From Candidatus Omnitrophota bacterium (lineage in GTDB: Bacteria; Omnitrophota; Gorgyraeia; Gygaellales; Profunditerraquicolaceae): DNA of 54,272 bases. Below the pieces are notes generated by a model. That model did not search any database. It had not been told where the DNA came from and saw only the letters and a program-made list of their open reading frames with translations. Below, in pieces: positions 1-54,272 of the stretch (position 1 is its first letter; every line of letters begins with the position of its first letter). Location of the stretch: assembly GCA_028712175.1 (NCBI GenBank), contig JAQTQQ010000007.1, positions 1 through 54,272 of the forward strand, read 5' to 3'. Position numbers and translations under genes: made by a program.

Positions 1-689
1 AGGAATTTACGCGTCATTGTAATGGTAACTCCTAAGGGCTCGCCAAGCTCATTATTAAGCGCAAGCATAACCTTGTTACGGTCAAAAGTTACCTCTGCGC
101 CGAAGTCAATAGATTTCACTCTGCCTTGGCCGTAATTCATATTAAAAGATAGCCCTAAATTACGGCCGAATTTCCATTCTCCATATAAAATAATCAGCCG
201 CCTGCCTTTATTCAAACGGTTCTGACGGATACCTGCGCCAAGACGAAAGCGAATCTGACCTTTCTTAGGGTAAAGTGCAGGCGATTCAAACTGGGCCTTA
301 AACTCAAAACGCGAAACAGAGCTGCCTTCAAAAACATAAACTAGCTTATCCTTTGAAGCTAATTGCCAATAGCCCCTGAAAATCAGCCTATCGCTGCCAT
401 CTTCAGAGAGATATTCAATCTGCTGGTTCTTATTAAGTTTCCAGGCCCCCTTAAAAGTATAAGTTTGCGGCGGGCCTTTGCGGCCTGTTACCTCAAAAAC
501 AAGTTCATTATATTCGTTAGCGCGCCAAGTGCCTTTAAGCTTAAGGATGCGCAAATGCGAAACAGGGACAGTCCCCTTCGGGGAAAGTCCCTGTTTCGCT
601 ACAGTTTGAATTGTTTCAATAACAAGAGTGTCAAATTCAGCGGCGATAAAACGCTTCTGCAGGATTTTCTTTGGCTTGAACAATTTCAT
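1..689 (-). CDS. Partial unrecognised beta-rich protein (N-terminal part)
   Basis: The frame is open from an ATG at 689 to the left edge of the window, so only about 229 N-terminal residues are visible and the gene continues past position 1. An in-frame TAA lies just upstream of the ATG. I do not recognise the family. The protein has no signal peptide. It is rich in alternating hydrophobic and charged stretches with many Tyr, Phe and Arg residues, which suggests beta-sheet. The N-terminus is basic (begins MKLFKPKKILQKRF). A 43-base palindromic element at 557-599 lies inside the frame and encodes about a dozen residues (QGLSPKGTVPVS) without breaking it. There is no clear Shine-Dalgarno sequence. 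It could be an outer-membrane or structural repeat protein, but no function is claimed. Confidence 0.6.
   Translation of the reverse strand, partial: MKLFKPKKILQKRFIAAEFDTLVIETIQTVAKQGLSPKGTVPVSHLRILKLKGTWRANEYNELVFEVTGRKGPPQTYTFKGAWKLNKNQQIEYLSEDGSDRLIFRGYWQLASKDKLVYVFEGSSVSRFEFKAQFESPALYPKKGQIRFRLGAGIRQNRLNKGRRLIILYGEWKFGRNLGLSFNMNYGQGRVKSIDFGAEVTFDRNKVMLALNNELGEPLGVTITMTRKF
557..599. repeat. Palindromic REP-like hairpin inside a coding frame
   Basis: Outer arms GCGAAACAGGGAC (557-569) and GTCCCTGTTTCGC (587-599) are exact reverse complements. Inside them TCCCC (572-576) pairs with GGGGA (580-584) around a 3-base loop, with a 2-base internal mismatch on each side. This imperfect long hairpin with a GGGAC/GTCCC core looks like the mobile REP/BIME-type palindromes that RAYT (REP-associated tyrosine) transposases move. 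No second copy was noticed in this window, so mobility is an inference. It sits in frame within the partial gene at 1-689. Confidence 0.6.
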
Positions 690-710
690 AATGGATTATT
701 GATTAGAGAT

Positions 711-739
711 ATGTTACCACAAACATTCTAACTTGTAAA
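711..739 (-). promoter_or_regulatory. Possible sigma70 promoter for the partial gene
   Basis: TTTACA (minus strand, 739-734), 17 bases, then TAACAT (716-711). The -35 matches 5 of 6 consensus positions and the -10 matches 4 of 6. The predicted start lies about 15 bases before the ATG at 689, leaving little room for a ribosome site, so support is weak. Confidence 0.3.
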
Positions 740-839
740 TAAATTAAGGTGCTATATCGCAAAATCAGAACATCACTTTAATAGCCATAACTTGTTTATT
801 TCTAAGCAATTACGACAAAATAATTATTTTTCCATACTA

Positions 840-868
840 TTGAAATTTGGCTTAAAATATGTTATATT
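840..868 (+). promoter_or_regulatory. Sigma70-type promoter before the riboswitch
   Basis: TTGAAA (840-845), 17-base spacer, TATATT (863-868). The predicted transcription start near 875 places the riboswitch at the extreme 5' end of the transcript, as expected for this type of regulator. Confidence 0.55.
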
Positions 869-884
869 TAATTACAATCTGAAA

Positions 885-971
885 CAGCTTTTGAAAAAGG
901 CTAACTAGCAGTAATGCTGGGGCGCAAAATGACAGCTCCGAGATTTCGGAGGGCTGCGTTGCCAAAAGGAT
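885..971 (+). promoter_or_regulatory. Probable cyclic-di-GMP-I (GEMM) riboswitch
   Basis: The closing helix CUUUUG (888-893) pairs with CAAAAG (963-968). Next inside, GGCUAAC can pair with GUUGCC, as in the family's conserved first helix. A helix AGCA/UGCU capped by the GNRA-type loop GUAA follows, then the strand GGGGCGCAAAAUGACAG, which resembles the family core GGGACGCAAAGCCACGG. A second long helix (CAGCUCCGA with UCGGAGGGCUG) follows, and then GCUGCGUUGCC, which resembles the consensus GCCGGGUUGCC. Element order, spacing, GNRA cap and flanks all agree with the c-di-GMP-I class. A promoter lies upstream, and an intrinsic terminator and a secreted-protein gene lie downstream. The family commonly controls pili and surface proteins. 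The match was made by eye, with several core positions differing from consensus. Confidence 0.72.
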
Positions 972-972
972 G

Positions 973-1004
973 AAACCCTAAAAATATCCTTTTTAGGGTT
1001 TTTT
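973..1004 (+). terminator. Intrinsic terminator, riboswitch expression platform
   Basis: AACCCTAAAAA pairs with TTTTTAGGGTT and is followed by a T run, two bases after the riboswitch closing helix. The position immediately after the aptamer suggests a transcription on/off switch controlling the gene at 1059. Confidence 0.75.
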
Positions 1005-1008
1005 ATGG

Positions 1009-1039
1009 CCCCGGCGCGATTAATAACCGGGGTTTTTTA
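1009..1039 (+). terminator. Second hairpin with T run
   Basis: CCCCGG (1009-1014) pairs with CCGGGG (1027-1032), followed by six T. It lies between the first terminator and the ribosome site AAGGAGGTG (1046-1054). It may be a back-up terminator or part of an alternative fold. Confidence 0.5.
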
Positions 1040-1058
1040 ATGGGCAAGGAGGTGTAAA

Positions 1059-1355
1059 ATGGGGAAAAAGGGGATTTTAACGGGTTTTCTCGTTCTTTTG
1101 ATAGTTTCAACTGTTTGGGCCGGAGATAGCGTAACTATCGCTATGTCCTGCACCATTCCCTCTATTCCGGGAGTCAATGCACCGCCTAATATTTCGGAAA
1201 CTTTAGTCAGGAATCAATTAAGGGATGATGTTGCGAAGATTAACTCCACTGCCACGGTAGGAGAAGAATTTATAGAAAAGGAGGAGAGTAAAGTTACCCT
1301 TCTTGCCCAAGGAGAAAAAGTTACCAGAGAAGTAAAAACAATTTACACACGGTAA
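1059..1355 (+). CDS. Small secreted protein under riboswitch control
   Basis: 98 residues. The start is fixed by a strong Shine-Dalgarno site (AAGGAGGTG, six bases before the ATG). Residues 1-21 form a classic signal peptide (basic MGKKG, a hydrophobic run, then VWAG with cleavage likely after WAG). The mature part of about 76 residues starts DSVTIAMSCTIPSIPGV and is charged toward the C-terminus. One Cys is left after cleavage. No family is recognised. It is the only plus-strand gene in the window and faces the fibre operon tail to tail, ending 13 bases from that operon's last stop. Because the c-di-GMP-type riboswitch and terminator precede it, its expression probably follows the sessile/motile second messenger. 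A role with the neighbouring fibre proteins is plausible but unproven. Confidence 0.8.
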   Translation: MGKKGILTGFLVLLIVSTVWAGDSVTIAMSCTIPSIPGVNAPPNISETLVRNQLRDDVAKINSTATVGEEFIEKEESKVTLLAQGEKVTREVKTIYTR

Positions 1356-1368
1356 CAACCCCCTCCTC

Positions 1369-4245
1369 CTATTTCTCTATTCTGCGTAGAGGAATGTTCC
1401 AAACTGAAGATTCCCCCTCTTGAAGGGGGAATTTCTTTTTAAGGGAAACTAGAGGTAAATAATAAACAGGTATTGAGTTTAAGTCGGCAACCAGCTCGTG
1501 CTCTCCGGCTTGCGCCTGGGGATATGTATACCTGCCATCAATTCCGGAAATAACCGTTTTAGTTCCATCCATGGTTATAGCTACCCCGGCGACACCTTTT
1601 TCTCCGACTGAATACACACCATCCCCATTTGTATCTTCAAAGACAACACCGCGAATCTCCGAACGCGAAGTTATTCCAAAATAAACCTTGTTTGATGATG
1701 CGTTGGCAATAGGCACGCCTTGCGTTACGGGAACAGTAAGGACATATCCGGCAGGCAAACTTCCGGTGTCAAGAGTCACATAAGCAACCTTCCCCCGGAC
1801 ATTAACAAATTTAAAATACCCAAGTTCGTCGGTAATCTGGTACTTATTTTTCCCTAACCAGACTTTAATGCCAAAAACTGGAGGCTCATCACGGTCAAGC
1901 AGGCCGTTGGAGTTGTAATCTTTAAAAACATACCCTGATACGGAAGAAACCGCATCCCAGCGTATCCCAGTATCCCAAAGCAGCTTCATCCCTACATTAA
2001 AACTTGCCTCAACCCGGCTAATCGCCGTAGCTGAATTCTCCTTCCATATATTTCTAACCCGGGCAGAAGCATAAATTTCCTGTCCGCTGGAAGGCCGGTA
2101 TGAAAGCTCGCTGTAGCCTTCAATATAATCTTCACCTGCAAGAAAAGATAATGGAGAATTTGCGCGCTCTTCATCGCGGTAAGTAAAACGCAATGAACCC
2201 CAAAATGGCGTTTTACCGATACGATCATACCAATCAAGCCCGGTTTCAGTAACATTGGGCCTGACGTGGTTACTTGTAGATTTTTCGGTAAGCCAGTTCA
2301 ATTCGCGGTTATAATAATAATACAAGGCGCCAATAACGCTAAAACGCAGCCCTGCGAAGATTTTTTCATTTTCATAGTCTAATGTTGGAGAGGTATAGCT
2401 CTTGTTGTCTTGGTGAGAATATTTTAAATAAGTAGAGACCTCCTTGCCAAATACAGAAAACAGCCTTGACGCCCCCAAACCTCCGGATTGATATCTTGTC
2501 TGCGATATTTTACCAAGGTCATTCTGAAGGGTATAGGTTGCCTCTACATTTGTAAGCGGATCTACCTTATAATTAATCGTAGTATCGAGATCTTCATTAA
2601 AACGATTTTGATTATCCTCCGCCGGATATAACCGGTCACGGTAAATATCAACGCGCTGGGTCAAAGTCAGTTTATCTGTCGGAAGATAACTTAAGTTTAG
2701 AAGTGCGCCGAATTCCCCCTGCCTCCAACCGGGTCCGGTAATACTGACAAATTCTTTGTCTATATCCCTAAACTGCAACCTAGCATCAAGCTCTTTGCCT
2801 TTATAACTGGTAGTAAATAATTGAGCCAGGTTTTTAGTGTCACTGGCAATCTCATAATTATAACCATAATTTCCAAAATTCCAGCTCCCCATAAGGTCAT
2901 AAGCATAATCTTTAAGATTTTCTTGCCGATTGCGCCCCCACCCATGGGCTACGCTAAATTTATAATTCTGCCATGAAGAAGGAGAATAATTTAAATTAAA
3001 ACCGCTCATAAATGAATGCAGCGCCTTATAATCGGTTAAAGCTAACGTACCGTAACGCCCTCCGTTCTCCCTGCCCCAGAATACAGAATAATCGAGCTTA
3101 TTATCAAAAGCAGGCGAATAAAAATATACGCCTCTTAAATCCGGAGCGGGTATTGCTAAATTATTAAAATATGGGTTGTAATCTCCTGCTCGAATATTAA
3201 ATCCCTTAAAATCACCTATATTCCCGTTAGTCAGGCCTGCAGATACATAAGTCATATCTGTGGTACCGGGTAAAACGCGCATGGTTACCGATGAATCCAA
3301 TAACCCATAAGGAGTAGCGCCGTTCATACGTAAATTATGGATCCAAGAGTAATTTCCGCTGCGATGAATCGTTTGAATCCGGTTACCGGTATAATAAGAA
3401 TACCAGTCTAAATTATAGCGTAATTTAAAATTCCCCATACTCTCTTCTTCTTTGCGAGCTACTTCTTCCAAGGTCGGAGTCTCAGGAATAGGCAAGATCC
3501 CTGTGCACTCTATACTGGTACGGCCGGAATCATCCCAAACAACGATAGAAGCAAATCCCCTGCCCTTAGCCATAACTGAAATTTCATTATTATTCACTCT
3601 TTCCACATAAAGCAGTTCCGGCTGAACCACCAAAAAACGCTGGATATTATTACCGCTAATAACAACATATTTTCCTTCCTCGATTTCTATGGGCTGCTGA
3701 AGGGTAAAGTTAGGGTCTGCGATAAAATATTTACTCGGCAGCCTTCTTTTTACGCTCTCACCCGTCGGTATTCCGCGCTCCAATTCGGGGATAAAAATCT
3801 GCGACTCACTTAAACCTTCAGTTTTACCAAGTGTTTCCTTAATATTAACCCGGTTGAGGGTATTCTCCATAACTGCCTGCCGGCCAAGGCTAGCAGCGGG
3901 AGGATAATCTGTAGCAATAAATTCATCATCAGGCGCAGGCCGTCCGGACATTTCTCTAATAAGCTGTAGATAATAAATTGCGGCAGGATATCCCGGTTCA
4001 GCAATAAGGGCCTTCTTGAATTCATGCTCTGCCTGCTCAAGATCGCCATTCTTGAAATAGCTTATACCATATTCACAGAGGTACTCGGCGATCTGGCTGC
4101 GGGCAAAAACTGAATTTGGGGTCAGAGTAAGAGAAAGGAATAAAATACAAAAAAGCAATAAGATACGCGGGAAAAAAGCCGGTTTCCCGGTAACCCATAA
4201 AATATGGCGGGATTTTTTAGCTGATCTCCCAGCAAAAAGAGACAT
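1369..4245 (-). CDS. Large outer-membrane fibre-assembly (usher-like) protein
   Basis: 958 residues from the ATG at 4245, which directly follows the chaperone stop (TAA-T-ATG). A longer frame exists from a TTG at 4272. Order of parts: basic N-terminus and hydrophobic signal or anchor (about 25-50); a TPR-like helical pair (SYFKNGDLEQAEHEFKKAL); a domain near 175-250 like the pilus-formation N-terminal domain found before secretins (IEEGKYVVI to GFASIVVWDDSG); roughly 500 residues of alternating aromatic beta strands resembling an outer-membrane barrel; and two C-terminal SdrD-B/CarboxypepD-reg-like Ig domains with calcium-type motifs (DYNSNGLLDRDE and DTNGDGVYSVGE). Position after a PapD-like chaperone and pilin-like genes suggests it secretes or anchors the fibre, as an usher does. 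It is not recognisably a FimD usher by sequence. Function is inferred from architecture and context. Confidence 0.75.
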   Translation of the reverse strand: MSLFAGRSAKKSRHILWVTGKPAFFPRILLLFCILFLSLTLTPNSVFARSQIAEYLCEYGISYFKNGDLEQAEHEFKKALIAEPGYPAAIYYLQLIREMSGRPAPDDEFIATDYPPAASLGRQAVMENTLNRVNIKETLGKTEGLSESQIFIPELERGIPTGESVKRRLPSKYFIADPNFTLQQPIEIEEGKYVVISGNNIQRFLVVQPELLYVERVNNNEISVMAKGRGFASIVVWDDSGRTSIECTGILPIPETPTLEEVARKEEESMGNFKLRYNLDWYSYYTGNRIQTIHRSGNYSWIHNLRMNGATPYGLLDSSVTMRVLPGTTDMTYVSAGLTNGNIGDFKGFNIRAGDYNPYFNNLAIPAPDLRGVYFYSPAFDNKLDYSVFWGRENGGRYGTLALTDYKALHSFMSGFNLNYSPSSWQNYKFSVAHGWGRNRQENLKDYAYDLMGSWNFGNYGYNYEIASDTKNLAQLFTTSYKGKELDARLQFRDIDKEFVSITGPGWRQGEFGALLNLSYLPTDKLTLTQRVDIYRDRLYPAEDNQNRFNEDLDTTINYKVDPLTNVEATYTLQNDLGKISQTRYQSGGLGASRLFSVFGKEVSTYLKYSHQDNKSYTSPTLDYENEKIFAGLRFSVIGALYYYYNRELNWLTEKSTSNHVRPNVTETGLDWYDRIGKTPFWGSLRFTYRDEERANSPLSFLAGEDYIEGYSELSYRPSSGQEIYASARVRNIWKENSATAISRVEASFNVGMKLLWDTGIRWDAVSSVSGYVFKDYNSNGLLDRDEPPVFGIKVWLGKNKYQITDELGYFKFVNVRGKVAYVTLDTGSLPAGYVLTVPVTQGVPIANASSNKVYFGITSRSEIRGVVFEDTNGDGVYSVGEKGVAGVAITMDGTKTVISGIDGRYTYPQAQAGEHELVADLNSIPVYYLPLVSLKKKFPLQEGESSVWNIPLRRIEK

Positions 4246-4246
4246 A

Positions 4247-5137
4247 TTACTGAAGCTGGCCGATCTGAACAATTTGATTGTTCTCTCCTACTGTAACAGA
4301 GGCCTCTTTGGTAATTACCGGACCTCTTCCTATACCTGCATCTGTGAGCGCTTTCCCAAGATCAACAGTTATGACCAGGTCATAGACACCGGCTGGAATC
4401 TTATCTTTCCATACCCCTAAGAGAGTACCTGTGCCGCCCGGAAAAGTATATACGCTATTAAATGCTCCACGGGCCTTTACTATCCCCTTATCATTCATTA
4501 AGCTAAAACTTCCGGAGGTAGTAATATCGGTATTGCCGGTATTTTCAAAGTCCAAACCAATATCCAAAGTTCCTTTGTTTTCCTTAGAAGATTCTATTTT
4601 TAAATTACTAATTTTTGCACTTCTTTTTATTGTTCCCTTTACTTCTACGTAGAAAAGAGTAGCGACCCTGACATTAACATTGAGGGCTGCAGAACGGCCT
4701 GAATCCTCCACTGCCCCTCTACCAATTAATGTCTCAAAAAAGAGTGTTGCAAAGCGGGAACCAGTTGCATCCTTGGGAGCGGTAATTGAATAGCTTATCT
4801 TTTGCTTCCCAAATGGAGGAATAGTTACCTCTGCCGGGGAAAAAGTTATCCATGGACAGGCAGAGGCAGGAGTGGTATTTGCCGGCAGGAATTCTTTAGC
4901 GCCGGAACCTCCGGGGATATAATACCAATCCTCAAGATAAAGGCGCATATCCTTGCTCTCTTCAGTCGGATTATCAAGTGTAATCTCTCCAAAGACACGT
5001 TCTCCCGGAGAAACAACAACTCGGATTTTTGACTGATTCATAAAAGGTAGCTTATTTGACTCTGCTTGCGCACTAGAAACAAAAATACTGCTTAGAAGAC
5101 AGAGTGAAATACCTATTAAACGTATTCGAGCAGACAA
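4247..5137 (-). CDS. PapD-like periplasmic chaperone
   Basis: 296 residues with a clean signal peptide (ISLCLLSSIFVSSAQAES, cleavage after AQA). The N-terminal domain has the layout of pilus chaperones: an edge strand (KIRVVVSPGERVFGEITLDN), a WITFSPAEVTIPPFGKQKI segment like the second chaperone strand, and a later domain (about 150-290) of Ig-like strands. It is longer than FimC/PapD (about 230 residues). It lies between the pilin-like subunit and the large outer-membrane protein, where chaperones of chaperone-usher loci usually sit. It probably caps pilin-like subunits in the periplasm. The upstream region carries a Shine-Dalgarno-like GGAGGG. Family-level assignment is reasonable; the exact clade is unknown. 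Confidence 0.7.
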   Translation of the reverse strand: MSARIRLIGISLCLLSSIFVSSAQAESNKLPFMNQSKIRVVVSPGERVFGEITLDNPTEESKDMRLYLEDWYYIPGGSGAKEFLPANTTPASACPWITFSPAEVTIPPFGKQKISYSITAPKDATGSRFATLFFETLIGRGAVEDSGRSAALNVNVRVATLFYVEVKGTIKRSAKISNLKIESSKENKGTLDIGLDFENTGNTDITTSGSFSLMNDKGIVKARGAFNSVYTFPGGTGTLLGVWKDKIPAGVYDLVITVDLGKALTDAGIGRGPVITKEASVTVGENNQIVQIGQLQ

Positions 5138-5184
5138 AATACCCTCCTCCGTTATATTACTGCAATAAACTTTTCCTTAATTGA

Positions 5185-5769
5185 TTACGGTGTAAGCGTA
5201 ATTGTTACTGTACCGTTATATGTACCTGCCGCTGTATCTAAACCAATCGGTGTTACGCCAGGAGCATCAGGCTTTGTTGGATCACCGGTTCCGATACCAT
5301 AGTAGATACGTAACCAACCGCCGGCTAACTGCGCCTTAGTATAACCAATACTCTGGCTGTTGCCGAAGCTAACCTTCTGTAAATCCGTACTTGCGGTAGA
5401 GCTGGTCTGTTTAACAAAAGAAACATTGACCTTGTTATCCAGATTTCCTCCTGCGCTGCGCGCAAGCGATGTGCGTGTGTGTGTCACGGTCCATGCGGTT
5501 CCAGAGTTATCAGTCACACCGATATCAACGGCAAAATAGCTGGAAGGCAGAAAAATCTTGTTTACTGTATCCCAGACCAATGTACCGAAACTAATCGCTG
5601 TTGCTGATGTCCAAACATCGCCCGTAACCCTGCTTACAGTAACGGATAAACCTCCAGTCATTGTCGGGACAGTAGCATTGACATTGACAGTCTGGCTTGT
5701 AGCCGCTGAAGCATTTGTTGCGCAAAGCGCAACCACAACGAAAATCATACAAATAAGTATGTTTTTCAT
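5185..5769 (-). CDS. Pilin-like structural subunit
   Basis: 194 residues from the ATG at 5769, preferred over an earlier in-frame start at 5907 because AGGAGGAGGT stands just before 5769, a signal peptide begins exactly there (MKNILICMIFVVVALC to NASA), and the longer frame would overlap the preceding gene. The mature protein begins TSQTVNVNATVPTMTGG and is Thr/Ser/Val rich with beta strands throughout. It ends in GTYNGTVTITLTP, the closing strand typical of coat-protein-U/WxL/pilin-like sandwiches. It is probably the major subunit of the fibre handled by the chaperone at 4247-5137. It has no type IV prepilin site. Confidence 0.7.
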   Translation of the reverse strand: MKNILICMIFVVVALCATNASAATSQTVNVNATVPTMTGGLSVTVSRVTGDVWTSATAISFGTLVWDTVNKIFLPSSYFAVDIGVTDNSGTAWTVTHTRTSLARSAGGNLDNKVNVSFVKQTSSTASTDLQKVSFGNSQSIGYTKAQLAGGWLRIYYGIGTGDPTKPDAPGVTPIGLDTAAGTYNGTVTITLTP

Positions 5770-5840
5770 TTTTACCTCCTCCTTTATTAACTGTTTCTGT
5801 TTAGAATTAATATTTTGGAACATTCTCCCTTTCCTCCTTG

Positions 5841-7268
5841 TTAAATTTCGGTTAATGTATATGTTATGCGCGATGAATAATTTCCTGCCCTTAAATCTGC
5901 GGGGCAAATTAATTCGTAAATAACTTTGAATCTATCGCTTGAGCCGCTGGCATCAGAAATAAAAAGCAACAGGTCGCCCTTTTCAACCGGAATTTTATTT
6001 GAAATTTTTAAACTCCCCTTAGTATCATTTACCGGCAGTGTCTGCATAGAGAAATATTTAGAGGGAATTTTATTTCCGTCACCTGAAACCAACTCAGAAA
6101 GGATGTTCTGAGTAATCTGATAAGCCCTGCCAATGTTAGTTTTTACCTCAATTAATACCTCATTGATACGCGGACCATCACTAGGCTTAAGGTCGGCAAA
6201 ATCGATATTATAACGCTGGTCCCCAGGAGAGATACTGATTTCAAATATACGATCCTGCCTTATCTCTAAATCCAATGCCCCTAAATTAATCTGCTTGCCC
6301 GATGAATCCAAAAGATATTGAATGCGTGAACGATAATTACCGGCTATAAGCTTCAAGGGGTCGGCTAAAGAATAGATGATTGTAAATGCCTTGTCTGAAC
6401 TGCCGTCAGGCCGAGAAGAATAGATTGTTTGAATATTATTAGACAAAGGCGTAGGTTGATTGACTGCCACACCTTTCTGCGCATCGGGAACAGTAAGGAG
6501 AATCTTACCGCTGTCAATAAGCCTGCCATCTTGAGATTGAATAGGTTGAGGAAGCATCTGCATTATACGAAACGGGCCGTTAAAAGAACCGTTAATCGTA
6601 ACTACGGCATTAGCCATAGAACGCAAGCCATTACTACCCAAAGGATTAATAATAAGCGAGTTTATTCCTTCTGCCGGAGCAACAGAAACTGACAATGACC
6701 CTCCATCATCGGGAATGCTGACATAGACTTCAATAACTTTGGTTATCGGAGACTGCGCCGAACCGATGGGATTTAAAACTAAACTGATACGCCCAGTATA
6801 ATAACCGGGGGTAATTTCTTGAGTATTAGCAACTGCATAAACAAGGGTAAATGAATCAGCGGTACCCGCCGGATTAGAAACATAGATCAGTTCATCATTC
6901 CTTACAACAATATCTCCGGTAGGAATTCGCAAATCTCCGTACTTATTCGAACCACGAAAACCCCTGACCACAAAATTGTTTCCGATAGTAAGCGAAGGAT
7001 TATCCCTGTTCCTTAAGGGGCTTTCGATGCGCTGTCGGATTTCATAACGATTATTCGCTATATCATTAAATGTTGTAAAAGTTATGGCGCGGGAAAAATT
7101 CGAACGGTCAAATTCAAGCCGGCTTCCTCCCTGTTCAAAGGTATAACTTAGATCAAAGGCAGAATATGCGGGAGACAAAAAAACCCAACCAGCAATAAGG
7201 AAAAAACCCAAGAATATTACTTTAACTACCCTTTGCATTTTCATAATTTTACCATTATTTAACTTCAT
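5841..7268 (-). CDS. Three-domain pilin-like surface protein (tip or adhesin candidate)
   Basis: 475 residues from the ATG at 7268; a TTG at 7274 and ATGs at 7244 and 7238 are alternatives and none has a good ribosome site. A signal peptide ends near SPAYSA. The rest is three similar segments, each finishing with the same signature: FTLVYAVANTQEITPGYYTGRI, FTIIYSLADPLKLIAGNYRSRI and FKVIYELICPADLRAGNYSSRI share F-x-x-x-Y with a later G-x-Y-x-x-R-I. The small subunit downstream ends with a related strand (AGTYNGTVTITL). I infer a tandem array of pilin-like sandwiches forming a tip or baseplate of the fibre. It is the first gene of the operon, 21 bases past the leader's terminator stem. No exact family is recognised. 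Confidence 0.65.
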   Translation of the reverse strand: MKLNNGKIMKMQRVVKVIFLGFFLIAGWVFLSPAYSAFDLSYTFEQGGSRLEFDRSNFSRAITFTTFNDIANNRYEIRQRIESPLRNRDNPSLTIGNNFVVRGFRGSNKYGDLRIPTGDIVVRNDELIYVSNPAGTADSFTLVYAVANTQEITPGYYTGRISLVLNPIGSAQSPITKVIEVYVSIPDDGGSLSVSVAPAEGINSLIINPLGSNGLRSMANAVVTINGSFNGPFRIMQMLPQPIQSQDGRLIDSGKILLTVPDAQKGVAVNQPTPLSNNIQTIYSSRPDGSSDKAFTIIYSLADPLKLIAGNYRSRIQYLLDSSGKQINLGALDLEIRQDRIFEISISPGDQRYNIDFADLKPSDGPRINEVLIEVKTNIGRAYQITQNILSELVSGDGNKIPSKYFSMQTLPVNDTKGSLKISNKIPVEKGDLLLFISDASGSSDRFKVIYELICPADLRAGNYSSRITYTLTEI

Positions 7269-7275
7269 AAACAAT

Positions 7276-7380
7276 AAAAAAATAAAAAACCGGACAGATC
7301 AAATCTTCGTCTATCCGGTTAAATCACGTGGCTCCTCCGCCCTCCAGCAGAGGATCCCGAATATATTACCTTAGGTTTGT
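7276..7380 (-). promoter_or_regulatory. Structured leader with intrinsic terminator (attenuator candidate)
   Basis: The transcript from the promoter at 7387-7415 runs about 110 bases before the first codon. It contains an 8-base-pair hairpin (TCCTCTGC at 7354-7347 with GCGGAGGA at 7340-7333, one G-U pair, 6-base loop), the stretch GCCACGTGATTT, then a terminator stem (AACCGGA at 7320-7314 with TCCGGTT at 7294-7288, extended by three pairs) followed by a U-rich tail. A complete terminator between promoter and start codon means the fibre operon is probably controlled by premature termination. The 5' part does not match a riboswitch class I can name. Confidence 0.65.
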
Positions 7381-7386
7381 GTAATA

Positions 7387-7415
7387 AGGATAGCACTGCT
7401 TAGCCCGCTTGTCAA
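7387..7415 (-). promoter_or_regulatory. Sigma70 promoter of the fibre operon
   Basis: Perfect TTGACA (7415-7410), 17-base spacer, TATCCT (7392-7387; 4 of 6). The predicted start is near 7380. Confidence 0.7.
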
Positions 7416-7521
7416 GCAAAATTTGGCCCAAAAAGTAAACGGTTTCAAGTAGTTATTCTCAGGCCTTTACATTTAAATAAGCAGCATTAACGTTGCAGTA
7501 CAAGCACTTACAGCTTTGAAG

Positions 7522-7613
7522 TTAATCGCGCTTTCGCTTTTAGCGATTAATCAATTGTTTACTTGTTATTAACTGACAAACGTTAAATAAATGCTTTTAA
7601 AAAGTATTTATTT
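7522..7613. other. Two AT-rich inverted repeats in an intergenic gap
   Basis: The gap 7416-7650 between the small membrane protein and the fibre promoter contains TTAATCGC (7522-7529) with GCGATTAA (7543-7550) and AAATAAAT (7585-7592) with ATTTATTT (7606-7613). Either could help end the transcript of the small gene at 7651-7779, although neither is followed by a clear T run on the minus strand. No other feature is seen in this gap. Confidence 0.35.
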
Positions 7614-7650
7614 ATTATAATATATTTCTTGTTTTAGTCAAGTAATATAT

Positions 7651-7779
7651 TTACTTTTTTTGTTTATCTAAAACTTCTTTAATAGTATTATTCAGTCGGC
7701 GTAAATTATACGAAATATCAATGACAAAGAAAAGCATAAAACTAGACATTATCGCGGTTAAAACAAACATTAAAGACAT
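7651..7779 (-). CDS. 42-residue single-span membrane protein
   Basis: A short ORF below usual calling thresholds. The ATG at 7779 follows a textbook ribosome site (AGGAGGTGGG, 7790-7781) and a promoter at 7811-7839. The product begins MSLMFVLTAIMSSFMLFFVI, one hydrophobic span of about 20 residues, and continues with a basic, probably cytoplasmic helix (DISYNLRRLNNTIKEVLDKQ, then KK). It resembles the many one-span small proteins of bacteria; no family is recognised. The combination of own promoter, strong ribosome site and coherent membrane topology makes it a likely real gene. Confidence 0.7.
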   Translation of the reverse strand: MSLMFVLTAIMSSFMLFFVIDISYNLRRLNNTIKEVLDKQKK

Positions 7780-7810
7780 ACCCACCTCCTTTGGTTATGG
7801 TTATTTATAT

Positions 7811-7839
7811 ATATTAACATAAAATATGAACGTATGCAA
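7811..7839 (-). promoter_or_regulatory. Promoter of the small membrane protein
   Basis: TTGCAT (7839-7834), 17 bases, TAATAT (7816-7811). The predicted start near 7804 leaves a 25-base leader containing the strong ribosome site. The promoter starts just past the stop codon of the epimerase gene. Confidence 0.5.
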
Positions 7840-7841
7840 AA

Positions 7842-8903
7842 TTAAAGCACTAAATCCTTTTGCACATGATAAATTTGCTTGATCGTTTCTTCTATGCCGT
7901 ATTTATAATCCCACATGGGATAGTGGGATTTGAATTTTGAAACATCGCTTACCCACCAAATATGATCACCGATACGGGCAAGGTCAATATATTCATAGTT
8001 AAATTTTTCCCCGGCTAATTCTTCGCACATCTGGATTGCCTCAAGCACAGAAACATTAGCGAACCTGCCTCCGCCTAAATTATATACTTCTCCGCAGCGA
8101 GGATTCTGGAAATACTGATAAAAAGCATTGACCATATCAAAAGAATGGATATTATCCCTGACCTGTTTGCCCTTATATCCGTAAATCTTATATTTACGCT
8201 TAGTTACTGCGCATTTAACCAAATATGACAAAAAACCATGCAGCTCTGCACCAGAATGCGCAGGGCCTGTTAAACACCCGCAGCGGAAAACACCCGTGCG
8301 CAGATGGAAATACTTCCCATACTCCTGCACCATAATATCCGCGGCAACCTTAGAGGCGCCAAAAACAGAATGAAGGCAATTATCAATGCTCATGGACTCA
8401 TCGATGCCTTTAAAATACTTGTGGCCCTCTTCAATCTCAAAACGTTTTTCTTTTTCCACCAAAGGAAGCCAATTTGGAGTATCGCCGTAAACCTTATTGG
8501 TCGAAGTAAAGACAAACACGGCCCGGGGGCAAAACTGGCGCAAGCCCTCAAGCAAAACCAGCGTGCCTGCGGCATTAACCCCAAAATCAACAATAGGATC
8601 CTTAGCTGCCCAATCATGAGAAGGCTGGGCAGCGGTATGCACAATTAAAACAATACCACTATTATACCTTTCAAATATAAAATTTATTTTACGCTGATTG
8701 CGGATATCGACGGAATAATGACGGAAGTTTTTATGAAGTTTTCTAAGGCGGTTCCTATTCCAGACAGTTGAGCCGTCCGCTCCAAAGAAACTTTTACGCA
8801 TATTGTTGTCAATTCCTACAACATCGAACCCTTTTTGCGCAAAGAAACTGACAGTTTCTGAACCGATTAGCCCGGAAGAACCGGTGACAATAACAACAGC
8901 CAT
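7842..8903 (-). CDS. NAD-dependent nucleotide-sugar epimerase, CDP-paratose 2-epimerase-like
   Basis: 353-residue extended SDR. The N-terminal Rossmann motif TGSSGLIGS binds NAD. The [13 protein letters not shown] segment and the later FRCGCLTGP loop match the CDP-paratose/tyvelose 2-epimerase (RfbE) branch. The usual active-site YxxxK reads F-G-A-S-K here ([12 protein letters not shown]), so the catalytic Tyr position is Phe. I recall close relatives in other phyla with the same Phe, so this may be a subfamily trait and not damage. It follows rfbB with a 33-base gap, placing it in a nucleotide-sugar pathway for surface polysaccharide. Exact substrate unknown. Confidence 0.8.
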
Positions 8904-8936
8904 ATCCCTCCCTCTTGGTTAGGGGGCCAGCGCCAC

Positions 8937-9929
8937 TTATTTATTATAAAACTTATTGATATCTTTAAGCTTGCTCTTAAGCCATCGTTGATGTTTAAAA
9001 GACCATTCGACGGTAAATTTAAGGCCTTGCGCGAGCAAAACACCAGGTTTCCAGCCAAGTTCATGGCAGAGTTTCTTAGAATTAAGGCTGTACCTTATAT
9101 CATGGCCAAGGCGGTCTTTTACAAATTCAAATCTATCTCCGTTAGCTCCTAAAGCTTCTAATAGCAGCCTGACTGTATCTATATTTTTACTCTCCTGAGC
9201 GCTTCCTAAATTATAAACCTCTCCAATTTTTCCCTTGCTCATAATCTTCGAAATACCCGCCACGCAGTCATCAACATAAAGCCATTCACGCACGTTTAGG
9301 CCCTTTCCATAAACCGGAATCTTTGCGCCATCTAACACTCTAAGAATGGCCAACGGAATTAACTTTTCAGGGTACTGCCAAGGCCCATAGTTATTGGAAG
9401 GCCGCACAATAATAGCCGGAAAATTATATGTCCTCACATATACCTGCACTAAAAAATCTGCAGCTGCTTTAGAGGCAGCATAAGGGCTATTCGGTTTAAC
9501 CGGAGAATTCTCGTTAAATTTTCCTCGGGCAATCTCTCCATAAACTTCATCGGTGCTTATGAAAATAAATCTATTTATATTGTGTTTACGCCCGGCATCC
9601 ATAAGAATTTGCGTGCCCTGAATGTTAGTTTCAATAAACGGGGTCGCATCATTAATACTGCGGTCAACATGGCTTTCGGCGGCAAAATGCACGATAATAT
9701 CCGGTTTTTCCTTTGCAAAAATATCTTCAACCCCGCGCTTATTGCAGATATCTGTTTTATAAAGTTTAAACCTGCCTTTTACTTCATGCAGGCGCCTTAA
9801 GTCTCCGGCATAGGTGAGCTTATCCAAAATAACGGGTAAAACCCCCTGTTTAATTAAAAACCGGACAAAGGCGCTCCCGATAAATCCGGCTCCTCCGGTA
9901 ACTAGGATTTTAGGTATTCTTTTACGCAT
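8937..9929 (-). CDS. rfbB: dTDP-glucose 4,6-dehydratase
   Basis: 330 residues. TGGAGFIGS NAD-binding motif, the HFAAESHVDRSI hallmark of RmlB, STDEVYGE with the active-site Asp-Glu pair, and YAASK (YxxxK). Near-normal length (about 340). Converts dTDP-glucose to dTDP-4-keto-6-deoxyglucose, the second step toward dTDP-rhamnose and related sugars. The start lies 28 bases inside the end of the upstream reductase gene, so the two are translationally linked. The basic C-terminus (KSKLKDINKFYNK) is slightly longer than usual. Confidence 0.92.
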   Translation of the reverse strand: MRKRIPKILVTGGAGFIGSAFVRFLIKQGVLPVILDKLTYAGDLRRLHEVKGRFKLYKTDICNKRGVEDIFAKEKPDIIVHFAAESHVDRSINDATPFIETNIQGTQILMDAGRKHNINRFIFISTDEVYGEIARGKFNENSPVKPNSPYAASKAAADFLVQVYVRTYNFPAIIVRPSNNYGPWQYPEKLIPLAILRVLDGAKIPVYGKGLNVREWLYVDDCVAGISKIMSKGKIGEVYNLGSAQESKNIDTVRLLLEALGANGDRFEFVKDRLGHDIRYSLNSKKLCHELGWKPGVLLAQGLKFTVEWSFKHQRWLKSKLKDINKFYNK

Positions 9930-10723
9930 TCTTCAAGTACCGAGTTAATATTCCGGACCTTAAAACCGCTTCTTTCAAGCTTACGCACGGAAAGAAGTAA
10001 ATTGGTCCGCACCAATCCAAGATTGCGGTAATCGACAATAGTATATTTAAATTCCGGAATATATTTCTGGTAAATTTTCATAAGCAGCGGATAACGCAGG
10101 CCTCCTTTATTTACCACATTATAAATCCCCCGGGCATCAATCTTTATCAAATGCTTAATTGCTTGAATAAAATCGGGGATATAGGTCACGGAATTGGGGA
10201 TATCGATAATTTTTTTGTATTTTATAAGCTTATCCAATACGTTTTTAGGGTGCTTAGCATTAAGCAAGGGAATCCTGGTCCTTACGATGAGAATATTATA
10301 CTTCTTCGCCAGCGGCTGGAGAACCCTCTCCGAATAAATTTTACTTCGGCTATAAAATAATTTAAAGAAGTAATCCTCGCTGTCTTCATTTATCGGCCTA
10401 TCTTTCTTATAATCAAAGTTAAAAATACATCCGCTGCTTATATGCACCAGTTTTATATTGTTTCGTAAGGCCGCTTCTGCCAGCATGACCGGAATAAAAC
10501 TATTGGCTAAGAGCGTACTATCTTTGTCAAACTCACAATCATCTACATTACGCCTGCCGATTGAACCGATACAATTAATAATTATTTTAGGCTTATACCT
10601 TTTAACAAGCCTATCAGCGTCGTTAAAACGATTTATAATCGAGCCGCTAATATTGCAATTAAACTCTTTTTGCAGCCTGCGGCCGATAAAACCTTTCCCT
10701 AAAATCAGAATATTTTTATTCAT
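9902..10723 (-). CDS. rfbD: dTDP-4-dehydrorhamnose reductase-like protein
   Basis: 273-residue SDR of the RmlD type: LGKGFIGRRL N-terminal nucleotide motif, NCIGSIGRRNVDDCE where the family has the N-C-x-A-x-T-x-V-D segment, HISSGCIFNFD near STDYVFDG, and YSRSK as the catalytic YxxxK. Similarity to RmlD is clear in layout but several signature positions differ, so another 4-keto-hexose reductase is possible. It overlaps rfbA by 8 bases and rfbB by 28 bases. Together the three make a reduced dTDP-6-deoxyhexose. No rfbC 3,5-epimerase gene is in the window. Confidence 0.75.
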   Translation of the reverse strand: MNKNILILGKGFIGRRLQKEFNCNISGSIINRFNDADRLVKRYKPKIIINCIGSIGRRNVDDCEFDKDSTLLANSFIPVMLAEAALRNNIKLVHISSGCIFNFDYKKDRPINEDSEDYFFKLFYSRSKIYSERVLQPLAKKYNILIVRTRIPLLNAKHPKNVLDKLIKYKKIIDIPNSVTYIPDFIQAIKHLIKIDARGIYNVVNKGGLRYPLLMKIYQKYIPEFKYTIVDYRNLGLVRTNLLLSVRKLERSGFKVRNINSVLEECVKEYLKS

Positions 10724-11582
10724 TTTTCAGCAAATCTTTTAAGTATTGGCCATAACCCGTAGGTATGGCGCGGGCTAACTTTAACAATTGAATTTTATCA
10801 ATATAGCCCATGCGATAAGCCACCTCTTCAACGCAGCCGATTTTTAACCCTTGCCGGTCCTCAATTGTTTTAATAAAAATTGAGGCGTCGATTAATGACT
10901 CATAGGTTCCGGTATCAAGCCAGGCATGCCCTCGCCCAAGAAGCTGAATTTTAAGCTGTTTCTTCTTTATATATTCATTATTAACAGCGGTAATCTCCAG
11001 TTCTCCTCTTTTCGAAAGCTTAATTTTCTTTGCAATCTCAACTACCTTATTGTCGTAGAAATACAGCCCTGAAACTACCCAATTAGATTTTGGTTCTTTT
11101 GGTTTCTCTGTAATCGAAATAACTTTACATCTTTTATCAAATTCAAGCACGCCATATCGGACAGGGTCTTTTATATAGTAACCGAAAATAATTGCCCCAT
11201 TCTTTAGCTTAGCGGACTCCTTAAGAAGATGCCCCAGATTATAGCCATAAAAGATATTATCCCCCAAGATAAGGCTTACACTGTCTTTAGCGATAAAATC
11301 TTCGGCAATAATAAAACTTTGTGCTATCCCTTTTGGTTCAGGCTGGACTGCGTAAGAAAGCTTAATTCCTAAGCTGCATCCATCACCAAGTAAATCCTTA
11401 AATCTCGGGGTGTCTTGCGGCGTTGAAATCACTAATATATCTTTAATTCCGGCGAGCATCAAAACCGACAATGGATAATAAATCATTGGCTTATCGTAAA
11501 CAGGCAGCATCTGCTTACAGACACCTTTAGTTATTGGATAAAGACGGGTAGCTTTACCTCCGGCAAGGACAATCCCCTTCAC
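10716..11582 (-). CDS. rfbA: Glucose-1-phosphate thymidylyltransferase
   Basis: 288 residues, the normal RmlA length. It begins MKGIVLAGGKATRLYPIT, the nucleotidyltransferase signature (family GGSGTRL, here GGKATRL). LILGDNIFYGY and GRGHAWLDTGTYESL are both diagnostic for RmlA. It makes dTDP-glucose from glucose-1-phosphate and dTTP, the first step of the sugar pathway here. Its start overlaps the SemiSWEET stop by four bases (ATGA), so it is co-translated in the same operon. A phosphohexomutase that could supply glucose-1-phosphate lies in the same run at 15221-16609. Confidence 0.95.
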   Translation of the reverse strand: MKGIVLAGGKATRLYPITKGVCKQMLPVYDKPMIYYPLSVLMLAGIKDILVISTPQDTPRFKDLLGDGCSLGIKLSYAVQPEPKGIAQSFIIAEDFIAKDSVSLILGDNIFYGYNLGHLLKESAKLKNGAIIFGYYIKDPVRYGVLEFDKRCKVISITEKPKEPKSNWVVSGLYFYDNKVVEIAKKIKLSKRGELEITAVNNEYIKKKQLKIQLLGRGHAWLDTGTYESLIDASIFIKTIEDRQGLKIGCVEEVAYRMGYIDKIQLLKLARAIPTGYGQYLKDLLKNE

Positions 11583-11860
11583 TTGGCCCCCTTTTCCTGC
11601 TTTTGCGGCAAGCTGTAATTAAAATATAAATATATAAGTATGATCAAGGTAATTAAAGATATTGAATTTGCGCAGATAATTATAGGGTCCCTGCGATAAA
11701 AACCATAGATTATCCATAAAGTTACCCCTAAAGAAAGCTGATAAACGGTAACAAGGCTCACATCTTTTACGGATTTAGTTCTTAAGGCCCTGGCTATTTG
11801 AGGAATAAATGAAAGCGAGGTAAGTATTGCTGCTATTGCGCCGATAAATGTCCAAACCAT
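11579..11860 (-). CDS. SemiSWEET family sugar transporter
   Basis: 93 residues with three hydrophobic spans and the PQ-loop motif (LTSLSFIPQIARALRTKS) typical of bacterial SemiSWEETs, which work as dimers for passive sugar transport across the inner membrane. LWIIYGFYRRDPIIICAN matches the third-helix region of the family. It sits between tyrS (20-base gap) and rfbA (4-base overlap), inside a nucleotide-sugar operon; a link to sugar supply or export of sugar-like compounds is inference. Confidence 0.85.
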   Translation of the reverse strand: MVWTFIGAIAAILTSLSFIPQIARALRTKSVKDVSLVTVYQLSLGVTLWIIYGFYRRDPIIICANSISLITLIILIYLYFNYSLPQKQEKGAK

Positions 11861-11880
11861 AATTAATGATACTTCTATTT

Positions 11881-13053
11881 TTATTGCTTAAATTTTATTC
11901 TAAGAAAACGGCGTGAACCAACCTTTAAAATACCTTCGGATTTCGGCATAAAAGTTTCATTTTCAATTTTCTTGTTATCAAAACTAACAGCCCCTTCTCT
12001 AATCAGCCGGCGCACTTCATTTCCGCTTGAAACAAGTTTATTTTCAATAAGTATTGTTTTTATCGTTAATGTTCCGTTGGTTTGAACCACCGGCAATCCG
12101 GATGGAATTTCTTTCTGAGAAAATACGCGGTTAAATTCCTTAGCTTCATATTCGGCGGCTTGTTTAGAATGATACTGTGCAATAACGATCTTTGCCAAAT
12201 TGACCTTAGCATCTTTAGGGTGCATTGATTTAACCTGCCCCGGGCATTCATCAGTTAAATATTCATAATATTTAAGCATCAGCTCATCGGAAATTGACAT
12301 AATCTTACCAAACATATCTTTGGCCGGCTCATTAATACCGATATAGTTGCCGTAGCTTTTACTCATCTTTAGAACACCGTCGGTGCCTTCCAGTAACGGC
12401 ATAGTTAAAACAACCTGCTGCGGCTGGCCAAAGTCTTTTTGGAATTGCCGGCCTACAAGCAAATTAAATATCTGGTCGGTACCGCCGATCTCCAGATCAG
12501 CCTCGAGCATAACCGAATCATATCCCTGCATAAGCGGATAAACAAACTCTAAGATAGAGATATTAGCACCACTGGTATAACGCTTTTTGAAATCATCCCG
12601 GGTAAGCATCTGGGAAACTGAAGCATGAGTAGTAAGTTCAAGTATCTGGACACCGGACATCTTCTCAAACCATTTACTGTTAAAAACAATTTTTAGCTTG
12701 CGCATATCAAGAATTTTTGCCACTTGGGATTTATAAGTTTGGGCATTTTTTACTACTTCCTGTTTAGTAAGCTGCTTTCTAATTTCAGAGCGGCCGCTAG
12801 GATCCCCGATTTGGCCGGTAAAATCTCCAATAAGAAAGTAAACTTCATGGCCTAAATCCTGAAATTGACGCAGTTTACGCAAAAGAACAGTGTGGCCTAA
12901 ATGCAGGTCAGGGGCCGTTGGGTCAAAACCTGCTTTAATTTTTAAGGGGCGCCCGGATTTAATGCTCATCTGGAGTTTTTTAGATAACTCCTCCTCAGAG
13001 ATTAAATCTATAGCGCCCCTTTTAATTATCGCTAATTGCTTGTCTAACTCCAT
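11881..13053 (-). CDS. tyrS: Tyrosyl-tRNA synthetase
   Basis: 390 residues. Class I signatures HLGHT (HIGH) and KMSKS (in [12 protein letters not shown]) are both present. [13 protein letters not shown] is the tyrosine-site segment, and a C-terminal S4-like RNA-binding domain ([23 protein letters not shown]) ends the protein. It charges tRNA-Tyr in the cytoplasm. Its ATG shares one base with the rpsA stop (TAATG), so it is probably translated by reinitiation. No T-box leader is visible, consistent with being internal to the operon. Confidence 0.95.
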
Positions 13054-14594
13054 TATAATCTGGCGGTTAATCCTATCTTAGCCTGCTCAACATCTACCTT
13101 AATTATCTTCACGTTTATTTTATCTCCCGGCTTTAAATTAGCAACTGTTTCTTTGTTAATTTCGCTGGAGTAAATCAAACCCTCAAGCTCCTCTTCAATT
13201 TTGGCAAATACCCCGAATTCAGTCAGGCTTGAGACCTCGACTTCTATCTGAGTGTCAAGAGGGTATTTCTCTGCGATATCCGGCCATGGATTTGCCTGCA
13301 GCTGCTTTAACCCTAAAGCAATCCTGCGGTTAGCCGAATCAACGGAAAGTACAGAAACATCAACTTTTTGCCCTTTTTTCAAAACATCCTGCGGGTGGCC
13401 GATTCTCTTAGTCCAGGAAATATCAGAAACATGGATCATCCCTTCAAGATTAGAATCCAGCTCCACAAACGCCCCGTATTCAGTAAATCCGCGGACCTTG
13501 CCGGATACGGTTGAGCCAACCGGGTACTTTGATTCTGCTTCCAGCCACGGATTCTGCTCTAGCTGTTTAAGGCTGAGAGATATTCTGCGCGAATCTTTTT
13601 CCACGCTTAATATCTGTGTTTCCACCATATCTCCGACAGCAAACATCTCGCCGGGATTATTAACCCGCTTAGTCCAGGAAATTTCAGAAACATGAATCAG
13701 GCCTTCAATGCCTTTTTCCAATTCTACAAAAACTCCGTAAGGAAGGATATTTACAACTTTGCCCTTCACCTTTGCCCCTACGCTGAATTTTCCTTCGATA
13801 TCTTTCCATGGATCAGAGAGCCTCTGCTTTAGGCCTAAAGAAACTTTACCTGAAGCCTGATCGAGATTTAAAACCATTACTTCTATCTTGTCTCCGATAG
13901 CGACAATCTCCGAGGGATGGCTGATCTTTGACCATGACATATCGGTAATATGCAAAAGCCCGTCAACCCCGCCTAAGTCGATAAAAGCCCCAAAATCGGT
14001 AATCGCTTTAACTAAACCCGGATAGATATTTCCGATTTTTAACTCCCCCCAAATCTTACTTTTAGCCACATCCCTGTCTGCCTGAACTGCTTCACGGCGG
14101 CTGACAATAATACTGCGGCGCAAATTGTTTACTTTGACGATCTTAAACTTAAATACCTTGTATAAAATATCCTTGTCCGGGATATTGCGAAAAGAAGAGA
14201 GGGAACTGGGCAAGAAACCTTCGATTCCCATAATATCGACAAGGAACCCTCCTTTTACTTTCTTGACCGGCCTGCCTTCAACTAAAGTACCCTCATTGGA
14301 TAATTTGACTATTTTATCCCAACCCTGCATACGCATTGCTTTTTCGCGCGATAAGGTCATAACCCCTGCGTCATTTTCCATGGTTTCCAGCAAAAATTCC
14401 ATCTCCCGTCCAATTACAAGATCACCTGGGCTAAACTCGGCAATAGGAACAATACCTTCGGATTTAAAACCAACATCAACTAAAACTTCTTTACTTTTTA
14501 TTCCCACAATCTTGCCGCTGACAACCTGGCCTTCTTTTAAAACTTTAATACTCTGATTATACAATTGCTCTAATTCTGCTCTGGTATCTGACAT
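13053..14594 (-). CDS. rpsA: 30S ribosomal protein S1
   Basis: 513 residues with six S1 repeats starting near residues 19, 100, 186, 272, 359 and 446. Repeats 3-5 are the most conserved, with GAFID/GVFVE/GAFVE and [10 protein letters not shown]-type strands; repeats 1, 2 and 6 are more divergent, as in other S1 proteins. It helps the small subunit bind and unfold mRNA. A ribosome site (AAGAAAGGGAG) precedes the ATG. It lies downstream of plsC, an order seen in several phyla, but cmk, the frequent neighbour, is missing and a phosphohexomutase lies upstream instead. Confidence 0.95.
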
Positions 14595-14634
14595 TGTTAA
14601 TAACTCCCTTTCTTAAATTATTATTTTATTATAA

Positions 14635-15231
14635 TTAGTTACCCGATAATTGTTTAATCTCAGCCATTATCATATTCGCAATTTCCTGATAAGGCTTCCC
14701 CCTTTCTATATGAATTTCTTTCCCAAAACGTAAAACTATCTTTCTGCCAAAATTAATTTTTTTACGTGTCCCCTTTGGCATAGCCTCATATGTCCCTGAA
14801 ACAAAGGCCGGAATAACCGGGACATTCGCCTTATCCGCAAGGAATCCTACTCCGGGTTCAGGGTTAATAAATGCTTTATCAACTGTGCGGCGTGTTCCCT
14901 CCGGAAAAATCGCCAGGCCCTCTCCGCTCCGGGCAATGCGCAGCGAATTCTTTAATGCGGAGAAATCCACAGTGTTTCTTCTCACCGGTATCACACCCAC
15001 GGAACTCATCCAAAATGCAAGAAACCGGTTATTAAATAAGGTGTCTCTGGCCATAAAATGCACGCTACGCAGGCAGCCTGACCCCAAAACAATGGGGTCC
15101 AGATAACTTACATGATTACAGGCAAGAATAAAGCCTCCCTGGCTCGGTAAATATTCTCTACCCTCTACTTTAAGCCTGAAAAAGATTTTTAAAAAAGCCA
15201 ACAGTATAAGCCTGCTAAACCTATACGCCAT
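14635..15231 (-). CDS. plsC: 1-acyl-glycerol-3-phosphate acyltransferase
   Basis: 198 residues, the compact PlsC form. Catalytic HxxxxD is NHVSYLD; the second motif FPEGTRR and the third PVIPAFVSG are present. A hydrophobic, basic N-terminus (FSRLILLAFLKIFFRL) would hold it to the inner membrane. It acylates lysophosphatidate to phosphatidate in phospholipid synthesis. The start overlaps the phosphohexomutase end by 11 bases. Confidence 0.93.
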   Translation of the reverse strand: MAYRFSRLILLAFLKIFFRLKVEGREYLPSQGGFILACNHVSYLDPIVLGSGCLRSVHFMARDTLFNNRFLAFWMSSVGVIPVRRNTVDFSALKNSLRIARSGEGLAIFPEGTRRTVDKAFINPEPGVGFLADKANVPVIPAFVSGTYEAMPKGTRKKINFGRKIVLRFGKEIHIERGKPYQEIANMIMAEIKQLSGN

Positions 15232-16609
15232 CCTTTAAAATTATTGCCTTTGCCAAAACAAGCAGCTTCTTTGCCCGAGCGAGGCTTTTAGCTTCGGCAT
15301 AAGTGCGCATAATCGGCTCAGTGCCTGAACCACGAAACATCAGCCAGCTTTGATCTTCACAAATAAGCTTTATTCCGTCGTAATCTTTAATATCTACAAC
15401 CTGTTTGCCTAATAATTGGTTAGGAAGATTTTCTTTCTTTGGCTCAACGCGCTTCTTCAAATGAAAATCCTGGCGCACATAATAATATTTACCAAATTTA
15501 GCTTCGGTTTCATTTAAAATCTTAAGCATATTTTTATTACGGTAAACCATCATTTCAATTAAAAGCAATCCGGCCATAGTCCCATCGCGTTCAGGTATAT
15601 AACCTTTTACCCCCATACCGCCTGCTTCCTCCCCGCCGGCAACGATATCTTCAGTCTCCATAAGATTGGAAATATACTTAAAACCTACGGGGGTTTCATA
15701 AAGTTTTATACCCAAGAATTCAGCAATATTATCCATCATTGTTGAGCCGCAAATTGTTTTAACCAAACCGCCGCTAAAATGCCGATCCTGATTCAGATGT
15801 AGCGCGAGTAAACCTAAAATCTTCTGAGGATGAATGAATACTCCGCCGCAGGCAACGGCGGCAATCCTATCGGCATCACCATCAAGGGCAATACCTAAAT
15901 CAAACTTTTCTTTCCTCACGCGCTCCTTTAATTCCTTTAAGTTCTCTTCAACCGGCTCAGGCCTTCCTCCTGCGAAAGAAGGATTAATTGTATTACGCAT
16001 AAACTCTAATCTTATGTTTGTACCTTTGAGCACTTCTGCAATAAAACTATCCCCCGAACCATACATCGAATCGACAAGGACTCTGAATTTTTTGTTTTTA
16101 ATTTTCTTTAAATCAATATAGTTACGGATAAACTTTATATAATCCTTAATGATATCTACCTTCTTAATTGAATCGGCGCTAGCGTTATCTTTTAAGGGAC
16201 TCTTACCGATAAGGCCTTCAACTTCACGGGTTATCTCCTGGCTCGCCCCGCCGCCGCTTGAATTCTTGATTTTAAAACCATTATATTCTGCCGGATTATG
16301 GGATGCAGTAATCATAATCCCTAAATCAAGCTTAAGCGATTTCACCGCAAAGCTTAAAGCAGGAGTAGGCGTAGGCCGGTCCGAGAGATACGCCTCTATG
16401 CCGTTACTCTTTAAAACCACAGAGGCAGCTTCCGCAAAGTTAGCAGACATAAAACGCGTATCATAACCCACTGCTACTCTTTTCCCGCTGCCCAAATAAT
16501 CAGCCACCGCTTGGCTTAAAATCTTAACGTTTTCAAAAGTATAAGTATCTGCAATAATCGCACGCCATCCGTCAGTTCCGAATTTAATCTGAGAAGCCGT
16601 ATTACTCAT
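15221..16609 (-). CDS. Phosphohexomutase (phosphoglucomutase/phosphomannomutase family)
   Basis: 462 residues, four-domain alpha-D-phosphohexomutase. The catalytic serine is in TASHNPAEYNGFKIKN, the magnesium site in DGDADR, the sugar-binding loop reads GGEEAGGMG, and the phosphate site is RGSGTEPIMRTYAEA. The GEEAGG loop fits the PGM branch better than GlmM (usually GGEQSGH). It would interconvert glucose-6-P and glucose-1-P (or the mannose forms) and so could feed RfbA in the same operon. It starts one base past the rpe stop codon. Confidence 0.9.
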   Translation of the reverse strand: MSNTASQIKFGTDGWRAIIADTYTFENVKILSQAVADYLGSGKRVAVGYDTRFMSANFAEAASVVLKSNGIEAYLSDRPTPTPALSFAVKSLKLDLGIMITASHNPAEYNGFKIKNSSGGGASQEITREVEGLIGKSPLKDNASADSIKKVDIIKDYIKFIRNYIDLKKIKNKKFRVLVDSMYGSGDSFIAEVLKGTNIRLEFMRNTINPSFAGGRPEPVEENLKELKERVRKEKFDLGIALDGDADRIAAVACGGVFIHPQKILGLLALHLNQDRHFSGGLVKTICGSTMMDNIAEFLGIKLYETPVGFKYISNLMETEDIVAGGEEAGGMGVKGYIPERDGTMAGLLLIEMMVYRNKNMLKILNETEAKFGKYYYVRQDFHLKKRVEPKKENLPNQLLGKQVVDIKDYDGIKLICEDQSWLMFRGSGTEPIMRTYAEAKSLARAKKLLVLAKAIILKDGV

Positions 16610-16610
16610 T

Positions 16611-17258
16611 TTATGTTTCTCCTCTTCTTAAGTTGTTGATTGCACTTTTTGTATTTTTTGCCCCAAATATATACGAGCCGGCAACTAAAACATTGGCGCC
16701 GGCATCTTTTACGATTTTCGCAGTAATATCATTAATCCCGCCGTCAACAAAAATATCCTTATTAAACAATAAACGCAGCTGCCTTATCTTATCTATTGCT
16801 TGCGGCATAAAAGCTTGACCGCCAAAACCGGGATTGACAGACATAATCAGGACAAAATCCACTATTCCTAAGGTTTTTTTGATACTAACCAAAGGGGTTG
16901 CCGGATTTAAAGATATCCCCAATTTTATACCTTTACTTTTTAATTTTCTGGCGATAGCCACCAATTCTTTAAAAGTAACGGTTTCAATATGCACCGTAAT
17001 CATATCGCTTCCGGCTTTAACAAAAGCATCCACGTATTTAGCGGGATTTTCAATCATTAAATGCACATCCAGGTCTAATTTTGTCGCCTTGCGCATATAT
17101 TTTACAACTACGGGCCCGATGGTTATATTAGGGACAAAATGCCCGTCCATCACATCAACGTGAATTAAATCTGCCCCCGCATTCTCAACCTTCTTAAGTT
17201 CAGAACCGAGCTTGCTAAAATCTGCCGATAATATTGACGGGGCAATCCTTATGTTCAT
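16611..17258 (-). CDS. rpe: Ribulose-phosphate 3-epimerase
   Basis: 215-residue TIM barrel of standard length. N-terminal APSILSADFSKLG, metal-site HVDVMDGHFVPNITIGP, DVHLMIENP, MSVNPGFGGQAFMP and VDGGI are all family signatures with the catalytic Asp residues in place. Interconverts ribulose-5-P and xylulose-5-P in the pentose phosphate pathway. It overlaps nadD by four bases (ATGA). Confidence 0.95.
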   Translation of the reverse strand: MNIRIAPSILSADFSKLGSELKKVENAGADLIHVDVMDGHFVPNITIGPVVVKYMRKATKLDLDVHLMIENPAKYVDAFVKAGSDMITVHIETVTFKELVAIARKLKSKGIKLGISLNPATPLVSIKKTLGIVDFVLIMSVNPGFGGQAFMPQAIDKIRQLRLLFNKDIFVDGGINDITAKIVKDAGANVLVAGSYIFGAKNTKSAINNLRRGET

Positions 17259-17821
17259 TTATACAGCTTCCTTTTCTTTATGTAATCAAAAACTTTATCC
17301 GGGACAAGATAACCAAACGACTTACTCTCCTGAATACAAGCGCGCACTTCAAAACCCGAAACATCCACCGCCCGGATAGCTAAAGTCTGGATATAATGAG
17401 GTATTTTCTCAAGCGGGAACCCGGGCCTTGTGGCTACCACAAAATTTACCATTTTGATTATTTGGCTTAAATCCTTCCATTCGTTCAAATATTTAAGCAG
17501 GTCAGAGCCGATAATGAAATAAAGCTCATCCCGGGGAAATTTCGATTTCAATTCCTTTAAAGTATCAATTGTATAAGACCGGCCCTGGCGCTTAATCTCA
17601 ATATCGGATACCGCAAAGAATTTGTTGCTCTTAATTGCCAGCTTAAGCATTTTTAAGCGGTCATAGGCCGGAGCAATATTTATATTATCCTTATGCGGAG
17701 GAAGAGCTGTAGGAATAAAGATGATCTTATCTAACCTTAATTTTTCCCTTACCTCTTCTGCTAAAATCAAATGGCCAATGTGCACCGGGTTAAAGGTCCC
17801 GCCGAGAATACCGATTTTCAT
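17255..17821 (-). CDS. nadD: Nicotinate-nucleotide adenylyltransferase
   Basis: 188 residues. GGTFNPVHIGHL (GxFxPxHxGH) is the nucleotidyl-transfer signature. FIPTALPPHKDN and YFIIGSDLLKYLNEW are typical for NadD. Makes deamido-NAD from nicotinate mononucleotide and ATP. It overlaps proA by four bases. The usual downstream partner rsfS is absent and rpe follows instead. Confidence 0.93.
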   Translation of the reverse strand: MKIGILGGTFNPVHIGHLILAEEVREKLRLDKIIFIPTALPPHKDNINIAPAYDRLKMLKLAIKSNKFFAVSDIEIKRQGRSYTIDTLKELKSKFPRDELYFIIGSDLLKYLNEWKDLSQIIKMVNFVVATRPGFPLEKIPHYIQTLAIRAVDVSGFEVRACIQESKSFGYLVPDKVFDYIKKRKLYK

Positions 17822-19074
17822 TGCCGAACCTGGCCAGAGCCATAAACCGTATATTTATAAGTGGTCAGTTCTTCTAAGGCCATGGGCCCCCGGGCATGCA
17901 GCTTATCGGTTGAAATACCGATCTCGGCCCCCATACCGAACTGATTACCGTCGGTAAAACGGGTAGAGGCATTCACATAAACACAGGCTGAATCCACCTC
18001 TTTTAAAAACTTTTCTGCACTCTCATGGCTATCCGTAACAATGCTGTCTGAATGATGCGAGCCATATTCATTTATGTGCGCTATCGCACTGTCCAAACTA
18101 TCAACCACCTTAACTGAAAGGATTAAATCCAGGTACTCACTACGGTAATCCTTTTCACTTGCTAATTTTGTCCATTTGGCAATTCTTTTGGTTAAGGCGC
18201 ACCCGCGTATCTCAACTTGTGACTCTTTGAAAATCTTAAGCATCCCGGGTAGAAACCTTGCGGCAACATCCCGATGCACAAGCATGCTTTCCATGGCATT
18301 ACAGACTCCCGGTCTTTGTACCTTAGCATTAAAACAAATATTTTCGGCCATATTCAAATCTGCCTGTTCATCCACATAAACATGACAGATACCCTTATAA
18401 TGTTTAATCACCGGTATGCGCGAAGAGTTAACCACCCTATTAATCAACTGCTCACCTCCCCGGGGAATAACCAAATCAATATAATTATTCAGCTTAAGCA
18501 AAACATCTACCGCCTCATGCTCAACAGTATCAATCAAATTAATTGTCCCTTTTGGCAGGCCTGCTCCGAGCACAACCTTGTTTAAAATATTAAAAATGGC
18601 CAGGTTTGAATTCAGGGATTCGCTTCCACCGCGCAAAATAACGCTGTTGGCGGCTTTAAAACACAACCCGATACAATCCGAGGTAACATTCGGCCGGGAT
18701 TCATAAATTATAGCAACTACACCGATAGGCGTACGCACTTTATTAATCTTTAACCCGCTAGAAACTTCCCATGAACGGATAATCTCTCCGGCAGGATCCT
18801 TAAGCCTTGCCACTTCAAGCAAAGAATCGGCCATCTGCTTTATCCTTGAATCGGACAGGGTTAGGCGGTCGATAAAAACTTTATTCTTCCCCTTACAGGC
18901 AGAAATATCTTTTTTGTTGGCACTTAAAATGCGTTCGGTATTGGCCAATAACGCAGAGGCCATGTCCTCTAACACCGCATTCTTTGCCTCTGCCGGAAGT
19001 ATGGCTAACTTACGCGATGAGATTTGAGCAAGTTTAGCAACATTTTCTAAATTTTTACTTAGATCTTTCCGCAT
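17818..19074 (-). CDS. proA: Gamma-glutamyl phosphate reductase
   Basis: 418 residues, full length. Catalytic Cys in RPGVCNAMESMLV, nucleotide-fold segment PIGVVAIIYESRPNV, and C-terminal GPMALEELTTYKY all match ProA. Reduces glutamyl-5-phosphate to glutamate semialdehyde with NADPH in proline synthesis. It starts one base past the proB stop, and nadD follows with a 4-base overlap. Confidence 0.96.
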   Translation of the reverse strand: MRKDLSKNLENVAKLAQISSRKLAILPAEAKNAVLEDMASALLANTERILSANKKDISACKGKNKVFIDRLTLSDSRIKQMADSLLEVARLKDPAGEIIRSWEVSSGLKINKVRTPIGVVAIIYESRPNVTSDCIGLCFKAANSVILRGGSESLNSNLAIFNILNKVVLGAGLPKGTINLIDTVEHEAVDVLLKLNNYIDLVIPRGGEQLINRVVNSSRIPVIKHYKGICHVYVDEQADLNMAENICFNAKVQRPGVCNAMESMLVHRDVAARFLPGMLKIFKESQVEIRGCALTKRIAKWTKLASEKDYRSEYLDLILSVKVVDSLDSAIAHINEYGSHHSDSIVTDSHESAEKFLKEVDSACVYVNASTRFTDGNQFGMGAEIGISTDKLHARGPMALEELTTYKYTVYGSGQVRQ

Positions 19075-19075
19075 T

Positions 19076-19843
19076 TTATTTAGGCAAGAATATTGTCCCC
19101 TCAGAAAAAGGATTTTCCGCTAACCTGGCAATAACACCCTTCTCAGCTCCGTTAGCAATCACGCAAGGAAGGCCCTCCTCAACAGCGATACGCGCCGCCT
19201 CTATTTTTGTCACCATGCCCCCGACACAAGTATTTTTACTGGTCGGACAGGCAAGAGATTTAATTTCACCGGTAATTTTATTTACCCTTCGTATAATATT
19301 TCTATCCCTATCCATAAGACCGTCAACATCAGAGAGAATAATCAATAAATCAGCACCGACAAGAATAGAAACTAAGGCTGAAAGCCGGTCATTATCCCCC
19401 AGCTTGATTTCTTCCGTAGCGACTGTATCATTTTCATTTATAATCGGAACACATTTTAATTTTAACAAAGTATTTAATGTGTTTTTAGCATTATGGTAGC
19501 GCAAGCCAAGAAAATCATCCCAGGTTAAAAGAAGCTGAGCGCAATTTAAACGGTGTTTATTTAACGCGAGCTTATAAACGTGCATCAACTCGTGCTGGCC
19601 TATGGCAGCGGCAGCCTGCAGGCGCGCAAGCTCTTTAGGGCGGCTGCGTAACCTTAAGATTGACATACCTAAAGCGATTGCCCCGCTTGAAACAAGCACT
19701 ACCTCCTTACCTTCATTAATCAAACCGGATACCTGACGGGCGATACCATGCACTAAAGCCGTATCCAGCTTATTTTTAACAGGGCTAAAAAGGCTGGAGC
19801 CGATTTTGACAACAATCCTTTTATATTTTTTTTGCGACCGCAT
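19076..19843 (-). CDS. proB: Glutamate 5-kinase lacking the PUA domain
   Basis: 255 residues: the amino-acid-kinase domain only (KIGSSLF, VSSGAIALG, NENDTVATEEIKLGDND, GGMVTKIEAARIA). The PUA domain of about 100 residues found in E. coli ProB is missing, and the gene ends on a normal stop one base before proA, so this is a natural short form and not a frameshift. It phosphorylates glutamate for proline synthesis. Its start overlaps the end of obgE by 23 bases. Confidence 0.94.
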   Translation of the reverse strand: MRSQKKYKRIVVKIGSSLFSPVKNKLDTALVHGIARQVSGLINEGKEVVLVSSGAIALGMSILRLRSRPKELARLQAAAAIGQHELMHVYKLALNKHRLNCAQLLLTWDDFLGLRYHNAKNTLNTLLKLKCVPIINENDTVATEEIKLGDNDRLSALVSILVGADLLIILSDVDGLMDRDRNIIRRVNKITGEIKSLACPTSKNTCVGGMVTKIEAARIAVEEGLPCVIANGAEKGVIARLAENPFSEGTIFLPK

Positions 19844-20774
19844 TGACTAACTCCTCTAAATTATTTTTCTCCAGCGCCGAAATTGCATAAACCGGCTTTT
19901 TAATTAACTTCTTAAACCGTTTTAAATTCTCTTCAGCGCCGCTAATGTCCATTTTATTGGCGCAGACAACCTGTGGCTTCCTGTAAACTTCCTTACTGTA
20001 TTTTTTTAACTCTGAATTTATCTTCTTATAATCATCTACCGGATCTCTGCCCTCAAAACCAGCCATATCCAATAGGTGGATTAAAACTTTTACCCGCTCA
20101 ACATGTTTTAGGAATTTATCCCCCAAACCACGGCCTTCTGAAGCACCCGAAATTAAGCCGGGAATATCAGCAATAACAAATCTTCTATGTTCCGCATTTA
20201 CCACCCCTAAAACAGGGGCAGTGGTCGTAAACGGATACGAAGCGATTTTTGGATGCGCGTTGGAAATCGCAGAAATTAAAGTAGATTTACCCGCGTTCGG
20301 AAATCCAACTACCCCTACATCGGCAAGGAGCTTTAAATTCAGAATAAGTGTTTTTTCTTCTCCCGGTTCACCCGGAGTGGCTTCTTTACGATGCCAACTG
20401 CCTATGCCGCCCTTACCGCCTCGAGCAACAATTACTGATACACCATCTTCATCCAAATCACGCAGGATAGAGCCTGTTGCCTCGTCCTGAATAATTGTAC
20501 CTAATGGAACACGGACAATTACGTCTTCTGCGCCTCTCCCCTTTTTATGGTTACTTTGACCATGTCCGCCGTTTGAACCGAAAAAATGCCTGTGATGTTG
20601 GAAATCAAGAAGCGTAAGCAGGTTATGGTCCACCTGGAAAACTATATCCGCCCCTTTTCCTCCATCTCCTCCGTCAGGCTTACCCTGGCGCTGATACTTA
20701 TCGCGGTATAAACTTTGACAACCTCTGCCGCCGCTTCCGGCCCGCACATTAATTTTAGCGCTATCAATAAACAC
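19821..20774 (-). CDS. obgE: GTPase Obg/CgtA, short form
   Basis: 317 residues. Gly-rich N-terminal Obg fold (about 1-155, with GSGGRGCQSLYRD and GGDGGKGAD), then a G domain: GFPNAGKSTLI (G1), DIPGLI (G3), NKMD (G4) and SALE (G5). The C-terminal OCT domain is absent. It acts in 50S maturation and stress signalling. It starts 6 bases after rplU. The gene rpmA (L27), usually between rplU and obgE, is missing here. Confidence 0.95.
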   Translation of the reverse strand: MFIDSAKINVRAGSGGRGCQSLYRDKYQRQGKPDGGDGGKGADIVFQVDHNLLTLLDFQHHRHFFGSNGGHGQSNHKKGRGAEDVIVRVPLGTIIQDEATGSILRDLDEDGVSVIVARGGKGGIGSWHRKEATPGEPGEEKTLILNLKLLADVGVVGFPNAGKSTLISAISNAHPKIASYPFTTTAPVLGVVNAEHRRFVIADIPGLISGASEGRGLGDKFLKHVERVKVLIHLLDMAGFEGRDPVDDYKKINSELKKYSKEVYRKPQVVCANKMDISGAEENLKRFKKLIKKPVYAISALEKNNLEELVNAVAKKI

Positions 20775-20780
20775 TTAAGA

Positions 20781-21098
20781 TTATATGCCTAATTCAATAG
20801 ATTTAATCTTCAATTCGGTAAGTTGAGCACGATGGCCTTTTGTCCAATGCATGGCCTTTCTGCGGCGGTATTTAAAAGCAATGGTCTTTTCGCCTAGAAA
20901 CTGTTTTAAAACTGCGGCCTGGACTTTGGCGCCTTTAACATAAGGAGTTCCGACCTCAACTTTTTTATCCTTTGAAACCAATAAAACCTTATCTATGGTA
21001 ATACTGTCTCCTTTAGCAACTACCTGCTTGTTTACTTCAATGACATCGTCTTTTTTTACATTATACTGCTTTGATCCAACCTCAATTATTGCATACAT
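20781..21098 (-). CDS. rplU: 50S ribosomal protein L21
   Basis: 105 residues, standard L21 length. Begins MYAIIEVGSKQYNVKKDDVI and carries the RRRKAMHWTKGHRAQLTELKI tail region typical of L21. A GAGGAGG ribosome site precedes the ATG. It is the first gene of the long operon running to 7842, driven by the promoter at 21188-21216. The leader of about 80 bases contains a short AAGGGC...GCCTT stem, possibly autogenous control. Confidence 0.95.
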   Translation of the reverse strand: MYAIIEVGSKQYNVKKDDVIEVNKQVVAKGDSITIDKVLLVSKDKKVEVGTPYVKGAKVQAAVLKQFLGEKTIAFKYRRRKAMHWTKGHRAQLTELKIKSIELGI

Positions 21099-21187
21099 TT
21101 GACTGCCTCCTCAACCTTGCCGCATGCCTACCGGATAAAATAAGGCAATATGGCCCTTAAATAAAATTAGTTAAACTTGAATTTGAT

Positions 21188-21216
21188 ATTATATACCTGA
21201 TGAAACTGAGGGTCAA
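21188..21216 (-). promoter_or_regulatory. Strong sigma70 promoter of the rplU operon
   Basis: TTGACC (21216-21211), 17-base spacer, perfect TATAAT (21193-21188). The -35 box overlaps the stop codon of rng. This separates the rplU run from the pilus/rng run transcriptionally. Confidence 0.8.
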
Positions 21217-22655
21217 GCTATTTTGATGTCTTCTAAATGCGCAGTTGGGTTTGAGATCAGGTTAATCTTTACCCTATATTTGTGCTCAATTGCGCGCAGG
21301 GCCTCCTTATCTTTTAAGATTTCATCGACCACAGGCGCAGCTAAAGTAAGTGAGGCCTGTTTTAAGGATTTACCCTTAAGATAGCGCTTAAGCTCTTTTA
21401 AGGCAAAAATTCCCAAAGTTTGAGGTGAACGCAGCTTGCCTTTACCCTTACAATACGGACAGGGGTGAAAGGAAAGCATCTGCACGGTTTTGTGGATTCG
21501 TTCCCGGGTCATCTCCAGTATTCCGAATTTAGATATTCCCAGAATATCATATTTAGCGCGGTCTCCGGATAAAGCTTTTTTAAAAATATTAAGCAGCTCC
21601 CGACGGTGGCCTTCACGCTCCATATCAATAAAATCAATTACGATTATACCTCCTAAATCACGCAATACCAGCTGGCGGGCAATCTCAACGGCAGCTTCGG
21701 CATTAACCTTAAAAGCCATTTCTTCTTGATTTACCTTCTTCTTAAAACCGCCGCTATTTACGTCGATTACAACTAAACCCTCTGTCGGCTCAATAATCAA
21801 ATAAGCCTTGGACTTCATATAGACATGGCTTTCAAAGATGTGATTAATCTGCTTTTCCACGTCTTTTGCGCCAAAAAGGTCATCCCCTCTGTAAAGTTCT
21901 ACTTTTTTACACAGATAATTCAAGAATGTGCGCATAAAATGCTGAATACGGTAAAATTCAGGCTTAGAATCAACGATAAGCTTGGTAATATCTTCGGTGA
22001 AAGAATCCCGGATTGCGCGCAAAGGCAGGTCATACTCTTCATAAATCAAAGACGGCGCTTTTTTATCCTGCGCAATTTTCTCCAGGCGTTTCCACAGTTT
22101 ATAAAGAAACTGTGCATCGCGGGTTAGCTCCTGGCTGGAACGGCCGCTAGCGGCAGTGCGCACAATAAAACCTACCTGATCAGGAAATTTAAGCCCTTTA
22201 AAAATTTCGCGCAGGCGCTTTCTTTCTCCTTCGTCTTCAATACGCCGCGATATTCCTCCCTGTTTGTCCAGGGGCATAATTACTAAATACCTTCCGGCGA
22301 GTCCTATCTGCGTAGAAAGCCGCGGGCCCTTAGTACCAAAAGACTCTTTAACCACCTGGACTAAAACCTCTTGGCCCTTTTTTACCTCTTTAATCGGGGT
22401 TTGCTGCGGCGACTCTACTGACTCATAAGCAGACTCGATTTCCGAAAGATACAGAAAACCGTTCTTAGGCAAGCCGATATCCACAAAAGCTGCCCCAATA
22501 GACGGCATGACCGCCTCTATCCTTCCCTTATAAATATTACCGACGATAGTACGGTCCTGCGGCCGCTCAATATGAAATTCCAAAAGCTGCCCGTCGCTAA
22601 CTATAGCAACGCGCTTTTCTTGCGCTTCAGAATTAATTAAAATTTCCTTGGACAT
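21213..22655 (-). CDS. rng: Ribonuclease G/E
   Basis: 480 residues, the RNase G size class without the long degradosome tail of RNase E. An S1 domain lies at about 35-125 (VGNIYKGRIEAVMPSIGAAFVDIG). The catalytic DNase-I-like region includes VIDVNSGGF and IDFIDM with the metal-binding Asp residues, and CPYCKGKG is the Zn-link cysteine pair. It performs 5'-end-dependent endonuclease cleavage in rRNA processing and mRNA decay. It overlaps the DUF2344 gene by 23 bases. The association of rng, DUF2344 and rplU-obgE is common. Confidence 0.94.
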   Translation of the reverse strand: MSKEILINSEAQEKRVAIVSDGQLLEFHIERPQDRTIVGNIYKGRIEAVMPSIGAAFVDIGLPKNGFLYLSEIESAYESVESPQQTPIKEVKKGQEVLVQVVKESFGTKGPRLSTQIGLAGRYLVIMPLDKQGGISRRIEDEGERKRLREIFKGLKFPDQVGFIVRTAASGRSSQELTRDAQFLYKLWKRLEKIAQDKKAPSLIYEEYDLPLRAIRDSFTEDITKLIVDSKPEFYRIQHFMRTFLNYLCKKVELYRGDDLFGAKDVEKQINHIFESHVYMKSKAYLIIEPTEGLVVIDVNSGGFKKKVNQEEMAFKVNAEAAVEIARQLVLRDLGGIIVIDFIDMEREGHRRELLNIFKKALSGDRAKYDILGISKFGILEMTRERIHKTVQMLSFHPCPYCKGKGKLRSPQTLGIFALKELKRYLKGKSLKQASLTLAAPVVDEILKDKEALRAIEHKYRVKINLISNPTAHLEDIKIA

Positions 22656-22938
22656 CTTTAATCCGGATCCCTTCTGGTAATTGTCTTTGCAGCCTATTTC
22701 TAAAATGATCCGGTTCGACCGGAAATTTTAAGACGATTATAGCTTCTTCGCTATCGCTTTCAACCCCTAATTTTAATGCTCTTTTTAAGCTTAATTTAGG
22801 ATGGGGATTGAAGCCTTCCGACATCTTTAAAGGCAAATCCGCCCGGCGCATAGCACGCATAAATAGGCGCATAAGGTCTAAATGCGAAATAAAACGCATC
22901 AGGCCTTGCTTAGAAAAAATAAAATTAACTTTATACAC
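22633..22938 (-). CDS. Short DUF2344 protein (radical-SAM-linked family)
   Basis: 101 residues, starting at GTG with AGAAAGG upstream. YKVNFIFSKQGLMRFISHLDLMRLF and SEGFNPHPKLSLKRAL are hallmarks of DUF2344/TIGR03936, normally about 200-230 residues or fused to a radical-SAM enzyme. Only the N-terminal half is present, and the stop lies inside rng's start, so it is either a compact form or has lost its C-terminal half. In many genomes the family sits next to rng, as here. Its biochemical role is not established; a link to rRNA or tRNA modification is often suggested by neighbours. Confidence 0.8.
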   Translation of the reverse strand: MYKVNFIFSKQGLMRFISHLDLMRLFMRAMRRADLPLKMSEGFNPHPKLSLKRALKLGVESDSEEAIIVLKFPVEPDHFRNRLQRQLPEGIRIKDVQGNFN

Positions 22939-22950
22939 GACAAACCTTTC

Positions 22951-24651
22951 TTATCTCTTTTTCTTGCGGGCGGCGGGTACTTTATTTGGCTCCGCGGAAG
23001 GTCTTTGATTCAACCTTTCTTCAAGCTTAGTCAACTCCTCAGGAGAATAATCGTTAGGCTTAACAATCCGGGCGGTAATAAATATGAGCAGGTCTATTTT
23101 TTCAACACTATCTTCATCGCGGCCAAAAAACTTTCCTACCCATGGCAAATCAACCAGAAAAGGAATTCCCACCCTTGTTTTGGTTTTAACATCTTTAAGC
23201 AGTCCGCCTATAACAATAGTTTCTCCGTCGTTAAGCAATACCTGGGTCTGGGCCTCCCGCACATCGATAATAGGATATTCTGTTGTCGTCTGTTCCTCTC
23301 CGGCAGTAGAAGTAGCCGTAACAGTAGCATCTGAAGAAGTAATACTCGGGTGGACAATCATATTGATATACCCTTCTTCACTGATTTGCGGGACAACATT
23401 CAGGCGTATACCAATCTCCTGATAATAATCCAGCGTCTGGGTAACAGTCGGGCCGCTGGTATCATTACCCGCCGTAACCGTAGATTGTAATATAGGCGTA
23501 TGGTATCCGACCAACATCGATGCTTCCTGATTATCAAGAGTAAGAATGCTGGGAGCGGACAAGGTATTAGTGCTCGAATCGCTTTCCAAAGCGTGCACAA
23601 TTGCTTCAAACTGCGTCCCGGTTAATTTCCTAAAAACAAACTCGCCTCCTGCGGTATATGGATTTGCAGCAGTAAGCAGGGCACCGGAAGCCGTGCCTAA
23701 AGCATGGCCGCCGATAGCCTGCTTACCCTGCCTTATTGTTTGCGTAGTAATCGCTGCAGATTCGGCATTAGTAGAAGAACCTAACCCCCAGTCAACACCC
23801 AAATCTTTTAGTTTAGTTTTGTTGACCTCCATAAACTTGGTCTCAACCAACACCTGCCTAGGCTTAATATCGATCTTTGGCAAAATAACATTCCGGATCT
23901 TATCAAGGGTACTTGCGGTATCGGTAACAACCAGCATCTTTGATTTTACGGAAGGGTCAAATTCCGCTTTCTTCATTACCGTCTCGCCTGCGGCGTTCTT
24001 CTCATAAGAAACAGTTTCAGCCTTGACAGCATCAGCTTGTTCCCTTATCAACGCAGAGCTTGAAGCCTTGGTATCTTTACCGATCTGAAATGTCCCGAAT
24101 TGCCAGCCCTTTTGCCCGCGCATATAAAGAACCGATATCCTGCCGCGGGGAGAAAGCAAAGGTATGATTATTTTCTGCGCGTCCTGCGCATCTAAAAACT
24201 TTAAGGTAATAATATCTGTCTGCAGCGGCTCTTCAGCGGCAATTTTCGCCACATTTTCCATCTTAGTCACTAAAATCACATTGCCTTGCTTCTGATAACC
24301 AAAACCATAAGTCTTTAAAATTACATCCAGCGCTATCTCCCAAGGAACATCTGAAAGGCGCACAGATATATTCCCTATTACATCAGGGGTAGTTACGATA
24401 TTTACTCCGGACTTATAAGATATAATTTTAAGCACATTATTAATATCCGCCTCTTTAAAATCAAAGGTTACATTTTCCTGGCTGGAAACTACCCCCATAG
24501 AAGAAAGTTCCTGGGGTTTAGAATTAATACCTGCCGGATCCACTGCAAGCTGGCCGGATGCGGCAATCTGGCCAGGGGAACTCAATACTTCCTGGCCTGC
24601 AAAAGCCAAAGCATAAAAAGTAAAAACAAATATAAAGAATATTTTTTTCAT
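22951..24651 (-). CDS. pilQ: Type IV pilus secretin
   Basis: 566 residues. Signal peptide (FIFVFTFYALAFAGQ), an STN-like short domain (VTFDFKEADINNVLKIISYK), a second N-domain, then the secretin core: ALESDSSTNTLSAPSILTLDNQEAS and VGIPFLVDLPWVGKFFG (family VPxLGxIPxLGxLF). A tail rich in Pro, Arg and Lys ends the protein. There is no peptidoglycan-binding AMIN domain, so it is shorter than proteobacterial PilQ. It forms the outer-membrane pore through which pili pass. It overlaps pilP by four bases. Confidence 0.93.
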   Translation of the reverse strand: MKKIFFIFVFTFYALAFAGQEVLSSPGQIAASGQLAVDPAGINSKPQELSSMGVVSSQENVTFDFKEADINNVLKIISYKSGVNIVTTPDVIGNISVRLSDVPWEIALDVILKTYGFGYQKQGNVILVTKMENVAKIAAEEPLQTDIITLKFLDAQDAQKIIIPLLSPRGRISVLYMRGQKGWQFGTFQIGKDTKASSSALIREQADAVKAETVSYEKNAAGETVMKKAEFDPSVKSKMLVVTDTASTLDKIRNVILPKIDIKPRQVLVETKFMEVNKTKLKDLGVDWGLGSSTNAESAAITTQTIRQGKQAIGGHALGTASGALLTAANPYTAGGEFVFRKLTGTQFEAIVHALESDSSTNTLSAPSILTLDNQEASMLVGYHTPILQSTVTAGNDTSGPTVTQTLDYYQEIGIRLNVVPQISEEGYINMIVHPSITSSDATVTATSTAGEEQTTTEYPIIDVREAQTQVLLNDGETIVIGGLLKDVKTKTRVGIPFLVDLPWVGKFFGRDEDSVEKIDLLIFITARIVKPNDYSPEELTKLEERLNQRPSAEPNKVPAARKKKR

Positions 24652-25016
24652 TCTGCTCCCTTCTTAGTTAACTCTACCTCCGAAAGCTCTCCATTTTTGA
24701 TGAAAATTACTTTATTCTCAAGGATCTTTAAAACACGGTAATCTCCAACGGGGTCTCCGATTCCAACTACCATGGAGTTGACAATGGCAAAACAGCGCCC
24801 GTATTTATCATAAATAATTCCTTCTATCGATAGCCCTGCTCCGGATGCGGCTTCCTCTTGTTTGTCAAGTTTAAGCAGCCTGCCTTCAGGAGTAACCAGC
24901 GGGATAAACGGATTACGCCTGCCCCTTGGGTTATAGGCAAAATCATTCTGACAAAATGCCGGAGACAAGGTTAATACTAAAAACAAAATAATTAAAATTT
25001 TCCTATTTAGTAACAT
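24648..25016 (-). CDS. pilP: Type IV pilus assembly protein PilP
   Basis: 122 residues. N-terminal signal (ILIILFLVLTLSPAFCQND; the Cys near the end of the hydrophobic run could be a lipobox), then RRNPFIPL and LSIEGIIYDKYGRCFAIVN, like the PilP beta domain that links PilMNO to PilQ. Overlaps pilO by 14 bases and pilQ by 4 bases. Confidence 0.85.
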   Translation of the reverse strand: MLLNRKILIILFLVLTLSPAFCQNDFAYNPRGRRNPFIPLVTPEGRLLKLDKQEEAASGAGLSIEGIIYDKYGRCFAIVNSMVVGIGDPVGDYRVLKILENKVIFIKNGELSEVELTKKGAE

Positions 25017-25569
25017 AAGTTTTTATTACCAGGCTAACCTTTTGCTTCATATAATCCGACAGCTGCGTCGAAATCTTTAATTCGCTGACCCCCATAAAGA
25101 CCTGAGAATGCTCAAGGGCATTAATAAACTTGCCCAGGTTATGGTAATCACATACAAGATCCAAATTAATCAGATACGGAATAAATTTATCCGACACCCC
25201 GGATGTTTTTGCAGTCTTTACCTCATAGCTGGGGCGTATTTGAGAAATCATGATATCAAATTTATTTGCCTGCCTTGAAATATCCTTGAGAAGCCCCGAA
25301 ATCTGGTTTTCTGAAAGAATCTTGGAAGACTTTGCCGGAGCCTTCTCCAGGCGTACACTCTGCTTATCCTTGGAAACACGCATACTCTCCAAATCACGGT
25401 TTAAATTTGCGATATCTTTTTCTATGCGTGCGATCTTTGGGTCTAAGCTTTTTAACCCGGATACTTGGGCCTTTAAAATAAAACTTAAATCAACATAAAC
25501 AATCAAGACGCAAAAAATCACAATTAATATTTTCTTTTGATTATCTAATTGTATATTTGCTAGGCTCAT
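25003..25569 (-). CDS. pilO: Type IV pilus inner-membrane protein PilO
   Basis: 188 residues: short cytoplasmic start, one membrane span (ILIVIFCVLIVYVDLSFIL), coiled coil (IEKDIANLNRDLESMRVSK), then a ferredoxin-like periplasmic domain (YLINLDLVCDYHNLGKFINAL). It pairs with PilN in the alignment complex. Overlaps pilN by four bases. Confidence 0.88.
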   Translation of the reverse strand: MSLANIQLDNQKKILIVIFCVLIVYVDLSFILKAQVSGLKSLDPKIARIEKDIANLNRDLESMRVSKDKQSVRLEKAPAKSSKILSENQISGLLKDISRQANKFDIMISQIRPSYEVKTAKTSGVSDKFIPYLINLDLVCDYHNLGKFINALEHSQVFMGVSELKISTQLSDYMKQKVSLVIKTYVTK

Positions 25570-26171
25570 TTATTTTTTAAAACCCCGGTAAAAACAAAAT
25601 CTGCGACATCATACCCCTCAATATTTCTTTTTTGCACGTTACTTAGTTCAAACCCGGAAAAGTCTTTTGAGAATGCGGTATCCGCTTTCAGATTATCCAA
25701 CAGCTTATGGATCAAGCCAACCTCTTCCCTTTCCAAGGAAACAACTGAACCCTGTATGGTTATGTTCTTGCTATTAACCGTTATATCATTAAACCAAACA
25801 CCGGCAGGCAGGTTAAGGCTTAATTTGTTTAATTTCTGCGCCCAAAGGACTCTCTGATTATTTAAAACCTGTGTAATACCGGCCTCCTGATAAACGGCAG
25901 AAAATTCTTTATTAAACTCATCAAATGCTTTTTTCTGCGGCTCCATCGCTAGCCACTTCCTGTTCAACGAAACAAGTTTACCGTTTTTAAAAATGACCGC
26001 GGCGGCAAAATAAAGATGCGCCAGAACGAATATCCCTAATAATACCGGAATAGCATAAATAAACAACTGATCCTGATTAAACCCCAGACTGCTTTTAACA
26101 GATACCTGTTCCGGGTTTTTAGCCCTGACCTTAACCCTTAATTCTTCCGGTAATAAATTTATTTCGATCAT
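25566..26171 (-). CDS. pilN: Type IV pilus inner-membrane protein PilN
   Basis: 201 residues starting MIEINLLPEELR, the conserved cytoplasmic N-terminus of PilN that binds PilM. One membrane span (YAIPVLLGIFVLAHLYF), a coiled-coil stretch, and a small periplasmic domain (VWFNDITVNSKNITIQGSV). Starts two bases after pilM ends. Confidence 0.9.
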   Translation of the reverse strand: MIEINLLPEELRVKVRAKNPEQVSVKSSLGFNQDQLFIYAIPVLLGIFVLAHLYFAAAVIFKNGKLVSLNRKWLAMEPQKKAFDEFNKEFSAVYQEAGITQVLNNQRVLWAQKLNKLSLNLPAGVWFNDITVNSKNITIQGSVVSLEREEVGLIHKLLDNLKADTAFSKDFSGFELSNVQKRNIEGYDVADFVFTGVLKNK

Positions 26172-26173
26172 AT

Positions 26174-27199
26174 TCAGCGTAAAGCTAAGCCCATGGCAAC
26201 ATTAAATTGCGCAGCGCATTGCTTTAATTTTTCCGCATCTAATTTATCGGAAATTTTTATCTTCCTAAAAGGATCCCAAAATTCCACCTCTATCCCCAGG
26301 CAGGCGGATAGCATTTCGCCTAAACCAGGGATCTTTCCCGCCCCCCCGCTTAAAAATATCTTGACCACATTGGAAGTATTCTGGCTTTCATAATAATCAA
26401 AAGAAGTGCGGATCTCGGCGGCTAAATTTGTAAGCACGCTCTCGACCGATGCTTTAACCTTATTGGCGTTCTCCGCATCGGGGGTAATCTTTAATTTTTC
26501 GGCCTCTTTAAAATCAATGTTAAAAATATCCATTAGCTTCTTGGTGAAATTTGCCCCGCCTGAATGGATGTCACGGCTTAAAGCCGGAATTCCGTTATTA
26601 ATAATATTGACATTGCTTATGGTAGAACCGATATTTAAAAGGCAAATTGACTTATCTTCAAGGACTTCCGCCTTAGGATAATTGAAATTAAAAGCATTGA
26701 TTAAGGCCAAGGAATCAATATCGATAACATTCGCCCTTAAAGAAGAATTTTCCAGAATTTTTAGCCTCTGTTGAATCAGCTCTTTTTTAACTGCAGCAAT
26801 TAATACAAACATCTTATTCTCGGGCAAATCGTCTCTTAGTATCTCGGCATCCAGGCTGACCTCGCTTAAGGCAAAAGGGATATGCTTTTGGGCTTCGAAC
26901 TTAAGCGCCTGCTTAAGTTCATTTTTATTCATTTTCATGAAATTTACATAGCGGATAACCGTAGATGAACCGCAAAAAGAAATATTAACCAGATCGGCAT
27001 CTTCGGTATGCTTAATCTTCTTGAGTATTTCCGTAGGGTCAAGCTGGCTCTCCTCCAAATCAAAACCGACTAATTCTGTATCGCTGCCGCTTACTTTCAA
27101 CTTTACGCACTTAATCGACTGAGTGCCGATATCTAAACCGATATTGAACTTGTCCTTAACTCCGGGTAATTTTATTTTTGAGAAAATCTTCATATTCAT
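26174..27199 (-). CDS. pilM: Type IV pilus actin-like ATPase PilM
   Basis: 341 residues, actin/FtsA-like: NIGLDIGTQSIKCVKL (phosphate 1), LLNIGSTISNVNIINNG (phosphate 2) and LSGGAGKIPGLGEML (adenosine). Cytoplasmic; binds the PilN tail INLLP to form the inner-membrane platform. First of the pilM-N-O-P-Q set, 4 bases after the upstream pseudopilin-like gene. Confidence 0.92.
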   Translation of the reverse strand: MNMKIFSKIKLPGVKDKFNIGLDIGTQSIKCVKLKVSGSDTELVGFDLEESQLDPTEILKKIKHTEDADLVNISFCGSSTVIRYVNFMKMNKNELKQALKFEAQKHIPFALSEVSLDAEILRDDLPENKMFVLIAAVKKELIQQRLKILENSSLRANVIDIDSLALINAFNFNYPKAEVLEDKSICLLNIGSTISNVNIINNGIPALSRDIHSGGANFTKKLMDIFNIDFKEAEKLKITPDAENANKVKASVESVLTNLAAEIRTSFDYYESQNTSNVVKIFLSGGAGKIPGLGEMLSACLGIEVEFWDPFRKIKISDKLDAEKLKQCAAQFNVAMGLALR

Positions 27200-27203
27200 A
27201 AGC

Positions 27204-27617
27204 TTATTTTTTATCGCATGCCTCTGTGATAATCATGCCTCCGGTAGACACCGCATAAACCATCTTGCCGGTAAGCTTGCAATTTAACGGTGACGCCAGA
27301 CAATTATACCCCAGTGAATCAAGCCGCTGACAATCATATTCATAGCCGCGCACGCTGGATTCTGACAGATAGTTCTTTTGTAAATACGGCGGGTTATTCT
27401 TGGTAAGTACGTCTATATTTGTTGGATATACGCCCTTATTATCTTTAGCATAATTTTCCAAAGCGGTAGAAAGAAGCTTCAGGTTAACCTGGGCCAAAAG
27501 CTGATTCTGCTCAATATTATATATAATTATCTTATGCACCGCCAGGCGCAGCAATAAAGCAGACAAAGCAACGATAATCATAATAGTAACGAAACTGCGG
27601 GCTTTTCTGTCAAACAT
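27204..27617 (-). CDS. Pseudopilin-like protein without a prepilin cleavage site
   Basis: 137 residues from the ATG at 27617, which follows the preceding stop as TAA-T-ATG; a GTG at 27644 would give nine more residues. One hydrophobic helix (FVTIMIIVALSALLLRLAV), then LLSTALENYAKDNKGVYPTNIDVL, like the alpha-helix/loop segment of GspG/PilE-type pilins. There is no Gly-Phe-Thr-Leu-type prepilin peptidase site, so it may stay as an inner-membrane protein. Two to three Cys pairs in the C-terminal part could form disulfides. It probably belongs to the pilus machine but its role is unknown. Confidence 0.65.
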   Translation of the reverse strand: MFDRKARSFVTIMIIVALSALLLRLAVHKIIIYNIEQNQLLAQVNLKLLSTALENYAKDNKGVYPTNIDVLTKNNPPYLQKNYLSESSVRGYEYDCQRLDSLGYNCLASPLNCKLTGKMVYAVSTGGMIITEACDKK

Positions 27618-27618
27618 A

Positions 27619-28062
27619 TTAATAATTTTTAAAATCCAAATCACTAGATACTGAAGTGTCGCTGCGTTTTAATATCCCTCCGGTCACAATCTGATAGTTA
27701 TGATCAGCTAATGCCGGGTTAATCGCCAGCGCCCTTATATCATAACCGGCTTCATTTGCTGAAACAATGATATAACGGAAATTCCCGATATTATTCATAC
27801 TAATTAAATCCTGAAAAAGACAGCCATCGTCAATAAGAAACTGCAAATTTGTTTCATTGCCCGGGGCATAAAGCCCGGTATGGCGTGCCGAGTAAACCTC
27901 AAAACCTGAAGCAATGGCTTTAAGGTTCGCCACGCAATTAGATTCATTAGCCTGCTTCCTGAATTGCACCCCTTCAACAATAGCTACTGTAACAAGCAAG
28001 GAAACAATGGCCATAACCACCATTATCTCTACAAGCGTAAAGCCATGTTTGAATTTAAACAT
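27619..28062 (-). CDS. Minor type IV prepilin
   Basis: 147 residues. The N-terminus HGFTLVEIMVVMAIVSLLVTV has a prepilin peptidase site after Gly-7 and the conserved Glu at +5. NCVANLKAIASGFEVYSARHTGLYAP matches the globular pilin start. It is likely a minor pilin placed before pilM. Stop and next start form TAA-T-ATG, suggesting reinitiation. Confidence 0.88.
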   Translation of the reverse strand: MFKFKHGFTLVEIMVVMAIVSLLVTVAIVEGVQFRKQANESNCVANLKAIASGFEVYSARHTGLYAPGNETNLQFLIDDGCLFQDLISMNNIGNFRYIIVSANEAGYDIRALAINPALADHNYQIVTGGILKRSDTSVSSDLDFKNY

Positions 28063-28097
28063 TATATTAATAATAACATAATGGCGCTATTTGGCAA

Positions 28098-30071
28098 TTA
28101 GTTTTTAATATTAATTTTAGCCATTAAGCTCTTGGCCCTGATATGATTAGGATTAATCCTTAAGGCCTGTTTTAAAGCACCTTTAGACTTTGCCCTTTCC
28201 TGTACATTTAAATAGGCAAGCGCTAAATTATAATGATAATCAGCAGAATCCGCAGAGAGCTCCGAGGCACAATGAAATGAATTAATCGCTGACTGCCAGT
28301 AATTACTTTTTGCCAAATTAATCCCCAGATTATTATAAAACTCTGCGGCATTATCAACAAAACTTGTATTTTTAATAAAATCAGCCACAAGCTTGCGCTT
28401 AAGCGGATCCGCTTCATCGCCGGACTCGCCCAAAGATCTCAATAGATGAAAAACAACCAGCTCCATATCGCCTTTGGGAAAATAAATGCGCGCTAGATTA
28501 AAATGCGTGAATTTAAGGTTAGGATCCAGCCTCAATGCCTGAGTGTACTTTGCAACTGCCGCCTGCATGTCCCCCATAGCCTCATAGATATTACCAAGGT
28601 TATTCTCAACCTCCCCTGCTTTTACCCCAAGCGGAGTATTTTCTAAAAGTTCATACTCAAGTTTTGCACGGGCGTAAAGTTTTTGTTTAAAATAAAGATT
28701 GGCCAAACTTAAACGCGCCTCCATTAAATCCGGTTTAATTTTAAGCGCCCGCCTATATTCGGCTTCAGCTTCGCTGAACCGGCCGAGATATTCGTACTGA
28801 ACGCCCAAATTACTATGGGCCTGAAAACTATTAGGAGAATATTTCATGATACTTTTGTAAAAAACAACCGGGTTTCTCCATTCGAAATTGCGTCCGGCTG
28901 TTAGCAGAATGTAAAACACACAGAATAACCCGATCGTAAAAATAAATAATTTCTTTCTTAAAAAACTATATAAAACATAAGCGATAAGCAAATAAAAACT
29001 AACTGACGGTAGATAAATAAAATGTTCGGCAATAAATGCATTGATGGGAAAAATTCCCGATTGCGGAATAAAAAAAACGACCGACCAAAATAACATAAAG
29101 GAAAAAACCTTATTATTAGAAGAATACTTTAAATAGCGCAAACAAATAAAAATAACGAAACCTAAAGTTAATGTTGCTGAAAAAATAGTTAAAATGCTTT
29201 CCGGGCGAATCAATTGGCGGGACATATGCAGGCCAACTGGTAAAATTAGCAATTTTAAATAAGTGAAAAGTATCTCCGGCAGAGCGATTAGCCTCTTAAA
29301 CCATACGACGCTAGTTAAGGAAGGGGGCCTTAGGGTAACAAAATTAAATAAATATACCCTTAAAAAAAGATAAATAACGGCTATAGCGGCAAAAGGGGCA
29401 ATGTTTCTTAGAAAATAATATTTTTCTTTTAACCGATCATGTAAAAAATAAAAAATGTACCCGCAGATAATAAACGGATAAACTACTGCTGCCTCTTTAG
29501 ATAACAACGCCAATATAAAACTGAATAACGAAAAAACATAAAACAAAATCGGGCGCCTCGCCCCTTCCTTCTGGCTACTTATAAAGCATAGAAGCGAAGC
29601 AATCACAAAAATCCCCATAAGCATCTCTGCCCTTCCGGAGATATAAGTTACGCTTTCGGTATGAATAGGGCTTGCAGCAAACAGAAGCGCACAAGCAAAA
29701 GAAATGGAAAAATTGATTGAGAGGCTGATTAACAGCAAAAAAACCAAAAAAGATACCCCGACCTGTAAAAGGATGTTGGTTAAATGGTAGCCAAAAGGAT
29801 TAAGCTGCCAAAGATGATAATCAAATATGTAAGATATCGTCTGCAGTGGGCGCCAAAAATTAGACCCGATGGCTACTCCAAAATACAGGTCATTGGTAAA
29901 ACTTAAAGGTATGTTTTGTACGCTTCGGATCAGGGTGTTCTTAACAACCAAAGCATCGTCATCCCAGATAAAAGGATTGCCCAGGCTGTTAAAATACGCC
30001 AGGAAACAAACTGCGGTAATTAGAAATAGGACTAGAAAATTAGTCTTTATTTTTTGTATAGATAAGATCAT
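28098..30071 (-). CDS. TMTC-like membrane glycosyltransferase with TPR domain
   Basis: 657 residues. N-terminal half has about ten membrane spans with the GT-C pattern: a first periplasmic loop NPFIWDDDALVVKN with the acidic pair expected at the active site, then GSNFWRPLQTISY and ASPIHTESVTYISGRAEML, as in the TMTC/PMT-like O-mannosyltransferases. The C-terminal half (about 410-655) has at least five TPR units (SNLGVQYEYLGRFSEAEAEY, ENNLGNIYEAMGDMQAAVAKY). It follows pilA and precedes a minor pilin, so an attractive role is O-glycosylation of pilin from a lipid-linked sugar. This is context inference. Substrate and sugar are unknown. Confidence 0.78.
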   Translation of the reverse strand: MILSIQKIKTNFLVLFLITAVCFLAYFNSLGNPFIWDDDALVVKNTLIRSVQNIPLSFTNDLYFGVAIGSNFWRPLQTISYIFDYHLWQLNPFGYHLTNILLQVGVSFLVFLLLISLSINFSISFACALLFAASPIHTESVTYISGRAEMLMGIFVIASLLCFISSQKEGARRPILFYVFSLFSFILALLSKEAAVVYPFIICGYIFYFLHDRLKEKYYFLRNIAPFAAIAVIYLFLRVYLFNFVTLRPPSLTSVVWFKRLIALPEILFTYLKLLILPVGLHMSRQLIRPESILTIFSATLTLGFVIFICLRYLKYSSNNKVFSFMLFWSVVFFIPQSGIFPINAFIAEHFIYLPSVSFYLLIAYVLYSFLRKKLFIFTIGLFCVFYILLTAGRNFEWRNPVVFYKSIMKYSPNSFQAHSNLGVQYEYLGRFSEAEAEYRRALKIKPDLMEARLSLANLYFKQKLYARAKLEYELLENTPLGVKAGEVENNLGNIYEAMGDMQAAVAKYTQALRLDPNLKFTHFNLARIYFPKGDMELVVFHLLRSLGESGDEADPLKRKLVADFIKNTSFVDNAAEFYNNLGINLAKSNYWQSAINSFHCASELSADSADYHYNLALAYLNVQERAKSKGALKQALRINPNHIRAKSLMAKINIKN

Positions 30072-30079
30072 AAGTTTAT

Positions 30080-30118
30080 AAAAAAAAGGGAGAGCATTGT
30101 TTCTCTCCCTTTTTTTTA
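30080..30118 (-). terminator. Intrinsic terminator after pilA
   Basis: GGGAGAG (30088-30094) and CTCTCCC (30103-30109) flanked by A and T runs on both sides, giving a strong terminator on the minus strand right after pilA. It should make pilA mRNA much more abundant than the downstream glycosyltransferase and pil genes. Confidence 0.85.
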
Positions 30119-30132
30119 TAATACTAAGCTTT

Positions 30133-30531
30133 TTATAATGGTGTAAGCACTCCGCCTGTTGTAGCTGTGTAGGTAATCGTTCCGGTTGTCCCAGGAGTAA
30201 CAGGGGCGGCTACAAAGGTATAACCACCTGCAGCTAATGTGCAGGAATAGTTATAACCCTGAACAGCGGTGTTGGCGCCTCCAGCAGCACAATAGCTCGG
30301 AGCTGAAGTAATAAATTCAGTTAAAGCAGCTACATCAGCAGGATATGCACCGCTGTGGCTGGTTGAATAAGTTTCAGCTGCGGTAGATAAACTGCGCACA
30401 GTTGCTTTAGCTGCTGCTTCATTAGCTGTTCTTCTTGCAGTAAGCAAGTTAGGTACGGCAATAGCGGCTAATAAAGCAATAATTGCAACTACGATCATGA
30501 TTTCGACTAATGTAAAGCCTTTTCTATTCAT
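30133..30531 (-). CDS. pilA: Major type IV pilin
   Basis: 132 residues. RKGFTLVEIMIVVAIIALLA has the prepilin peptidase site (after Gly-5) and Glu at +5, followed by an Ala-rich helix (NEAAAKATVRSLSTAAETY), then a short beta domain with one Cys pair (PSYCAA and YSCTLA). Small and soluble-domain-light, as in Geobacter- or GspG-like pilins. It has its own promoter and terminator and a long leader, plus a clear ribosome site (AAGGAGGTTA). Confidence 0.94.
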   Translation of the reverse strand: MNRKGFTLVEIMIVVAIIALLAAIAVPNLLTARRTANEAAAKATVRSLSTAAETYSTSHSGAYPADVAALTEFITSAPSYCAAGGANTAVQGYNYSCTLAAGGYTFVAAPVTPGTTGTITYTATTGGVLTPL

Positions 30532-30679
30532 TACAAATAACCTCCTTCCTAAGGTTAAATTGGCTTTTTGCTTAAGGCTTAAAAGATAACTCTTATTCTT
30601 GTATCCAATATTAAGACTAAATCCTTAAGAGGTTAACTTCTAAGCTTTCAACAAAAGCTCACCTTACGTATCACAATCA

Positions 30680-30708
30680 AATGTAACATGTTATGAATAT
30701 TTTGTCAA
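30680..30708 (-). promoter_or_regulatory. pilA promoter with a TAACATGTTA dyad in the spacer
   Basis: Perfect TTGACA (30708-30703), 17-base spacer, TACATT (30685-30680). The spacer holds TAACATGTTA (30684-30693), the same 10-base palindrome that forms each outer end of the nikR operator. The leader from about 30673 to the ATG is about 140 bases; I see no clear hairpin in it. Confidence 0.75.
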
Positions 30709-30770
30709 GCAGAAAAATAGGGAATTTTCCTTACCTCAAAAATGGCATAAACAGGAAACCTCCCCCCATT

Positions 30771-31091
30771 CTATACGCTGGCTGTCAGGTAAACATACCT
30801 TAAAACACCCTTACCTATGTTTTTAATATCATGATCTGTTTTGGAAGGTATATAAACAAAAGAGATGGCCTTTACTTTACGGACATTCGGATTCTTCCCG
30901 CAACAGACTTGGGCCCTACCTTTCAGGATTATCAAGGCCTCCTCCTTATTCTTGGTGTTATGCAACCCTACTGCTTTACCGGGCTTCAAAGCCACAAACC
31001 CTGAAACTAAACCTTTTTCTTTGCTCGAGCTGCCAAATAAGCGCAAAAACTTCCGTTTGCCTTGAAGCTTTATACAAAAAACTTTTTTCAT
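30771..31091 (-). CDS. Small cupin-domain protein
   Basis: 106 residues, single cupin barrel: GFVALKPGKAVGLHNTKNKEEALIIL is motif 1 (one His, two Glu) and PSKTDHDIKNIG is motif 2 with its His. VCCGKNP adds two adjacent Cys, possible extra metal ligands. It is last in the Ni/Co run, 14 bases after cbiO, so metal sensing or binding is possible. The function cannot be told from sequence alone. Confidence 0.7.
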   Translation of the reverse strand: MKKVFCIKLQGKRKFLRLFGSSSKEKGLVSGFVALKPGKAVGLHNTKNKEEALIILKGRAQVCCGKNPNVRKVKAISFVYIPSKTDHDIKNIGKGVLRYVYLTASV

Positions 31092-31105
31092 ATTAACTTT
31101 CCCCT

Positions 31106-31954
31106 CTAATGATGGTCTATATGTGTATCTAAACCAATAGAAGACGCTCCCCCCTGGCCAGAAGGCCGATGAGAATGGACATGTACTGTATCTTTATGCC
31201 TATGGCTATGAATATGCAGCAGGTTATTTGCTTTAAGCAGCTCCATATCATTCAAAATACAACTAGCCTTGCCGAAGCTGGCTATTTTCTTTTCGCAGCC
31301 AAAGACATATACTATGTCCGATATCTCTTCGACGATATGCAAATCATGCGTAGCAGTTATAATTGTCTTGCCGCTAGCGCCGGTATCAATCAACAGATCA
31401 ATTATATGCCTTGTAGTTAAAGGATCAAGTCCGGCTGTCGGTTCATCCAAAATAAGAATTTCCGGTTCGATAATCAGGGTAGATGCGATAGCTACCTTGC
31501 GCTTTTCTCCGATACTTAATTGATGCGGAATGCGGTCAAGTAACCCCTGAAGGCCCAAAATAGAAACTAATCTTTCCAGGCGCCTTTCGATTAATTTCTT
31601 TTCGACACCCAGATGAAGCGGGCCAAAGACAATATCCTCTTGGACCGTCGGACAGAAAAGCTGCACATCGGGATTCTGAAAAACAAATCCTACTTTTTGC
31701 CTAAAAGAACGGCAGAATTTATCATCATTAAAATTTTTTTCATTTAACTCTCTGCCGTAAAAATTTACGCTACCGGAATCCGCAAAGATTAGCCCGTCGA
31801 GTATCTGCAAAAAACTAGATTTACCGCTGCCATTTGCGCCGACAATGCTTATTTTCTGGCCCTTTTGAATCTTAATATCAATACCGTTTAGTGCGGGAAA
31901 TTTCCCCAGATAAGAAAAATAAACATTCTTTAATTCAAAAATCATATTATCCAT
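31106..31954 (-). CDS. cbiO: Ni/Co ECF transporter ATPase with His-rich tail
   Basis: 282 residues. Walker A GANGSGKSS, Q-loop FQNPDVQLF, signature LSIGEKRKVAIA, Walker B ILILDEPTAGLDP, switch His (TATHDLH). Residues from about 245 to the end are a metal-binding-like tail with many His (HIHSHRHKDTVHVHSHR and DTHIDHH), which ordinary CbiO/NikO proteins lack. It powers nickel or cobalt uptake together with CbiM, CbiN and CbiQ. It is separated from cbiQ by 188 bases that hold only a TTAACATGTTAA dyad. The tail suggests intracellular Ni/Co storage or delivery. Confidence 0.92.
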   Translation of the reverse strand: MDNMIFELKNVYFSYLGKFPALNGIDIKIQKGQKISIVGANGSGKSSFLQILDGLIFADSGSVNFYGRELNEKNFNDDKFCRSFRQKVGFVFQNPDVQLFCPTVQEDIVFGPLHLGVEKKLIERRLERLVSILGLQGLLDRIPHQLSIGEKRKVAIASTLIIEPEILILDEPTAGLDPLTTRHIIDLLIDTGASGKTIITATHDLHIVEEISDIVYVFGCEKKIASFGKASCILNDMELLKANNLLHIHSHRHKDTVHVHSHRPSGQGGASSIGLDTHIDHH

Positions 31955-31975
31955 ATACTCAATTACCTCAATGAA

Positions 31976-31987
31976 TTAACATGTTAA
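31976..31987. promoter_or_regulatory. Possible NikR half-operator upstream of cbiO
   Basis: TTAACATGTTAA, a perfect 12-base palindrome 22 bases before the cbiO ATG, repeats the core of the nikR operator (TAACATGTTA). The rest of the 188-base gap (31955-32142) shows no ORF or hairpin. A partial NikR site is a guess based on identity with 42531-42565. Confidence 0.35.
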
Positions 31988-32142
31988 CTCTTCGATCGTG
32001 GATTTCGGTTTTAAATCTTAGAAAACTGCTTCATAACCTAAAGCCAAAAGTCTATAAAATCGCCGAAACACGGAGGCATGAAGGCAAAAACTTAGCAATT
32101 TTTCTAACTTCGTCTCTGAACAGGCTTCCTGCAATCTAAAAC

Positions 32143-32973
32143 CTACGACCTAATAACTAAATTAGTCATTCCTAACAAAACTACTCCCAAAAGCCAGAAG
32201 AAATCCCTTGTCCTGATTTTAAAATCAACCCAGGCCAATGCCTCTCCCTGATAGCCGCGAGAAAGCATGGCTTTATATACTTCTTCATTAAGGTGCACTG
32301 AACGGCTCCAGAGACAAGCAATATTCCAAGCTACAATATTCTGGCCGCTTTTGTAATGCGCCAGGATACCGACGCGGCTTTTAATTGCCAAATAAGTATT
32401 CCGAGTCATTTCCACAAACAGATAAACATAGCGGTAAGAAGTTCCTAAAGTCATTACAAAAATCTGGGGTATTTTAAAAACCCTAAGCACTCTAAGCAGC
32501 TCAAAATGCCTGGTAGTTATACTTAACAGGACGGCAAAAGATACGCTTGAGGCTACGCGTAACACAAAAAACAATGCGCTATCAACCCCCTGGCGCGTAA
32601 CCATAAACTCTAACCCCAAGATATTGCGGGAAAATAAAACTTCTCCCGGAGAGAAAAAACTCAATATTGCAGGAACGGCAATAAATAATGAGAAAAGCGG
32701 GATAAAGATCCACGTTCTAAGAAGGAAAAATCCCAATTTTATTTTTGAAAATACCGCCAGTATCAAACACAACGAGTAGAAAAAAGATAACTCCCAAAGG
32801 CTGCGAGCAAACAAAACCTGAACGATAAATACTAAAAAAGTGATTAATTTTATCCTTGGATCTAAGGACTGCAGAAAACCCGGGCGCATGGCTTGCTCCT
32901 GCGAAAAAATCGAGTCCCTTAAAAATGACAATGCGCCGATTATAGAACGCTGGATAAAATTAGTATTTTTCAT
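32143..32973 (-). CDS. cbiQ: Ni/Co ECF transporter membrane protein CbiQ
   Basis: 276 residues with five to six membrane spans and LDPRIKLITFLVFIV near the N-terminus, the typical T-component start. The coupling helices contain MLSRGYQGE (family AMxxRGxxG). It couples the CbiO ATPase to the CbiM substrate subunit. The ATG directly follows the thyX stop (TAAATG). Confidence 0.92.
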   Translation of the reverse strand: MKNTNFIQRSIIGALSFLRDSIFSQEQAMRPGFLQSLDPRIKLITFLVFIVQVLFARSLWELSFFYSLCLILAVFSKIKLGFFLLRTWIFIPLFSLFIAVPAILSFFSPGEVLFSRNILGLEFMVTRQGVDSALFFVLRVASSVSFAVLLSITTRHFELLRVLRVFKIPQIFVMTLGTSYRYVYLFVEMTRNTYLAIKSRVGILAHYKSGQNIVAWNIACLWSRSVHLNEEVYKAMLSRGYQGEALAWVDFKIRTRDFFWLLGVVLLGMTNLVIRS

Positions 32974-33699
32974 TTACATTTCAGTCTTTACTGGATACCT
33001 TCCGCAATTAAATTTCTCGCCTTCCGGGCAATATTCTAATGCTTCGCATTTGGCCCCGGCCCTCGAAAAAACCACCGGCAATTTTTCTTTGCAAATCCCC
33101 AACATTATGTTGGCTAACTTACGAATTTCCCATTGCGCACGCGCACAACAACGATGCTCGAAAAAATGCAGCAGTTCACGGCAATTCATCGTAACTACAA
33201 TTTTAGTTTCCGCTGCCTGCGGAAGCACAAAACGCGCATCCTGATTTGCCGCCTCTCCGTTAATATCATCCTTGTTCATCAGCGAAATCAATTTAGTATA
33301 GCTTTGCTGGATTGCCTGCATCAACCCCATAAATTCTCTTTTGGCCTCGGAGTTTTGTTCAATCGAAGGAGGTATAATATAATCAAAATCCCTCTCTTTG
33401 ACATAGCGCTGGCTTTGCTGGGAATATGAGGCAAGGCGGTGGCGCACCAACTGATGGGTAAGCGCGCGGCTAACCCCTTCTATAGCAAATGTAAATTTAA
33501 CATGTTCAAGCGGGCTAAGATGCCCGGAAGAAACAATTTTTTTAACAAACTCCGCCTGCTTTTCTTGCGGTATAGAAGTATCAGAGAAAACTTCTCCGGC
33601 AAATTTCTCGGAATAGCATTGCCTGCAGGCAACATAAATAAGCGAGATTGCATCTTTACTCATTTCCAATAATTTAACATTCAATTCAACTTTAGCCAT
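32974..33699 (-). CDS. thyX: Flavin-dependent thymidylate synthase
   Basis: 241 residues. The ThyX signature RHR-x7-S is present (RHRLASYSQQS). HLSPLEHVKFTFAIEG and a late RCCARAQWEIR are also family segments. It makes dTMP from dUMP using methylene-THF and FAD/NADPH. It lies between lipA and cbiQ, next to the glycine-cleavage genes that make methylene-THF. Confidence 0.95.
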   Translation of the reverse strand: MAKVELNVKLLEMSKDAISLIYVACRQCYSEKFAGEVFSDTSIPQEKQAEFVKKIVSSGHLSPLEHVKFTFAIEGVSRALTHQLVRHRLASYSQQSQRYVKERDFDYIIPPSIEQNSEAKREFMGLMQAIQQSYTKLISLMNKDDINGEAANQDARFVLPQAAETKIVVTMNCRELLHFFEHRCCARAQWEIRKLANIMLGICKEKLPVVFSRAGAKCEALEYCPEGEKFNCGRYPVKTEM

Positions 33700-33719
33700 A
33701 ATATCAAACCTCCTTAAAT

Positions 33720-34556
33720 CTAATGCAGGTAATCAGAAGCCATATATGAACTGCGCACATAAGGACTGCTTTCAATATGTAAAAACCCCAAACGCCTGCC
33801 TTTTTCTTTATAATAATCGAATTTCTCCGGAGCAACATATTCCTTAACCGGATAGTGCTTTTGGCTTGGCGCAAGATACTGCCCGATGCTTAAAAAATCA
33901 CAATTAACCAAACGCAAATCCTCCATCACCGAGATTACCTCTTCTTCCTTTTCTCCTAATCCAAGCATCAAGCCGGATTTTGTCTTTAATCCCGAAGAGA
34001 TCTTCTTAACCATGCGTAGCAGGCTCACGCTGCGCGCATAATCTGCGCCACGGCGCACAAAAGGATAAAGTGACGGCACTGTTTCGATATTATGCGCAAT
34101 AATATGCGGACCGGATTCTACAACTTCCCTTAGGGCCTCCTGAGAGAGCTTAAAATCGGGAATGAGCACCTCGATAGTTACACTCGGAGATTTATCTTTA
34201 ATACTTAAGACAGTTTTTGCAAAAACCCCGGCTCCTCCGTCTTCTAAATCATCCCGGGTAACACTGGTAACTACTACATGTTTTAAACAAAACTTCTCAA
34301 CCGCAATTGCTACCCTGGAAGGCTCCTCTAAATCCACCTCTTGCGGTTTTTTCTTCTCTATATTGCAAAAACTGCACATGCGCGTACAATGGCGGCCGAG
34401 AATTAAAAAAGTCGCAATATTGCGCGAAAAACATTCGCCGATATTCGGGCACATAGCCTGCTCGCAAACCGTATTCAGGCACAACCCCCTCAATTCTTTT
34501 TTTACCGCAGCACAACTTTGAAGGCTAATTTTTTTATTAAGCCACGCAGGTTTCAT
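33720..34556 (-). CDS. lipA: Lipoyl synthase
   Basis: 278 residues from the ATG at 34556 (a TTG at 34583 would give 287); neither has a strong ribosome site, and the ATG overlaps the lplA end by 20 bases. Radical-SAM CTRMCSFC, the auxiliary-cluster cysteines CEQAMCPNIGEC and the C-terminal RSSY motif are all present. Inserts sulfur into octanoyl groups on GcvH or other lipoyl domains. It pairs with lplA and gcvH in the same run. Confidence 0.95.
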   Translation of the reverse strand: MKPAWLNKKISLQSCAAVKKELRGLCLNTVCEQAMCPNIGECFSRNIATFLILGRHCTRMCSFCNIEKKKPQEVDLEEPSRVAIAVEKFCLKHVVVTSVTRDDLEDGGAGVFAKTVLSIKDKSPSVTIEVLIPDFKLSQEALREVVESGPHIIAHNIETVPSLYPFVRRGADYARSVSLLRMVKKISSGLKTKSGLMLGLGEKEEEVISVMEDLRLVNCDFLSIGQYLAPSQKHYPVKEYVAPEKFDYYKEKGRRLGFLHIESSPYVRSSYMASDYLH

Positions 34557-35259
34557 AGAAATGTACGCCGAATGTAGACTCAAAAGCTTCGATTAATTTT
34601 TCTTCCAAAATATCTTTTTCGGGAACAACTTTTAATTCCTCGCCAAGAGTCGTAACATGCTCGGCTATATCCGAAGGCAGTGACTTAATGTACCGACGCA
34701 CAAAATTCCAATCAATACTGCAGGGGATAGAGCCATGCTGAAAAATCGCCTGCCTTTTCCTTTTTTGTGCGTTCCCGCCGATTTTTTTTGCACCAATAGT
34801 AATATCATACTTTTCATTTGATGCGCTACAAAGTTGATGCCCCCGCATCCGGTCTTTAAAATTTCCCGCCTGAAGGGCAAAAATAGGGTCTAAGCCGAGC
34901 GATTTATAGAATTGCATCAGAAATGCGCAAATATTCCGGTAAGAAACAAAAACCCCCTGCGGCTCGCCTACATCAGTTTTACTGCAAACAAAACTATAAG
35001 TTATCTCATCATGGTGGAATAAAATTCCGCCGCCGGTTATTCTTTTTGCAACCCCTACCCCTTCAGATGCGCAACTGGAGAAATCAATTTCTTCTTCGGG
35101 GTTCTGGGAGAAACCATAGGTAAAAGAAGGCCTCTCCCAGCGGTAGAGGCGAAGTAAGCCGATGCCATCTTCTAGATATTGCCTGAAAATTTCCGCATCC
35201 ACCGCCATATTATAACTGGCACTAGATGCGGAGGAACGGAGAAGCTTAAATAATTTCAT
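34537..35259 (-). CDS. lplA: Lipoate-protein ligase A family protein
   Basis: 240 residues, LplA/LipB/BirA fold. Conserved RITGGGILFHHDEITYSF and KKIGGNAQKRKRQAIFQHGS carry the usual lipoyl-AMP binding residues and the ligase Lys. Length is nearer to LipL/LipM-type octanoyl transferases (about 240-280) than E. coli LplA (338), so octanoyl transfer is also possible. Located between gcvPB and lipA, presumably modifying GcvH. Confidence 0.85.
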   Translation of the reverse strand: MKLFKLLRSSASSASYNMAVDAEIFRQYLEDGIGLLRLYRWERPSFTYGFSQNPEEEIDFSSCASEGVGVAKRITGGGILFHHDEITYSFVCSKTDVGEPQGVFVSYRNICAFLMQFYKSLGLDPIFALQAGNFKDRMRGHQLCSASNEKYDITIGAKKIGGNAQKRKRQAIFQHGSIPCSIDWNFVRRYIKSLPSDIAEHVTTLGEELKVVPEKDILEEKLIEAFESTFGVHFYETCVA

Positions 35260-35265
35260 ACAAAA

Positions 35266-36720
35266 CTAAATTTTAGGTTTCCAGCTCAAGTCCGGATCTC
35301 GCGCCGCCCTTACCTCATCAAGGCGCTTTACCGGCATATTCAGAGGTGCCTGTTTAATTAAAGAAGGATTCTCCTTTGCAAGGCGGGCGATCTCGATCAT
35401 CGTATCAATAAAAGCATCGATAGTTTCTTTCGACTCTGTTTCAGTGGGCTCAATCATCAAAGCCTCACTTACAATTAAAGGAAAATATATTGTCGGAGGA
35501 TGAAAACCTTTGTCGATTAAATACTTAGCAATATCTATTGCATGCACCCCGTATTTTACCTGACGTGCTGCGGAAAAAACACATTCATGCATACAATTTT
35601 TGCTAAAAGGCAGGTCGTACCAATCTTTCAGCTTAGCTTGGCAATAATTGGCATTTAATACCGCAATTTCCGCTACCTTAGTCAAACCTTCCTTCCCTAA
35701 AATCAGCATATATGCGTAAGCCTTAAGTATCACGCCGAAATTTCCATAAAAAGGCGCAATATAGCCGATTGATTTGTGATAATTATAATCGAGGGCATAT
35801 GAACCGTCGCTACGCTTAACCACCCGGGAGATCGGTAAAAACTCAGCTAATTTTTCACTAACCCCCACCGGGCCTGCGCCTGGGCCTCCTCCGCCATGCG
35901 GAGTAGCGAAAGTTTTATGTAAATTTAGATGCACCACATCAAAACCTATATCTCCCGGCCGGCATTTTCCCAGCATGGCATTAAGATTGGCTCCGTCATA
36001 ATACATTAAAGCCCCTGCCTTATGCGCAAGATCCGTGATCTCTTTAATACGCGGATTAAAAATACCCAAGGTATCCGGACAAGTCAGCATTACCGCAGCC
36101 ACCTCATCACTTAATTCTTTTTTAAATTCAGCCAAATCCATATAGCCATCAGGCCCTGTCGGAATGACCTTAACCTGATATCCGGCAATAGCGGCACTGG
36201 CCGGATTAGTGCCATGAGATGAATCCGGAACAATTACATATTTACGCCGCGATCCTTTATCCTTATGATACGCGGCAATAAGCATAACACCAGTTAACTC
36301 CCCATGCGCCCCTGCTAAAGGCTGCATAGTAAAAGCACTCATCGCAGTAATCTCACAAAGCAACTTTTCCGTTTCATATAAAACTTCCAGGGAACCTTGC
36401 GCAAGCTTCCCTCCGCCTGATAACTGCGGTAAAAGAGGATGCAACTGTAAAAATCCTTCAAAGCTTGCCACCTTCTCCGTAAACTTCGGATTGTATTTCA
36501 TCGTGCATGAACCTAACGGATAAAAATTCGTATCAACGGAAAAATTAAGGCGTGAAAGATTCGTATAATGGCGCACCACATCAAGCTCGCTTAAGGAAGG
36601 CAAAATAGCCGCCTTGGCCCTGCAATATTTTCTTGGCAGGAGTTTTGCTTCCAAAACACAGTTTGAGCCATAGGAAAAACCTCTGCGGCCATCTTTATGT
36701 TTCTCAAAAATTAATTTCAT
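35266..36720 (-). CDS. gcvPB: Glycine dehydrogenase (decarboxylating) subunit 2
   Basis: 484 residues. The PLP Lys is in DVVHLNLHKTFATPHGGGGPG. FYPLGSCTMKYNP and EPTETESKETIDAF are family segments. With gcvPA it forms the two-subunit P-protein seen in Gram-positive bacteria, archaea and many candidate phyla, in place of a single 950-residue chain. Overlaps gcvPA by four bases. Confidence 0.96.
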   Translation of the reverse strand: MKLIFEKHKDGRRGFSYGSNCVLEAKLLPRKYCRAKAAILPSLSELDVVRHYTNLSRLNFSVDTNFYPLGSCTMKYNPKFTEKVASFEGFLQLHPLLPQLSGGGKLAQGSLEVLYETEKLLCEITAMSAFTMQPLAGAHGELTGVMLIAAYHKDKGSRRKYVIVPDSSHGTNPASAAIAGYQVKVIPTGPDGYMDLAEFKKELSDEVAAVMLTCPDTLGIFNPRIKEITDLAHKAGALMYYDGANLNAMLGKCRPGDIGFDVVHLNLHKTFATPHGGGGPGAGPVGVSEKLAEFLPISRVVKRSDGSYALDYNYHKSIGYIAPFYGNFGVILKAYAYMLILGKEGLTKVAEIAVLNANYCQAKLKDWYDLPFSKNCMHECVFSAARQVKYGVHAIDIAKYLIDKGFHPPTIYFPLIVSEALMIEPTETESKETIDAFIDTMIEIARLAKENPSLIKQAPLNMPVKRLDEVRAARDPDLSWKPKI

Positions 36721-38048
36721 AACACTTTCTTAAGATTATCAATAAAAGCAATAATCTCTTCCTTAGTCCTTTTTTCTGTAACCGCTACCAATAAATAATT
36801 ATCCATCCCCTTATAGAACCTTCCCAAAGGAAAACCGCAGGCAAAACCTTTTTCAATCATACGCTCGACCACCTTATCGGCATTACAGGGTAAAAACACC
36901 GTAAATTCATTAAAAGTCGCACTTGACCGTTTCACCTCTACACTTTTAAGGCGTAATAATTGCTCTTTGGCAAACTCTGCTTTCTGATAATTATGTTCTG
37001 CTAACTCCACCAAACCGTCTCTTCCTAAAAGCGAAACAAAAACCACCGCGCGCAAAGCGCAAAGCGCTTCATTCGAACAAATATTGGAAGTAGCTCTTTG
37101 GCGGCGAATATGCTGTTCGCGCGTCTGAAGAGTCAGGACAAAACCTCTGCTCCCTTGACTATCAACAGTCAAACCAACAATCCTGCCGGGCATCTGGCGC
37201 ACCAATTCATTCTTTGCCGACATAAATCCAAGATAGGGGCCACCAAAAGAAAGAGGTATCCCTAAGCTCTGGCCTTCTCCTGTTGCGATATCAAACCCCA
37301 TCTCCCCGGGAGTTTTTAATAAACCCAATGAAACAGGATACACCGAAGCAATCGCCAAAGCACCAAACTTATGCACTTCATTGACCGCATCGCTGTAATC
37401 ATCAACAGCCCCGAAAAAATTGGGATTCTGGAAAATCACCGCCGCAGTTTTATTATCAAGATGTTTAAATAAATCCTTACGGCTTGACTGGCCATGCACA
37501 ACCGGGATCTCAACAAACTCAATAGAAAGATTTGAGGTGTAAGTGTAAAGCATAGTGCGGTAAATCAAATTTATCCCGCTATCAAGAATAATTTTATTGC
37601 GTCCGGTCTCTCTTATCGCCATCATCATCGCCTCAAAAAGAGCCGTGCCGCCGTCATATAAAGAAGCGTTGGAAACATCAAGACCGGTAAGCTGGCAGAT
37701 AATTGTTTGATATTCATAGATTGCCTGAAGCCAGCCTTGAGAACATTCCGGCTGATATGGCGTATAAGCAGTATAAAACTCTGAGCGGCCGGCAATTGCA
37801 TCTACTGCAGCAGGAATAAAATGATCATAGAAACCGGCCCCTACAAAATTAATCAAACCTATGCCATTTTTTAGGGAGAGTTTATGCAAAATCTGCGTTA
37901 CTTCAAATTCCGGCCTGCCTGCGGGGATATTAAACGACTTGGCCCTAAGCCCCAAGGGGATGTCTCTAAAAAGTTCATCGATGCTGCTAACCCCTATCGC
38001 CTCAAGCATCTGTTTAATATCTTCCTGCGTATGCGGAACAAAACTCAT
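36717..38048 (-). CDS. gcvPA: Glycine dehydrogenase (decarboxylating) subunit 1
   Basis: 443 residues. Begins MSFVPHTQEDIKQMLEAIGV, the standard start. FVGAGFYDHFIPAAVD, TAYTPYQPECSQGWLQAIYEYQ and RQMPGRIVG match GcvPA. It combines with gcvPB to decarboxylate glycine and pass the aminomethyl group to lipoyl-GcvH. Overlaps gcvH by four bases. Confidence 0.96.
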   Translation of the reverse strand: MSFVPHTQEDIKQMLEAIGVSSIDELFRDIPLGLRAKSFNIPAGRPEFEVTQILHKLSLKNGIGLINFVGAGFYDHFIPAAVDAIAGRSEFYTAYTPYQPECSQGWLQAIYEYQTIICQLTGLDVSNASLYDGGTALFEAMMMAIRETGRNKIILDSGINLIYRTMLYTYTSNLSIEFVEIPVVHGQSSRKDLFKHLDNKTAAVIFQNPNFFGAVDDYSDAVNEVHKFGALAIASVYPVSLGLLKTPGEMGFDIATGEGQSLGIPLSFGGPYLGFMSAKNELVRQMPGRIVGLTVDSQGSRGFVLTLQTREQHIRRQRATSNICSNEALCALRAVVFVSLLGRDGLVELAEHNYQKAEFAKEQLLRLKSVEVKRSSATFNEFTVFLPCNADKVVERMIEKGFACGFPLGRFYKGMDNYLLVAVTEKRTKEEIIAFIDNLKKVL

Positions 38049-38437
38049 TTAGAAATCCCCTCTATGTAAATTTCATATCCGTCGGCAGCCATAAGATTTG
38101 CCTTTTCAGCTTCATTAGAAAATTCCATTGTGAAGAAATACCCCTTTTCATAGGGTGACTGATTGATCAATTCGGGATGCGCGGATAATTCCGTATTAAT
38201 TGATAAAACTTTCCCCGATAAAGGCGCGAATACTTCAGAGGCAGCCTTAACCGACTCTACAGTCGAGCAATAAGATGCCTGCTTAATTTCTTCGCCTATT
38301 TTGGGAAGCTCTACAAAAGTAATATCACCCAAAGAATGCTGGGCATGATCAGTAATGCCGACATAGGCAACTTTACCTTCTATACGCACCCATTCATGGT
38401 CTTTGGTATATAAAAGATTTTTTGGTATACTCATCAA
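38045..38437 (-). CDS. gcvH: Glycine cleavage H protein
   Basis: 130 residues, the usual size. Lipoyl Lys in TVESVKAASEVFAP, followed by LSGKVLSINTEL. LLYTKDHEWVRIEG is the family N-terminus. It carries the aminomethyl group between P, T and L proteins. The L protein (dihydrolipoyl dehydrogenase) gene is not in this window. Confidence 0.96.
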   Translation of the reverse strand: MMSIPKNLLYTKDHEWVRIEGKVAYVGITDHAQHSLGDITFVELPKIGEEIKQASYCSTVESVKAASEVFAPLSGKVLSINTELSAHPELINQSPYEKGYFFTMEFSNEAEKANLMAADGYEIYIEGISK

Positions 38438-38451
38438 GGCTCTCCTTTTAA

Positions 38452-39525
38452 TTATAATGAAGTTTTGGTTAAAAACGGTTTTTTTACAATTTTTACCGGA
38501 ATTTCCGCTAAACCGTCTTTAACAACAAGATTAGCTCCGATATCATAACTATAGTCAACATACCCCATACCGATACCTACCGAAAGGCTGGGAGAAAAAG
38601 AACCACTGGTTACAGTTCCAACCCGCCTGTCTTTATCAAATATAGCAAAACCGTGGCGTGGGGCGCGGCGGCAATCTGCCTTAAAACAAACCAAATGTTC
38701 TTCTGGCCCGCTTTTTTGCTCCTTAAACAAGACATCTTTACCGATAAATTCCTTAGAAAAATCAATAAACCTGCCAAAACCCGCGGATAGAGGAGTATGG
38801 TTTATATCCAGATCCTGACCATAAAGAGGATACCCCATTTCAAGGCGCAAAGTATCCCGGCTGCCTAAACCAGCAGGCCTGACGCGACCGTCTTTCAGTA
38901 AAACTTCCCATAACTTTGCCACATGTTCGCTTGAAATATAAATTTCAAACCCAAGTTCCCCGGTATAACCGGTCCTGCTTACTATACAATGTTCTCCTTC
39001 GAAAACAAAATCGGAAAATCTGTAATAACCAAGGCCCTCTATGCGAACACCAAAAATATCCTTAAGCACGTCAAGCGACTGCGGCCCCTGCACATCAAGT
39101 TTTCCTGTCTTATCGGAAACATTTTGAAGAAGGTATTGCCCGGAAAGGTTTATTTTTAAATGCTCATAGTCATTTAAAGCAGTAGCGGCATTGACCACCA
39201 ACATCCACTTATTCTCATTAATGCGGTATACAACCAAATCATCCAATATACCCGCCTGCGCGTTAAGCATAAAACCGTAACGGCAGCTTCCAGAAAGCAT
39301 AGAGGTTATATTTTGAGTAATAACCCGCTCAAGGCCACTTAAAACAGGGTCTGCCTCAAGCAGAAATTCGCCCATGTGGCAGATATCAAAAACCGAAACT
39401 GCCCGGCGGGTATGCGCATGTTCGGCTAAAATACCCTGATACTGGATAGGCATGAACCAGCCACCAAAAGGAGCTATTTTTGCGCCAAGCGCTAGATGGA
39501 TATCGTAAAGCGGAGTTTTTAACAC
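38452..39525 (-). CDS. gcvT: Glycine cleavage T protein (aminomethyltransferase)
   Basis: 357 residues from a GTG at 39525. GAKIAPFGGWFMPIQY, FDICHMGEFL, GILDDLVVYRI (with the catalytic Asp of the family), SRTGYTGELGFEIY and LRLEMGYPLYG are signature blocks. Releases ammonia and makes 5,10-methylene-THF from THF. A promoter-like extended -10 lies upstream at 39568-39576. No glycine riboswitch is visible in the 48-base gap. Confidence 0.96.
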   Translation of the reverse strand: MLKTPLYDIHLALGAKIAPFGGWFMPIQYQGILAEHAHTRRAVSVFDICHMGEFLLEADPVLSGLERVITQNITSMLSGSCRYGFMLNAQAGILDDLVVYRINENKWMLVVNAATALNDYEHLKINLSGQYLLQNVSDKTGKLDVQGPQSLDVLKDIFGVRIEGLGYYRFSDFVFEGEHCIVSRTGYTGELGFEIYISSEHVAKLWEVLLKDGRVRPAGLGSRDTLRLEMGYPLYGQDLDINHTPLSAGFGRFIDFSKEFIGKDVLFKEQKSGPEEHLVCFKADCRRAPRHGFAIFDKDRRVGTVTSGSFSPSLSVGIGMGYVDYSYDIGANLVVKDGLAEIPVKIVKKPFLTKTSL

Positions 39526-39567
39526 TTAAGAATTTTTCTTTTTTTTCAGTATAAGTTAATTGCATAA

Positions 39568-39576
39568 ATTATATCA
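39568..39576 (-). promoter_or_regulatory. Extended -10 promoter before gcvT
   Basis: TGATATAAT (39576-39568) is a full TGn extended -10 with perfect TATAAT. The TGA is the stop of cbiN. The -35 is poor (TAAGTA at 17 bases). It would let the glycine-cleavage genes be read independently of the NikR-controlled genes upstream. Confidence 0.5.
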
Positions 39577-39912
39577 CAAATTATCCTTTTTACTTAAGAA
39601 TTTAGTAATTAAAAATACTAAGACCACAACCGCAAGGATACCAATTAATGCCGAAGCGATATACCCTAAGCTTAAAGACAGTAGCCCTGCCTCTTCCTGC
39701 CCCTTAAAAGTATAATCGGGAATCGGCGCGTTCCAAATCCTTGAGATTTTGCCTAAACCTTCGGGGAGATAACCAACCATCTGAAGAATTTCATCAACTC
39801 CCCATTCTCCCCAGGCTGAACCTGCTTTAAAGTATTCAGGCAATAGCAGCCCCAAAGGAGACAAAACGATCAATATCCCGATAAAAAACCAAAGCTTAGA
39901 AATAGTTTTCAT
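39574..39912 (-). CDS. cbiN: CbiN-like Ni/Co transport subunit
   Basis: 112 residues, with hydrophobic spans at each end (LWFFIGILIVLSPLGLLL and LIGILAVVVLVFLITKF) around a loop with YLPEGLGKI, similar to the PDGLE motif of CbiN/NikN and of fused CbiMN proteins. It shares one base with the cbiM stop. It is the small auxiliary subunit for the metal-binding CbiM. Confidence 0.8.
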   Translation of the reverse strand: MKTISKLWFFIGILIVLSPLGLLLPEYFKAGSAWGEWGVDEILQMVGYLPEGLGKISRIWNAPIPDYTFKGQEEAGLLSLSLGYIASALIGILAVVVLVFLITKFLSKKDNL

Positions 39913-40595
39913 TATATACTCCTCCCTTCCGCCAAAAGCTGAGGATCATACTTTTGTAAATATTTTATTACTAGCGCAGTTACAATAGCCTCTACCCATC
40001 CAAAAACCAACAAATGCTCTCCTAACATAACAGGCAGTGCGACATTTAAACCATACGGGCAATAGAGAGCCCGGCCATCTACGGTTTTATGCAGTAAAGG
40101 CTGAATACCAAAAATAAAACCCGTCAGACCGGCTGCGATATTTAATGCCAAATACCCGGCAACCCCGGCGGCAATAACCCTTCTTCTTGAATTTATAGCT
40201 GCCTTATAGCTTACTGCTTTATAAATATAATAGCCGGCAAAAGGAAGCACAAACGCCATATTAAAACAATTGGCGCCGATAGCAGTAATCCCTCCATCTC
40301 CGAATAATAACGCCTGAATAACAAGCGCAACCGTAATAGCAATGCACGCCGCCCATGGGCCAAGCAATATTGCCACCAATACTCCCCCCACCGCGTGCCC
40401 GGTTGAGCCGCCCGGAATAGGAACGTTAAACATCATAATCACAAAACTAAATGCCGCCCCTATTGCCAACAAAGGGACCTGCTTGGTACTTAATCTCCTT
40501 TTAACTATACGCGAAGCAGCTGTCCAAATGGGCAGCATAATCAGATAAAAAAAACCGCAGGTTGCCGGCCCTAAGTATCCGTCTGGTATATGCAT
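39912..40595 (-). CDS. cbiM: Ni/Co ECF transporter substrate subunit CbiM
   Basis: 227 residues. Begins MHIPDGYLGPATC, where Met-1, His-2 and a further His coordinate the metal in known CbiM structures. Six to seven membrane spans; PIPGGSTGHAVGGVL and GDGGITAIGANCFNMAF are highly conserved blocks. Nickel versus cobalt cannot be read from sequence alone, but the nikR gene upstream favours nickel. Confidence 0.94.
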   Translation of the reverse strand: MHIPDGYLGPATCGFFYLIMLPIWTAASRIVKRRLSTKQVPLLAIGAAFSFVIMMFNVPIPGGSTGHAVGGVLVAILLGPWAACIAITVALVIQALLFGDGGITAIGANCFNMAFVLPFAGYYIYKAVSYKAAINSRRRVIAAGVAGYLALNIAAGLTGFIFGIQPLLHKTVDGRALYCPYGLNVALPVMLGEHLLVFGWVEAIVTALVIKYLQKYDPQLLAEGRSI

Positions 40596-40607
40596 AATCT
40601 CCTCCTT

Positions 40608-41987
40608 TTAGAAATCCACCTGTGCCCTCATGCCTCCAACAAATATAGAACTTGTATCTCCTGCGACATCTTTACCATAAGGATTCCAGATATACTGGAA
40701 GTCAGGGCTAATAGATAGATGATCATTTATGTATATTCTATAATAAGTTTCCAAATGTCCTTCAGTTTTTGCTGACAATGAGGCATCCTGCTTTTTGTAA
40801 TCATTCGAAGGCATTACTTGGCCTACCGCAAAAGCAAATATATCCTTTTCTCTTCCCCAGGGCCTGCCTTCAATTTGAAAACCAGCGCTCCAGGATTGCT
40901 CAAGGGAATAATTAAGCCCATCCCCTGTTGTTGTTTTTATTTCAGGATTGTAAACCTTCGGGTTCTGCCAGCCGTAACGGGCAAAGAGAGTAACAATATC
41001 ATTGGCTTTCTGGTCAAAGCTTAAGCCAAAACCATAAGCTGTTTCTTTAGTTTTTTCCATATCAAGCCAATTAGTATGATTGGCATTATTAGCCCAACCA
41101 TAGAAGCGATAATTACCGGCTAGATTTAAGAAATTAGTCTTAAAGGTAACCTGGCCAATATTAAATAAATTGCCCCCTATCTTCTCCCAACCGCTATTCG
41201 AATTAAACAAACCATAACCTAATTCCATCCATTCAGCCGGAAGATAGGCAAAACGTATACCGGCGCCGTTATCCGGAAATTCAATTGTAGGCGCATTACG
41301 GAATATCCTGCCTAAAAATTGCAGGGTTTCGTCATTAGCAACTTCATTCTGGTCAAAATAGGCGCTGGGATCAAGTTTACCAAAAGTAATGGCCGCTTTA
41401 TTATTAAATAAGCTTTGTTCATACCAAAATTCGGTCACCTCAATCCTGGCCTCGCTGTCACCGGCATCGCGGTTAACATTACTATATAAAGTAAGATTAT
41501 CCTCCAAACCGGCACCTTGTCCGGCCTCTAAATGCAGGAATGCCCTACCTCTAACCTCCTTGAACTCTTTCGCTAAAGTCAGATCAGCTGAATATGAGCC
41601 ATCGGTGCGGCTTTTCTTTTGCGTGTGCCCCTCTCCGCCATAATTAACATTATTCGCCCCCTGAACAATCATGGTCGCACCTACGCCAAGCTCCAAACCT
41701 TCCATAAGCTGCATAGTATCCACCGGGACCCGATGGAATTTTTCCTCAAATTGAGAAAACTTTGATTCATATTCGGTAATTTTTTGCTTCTGCTCCTCGG
41801 CTATTTCATTTTGCGTAGCGATGTATTTCTCTTGCCTGGCGGCTTTATCCTCTAACGCAGAGATACGCTTCTTAAGTAAGTTAATTTCATCAACAATAGA
41901 TAATTCACCAGCAAATGACCAACCGGCAAAAAAAGCCGAGAATATAACTGTAAACAATACCAGTTTCTTAAAAAACCTTGTGCTCAT
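40608..41987 (-). CDS. Outer-membrane porin with N-terminal coiled coil
   Basis: 459 residues. Signal peptide (VLFTVIFSAFFAGWSFAGE), then a coiled coil (about 28-90, with INLLKKRISALEDKAARQ), then about 360 residues of beta strands ending in Phe (MRAQVDF), the outer-membrane insertion signal. Resembles carbohydrate-selective OprB-like or LbtU-type porins. It lies between nikR and cbiM with a 12-base gap to cbiM, so it may let nickel complexes cross the outer membrane. That role is inferred from position. Confidence 0.82.
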   Translation of the reverse strand: MSTRFFKKLVLFTVIFSAFFAGWSFAGELSIVDEINLLKKRISALEDKAARQEKYIATQNEIAEEQKQKITEYESKFSQFEEKFHRVPVDTMQLMEGLELGVGATMIVQGANNVNYGGEGHTQKKSRTDGSYSADLTLAKEFKEVRGRAFLHLEAGQGAGLEDNLTLYSNVNRDAGDSEARIEVTEFWYEQSLFNNKAAITFGKLDPSAYFDQNEVANDETLQFLGRIFRNAPTIEFPDNGAGIRFAYLPAEWMELGYGLFNSNSGWEKIGGNLFNIGQVTFKTNFLNLAGNYRFYGWANNANHTNWLDMEKTKETAYGFGLSFDQKANDIVTLFARYGWQNPKVYNPEIKTTTGDGLNYSLEQSWSAGFQIEGRPWGREKDIFAFAVGQVMPSNDYKKQDASLSAKTEGHLETYYRIYINDHLSISPDFQYIWNPYGKDVAGDTSSIFVGGMRAQVDF

Positions 41988-42103
41988 ATGCCCTCCATTC
42001 TTTTGTAGTATCGCCTAATCCATGCATAGTAAATTACAGCATTGCTAAACTTATGTTGCTACGATTATTCAATTAGTGTTACTGTTAAGAAAAAAAATAA
42101 TAC

Positions 42104-42517
42104 CTATATTATACCCCGGCCGGTTGTAGACATACTCAATGTCCCATGTTTCACGCCTTTTACCGATTTTAAGCTATCCGCCAGAAGCTGGGCTTGTTTT
42201 GGATTACCCTTGACTGCAATTATCTCCAGGCAATTATCATGATCAAGATGAATGTGCTGGGCAGAAATTATATTGCTACCAAAATCATGCTGGATATCCA
42301 TTAGCTTGTTAACCAACTCTCTCTTATGGTGGTTATAAATCAAGGTGATCGCCCCGGCAATCTCTTGGCATCCCTTCCATTGTTGCTGGATTAACTCATG
42401 GCGGATTAAATCACGAAAGGCCTCAGAGCGATTAGTATATTTCTTATCCTTGATAAAACGGTCAAATTTCGATAAGAGGATTTTATCTATTGAAACTCCA
42501 AAACGAATTAAAGGCAT
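42104..42517 (-). CDS. nikR: Nickel-responsive repressor NikR
   Basis: 137 residues. N-terminal ribbon-helix-helix (IRFGVSIDKILLSKFDRFI to TNRSEAFRDLIR), C-terminal ACT domain with nickel ligands in the expected places: QHDFG, QHIHLDHDNC (His, His-x-His, Cys). Its start is preceded by AGGAGA and by the palindrome at 42531-42565. It controls nickel import; here the porin and cbiM lie directly downstream. A 116-base gap separates it from the porin. Confidence 0.95.
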   Translation of the reverse strand: MPLIRFGVSIDKILLSKFDRFIKDKKYTNRSEAFRDLIRHELIQQQWKGCQEIAGAITLIYNHHKRELVNKLMDIQHDFGSNIISAQHIHLDHDNCLEIIAVKGNPKQAQLLADSLKSVKGVKHGTLSMSTTGRGII

Positions 42518-42530
42518 ATTTCTCCTTAAA

Positions 42531-42565
42531 TAACATGTTACTAATTTAGTATTAGTAACATGTTA
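42531..42565. promoter_or_regulatory. Perfect palindromic operator, probable NikR box
   Basis: TAACATGTTACTAAT (42531-42545), five bases, ATTAGTAACATGTTA (42551-42565): arms of 15 bases that are exact reverse complements. It lies immediately before nikR and over the -10 box, so NikR would repress itself and genes read with it. The dyad of two half-sites separated by a spacer is what NikR tetramers bind in other phyla, though the exact sequence differs from E. coli. Confidence 0.75.
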
Positions 42566-42580
42566 TGCTTGCACTGTCAA
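42552..42580 (-). promoter_or_regulatory. nikR promoter
   Basis: TTGACA (42580-42575), perfect, lies within the last codons of the MFS gene; 17 bases; TACTAA (42557-42552; 3 of 6) falls inside the palindrome, so repressor and polymerase would compete. Confidence 0.55.
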
Positions 42581-43783
42581 GGCTTCTTTTTTTAGGACAA
42601 AGAAAACGGCGATCGCAACTAATTCAACAACTACGCTGGCGATGATAACTACGCCTATTGATTTTTCATAAAGTAATCCAATAAGCACGCTGCCGAAGAA
42701 TATCGCAAGCCCATAAGCAGCATTAAAAATACCGTAACCGGTCCCCCTCTTTTTTAAACTCGTTATGTCTGCAATAGCAGATCTCATCACAGTCTCATGA
42801 AACCCCATAACAATCCCCCAGATAATCGCCCCTATTAAGACCAAAGAGAAACTTGTAGAAAATACAAGCATAGGAATAAACAATGAAAATACAGGAATAG
42901 CAATTAAAGTAAGTAAGCCGGCATTTTCATTTTTGCGCCTGTTTTTAAGGATATCATATACCTTGCCGATAGCCAAAGCGGCTATCGCATCGACCCCCAT
43001 AGCTAAAGCATAAAACAAAGGAATCTGCGCATCAGTTAAAATATGTTTAACCTTAAAGTGATAACCAATTAAGGCAAAATTAGCAAACCCTAAAGTTGTT
43101 ATAAAAGTAAAAACCGTATAAACCCAAAAAATCCTGCTTAACTTATCCGATTCATGTTTTTTAGTTACCTGGGCTTCTAAAACTTCAGGATTAGGAGCCC
43201 GGCGATAAGCCAGAATAAGGCAAACTAAAACCAGAATTAAGGGTATCCAAAGAAGAGAATAACCAAGCTGATAATCTATTAAAGATCTGTCCCCTTTCCC
43301 GAGAAACATGAAAAACACTACTAATATTAACGGCCCGGTTATTGCTCCGATTTGATCCAAAGCTTCAGCCACGGCAAAACCTAATCCTGTGCCCACCTGT
43401 TTTGTGGCTTGCGAAAGGATAGTATCCCTGGCCGGGCTTCGTATAGCCTTTCCAATTCTTTCTGCAATAATAAAAATAACCGCAACTTGCCAAACCCCGG
43501 TCAATGAAAGCAAGGGGACACTGATTAACATGCCATAACCTATAAAAGTAAATAACCAATAGGCCTTGGCTTTATCGCTAAAATAACCCGAGGCTAAACG
43601 TATCGCATAACCTAAAAATTCAGCAAGGCCGGCAACTAACCCTACGATTGCGGCATTTGCTCCGAGAGTTTTCAGATACTGGCCATTAACGGAACGCGCC
43701 CCTTCATAAACTATATCGCCGAAGAGGCTAACTAAGCCAAAAAGTAAAATGAGCTGCAATGCGGTTTTCTTTTTACTATCCAT
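42563..43783 (-). CDS. MFS transporter
   Basis: 406 residues, twelve predicted membrane spans. LASGYFSDKAKAYWLF is the MFS loop 2-3 motif. RSPARDTILSQATKQVGTG resembles the conserved second-half loop of drug-type MFS carriers. It ends the export operon, starting directly after the permease stop, and its own last codons hold the nikR -35 box. Substrate unknown. Confidence 0.85.
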   Translation of the reverse strand: MDSKKKTALQLILLFGLVSLFGDIVYEGARSVNGQYLKTLGANAAIVGLVAGLAEFLGYAIRLASGYFSDKAKAYWLFTFIGYGMLISVPLLSLTGVWQVAVIFIIAERIGKAIRSPARDTILSQATKQVGTGLGFAVAEALDQIGAITGPLILVVFFMFLGKGDRSLIDYQLGYSLLWIPLILVLVCLILAYRRAPNPEVLEAQVTKKHESDKLSRIFWVYTVFTFITTLGFANFALIGYHFKVKHILTDAQIPLFYALAMGVDAIAALAIGKVYDILKNRRKNENAGLLTLIAIPVFSLFIPMLVFSTSFSLVLIGAIIWGIVMGFHETVMRSAIADITSLKKRGTGYGIFNAAYGLAIFFGSVLIGLLYEKSIGVVIIASVVVELVAIAVFFVLKKEALTVQA

Positions 43784-44911
43784 TTAACTCAACCCCTTAC
43801 GAAAACGCAAGGAACTTAAAGTAATGACTACAACTCCGATGATTAAAAGCGGCACCAGCTGCGGCCAAAGTACCTCTATTCCCACCCCTTTTAAGAAAAT
43901 ACTCCTGATGATTACCATAAAATAACGCATTGGATTAAAAATTGTAAACCACTGGATAACCTGAGGCATATTGGATATCGGATAGGCAAACCCGGAGAGC
44001 AAAACTGTCGGCATGTAAAAAAGAAAAACCGCCATATTCGCCTCCTGCTGGGTTGAAGATATGGTTGAAATAAATAAACCTATTCCCAGGGTAGTAAATA
44101 AATATATGCAGGTGGAAAATAACAGAAAAAACAAGTTGCCTCTTAACGGTATATGGAACCAAACGACCCCCAACAAAGTAATGAGAAAGATTTGGATAAG
44201 GGAAATTACCGCAAAGGGCATGAGCTTGCCGATAATAAGCTCAAGCGGCCTAAGAGGGCTAACCGTTAACTGCTCCATAGTGCCGATCTCTTTCTCTTTT
44301 ACGATAGCCATAGCGGTTAACATAAGCGACATCATTGTCACGATAGTCGCTATTACCCCGGGGAGATAATAGTTCCTTGTAATAAGGTTACCGTTAAACC
44401 ATGCACGGTCCCTTAGCTCTACTTTTGGTACGGTATTAAAAAATCCGGCTGCTTGAGCCTTATCGGCAAGTGTTTCCTCCTGAAAACTGCTCATAATTGT
44501 ATTGGCATAGCCCATAACAATCATAGCGGTATTTGAATCCGTGCCGTCAAAAGCCAATTGGATATTAGCATCTTTATTCCCCCTAAGATTACGGCCGAAC
44601 CCGCGGTCTATACGAATAACCGTATTGACTAAGCCTTTATTCAAAACAAAATCCTGCTGCTTGTCATTTAAAATGTAGCGCTCAGGGACAAAGTATTTTG
44701 AATAAGTAAACCTGCGTAAAAGCTCCCTGCTTTCCGAAGTATTATCCCGGTCATATATCGCAGTAGGAACATAAGTAATATCTTTATTCGCAGAGTATCC
44801 AAACAATATTATCTGGATAAGCGGCGAAATAAAGATTATTGTTTTCATCCTTCCGTCACGGAATATCTGCTTGAATTCTTTTATAAGAATCGCTTTTGCG
44901 CGTTCAAACAT
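43784..44911 (-). CDS. ABC-2 type permease (YbhR/YhhJ-like)
   Basis: 375 residues: N-terminal span, a large extracytoplasmic domain (about 45-175), then five C-terminal spans. KEIGTMEQLTVSPLRPLELIIGKLMPF is the family hallmark. It forms a permease pair with the gene at 44936-46078, energised by the two ATPases. Confidence 0.9.
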   Translation of the reverse strand: MFERAKAILIKEFKQIFRDGRMKTIIFISPLIQIILFGYSANKDITYVPTAIYDRDNTSESRELLRRFTYSKYFVPERYILNDKQQDFVLNKGLVNTVIRIDRGFGRNLRGNKDANIQLAFDGTDSNTAMIVMGYANTIMSSFQEETLADKAQAAGFFNTVPKVELRDRAWFNGNLITRNYYLPGVIATIVTMMSLMLTAMAIVKEKEIGTMEQLTVSPLRPLELIIGKLMPFAVISLIQIFLITLLGVVWFHIPLRGNLFFLLFSTCIYLFTTLGIGLFISTISSTQQEANMAVFLFYMPTVLLSGFAYPISNMPQVIQWFTIFNPMRYFMVIIRSIFLKGVGIEVLWPQLVPLLIIGVVVITLSSLRFRKGLS

Positions 44912-44935
44912 TTATTGATCCTGTATTATTAAAGC

Positions 44936-46078
44936 TTATGCCACTTTCTTCTTAAATTTAATTATTGCCAGGTTAAACATAACAACAGCAAATAATAAAA
45001 GAAAGAGCGCCTCATCCCAAAGAGTAGCAATGCCGTTGCCCTTTAAGAATAAATCCCTTAATACGACAATATAATAACGGGCCGGGACAAAATAGGTAAA
45101 TGCCTGAATGAATTTCGGCATATTAAAGATCGGATAAATAAAACCTGACAATAATAACGTCGGTATAAGCGTGGTAAGGCTGGCAAGCTGGGTAGCCATA
45201 AGCTGGGTTTTAGAGTTAACCGAGATTAATATGCCTTGCGATAAGGCACCGATTAAAAATAAGGAACTTAAAACTATAAACAGAAAATAATTTCCTCTAA
45301 AAGGGACACCGAACAAAAACCTGGCCATCAATACTCCGACCATAAGATCAAAGAATGCGATAATAAAATAGGGCATTAATTTACCGATAATTAGCTCCGG
45401 GCCTTTTACCGGGGTTGAAATCAATTGTTCCATCGTCCCCCTCTCCCATTCGCGGGCAATAGTAATGGAAATGAGCAACGCGGAAATAATCATGATAATC
45501 ATCGCAATAACTCCGGGGATAATAAACCAAGTGCTGACTAAGCCCATATTAAACCAAATCCTCGGATGAGCACTGACAGTTTTAGGGGGATTTTCACCGT
45601 GTTTGGCAAATGCCTCGGTTAAAAGGTCAACGTTATATTTTGAAACAACCGAACGCACATACCCCAAAGCAATCAGTGCAGTATTAGCATCGCTCCCATC
45701 AACTATGAGCTGTAAAGGAGCGGTTTTATCCGATTCAATATAATGCGAGAAATCTTTGGGAATAATTAAAGCCATCAGTATCTGGCCTTTATCAATCTTG
45801 CGTGTAATATCGGCGTAATTATCGGTATAGCCTACAATTTTAAAATATTTGGAATTCTTAAAGTTAAGCAAAAAATCATTAGTCAGGCGGGAAGAGGCAT
45901 CCTGGTTCCAAACAAGAGTACGCACATGGTCAATATCAAGGGAAAGCCCGTAACCGAAAAGTAAAAGCATAAATATCGGAATAACAATGGCTAACCCCAG
46001 GCTACGCGGATCGCGCTTAACCTGGATAAATTCTTTCCAGGCTACTGCCTTAATTCTTTTTAAGTTCAGTGCGGTCAT
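44936..46078 (-). CDS. ABC-2 type permease (YbhS-like)
   Basis: 380 residues from the ATG at 46078 (a TTG at 46099 gives a longer frame overlapping the ATPase gene by 50 bases). Same layout as its partner: KEFIQVKRDPRSLGLAI start, periplasmic domain, REWERGTMEQLISTPVKGPELIIGK, five C-terminal spans. Overlaps the upstream ATPase by 29 bases. Confidence 0.9.
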   Translation of the reverse strand: MTALNLKRIKAVAWKEFIQVKRDPRSLGLAIVIPIFMLLLFGYGLSLDIDHVRTLVWNQDASSRLTNDFLLNFKNSKYFKIVGYTDNYADITRKIDKGQILMALIIPKDFSHYIESDKTAPLQLIVDGSDANTALIALGYVRSVVSKYNVDLLTEAFAKHGENPPKTVSAHPRIWFNMGLVSTWFIIPGVIAMIIMIISALLISITIAREWERGTMEQLISTPVKGPELIIGKLMPYFIIAFFDLMVGVLMARFLFGVPFRGNYFLFIVLSSLFLIGALSQGILISVNSKTQLMATQLASLTTLIPTLLLSGFIYPIFNMPKFIQAFTYFVPARYYIVVLRDLFLKGNGIATLWDEALFLLLFAVVMFNLAIIKFKKKVA

Positions 46079-47015
46079 ATTCTTCGATTGAAGAAACAAA
46101 TACGTCTTCTAAAGAGGGGATTATTTTGTTAATGCTGGATTTTAATATTTTTTCTTTTTGCAGAAATTCTTTTATCGCCAGTACCGCCCTTGCGGCATCA
46201 TAGACAACAATATGTACATTCGAGCCAAAAAGTGCAGCCTCCTTGACCCCGTCCAATTTACTTATTTTATCAAGCCACTCCTGAGCGTTAGGCAGGGTAA
46301 TTTCAAAAACTTCATTTTTCATACAATTGGTTTTCATCTCTTCGGGCGTACCCATAGCAATAATCGTTCCATGATAAATTAAAACCATGCGGTTACAATT
46401 TTCCGCCTCGTCCATATAATGAGTAGTGACAAATACGGTTACGCCCTGACTGGCAAGTTGTTTAATAATCCCCCAGAAATTAGCGCGGGTGATCGGATCG
46501 ACTCCTGAAGTAGGCTCATCAAGGAATAAAATCTTTGGTTTATGTAAAAGCGCGCATCCCAATGCCAAACGCTGCTTCCATCCCGCGGCAAGAGTCGCGG
46601 TAAGATTACTCTCCATGCCTTCCAGGCCTGCGGCCTGAATAACTTCATCAAATCGCGCCTTTTTCTCATCTTTAGGTATCTTATATATACCGCTATAAAA
46701 ACTAATATTCTCTTCTATAGTCAGGTCATTGTAGAGAGAGAATTTCTGAGACATATATCCTATATGCTCTTTAATCTTCATCTGCTCTCTTATGATATCA
46801 TAACCGCCTACCTGCCCGCTTCCGCTGGTCGGAGAGATAATCCCGCAGAGCATCCTGATAGTTGTGGATTTGCCGGCACCGTTGGGCCCCAAAAAACCAA
46901 AAATCTCTCCCTGTTTAACTTCAAAATTAATTTTATTAACCGCCACAAAAGAACCGAATCTCTTCTCCAGATTCTCTACGCTAACGGCGGCATTATTCCG
47001 GCTGTTTTGATTCAT
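46050..47015 (-). CDS. ABC transporter ATPase (YbhF C-terminal-half-like)
   Basis: 321 residues. Walker A GPNGAGKSTT, signature region ATLAAGWKQRLALGCAL (LSGGxKQ degraded to LAAGWKQ), Walker B KILFLDEPTSGVDP, switch His VTTHYMDEAE. In E. coli YbhF is one fused chain of two ATPase halves; here they are separate genes, and this one matches the second half. The C-terminal extension (about 230-321) is typical of drug-type exporters. Confidence 0.92.
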   Translation of the reverse strand: MNQNSRNNAAVSVENLEKRFGSFVAVNKINFEVKQGEIFGFLGPNGAGKSTTIRMLCGIISPTSGSGQVGGYDIIREQMKIKEHIGYMSQKFSLYNDLTIEENISFYSGIYKIPKDEKKARFDEVIQAAGLEGMESNLTATLAAGWKQRLALGCALLHKPKILFLDEPTSGVDPITRANFWGIIKQLASQGVTVFVTTHYMDEAENCNRMVLIYHGTIIAMGTPEEMKTNCMKNEVFEITLPNAQEWLDKISKLDGVKEAALFGSNVHIVVYDAARAVLAIKEFLQKEKILKSSINKIIPSLEDVFVSSIEEYDRTELKKN

Positions 47016-47745
47016 AATCTTTAATTATGGAGATAAATGCTTCTTCCAGCGATTTAACATTACATTCATTTTTAATAACATCGGGAGTATCGCATCGCAG
47101 TAGTTTTCCTTTATGCATCAGGCCAACCCTGTGGCAACGCTCTGCTTCATCAAGATAACAGGTAGAGCAGAAAATGGTTACCTTCTCTTTTAACAGTTCA
47201 TAAAGGATGCACCAAAAGTCCCTACGGGAAACAGGATCAACTCCATTAGTAGGCTCATCCAAAAATAAAACTTTAGGAGTATGGATTAAAGAACAGGCAA
47301 GCCCCAATTTTTGCTTCATTCCTCCGGAAAGCTTGCCTGCCAAGCGCTCCTTAAAAGGCATGAGGCCCGAGAAACCAAGCAACCGGTCAATAGAATCCTT
47401 GCGTTTATCCTTGGCAACCCCATAAACATCGGCGTAGAAATTAATATTTTCTATCACGCTTAATTCTTCATAAAGCCCAAAGCGCTGGGACATATAAGCA
47501 ATACTTTCTTTCAGGCTTTCGGCTTCCTTTACGGTATGCTTATTAAATACCCAAGCCTCTCCCTGGCTGGGGTCAAGTATACTGGTCAATAACCGCATTG
47601 TCGTGGTCTTACCTGCGCCGTCCGGCCCGACCAAACCAAAAATCTCTCCTTCTTCCACTTCAAGATTCAAGTTATCAACGGCTACAAGAGAAGCAAACCT
47701 TTTAGTTAAACCTGCGGCTTTTATGGTAACCATTAATTTACTCAA
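46993..47745 (-). CDS. ABC transporter ATPase (YbhF N-terminal-half-like)
   Basis: 250 residues. Walker A GPDGAGKTTT, signature LSGGMKQKLGLA (intact), Walker B VLFLDEPTNGVDP, switch region FCSTCYLDEAERC, where the usual His of the H-loop is replaced by Cys. The partner ATPase keeps the His but has a degraded signature, so the pair is complementary and probably forms a heterodimer. Overlaps the next ATPase by 23 bases and the membrane-fusion gene by 8 bases. Confidence 0.92.
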   Translation of the reverse strand: MSKLMVTIKAAGLTKRFASLVAVDNLNLEVEEGEIFGLVGPDGAGKTTTMRLLTSILDPSQGEAWVFNKHTVKEAESLKESIAYMSQRFGLYEELSVIENINFYADVYGVAKDKRKDSIDRLLGFSGLMPFKERLAGKLSGGMKQKLGLACSLIHTPKVLFLDEPTNGVDPVSRRDFWCILYELLKEKVTIFCSTCYLDEAERCHRVGLMHKGKLLRCDTPDVIKNECNVKSLEEAFISIIKDYESKQPE

Positions 47746-48568
47746 TAATGTAGGCGTCGGCCGGCATTCCCGGCTTCAATTCAAGGCTGGAATTATCTAC
47801 ACGGACTTTAATACGATAGACTAACTTTACTCTTTCTTCCTGAGTCTGAATGAATTTAGGCGTAAACTCTGCTTGGCTGGAGACAAAAGAAACCGTTCCC
47901 TTATATTTTTTACCCGCATAAGTATCAGTCACCACATCTGCATTTTGCCCAAGCTTCACTCTGCCTAAATCTTTTTCATTGATATAAGCAGTAACCCAGA
48001 TATTATGCAAGTCTACCGCGGTAAAAACCGGGGTTCCAGGCTTAATTACTTCACCAGCTAAGCTGCTTTTAATCAGGATATAGCCGTCCAAAGGAGAAGC
48101 TAACTCCGTAAAGTCAAGCCGGGTTTGAGCCAAATCCAGGGAAGCCTTAAGTTGTTCGACCTTTGCAAGGCTAGCATCATATTTTGTTTTATCCTGATCC
48201 CTCTTTTGGGCTGATACCGCCCCCTCCTTAAATAGGTTATCAGATCTCTGATAATCTATTTTTGCCAGCTCATAATCAAATTGCGCGGCCTTAAGCAATG
48301 CTGCAGCATTATCCCTTTCTTTAACCAATTCGTCCGTATTCAAACGGGCAACTATCTCCCCTTTTTTTACTACCTTGCCTTCGTCGGTAAGCAATTCGGT
48401 AATCTGGCCGTCCACGCGGAAGGAAATACGCACATCATCACCTTCGATATTGCCGGAGACCTTTATTACCTTATTATGATTTTCTTTCTGAAAAAAATAA
48501 ACTGCGAAAATTGCCCCAGCAATGAAAACAGCGATAACTAAAACTACCAGATTAAGCTTTTTTCCCAT
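47738..48568 (-). CDS. HlyD/YbhG-type periplasmic adaptor
   Basis: 276 residues. N-terminal anchor (LVVLVIAVFIAGAIFAVYFF), lipoyl-like half (SFRVDGQITELLTDEGKVVKKG), alpha-hairpin coiled coil (about 85-150), second lipoyl half (ASPLDGYILIKSSLAGEVIK), and beta-barrel region. Connects the inner-membrane ABC exporter with the TolC-like channel. Overlaps the channel gene by 17 bases. Confidence 0.92.
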   Translation of the reverse strand: MGKKLNLVVLVIAVFIAGAIFAVYFFQKENHNKVIKVSGNIEGDDVRISFRVDGQITELLTDEGKVVKKGEIVARLNTDELVKERDNAAALLKAAQFDYELAKIDYQRSDNLFKEGAVSAQKRDQDKTKYDASLAKVEQLKASLDLAQTRLDFTELASPLDGYILIKSSLAGEVIKPGTPVFTAVDLHNIWVTAYINEKDLGRVKLGQNADVVTDTYAGKKYKGTVSFVSSQAEFTPKFIQTQEERVKLVYRIKVRVDNSSLELKPGMPADAYIIE

Positions 48569-49934
48569 TTTTTTCCCCCTGATTGCTTCCTGGGCCGCCT
48601 AACGACGAGGCAGGCAATACAGTTTTTCCGATACTACGGTCCAGATAAGCACGAGCCATTAAATAGTCATAAATCCCGGAAGCCAGATTCATTTGTATCT
48701 CTGCCAATGAAACTTGACTGTCTAAAACATCTAAATTTATCGCTACCCCGTTTTGATAACTCACCTCGGCAATCCGTAAAGCCTCCTTGGCCTCCTGGAC
48801 ATTGCTTTTTTGCGATTGTATAATTGAGGCGGCCTCTTTAAGGCTAAGGCAGGCTTTACGCACCTCTACTGCAATAGCATCAACTAAATTATCCTTATCG
48901 ATTTTTGCCTGCGCATAACGCGCACGCGCAGCCTCAACTTTAGCTTTGGTAGAAAAACCTTCAAAGATAGGGATATTAACCGAAATGCCCGCATTCCAAT
49001 TACGCTGTTTTCTGCCAAACATATTTCCCGGATTATTCGAGCGGTAAGAAACACTCCCGAGAAAATCAACGGTTGGCCGATAGCCTGATTTAGCCATTTG
49101 AATAGCCCACCTGTCGATATCTATACCTAAAGATTTTAATTTTATCTCCGGGCGCATGAGATAGGCGGTTCTTAAGAATTCATTTTCATTTATCCCGATG
49201 AAAGCATACGATAGCTTTTCCTTTATGGCTACCGGAAAATCGAGCTTTCTAGCCAAAAGCTTATTTAAATCTGCCTTAAGAGACTCAATCTCGTTTCCGG
49301 CCCTCACTACGTTAGGCTCAAGCAGAGAAACCTGCACCCCGGATTGTAAAAGATCGAACCTTGAAGCTGTCCCGTGTTTATACATCCGCTTTACATTATC
49401 ATAATGAGCAATCGCCTGATTCAAGGCGTCGCGGGCAATGCGCTGGGTCTCATATGCAAGCAATAACCCGTAATAAAGCCTCTTAGCTTCAAACTCTACA
49501 TCCATCTTTTTTGCACGCAGGGTCTCCTTTTGGACATCCAAAGAAAGCTTGGCTTGTTTGAGATTAGCCATATTTGCCCCGCCGCTGTAAATAGACTCAC
49601 TGAAAGCAATTTTAGCTAAATTATCATTGTTGTATCCGGAGAAAATGTTCTCGGCAAGCACCTTATCATTATGGGTATAAGCTGCCTGCAAATTTATCTG
49701 CGGCAGAAAAGGGCTGATTGCGCCTTCAATATTGGCGCCTGCTACAGTAATCTCAGCCTCCTGCATCTGTATGTCTTTATTGTTTTGAAAGGCAATTAAA
49801 ATAGCATCGGGTAAGGTAAGATCTGCTTCGGGCGGCGGGTTTTGGGAAAACGAGTTCTGGCAAATTATAAAAAAGGGTAAAAACACAACAACAAAAATTA
49901 TTTTGTTTCTACTTGCCAATATCGCCCCTTTCAT
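48552..49934 (-). CDS. TolC-family outer-membrane efflux channel
   Basis: 460 residues. Signal peptide (FVVVFLPFFIICQNSFSQ) followed by two repeats of OEP domains: INLQAAYTHNDK, then YRPTVDFLGSVSYRS in the second, and long helices between them. First gene of the export operon with its own promoter at 49955-49983. Confidence 0.92.
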   Translation of the reverse strand: MKGAILASRNKIIFVVVFLPFFIICQNSFSQNPPPEADLTLPDAILIAFQNNKDIQMQEAEITVAGANIEGAISPFLPQINLQAAYTHNDKVLAENIFSGYNNDNLAKIAFSESIYSGGANMANLKQAKLSLDVQKETLRAKKMDVEFEAKRLYYGLLLAYETQRIARDALNQAIAHYDNVKRMYKHGTASRFDLLQSGVQVSLLEPNVVRAGNEIESLKADLNKLLARKLDFPVAIKEKLSYAFIGINENEFLRTAYLMRPEIKLKSLGIDIDRWAIQMAKSGYRPTVDFLGSVSYRSNNPGNMFGRKQRNWNAGISVNIPIFEGFSTKAKVEAARARYAQAKIDKDNLVDAIAVEVRKACLSLKEAASIIQSQKSNVQEAKEALRIAEVSYQNGVAINLDVLDSQVSLAEIQMNLASGIYDYLMARAYLDRSIGKTVLPASSLGGPGSNQGEKNGKKA

Positions 49935-49954
49935 CTTTATGTATATTTAAAGAT

Positions 49955-49983
49955 ATTATAGGTAAAAAAATTTGTTAAAGCAA
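49955..49983 (-). promoter_or_regulatory. Promoter of the tolC/ABC export operon
   Basis: TTGCTT (49983-49978), 17-base spacer, perfect TATAAT (49960-49955), with about 20 bases from predicted start to the first codon. The gap 49935-50005 otherwise shows nothing. Confidence 0.65.
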
Positions 49984-50005
49984 GGATTTTAAGAAAGGGA
50001 ATAAT

Positions 50006-51304
50006 CTAGCGGTAGAATTTCGGCTTAGGATATTTATAAGGTTTTTTTGATTGAGCCGGCCGTGGTAATTTGTGGCTGGAATAATGACCGTTTTGCCGGC
50101 TGCTGATTCCTGCGCCGCGGTGGCTGCTCTTTAAGCAGGGTTCGCCAAATTTATCAAGAGTAAGTTCCGCATGTTTTGATACAGGCAGGGTAGCTTTAAT
50201 AAGCTTTTCAATATCACGCACATCATTGCCCTGATCAGGGGTAGCAAAAGAAATAGCATGGCCTTTGTGCCCTGCCCGGGCAGTGCGGCCGATACGATGC
50301 ACGTAATTTTCCGCATCTTCGGGCAAGTCATAATTAAGTACCAGCTCTATCCCGGTGACATCAATGCCCCGCGAAGCAATATCTGTTGCGACCAAAACCC
50401 TGTATTTCCCGGATTTAAAACCTTCCAAAGCGTCTCTGCGCTGCGCCAAAGACCGGTTAGAATGAATCTCCGAAGCAGAATACCCCATCTCCCTGATTGA
50501 CCTGACAATCTTCTTGGCGTTATGCTTGGTGCGTGAAAATAATAAAACTGTACCGTGATATTGTCCGAGGAGCTTTTTTAATAATTGTGTTTTTGCCTCT
50601 TTTTTTACGATAAACAATTCCTGGGTTACGAGCTCGGCAGTTGTTCCCGGAGGGGCTATTTCAACACTTAAAGGCAACTTCATATATTTAGCAGCTATAT
50701 TCATAATCTCTTTAGGCATAGTCGCGGAAAAAAGCATAGTTTGCCTTTCGCGAGGAAGAAACCGCAATATTTTTTCTATTTGCGGAGCAAAACCCATATC
50801 CAGCATGCGATCCGCTTCATCAAGTACCAGCATTATTACGCTATCCGGCAGAAAGTTCCATTGCGACATATGGTCAATTAACCTGCCCGGGGTTGCGATA
50901 ACTACCTGAGGGTCCCTGCGCAAAGCCTGTACCTGAGGAGGCATCGGCGCCCCACCGATAAGACAGGCAGTCCTCATATTAAAAGCGCGCGCAATTTCCT
51001 GAAAAGCTTCATCAATCTGTATCGCTAGCTCTCTAGTCGGGGCAAGCACCAAACCGATACCTTTTTTCTGGACTAAACGCTGTACCATGGGAATAGCAAA
51101 AGAATGGGTTTTCCCGGTTCCCGTCTGGGCAATGCCTACAATATCTTTACCTTCCAGAGCCAAAGGGATTGCCTTTAGCTGAATAGCCGTGGGGACTTTA
51201 AACTTCATGCGCTCTAAAATATCCAGTATCTTGGGGGCAATGCCTAGACCAAAGAAATTAGCAGGCGCTTGTATAGGATTAGTTATAGCAGATCTGTTTG
51301 TCAT
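50006..51304 (-). CDS. DEAD-box RNA helicase
   Basis: 432 residues. Q motif (FFGLGIAPKILDILERMKFKVPTAIQ), AQTGTGKT (I), PTRELA (Ia), TPGRLIDH (Ib), VLDEADRML (II, DEAD), SAT (III), HRIGRTAR (VI). The C-terminal tail is basic with Arg, Ser, Lys and Pro (KLPRPAQSKKPYKYPKPK), an RNA-binding type tail as in RhlE/CsdA. Probably cold-shock or ribosome-assembly helicase. Its ATG overlaps the stop of the Cys/His-rich ORF (TTATGA), and it lies behind an attenuator-like hairpin. Confidence 0.94.
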   Translation of the reverse strand: MTNRSAITNPIQAPANFFGLGIAPKILDILERMKFKVPTAIQLKAIPLALEGKDIVGIAQTGTGKTHSFAIPMVQRLVQKKGIGLVLAPTRELAIQIDEAFQEIARAFNMRTACLIGGAPMPPQVQALRRDPQVVIATPGRLIDHMSQWNFLPDSVIMLVLDEADRMLDMGFAPQIEKILRFLPRERQTMLFSATMPKEIMNIAAKYMKLPLSVEIAPPGTTAELVTQELFIVKKEAKTQLLKKLLGQYHGTVLLFSRTKHNAKKIVRSIREMGYSASEIHSNRSLAQRRDALEGFKSGKYRVLVATDIASRGIDVTGIELVLNYDLPEDAENYVHRIGRTARAGHKGHAISFATPDQGNDVRDIEKLIKATLPVSKHAELTLDKFGEPCLKSSHRGAGISSRQNGHYSSHKLPRPAQSKKPYKYPKPKFYR

Positions 51305-51453
51305 AATACCTTAACCGCCTTAGGTTTTTCGTTATTTGCCATAAAACCAAGATGCACATGGCAATATAATTCATGGTTATAAATACTCAAGATATGTTTA
51401 CAATGCAAATATTTGCATTTTCTACCTTTTCCGGAAGTCTTAATTTTTTTAAT
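51301..51453 (-). CDS. 50-codon Cys/His-rich (zinc-ribbon-like) ORF with an ATT start
   Basis: Open from an ATT at 51453 (in-frame TGA two codons before it, no ATG, GTG or TTG in range) to the TGA at 51303-51301, which overlaps the helicase ATG as ATGA. A ribosome site AGAGGGGTGAG stands right before the ATT. The product reads KKIKTSGKGRKCKYLHCKHI then LSIYNHELYCHVHLGF, with C-x4-C-x-H and H-x4-C-x-H arrangements like a treble-clef or zinc-ribbon knuckle. ATT starts are rare but known (infC). The overlap and composition make a random ORF unlikely. Alternative: leader-peptide-like coding region for the helicase. Confidence 0.62.
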   Translation of the reverse strand: MKKIKTSGKGRKCKYLHCKHILSIYNHELYCHVHLGFMANNEKPKAVKVL

Positions 51454-51468
51454 GGCTCACCCCTCTTA

Positions 51469-51511
51469 TAATAAAAATTGCCGCAAAGGTTAGTTGTTGT
51501 CCTTGGCGGCA
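51469..51511 (-). terminator. Hairpin with T run in the helicase leader
   Basis: TGCCGC (51511-51506) pairs with GCGGCA (51484-51479), with inner AAGG/CCTT pairing, then AATTTTTATT. It lies downstream of the promoter at 51536-51564 and upstream of the Cys/His ORF, so it can stop helicase transcripts early (attenuator). Confidence 0.7.
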
Positions 51512-51535
51512 TTAAAATACCCTAATCTTTCGTTT

Positions 51536-51564
51536 ATTATACCCCGGATACTCCGGCTTGTCAA
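51536..51564 (-). promoter_or_regulatory. Perfect-consensus sigma70 promoter of the zinc-ORF/helicase unit
   Basis: TTGACA (51564-51559), exactly 17 bases, TATAAT (51541-51536). The spacer contains the dyad CCGGAGTATCCGG, a possible operator. Confidence 0.85.
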
Positions 51565-51600
51565 TTGAATTAAATAAGCCGCCGGAATTGCTCAGGAATT

Positions 51601-51894
51601 TCAAGATACCTCTTCAATTGGCATAAGAAAGGCTTTTATTCCCTCAGCCCCTAAACTTTTTCGCATCTGTTTAACGGATGCGATTATTTTCTTTCCTTCC
51701 TCTTCATCGCAGGCAATATACAGAATATTGTTTCTTCCCGGCCAAATATCCGTGCCTAAATGCGTGCCGCTCAAATTCCCCCGGCCGAAGACCGCTGGAA
51801 TTTGAGTATAATTTTGAACCGAACAGCAGTTCTTCATAATCTCATGGACTTCCTCATCTAAAGCCTCATTATAAACAATCATCGCCATTTTCAT
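51601..51894 (-). CDS. PII-like small protein of an RND efflux operon
   Basis: 97 residues. Sequence FGRGNLSGTHLGTDIWPGRNNILYIACDEEEG has the pattern of small ferredoxin-like, PII/CutA-related proteins (PG0823 type) often found after RND pump genes. The start codon overlaps the pump's stop region (ATGA overlap at 51891-51894). Probably a cytosolic sensor or regulator of the pump; exact role unproven. Confidence 0.6.
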   Translation of the reverse strand: MKMAMIVYNEALDEEVHEIMKNCCSVQNYTQIPAVFGRGNLSGTHLGTDIWPGRNNILYIACDEEEGKKIIASVKQMRKSLGAEGIKAFLMPIEEVS

Positions 51895-54272
51895 TTTTTA
51901 TTACCTCCCGGCAAACCTTGTTTTCTGTGGAATACCGCATAAAGCGTAGGCACGAATAATAAAGTTACCAAAGTTGAAACAGTCAAGCCCCCGATCATTG
52001 TGATGCCTAAAGGCTGCCAAACCTCGGAACCCTCTCCGCGGGAAAGCGCCAGAGGAAGCAAACCGGCAATGGTCGTTACTGTAGTCATTAACACCGGGCG
52101 TAAACGATCGTGCCCGGCTAAGGTTACTGCATCATACATGGATAATCCCCGAGCCCGCAACATAATAATATAGCTGATTAAAACAATAGCGTTATTAACA
52201 ACAATCCCCATCAACATAACTATGCCTAAAAAAGTATTAATGCTTAAAGTAGTGCCGGTAAGCGCAAAACCTAAAATAACTCCTATAAAAGTAAAAGGTA
52301 TGGCAAACATAATGATGAATGGGTCTAAAAGAGATTCAAATTGTGCGGCCATAACCATATACACTAATGCGATTCCCAAAACAAGCAAAAGAGCCATGTC
52401 GGCAAAAGCCTTTCTCTGCTCTTCGGCATCACCTCCTATGTTAAGCGTAACTCCTGCCGGCAGCGCAAGTTTTGAAATCTCCCGGCTTAAATCTTCAACA
52501 ATTTTTCCGGAAGACCGCTTATAAGTATTGCACTGTACCCTGACCATTCTTTCGCGGTTCTTACGTTCAATCCTGTCCGGGCCCGTGGTCTCTTCGATTT
52601 TAGCGATGTTACTCAGTTTTATTTGATTACGGCTTAGCCCCTGGTTACTAGCCAAATTCTCTAGACCAATAAACGGAGTATTGTCCTGGGGAAGCGGGGC
52701 GACAATAGATAAATTTTCAATATCCTCCAATTTAGTACGCGAAGATTCTTCAAGCCTTACATATATATCGTACATCCTGCCTTTTTCGCGGTATTTAGTC
52801 GCCGTGGTCCCCTGAATAAATGATTTTAAGCTCGATGCGATTGTACTCATATCAAGCCCAAGGCTGGCTGCTTTTTCCCTGTCCACATCAATCTTTAATT
52901 CCGGGCTGTTTGCTTCCCGGGAGATACTGACATCAACCGCTCCGGGGATTTTCTCCATAATTTCTTTTATTCTTTGGGCCAGGGCATTTGTATCTTCAAA
53001 AGAATTGCCGATTATTTCAAGTTCTACCGATTTGCCTCCTCCTCCGGTAATCAAATTACTAAGAGGATTGCCCGTAGTAATATCTGTCCTTAAAACTCCC
53101 GGAATCTGCCTAATTTTATTTCTAACCAGTTGGCCAATTTCTTTAACCGAACGTTTTCTTTGGTCTTTAGGAATAAGCTTGCCTCCGGCAGTGACTATAT
53201 GCGTACCGCTTGCTCCTCCCATCAATCTGCCTACTCCAGTAACCTGGCCTACCCTGGCATAATAATATTTTGCTTCCGGTACATTTATATCCAGGATATC
53301 CTCTATTTTTTTAGCAACTTTATCAGATTCCTCGATCCTTGTCCCGATAGGTAAATGCACACTGATTCTTAAGTCTCCGGAATCTTCCTCAGGCAGGAAT
53401 TCACTTCCTATAAACGGGATCAAAAGCAGGCTGGAGATAAAAACAATGAGAAAACCGATCAAAATAAGTTTTTTATGCTTAAGGGCATACCCCAAGGCAC
53501 GGCTATAAGAATTTTCCCAACCTTTAAACCATCGTTCTGAAACCGCATAAAATTTTTCAAAAATTTTAGATTTTTTGCCTGTTTTATTAATCCGCAGCCA
53601 TTTGGAAGCAAGCATCGGGGTAAAAGTACTGGCTGTGTATAAAGACGCTGTTAAAGTTACAATAATAATTATTGCCAGGCCGCCGAAAATAATTCCTACT
53701 ACTCCCGGGATAAACAACATAGGCACGAATACAACCACAGTAGTAAGAGTTGATGCGGCAACGGAAAGAAACATTTCACTTGCCCCAAAGATGGCTGATT
53801 CGGTCGTCCGGTTGCCCCTTTCAAGCCTTCTTAAAATGTTATCAACGATTACGATCGCATTGTCTACGACCATGCCGCTGGCTATTGCTAATGAAGAAAG
53901 GCTTATTGTATTGATTGTCCCCTTACTTAGAAATAAATATATGAAAGAGATCAAAAGGGAAAAAGGTATGGTCAAAGCGATGATCAAGCTTGGGGCAAAA
54001 CTTCTGAAGAAAAACCAGGCTACCATAATTACTAAAACTATACCCAGCCAAACCGATGTTTTTAACGAATTTAATGAATTAATAATGTCTTGAGAGGTGT
54101 CAAATATGGTATTGATCTTAACATCAGGAGGCAGATTTTTCGCAATCTCATCCACCGCCTTTTTCACCTTGCCTGCGACCTCCACTGAATTTGTGCCGCT
54201 TTGTTTCTGGACCATCATCATGATCCCGGGGCTTCTTTTAAAGCGCACAACACTGGTTATTTCTTTAAAACT
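51891..54272 (-). CDS. RND efflux transporter, C-terminal part (runs off the right edge)
   Basis: The frame is open through the window edge, so the first part of the gene (about 250 residues or more) is missing; the apparent GTG start at 54248 is just an internal codon. The visible 794 residues cover the end of the first periplasmic loop, the transmembrane block with the proton-relay segment (ASGMVVDNAIVIVDNILRRL), the second large periplasmic loop and the second membrane block (VMLMGIVVNNAIVLISYI). HAE1/AcrB-like. VVDNA and VVNNA replace the D-D pair and Lys of AcrB in part, so the relay may differ. The PII-like gene follows with a four-base overlap. Confidence 0.92.
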   Translation of the reverse strand, partial: SFKEITSVVRFKRSPGIMMMVQKQSGTNSVEVAGKVKKAVDEIAKNLPPDVKINTIFDTSQDIINSLNSLKTSVWLGIVLVIMVAWFFFRSFAPSLIIALTIPFSLLISFIYLFLSKGTINTISLSSLAIASGMVVDNAIVIVDNILRRLERGNRTTESAIFGASEMFLSVAASTLTTVVVFVPMLFIPGVVGIIFGGLAIIIIVTLTASLYTASTFTPMLASKWLRINKTGKKSKIFEKFYAVSERWFKGWENSYSRALGYALKHKKLILIGFLIVFISSLLLIPFIGSEFLPEEDSGDLRISVHLPIGTRIEESDKVAKKIEDILDINVPEAKYYYARVGQVTGVGRLMGGASGTHIVTAGGKLIPKDQRKRSVKEIGQLVRNKIRQIPGVLRTDITTGNPLSNLITGGGGKSVELEIIGNSFEDTNALAQRIKEIMEKIPGAVDVSISREANSPELKIDVDREKAASLGLDMSTIASSLKSFIQGTTATKYREKGRMYDIYVRLEESSRTKLEDIENLSIVAPLPQDNTPFIGLENLASNQGLSRNQIKLSNIAKIEETTGPDRIERKNRERMVRVQCNTYKRSSGKIVEDLSREISKLALPAGVTLNIGGDAEEQRKAFADMALLLVLGIALVYMVMAAQFESLLDPFIIMFAIPFTFIGVILGFALTGTTLSINTFLGIVMLMGIVVNNAIVLISYIIMLRARGLSMYDAVTLAGHDRLRPVLMTTVTTIAGLLPLALSRGEGSEVWQPLGITMIGGLTVSTLVTLLFVPTLYAVFHRKQGLPGGNKK

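Follow-up and report, generated by a model that had tools for sequence, protein, structure and literature searches.

A likely chaperone-usher-type fibre system with a plugless candidate export pore in the Omnitrophota

A five-gene locus in the Omnitrophota, a poorly known phylum of very small, uncultured bacteria, likely specifies a fibre system of chaperone-usher type with a design of its own (probability about 0.8); assembly, pore function and export are inferred, and there is no experimental evidence for them. The window, meaning the whole stretch of 54,272 nucleotides that was analysed, comprises positions 1-54,272 of the forward strand of contig JAQTQQ010000007.1 from a Candidatus Omnitrophota bacterium (GCA_028712175.1; GTDB lineage Bacteria; Omnitrophota; Gorgyraeia; Gygaellales; Profunditerraquicolaceae). 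Four genes lie in a row on its minus strand: TIP (5841..7268), encoding 475 residues with three pilin-like domains; PIL (5185..5769), a pilin with an N-terminal donor strand (194 residues counted from the ATG, the listed ORF of 240 residues beginning further upstream); CHAP (4247..5137), a periplasmic chaperone of 296 residues related to EcpB, with a TTG start codon behind GGAGGAGG; and OMP (1369..4245), a 958-residue outer-membrane protein and candidate fibre-export pore, whose ATG is immediately 3' of the CHAP stop. A fifth gene, SMALL (1059..1355, plus strand), is convergent with them. The sequence-only reading had named the same four genes as a three-domain pilin-like protein, a pilin-like subunit, a chaperone and an outer-membrane protein, which holds, and had proposed looking for their order in other genomes; it had missed SMALL and the riboswitch ahead of it. 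Of 24 related loci in which OMP has 3.6 kb or more of upstream sequence, nearly all of them from Omnitrophota, 23 have TIP, PIL, CHAP and OMP in this order on one strand, and the four-gene set is therefore far beyond chance.

The subunits are predicted to be incomplete immunoglobulin folds, each completed by a strand from its neighbour, a conclusion that rests on the third domain of TIP, on the best structural match of TIP and on the donor signature of PIL. In the predicted structure of TIP (pLDDT 86.7), the first and second of three pilin-like domains carry their own completing strand after strand F (155-168 followed by 175-185, and 310-322 followed by 325-338), whereas the third stops on strand F itself (462-474) and has none. 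All 28 TIP homologues end at this same point. Foldseek places the donor-strand-linked CfaB trimer 3f85 at the top of the matches to the TIP model (E 7e-14), and Z scores against the model are 11.0 for CfaE-CfaB (3f83), 9.3 for CooA, 8.8 for EcpA and 8.8 for CsuE, the last covering TIP domains 2-3. Sequence profiles of PIL and of TIP had no significant PDB match, CfaE-CfaB reaching only E 0.53 for TIP, and comparison of PIL with EcpA gave no useful match. As a separate observation, some relatives join a glycoside hydrolase and a pilin domain in one protein, and these fusions point to enzyme-bearing fibres.

CHAP is supported as a member of the PapD-like chaperone superfamily by sequence relation and an invariant proline, its fold being inferred from sequence and not modelled. 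The fimbrial chaperone EcpB is its best PDB match in a profile search (E 2.4e-4), and hhalign pairs CHAP with EcpB at 87% (E 4e-6) but finds no match to FimC. One proline of domain 1 is invariant across the whole chaperone superfamily (PMC4654587); proline 101 of CHAP, present in 36/36 members, aligns with EcpB Pro60. Tyr230, found in 33 of 36, sits in a YxxPG segment like that of the EcpB anchor Tyr169 (PMC4654587), in a second domain that hhalign aligns only weakly. An arginine of the EcpB Arg89 type is a hallmark of non-classical (archaic or alternative) chaperones. At the position aligned with this carboxylate anchor of strand F1, CHAP has Ala130, and all 36 members have Ala, Gly or Ser, a result that depends on the alignment. 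Weak matches to the Gram-positive family WxLIP_PGBD occur in 12/36 relatives (best E 2e-4); the CHAP of the window is unmatched.

How far does OMP resemble an usher? SdrD_B is matched over two stretches (E 1.8e-13) and T2SS-T3SS_pil_N (PF13629) at E 2.3e-7, both over the cut-off, and TPR_2 falls below it (E 5.7e-5); the TPR-like start, secretin-type pilus N-domain and SdrD-B pair called earlier by eye are thus upheld, the first less firmly. Structure prediction gives a membrane-type β-barrel at residues 274-758 with ~26 strands by DSSP, its pLDDT mostly above 90, followed by two C-terminal β-sandwich domains. The strand count comes from the predicted model, and closure of the barrel was not checked against coordinates; a pTM of only 0.57 leaves the placement of the domains uncertain. 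The barrel-like middle proposed earlier therefore holds: the prediction is not a propeller, and its strand number exceeds the 16-18 strands of polysaccharide porins such as BcsC, PgaA and AlgE. The model shows no plug, the longest gap between barrel strands being 18 residues, and none of the OMP relatives carries 12 or more inserted residues within the barrel. Where the N-terminal domain of an usher would be expected, the sequence has TPR helices and PF13629 instead, and structure comparison barely covered this front.

The 13 best Foldseek matches to OMP are all FimD or PapC (E 7e-19 to 1.3e-9), and the next class begins at 7e-8. AlgE is present in the list; no BcsC- or PgaA-type porin was among the structure-match rows examined, which by itself excludes nothing. 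A second aligner superimposes FimD on the barrel and both C-terminal domains (OMP model 272-953), the latter up to FimD residue 832. With the barrel alone, MtrB scores Z 18.2 over 424 residues and FimD 16.4-17.0, so the usher signal comes partly from overall layout. SdrD_B and CarboxypepD_reg, the families matched by the C-terminal domains, are widespread. Sequence comparison gives no support: hhalign found no match between OMP and either K-12 FimD or EcpC, and Pfam Usher (PF00577) matches neither OMP nor its 36 relatives. Pfam Usher is also absent from the source genome and from 384 Omnitrophota genomes, 106 of which carry OMP, in a search whose E. coli positive control matched. The statement in the sequence-only reading that no FimD-type usher is evident thus held, and the chaperone-usher logic that it saw in the gene set is supported by the matches of OMP, CHAP and TIP, while export of a fibre through the barrel has not been shown. 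Its PapD-like chaperone is supported by the EcpB match. It would have been refuted by a propeller or an exopolysaccharide porin in OMP, or by a chaperone without the PapD fold; none of these occurred, the fold of CHAP being inferred from sequence.

SMALL encodes 98 residues: a signal peptide, a donor-strand signature, an acidic variable middle and a conserved C-terminal VxTxYxR, without a pilin domain. It is conserved at the same place in 37 of 40 loci. PIL and SMALL carry the donor signature in a shared register, its hydrophobic positions being conserved at 92-100% in PIL and 100% in SMALL, and the motif is found in 32/36 SMALL and 18/41 PIL sequences compared with 4/474 unrelated ORFs. Comparison of the mature parts of SMALL and PIL gives 28.7%, E 6e-4, against 0.3-0.6 for TIP, CHAP and OMP; this figure replaces the 96% obtained with signal peptides included. 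Ahead of the gene lies a c-di-GMP-I riboswitch aptamer (889..966, plus strand; Rfam RF01051, 59 bits against a gathering score of 35, E 4.7e-9), and the likely expression platform, which separates it from the start codon, is a pair of hairpins with a T run behind each (973..1038, plus strand); both hairpins (973-1001 and 1009-1032) appear in the predicted RNA fold. A riboswitch of the c-di-GMP-I clan precedes SMALL in the window and in 33 of the 37 related loci with SMALL that were tested, and the source genome has seven GGDEF proteins.

The other end of the locus also carries a structured RNA. A sigma-70-like promoter, TTGACA-17-TATCCT (7387..7415, minus strand; 10/12 matches, a consensus match only), is followed by a leader (7284..7353, minus strand) consisting of a GGAGG-loop hairpin (7353-7334) and then a terminator-like hairpin with a T run (7318-7284). 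The same element is found upstream of TIP in 14 other loci, and an Rfam search of the leader gave no match. CsrA was considered as reader of the GGAGG loop and rejected, no CsrA having been found in the source genome.

In the proposed mechanism, CHAP, whose relation to chaperones is computed, would bind TIP and PIL in the periplasm and lend each a strand, and OMP, with its large, wide, plugless barrel and two C-terminal sandwich domains, would replace the usher; the barrel is predicted, and export through it is inferred. TIP would lead, its strand-lacking third domain, which prediction supports, being completed by the N-terminal strand that the first PIL donates; every PIL would in turn receive the strand of the next by donor-strand exchange, which is likewise inferred, the shared donor signature being what was computed. 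Since SMALL has only a donor strand and a conserved tail, it could occupy the groove of the final PIL and so terminate or anchor the fibre, a task that FimI performs with a complete pilin. A conserved riboswitch precedes the SMALL gene, and through it c-di-GMP would set fibre length or retention; the role of SMALL and the direction of the c-di-GMP effect are both inferred, and a c-di-GMP-dependent ending or anchoring of the fibre by SMALL is tentative, the case for its role alone falling just short of even odds.

Like CFA/I (CfaABCE) and the E. coli common pilus (EcpABCD), the Omnitrophota locus has a single operon for chaperone, pilin, tip and pore of the outer membrane; the pilin fold of TIP is closest to CfaB, CfaE, CooA and EcpA, and CHAP is closest to EcpB. 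Unlike those systems, its tip has three pilin domains, the tip gene comes first and the pore last, and there is a fifth gene with a riboswitch. OMP differs from EcpC in having no sequence match to it, no plug and other front domains. FimD and PapC share with OMP a large barrel and two C-terminal β-sandwich domains and are its best Foldseek matches, but FimD has 24 strands, an inserted plug and its own N-terminal domain, in contrast to the ~26 strands, lack of insert, and TPR and PF13629 of OMP. The archaic Csu pili (CsuA/B, CsuC, CsuE) resemble the locus in the match of CsuE to TIP and in a chaperone, inferred from sequence to have two domains, with the invariant proline, whereas the arginine conserved in archaic and alternative chaperones is not found at the aligned position of CHAP. 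FimI is the subunit that terminates the type 1 pilus rod and holds it at the usher (PMC12122975). SMALL is proposed to act likewise, but unlike FimI it combines a donor-strand signature with the lack of a pilin domain, and its gene lies downstream of a c-di-GMP riboswitch. MtrB is the 26-strand porin of the Mtr complex; its partners differ, with no chaperone, pilins or C-terminal sandwich domains.

Counting against the main reading are the missing sequence match of OMP to FimD and EcpC, the barrel-only comparison in which MtrB is as close as FimD, the lack of a plug and different front of OMP, the absence from CHAP of an Arg89 equivalent, the weak WxLIP_PGBD matches and the pTM of OMP. Where might such a pore have come from? 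It could be a true but highly diverged usher, derived from an ancestral one by loss of the plug, gain of two strands and exchange of the N-terminal domain. In Foldseek, ushers rank first with a lead of about ten orders of magnitude, FimD aligns over the barrel and both C-terminal domains, and OMP has the same partners as ushers; against this stand the absence of sequence similarity and of a Pfam Usher match, the strand number, missing plug and TPR and secretin-type front, and the widespread nature of the families matched at the C terminus. We consider this origin a little short of an even bet. Equally tentative is independent recruitment, in which a large porin-like barrel and a secretin-type N-domain joined a pilin-chaperone set and usher function arose without common descent. 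MtrB resembles OMP in barrel size and is the best barrel-only match, the PF13629 front is of a type found in Tad/T2SS-like secretins, and there is no plug, but the layout of periplasmic front, barrel and two C-terminal sandwiches and the Foldseek ranking match ushers.

It is unlikely that SMALL is no part of the fibre and that a riboswitch-driven convergent transcript silences the OMP 3' end, by antisense or collision, with the peptide secondary. Most SMALL genes do stop no more than 60 bases from the OMP stop codon, but SMALL is conserved at the residue level and shares its donor signature with PIL, and its distance of 2.8 kb in one locus (L086) shows that convergence is dispensable. Very unlikely is a polysaccharide or solute porin beside a WxL-type surface layer of Ig-like proteins without strand-exchange polymerisation, for which TPR-fronted barrels are typical of BcsC and PgaA, AlgE is in the Foldseek list and CHAP relatives have their weak WxLIP_PGBD matches, but which fits neither the strand number of OMP nor the match of TIP to donor-strand-linked CFA/I pilins, leaves the missing strand of TIP domain 3 and the PIL/SMALL donor signature unexplained, and has no polysaccharide synthase noticed beside the operon in the gene maps made.

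Our preferred reading remains a chaperone-usher-type fibre system. Chaperone-usher biology has been described from Proteobacteria and a few other groups. The main genome survey of the Omnitrophota mentions no ushers, fimbriae or chaperones, and in the literature searched no paper links Omnitrophota or Omnitrophica, or DUF4402, with ushers. The locus is likely a previously unrecognised Omnitrophota version of adhesive-hair machinery, with subunits and chaperone of known design and a pore of different build. A bolder reading, which is possible, is that the plugless usher evolved independently and builds donor-strand fibres throughout the phylum, and that their ending or anchoring falls to SMALL as a donor strand on its own, produced under the control of a c-di-GMP riboswitch. 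If true, a phylum-wide plugless pore would show which parts of an usher (the plug, the N-terminal domain of its own, the 24 strands) are dispensable, and a pilin-less donor strand governed by a c-di-GMP riboswitch would amount to a simple, novel means of controlling fibre length or release.

What kind of pore might serve a chaperone-usher-like locus that has no evident FimD-type usher? The genes for TIP (a three-domain tip-like subunit), PIL (a pilin), CHAP (a periplasmic chaperone) and OMP (a 958-aa outer-membrane protein, the candidate fibre-export pore) lie consecutively on the minus strand at 1369-7268 with short gaps between them, the OMP start codon immediately 3' of the CHAP stop, which confirms the four-gene row described in the sequence-only reading. 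That reading missed a fifth, convergent gene on the plus strand (1059-1355), which encodes the 98-aa protein SMALL and ends 13 bases from the OMP stop. The source assembly is 1.26 Mb and 95% complete. Scanning 84,980 species, one genome each, with an OMP profile gave 45 loci; TIP, PIL and CHAP keep their order and strand in 23 of the 24 that have at least 3.6 kb upstream of OMP, and convergent SMALL is present in 37 of the 40 with more than 450 bases downstream. Nearly all related loci with record titles are from Omnitrophota; of the exceptions, one is labelled Planctomycetales, one simply bacterium and one uncultured bacterium. Because the scan relies on conserved peptide patterns, absence elsewhere is unproven. 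Genome-wide searches found OMP in 106 and SMALL in 54 of 384 Omnitrophota genomes, with 53 of the 54 also having OMP (lists compared by eye), and the system is patchily distributed even within the window's own genus.

Some loci carry additional genes. Within the operon, L092:355-2214 encodes a PQQ/BamB-like propeller that also has a TIG domain, and the product of L103:4692-7988 matches glycosyl hydrolase and ILEI domains; either could be cargo or an accessory protein. Immediately upstream of TIP, L086:1063-3843 and L100:1322-4015 encode another protein that begins with TPRs, about 900 aa long, one of the two with a weak outer-membrane barrel match; open frames of about 900-1000 aa with TPR-region matches are common across the order. 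Elsewhere in the window, 22951-30531 appears by eye to hold a type IV pilus-like cluster, with a secretin-like protein, pilus assembly proteins and prepilin-like proteins starting GFTLVEIM.

The structure prediction proposed for OMP in the sequence-only reading gave a model (pLDDT 81.6, pTM 0.57) with TPR helices, a small β domain (186-250), a barrel (274-758) and two C-terminal β-sandwich domains. The predicted barrel has 26 strands, mostly with pLDDT above 90, and since the largest gap between strands is 18 residues and no OMP relative inserts as many as 12 residues inside the barrel, there is no inserted plug. The first 13 Foldseek matches are all FimD/PapC (E 7e-19 to 1.3e-9), followed by TonB receptors and porins from E 7e-8, but VIA-align places MtrB first (Z 18.2, 424 residues) and FimD second (Z 17.0, 513 residues including both C-terminal domains, 15.8 Å rmsd); the FimD translocation domain alone aligns at Z 16.4 and 5.0 Å. 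OMP is thus usher-like in layout and position, with a barrel that is not specific to ushers. The absence of an evident FimD-type usher also held: no Pfam Usher was found in the source genome or the Omnitrophota phylum sample, and hhalign matched OMP to neither FimD nor EcpC. For these reasons OMP is kept out of the usher family, although it is inferred to work like one; the chaperone-usher-like interpretation with a non-FimD pore is supported, by computation only.

CHAP is inferred to be a chaperone related to EcpB, on sequence alone, its fold not having been modelled. EcpB was the one fimbrial protein matched significantly by the CHAP profile in the PDB (E 2.4e-4), and hhalign confirmed the relation (87%, E 4e-6) and gave no match to FimC. 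The sole residue invariant across the whole chaperone superfamily, a proline (PMC4654587), aligns with CHAP P101, kept in 36 of 36 sequences. Hydrophobic residues alternate at 152, 154, 156 and 158 in a candidate donor strand aligned with the EcpB G1 strand, within which R157 is conserved in 36/36. At the aligned CHAP position the Arg89 anchor that marks non-classical chaperones is missing, and CHAP weakly matches WxLIP_PGBD.

The subunits have features compatible with donor-strand exchange, as judged from the model and sequence; the exchange itself is inferred. TIP, modelled from 28 natural sequences (pLDDT 86.7, pTM 0.51), is predicted to have three Ig-like domains. Domains 1 and 2 continue past the strand after PGYYTGRI or AGNYRSRI with one further strand that completes the domain, whereas domain 3 terminates exactly on the equivalent strand, without a completing one, in all 28 sequences. 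The top Foldseek match is the engineered CfaB-CfaB-CfaB trimer 3f85 (E 7e-14), where a strand from the neighbouring pilin completes each subunit. VIA-align returned CfaE-CfaB, CooA, EcpA and CsuE, but unrelated Ig-like domains score about as high in Z, which leaves the fold class clear but the exact closest family less certain. By hhalign, PIL is a relative of TIP domain 1 (93.6%; weaker on signal-free alignments, E 0.005), and its N-terminus is an alternating strand, [IV]-x-V-x-A-x-[VI]-P, with hydrophobic positions 92-100% conserved. TIP domain 3 would accept the strand of the first PIL, and every PIL that of the next.

SMALL has I-x-V-x-C-x-I-P after its signal peptide, in a register identical to the PIL donor strand, all four hydrophobic positions being 100% hydrophobic and the proline present in 33/33. 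Mature SMALL matches mature PIL at E 6e-4, whereas TIP, CHAP and OMP give 0.3-0.6, and the SMALL profile also matches in genome G012 (E 2.4e-5) at what is, by coordinates, a pilin N-terminus. The donor motif occurs near the N-terminus of 32/36 SMALL, 18/41 PIL and 4/474 unrelated ORFs, a merely descriptive contrast because the pattern was written after inspecting these families. No pilin domain follows the motif, and the C-terminus is a conserved VxTxYxR. By analogy to FimI, which ends or anchors the type 1 fibre using a whole pilin (PMC12122975), SMALL may fill the groove of the last PIL in the same role, unlike FimI doing so without a pilin domain.

Upstream of SMALL lies a c-di-GMP-I riboswitch aptamer (889-966, plus strand), with two terminator-like hairpins between it and the start codon. 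Of 37 loci tested, 33 have a riboswitch of this clan ahead of SMALL; among the four without one, L093 and L115 have little upstream DNA. Seven GGDEF proteins are encoded in the source genome. A role of c-di-GMP control, whether it switches SMALL on or off, in fibre ending or anchoring is inferred. At L119:11205-11296 and L121:6556-6643 the riboswitch is at the usual convergent place with no SMALL recognised; the small gene is possibly very diverged or lost there.

Ahead of TIP lies a leader RNA (7284-7353, minus strand), comprising a GGAGG-loop hairpin and then a terminator-like hairpin, which is also present at 14 other loci (L081, L082, L084, L085, L086, L090, L097, L098, L099, L100, L101, L104, L106 and L108). 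Rfam gave no match to the leader; in the source genome its exact core is present a single time, and CsrA was not found. By eye, without covariation statistics, the stem varies in sequence among loci with pairing apparently maintained. Several distant loci have an apparent second promoter between leader and TIP, so the leader could possibly be a separate small RNA or attenuator.

Three loci (L096:392-1855, L116:224-1738 and L080:8924-10390) encode fusions of a GH26-like glycoside hydrolase with a complete pilin domain. Seven class-sample genomes, including that of L080, have pilin matches within open frames of 495-525 aa, the hydrolase part not being established. The fusions suggest that some fibres may bear enzymes. 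The strongest new elements of the system are its usher-like yet non-usher putative pore and its riboswitch-linked putative donor-strand protein.
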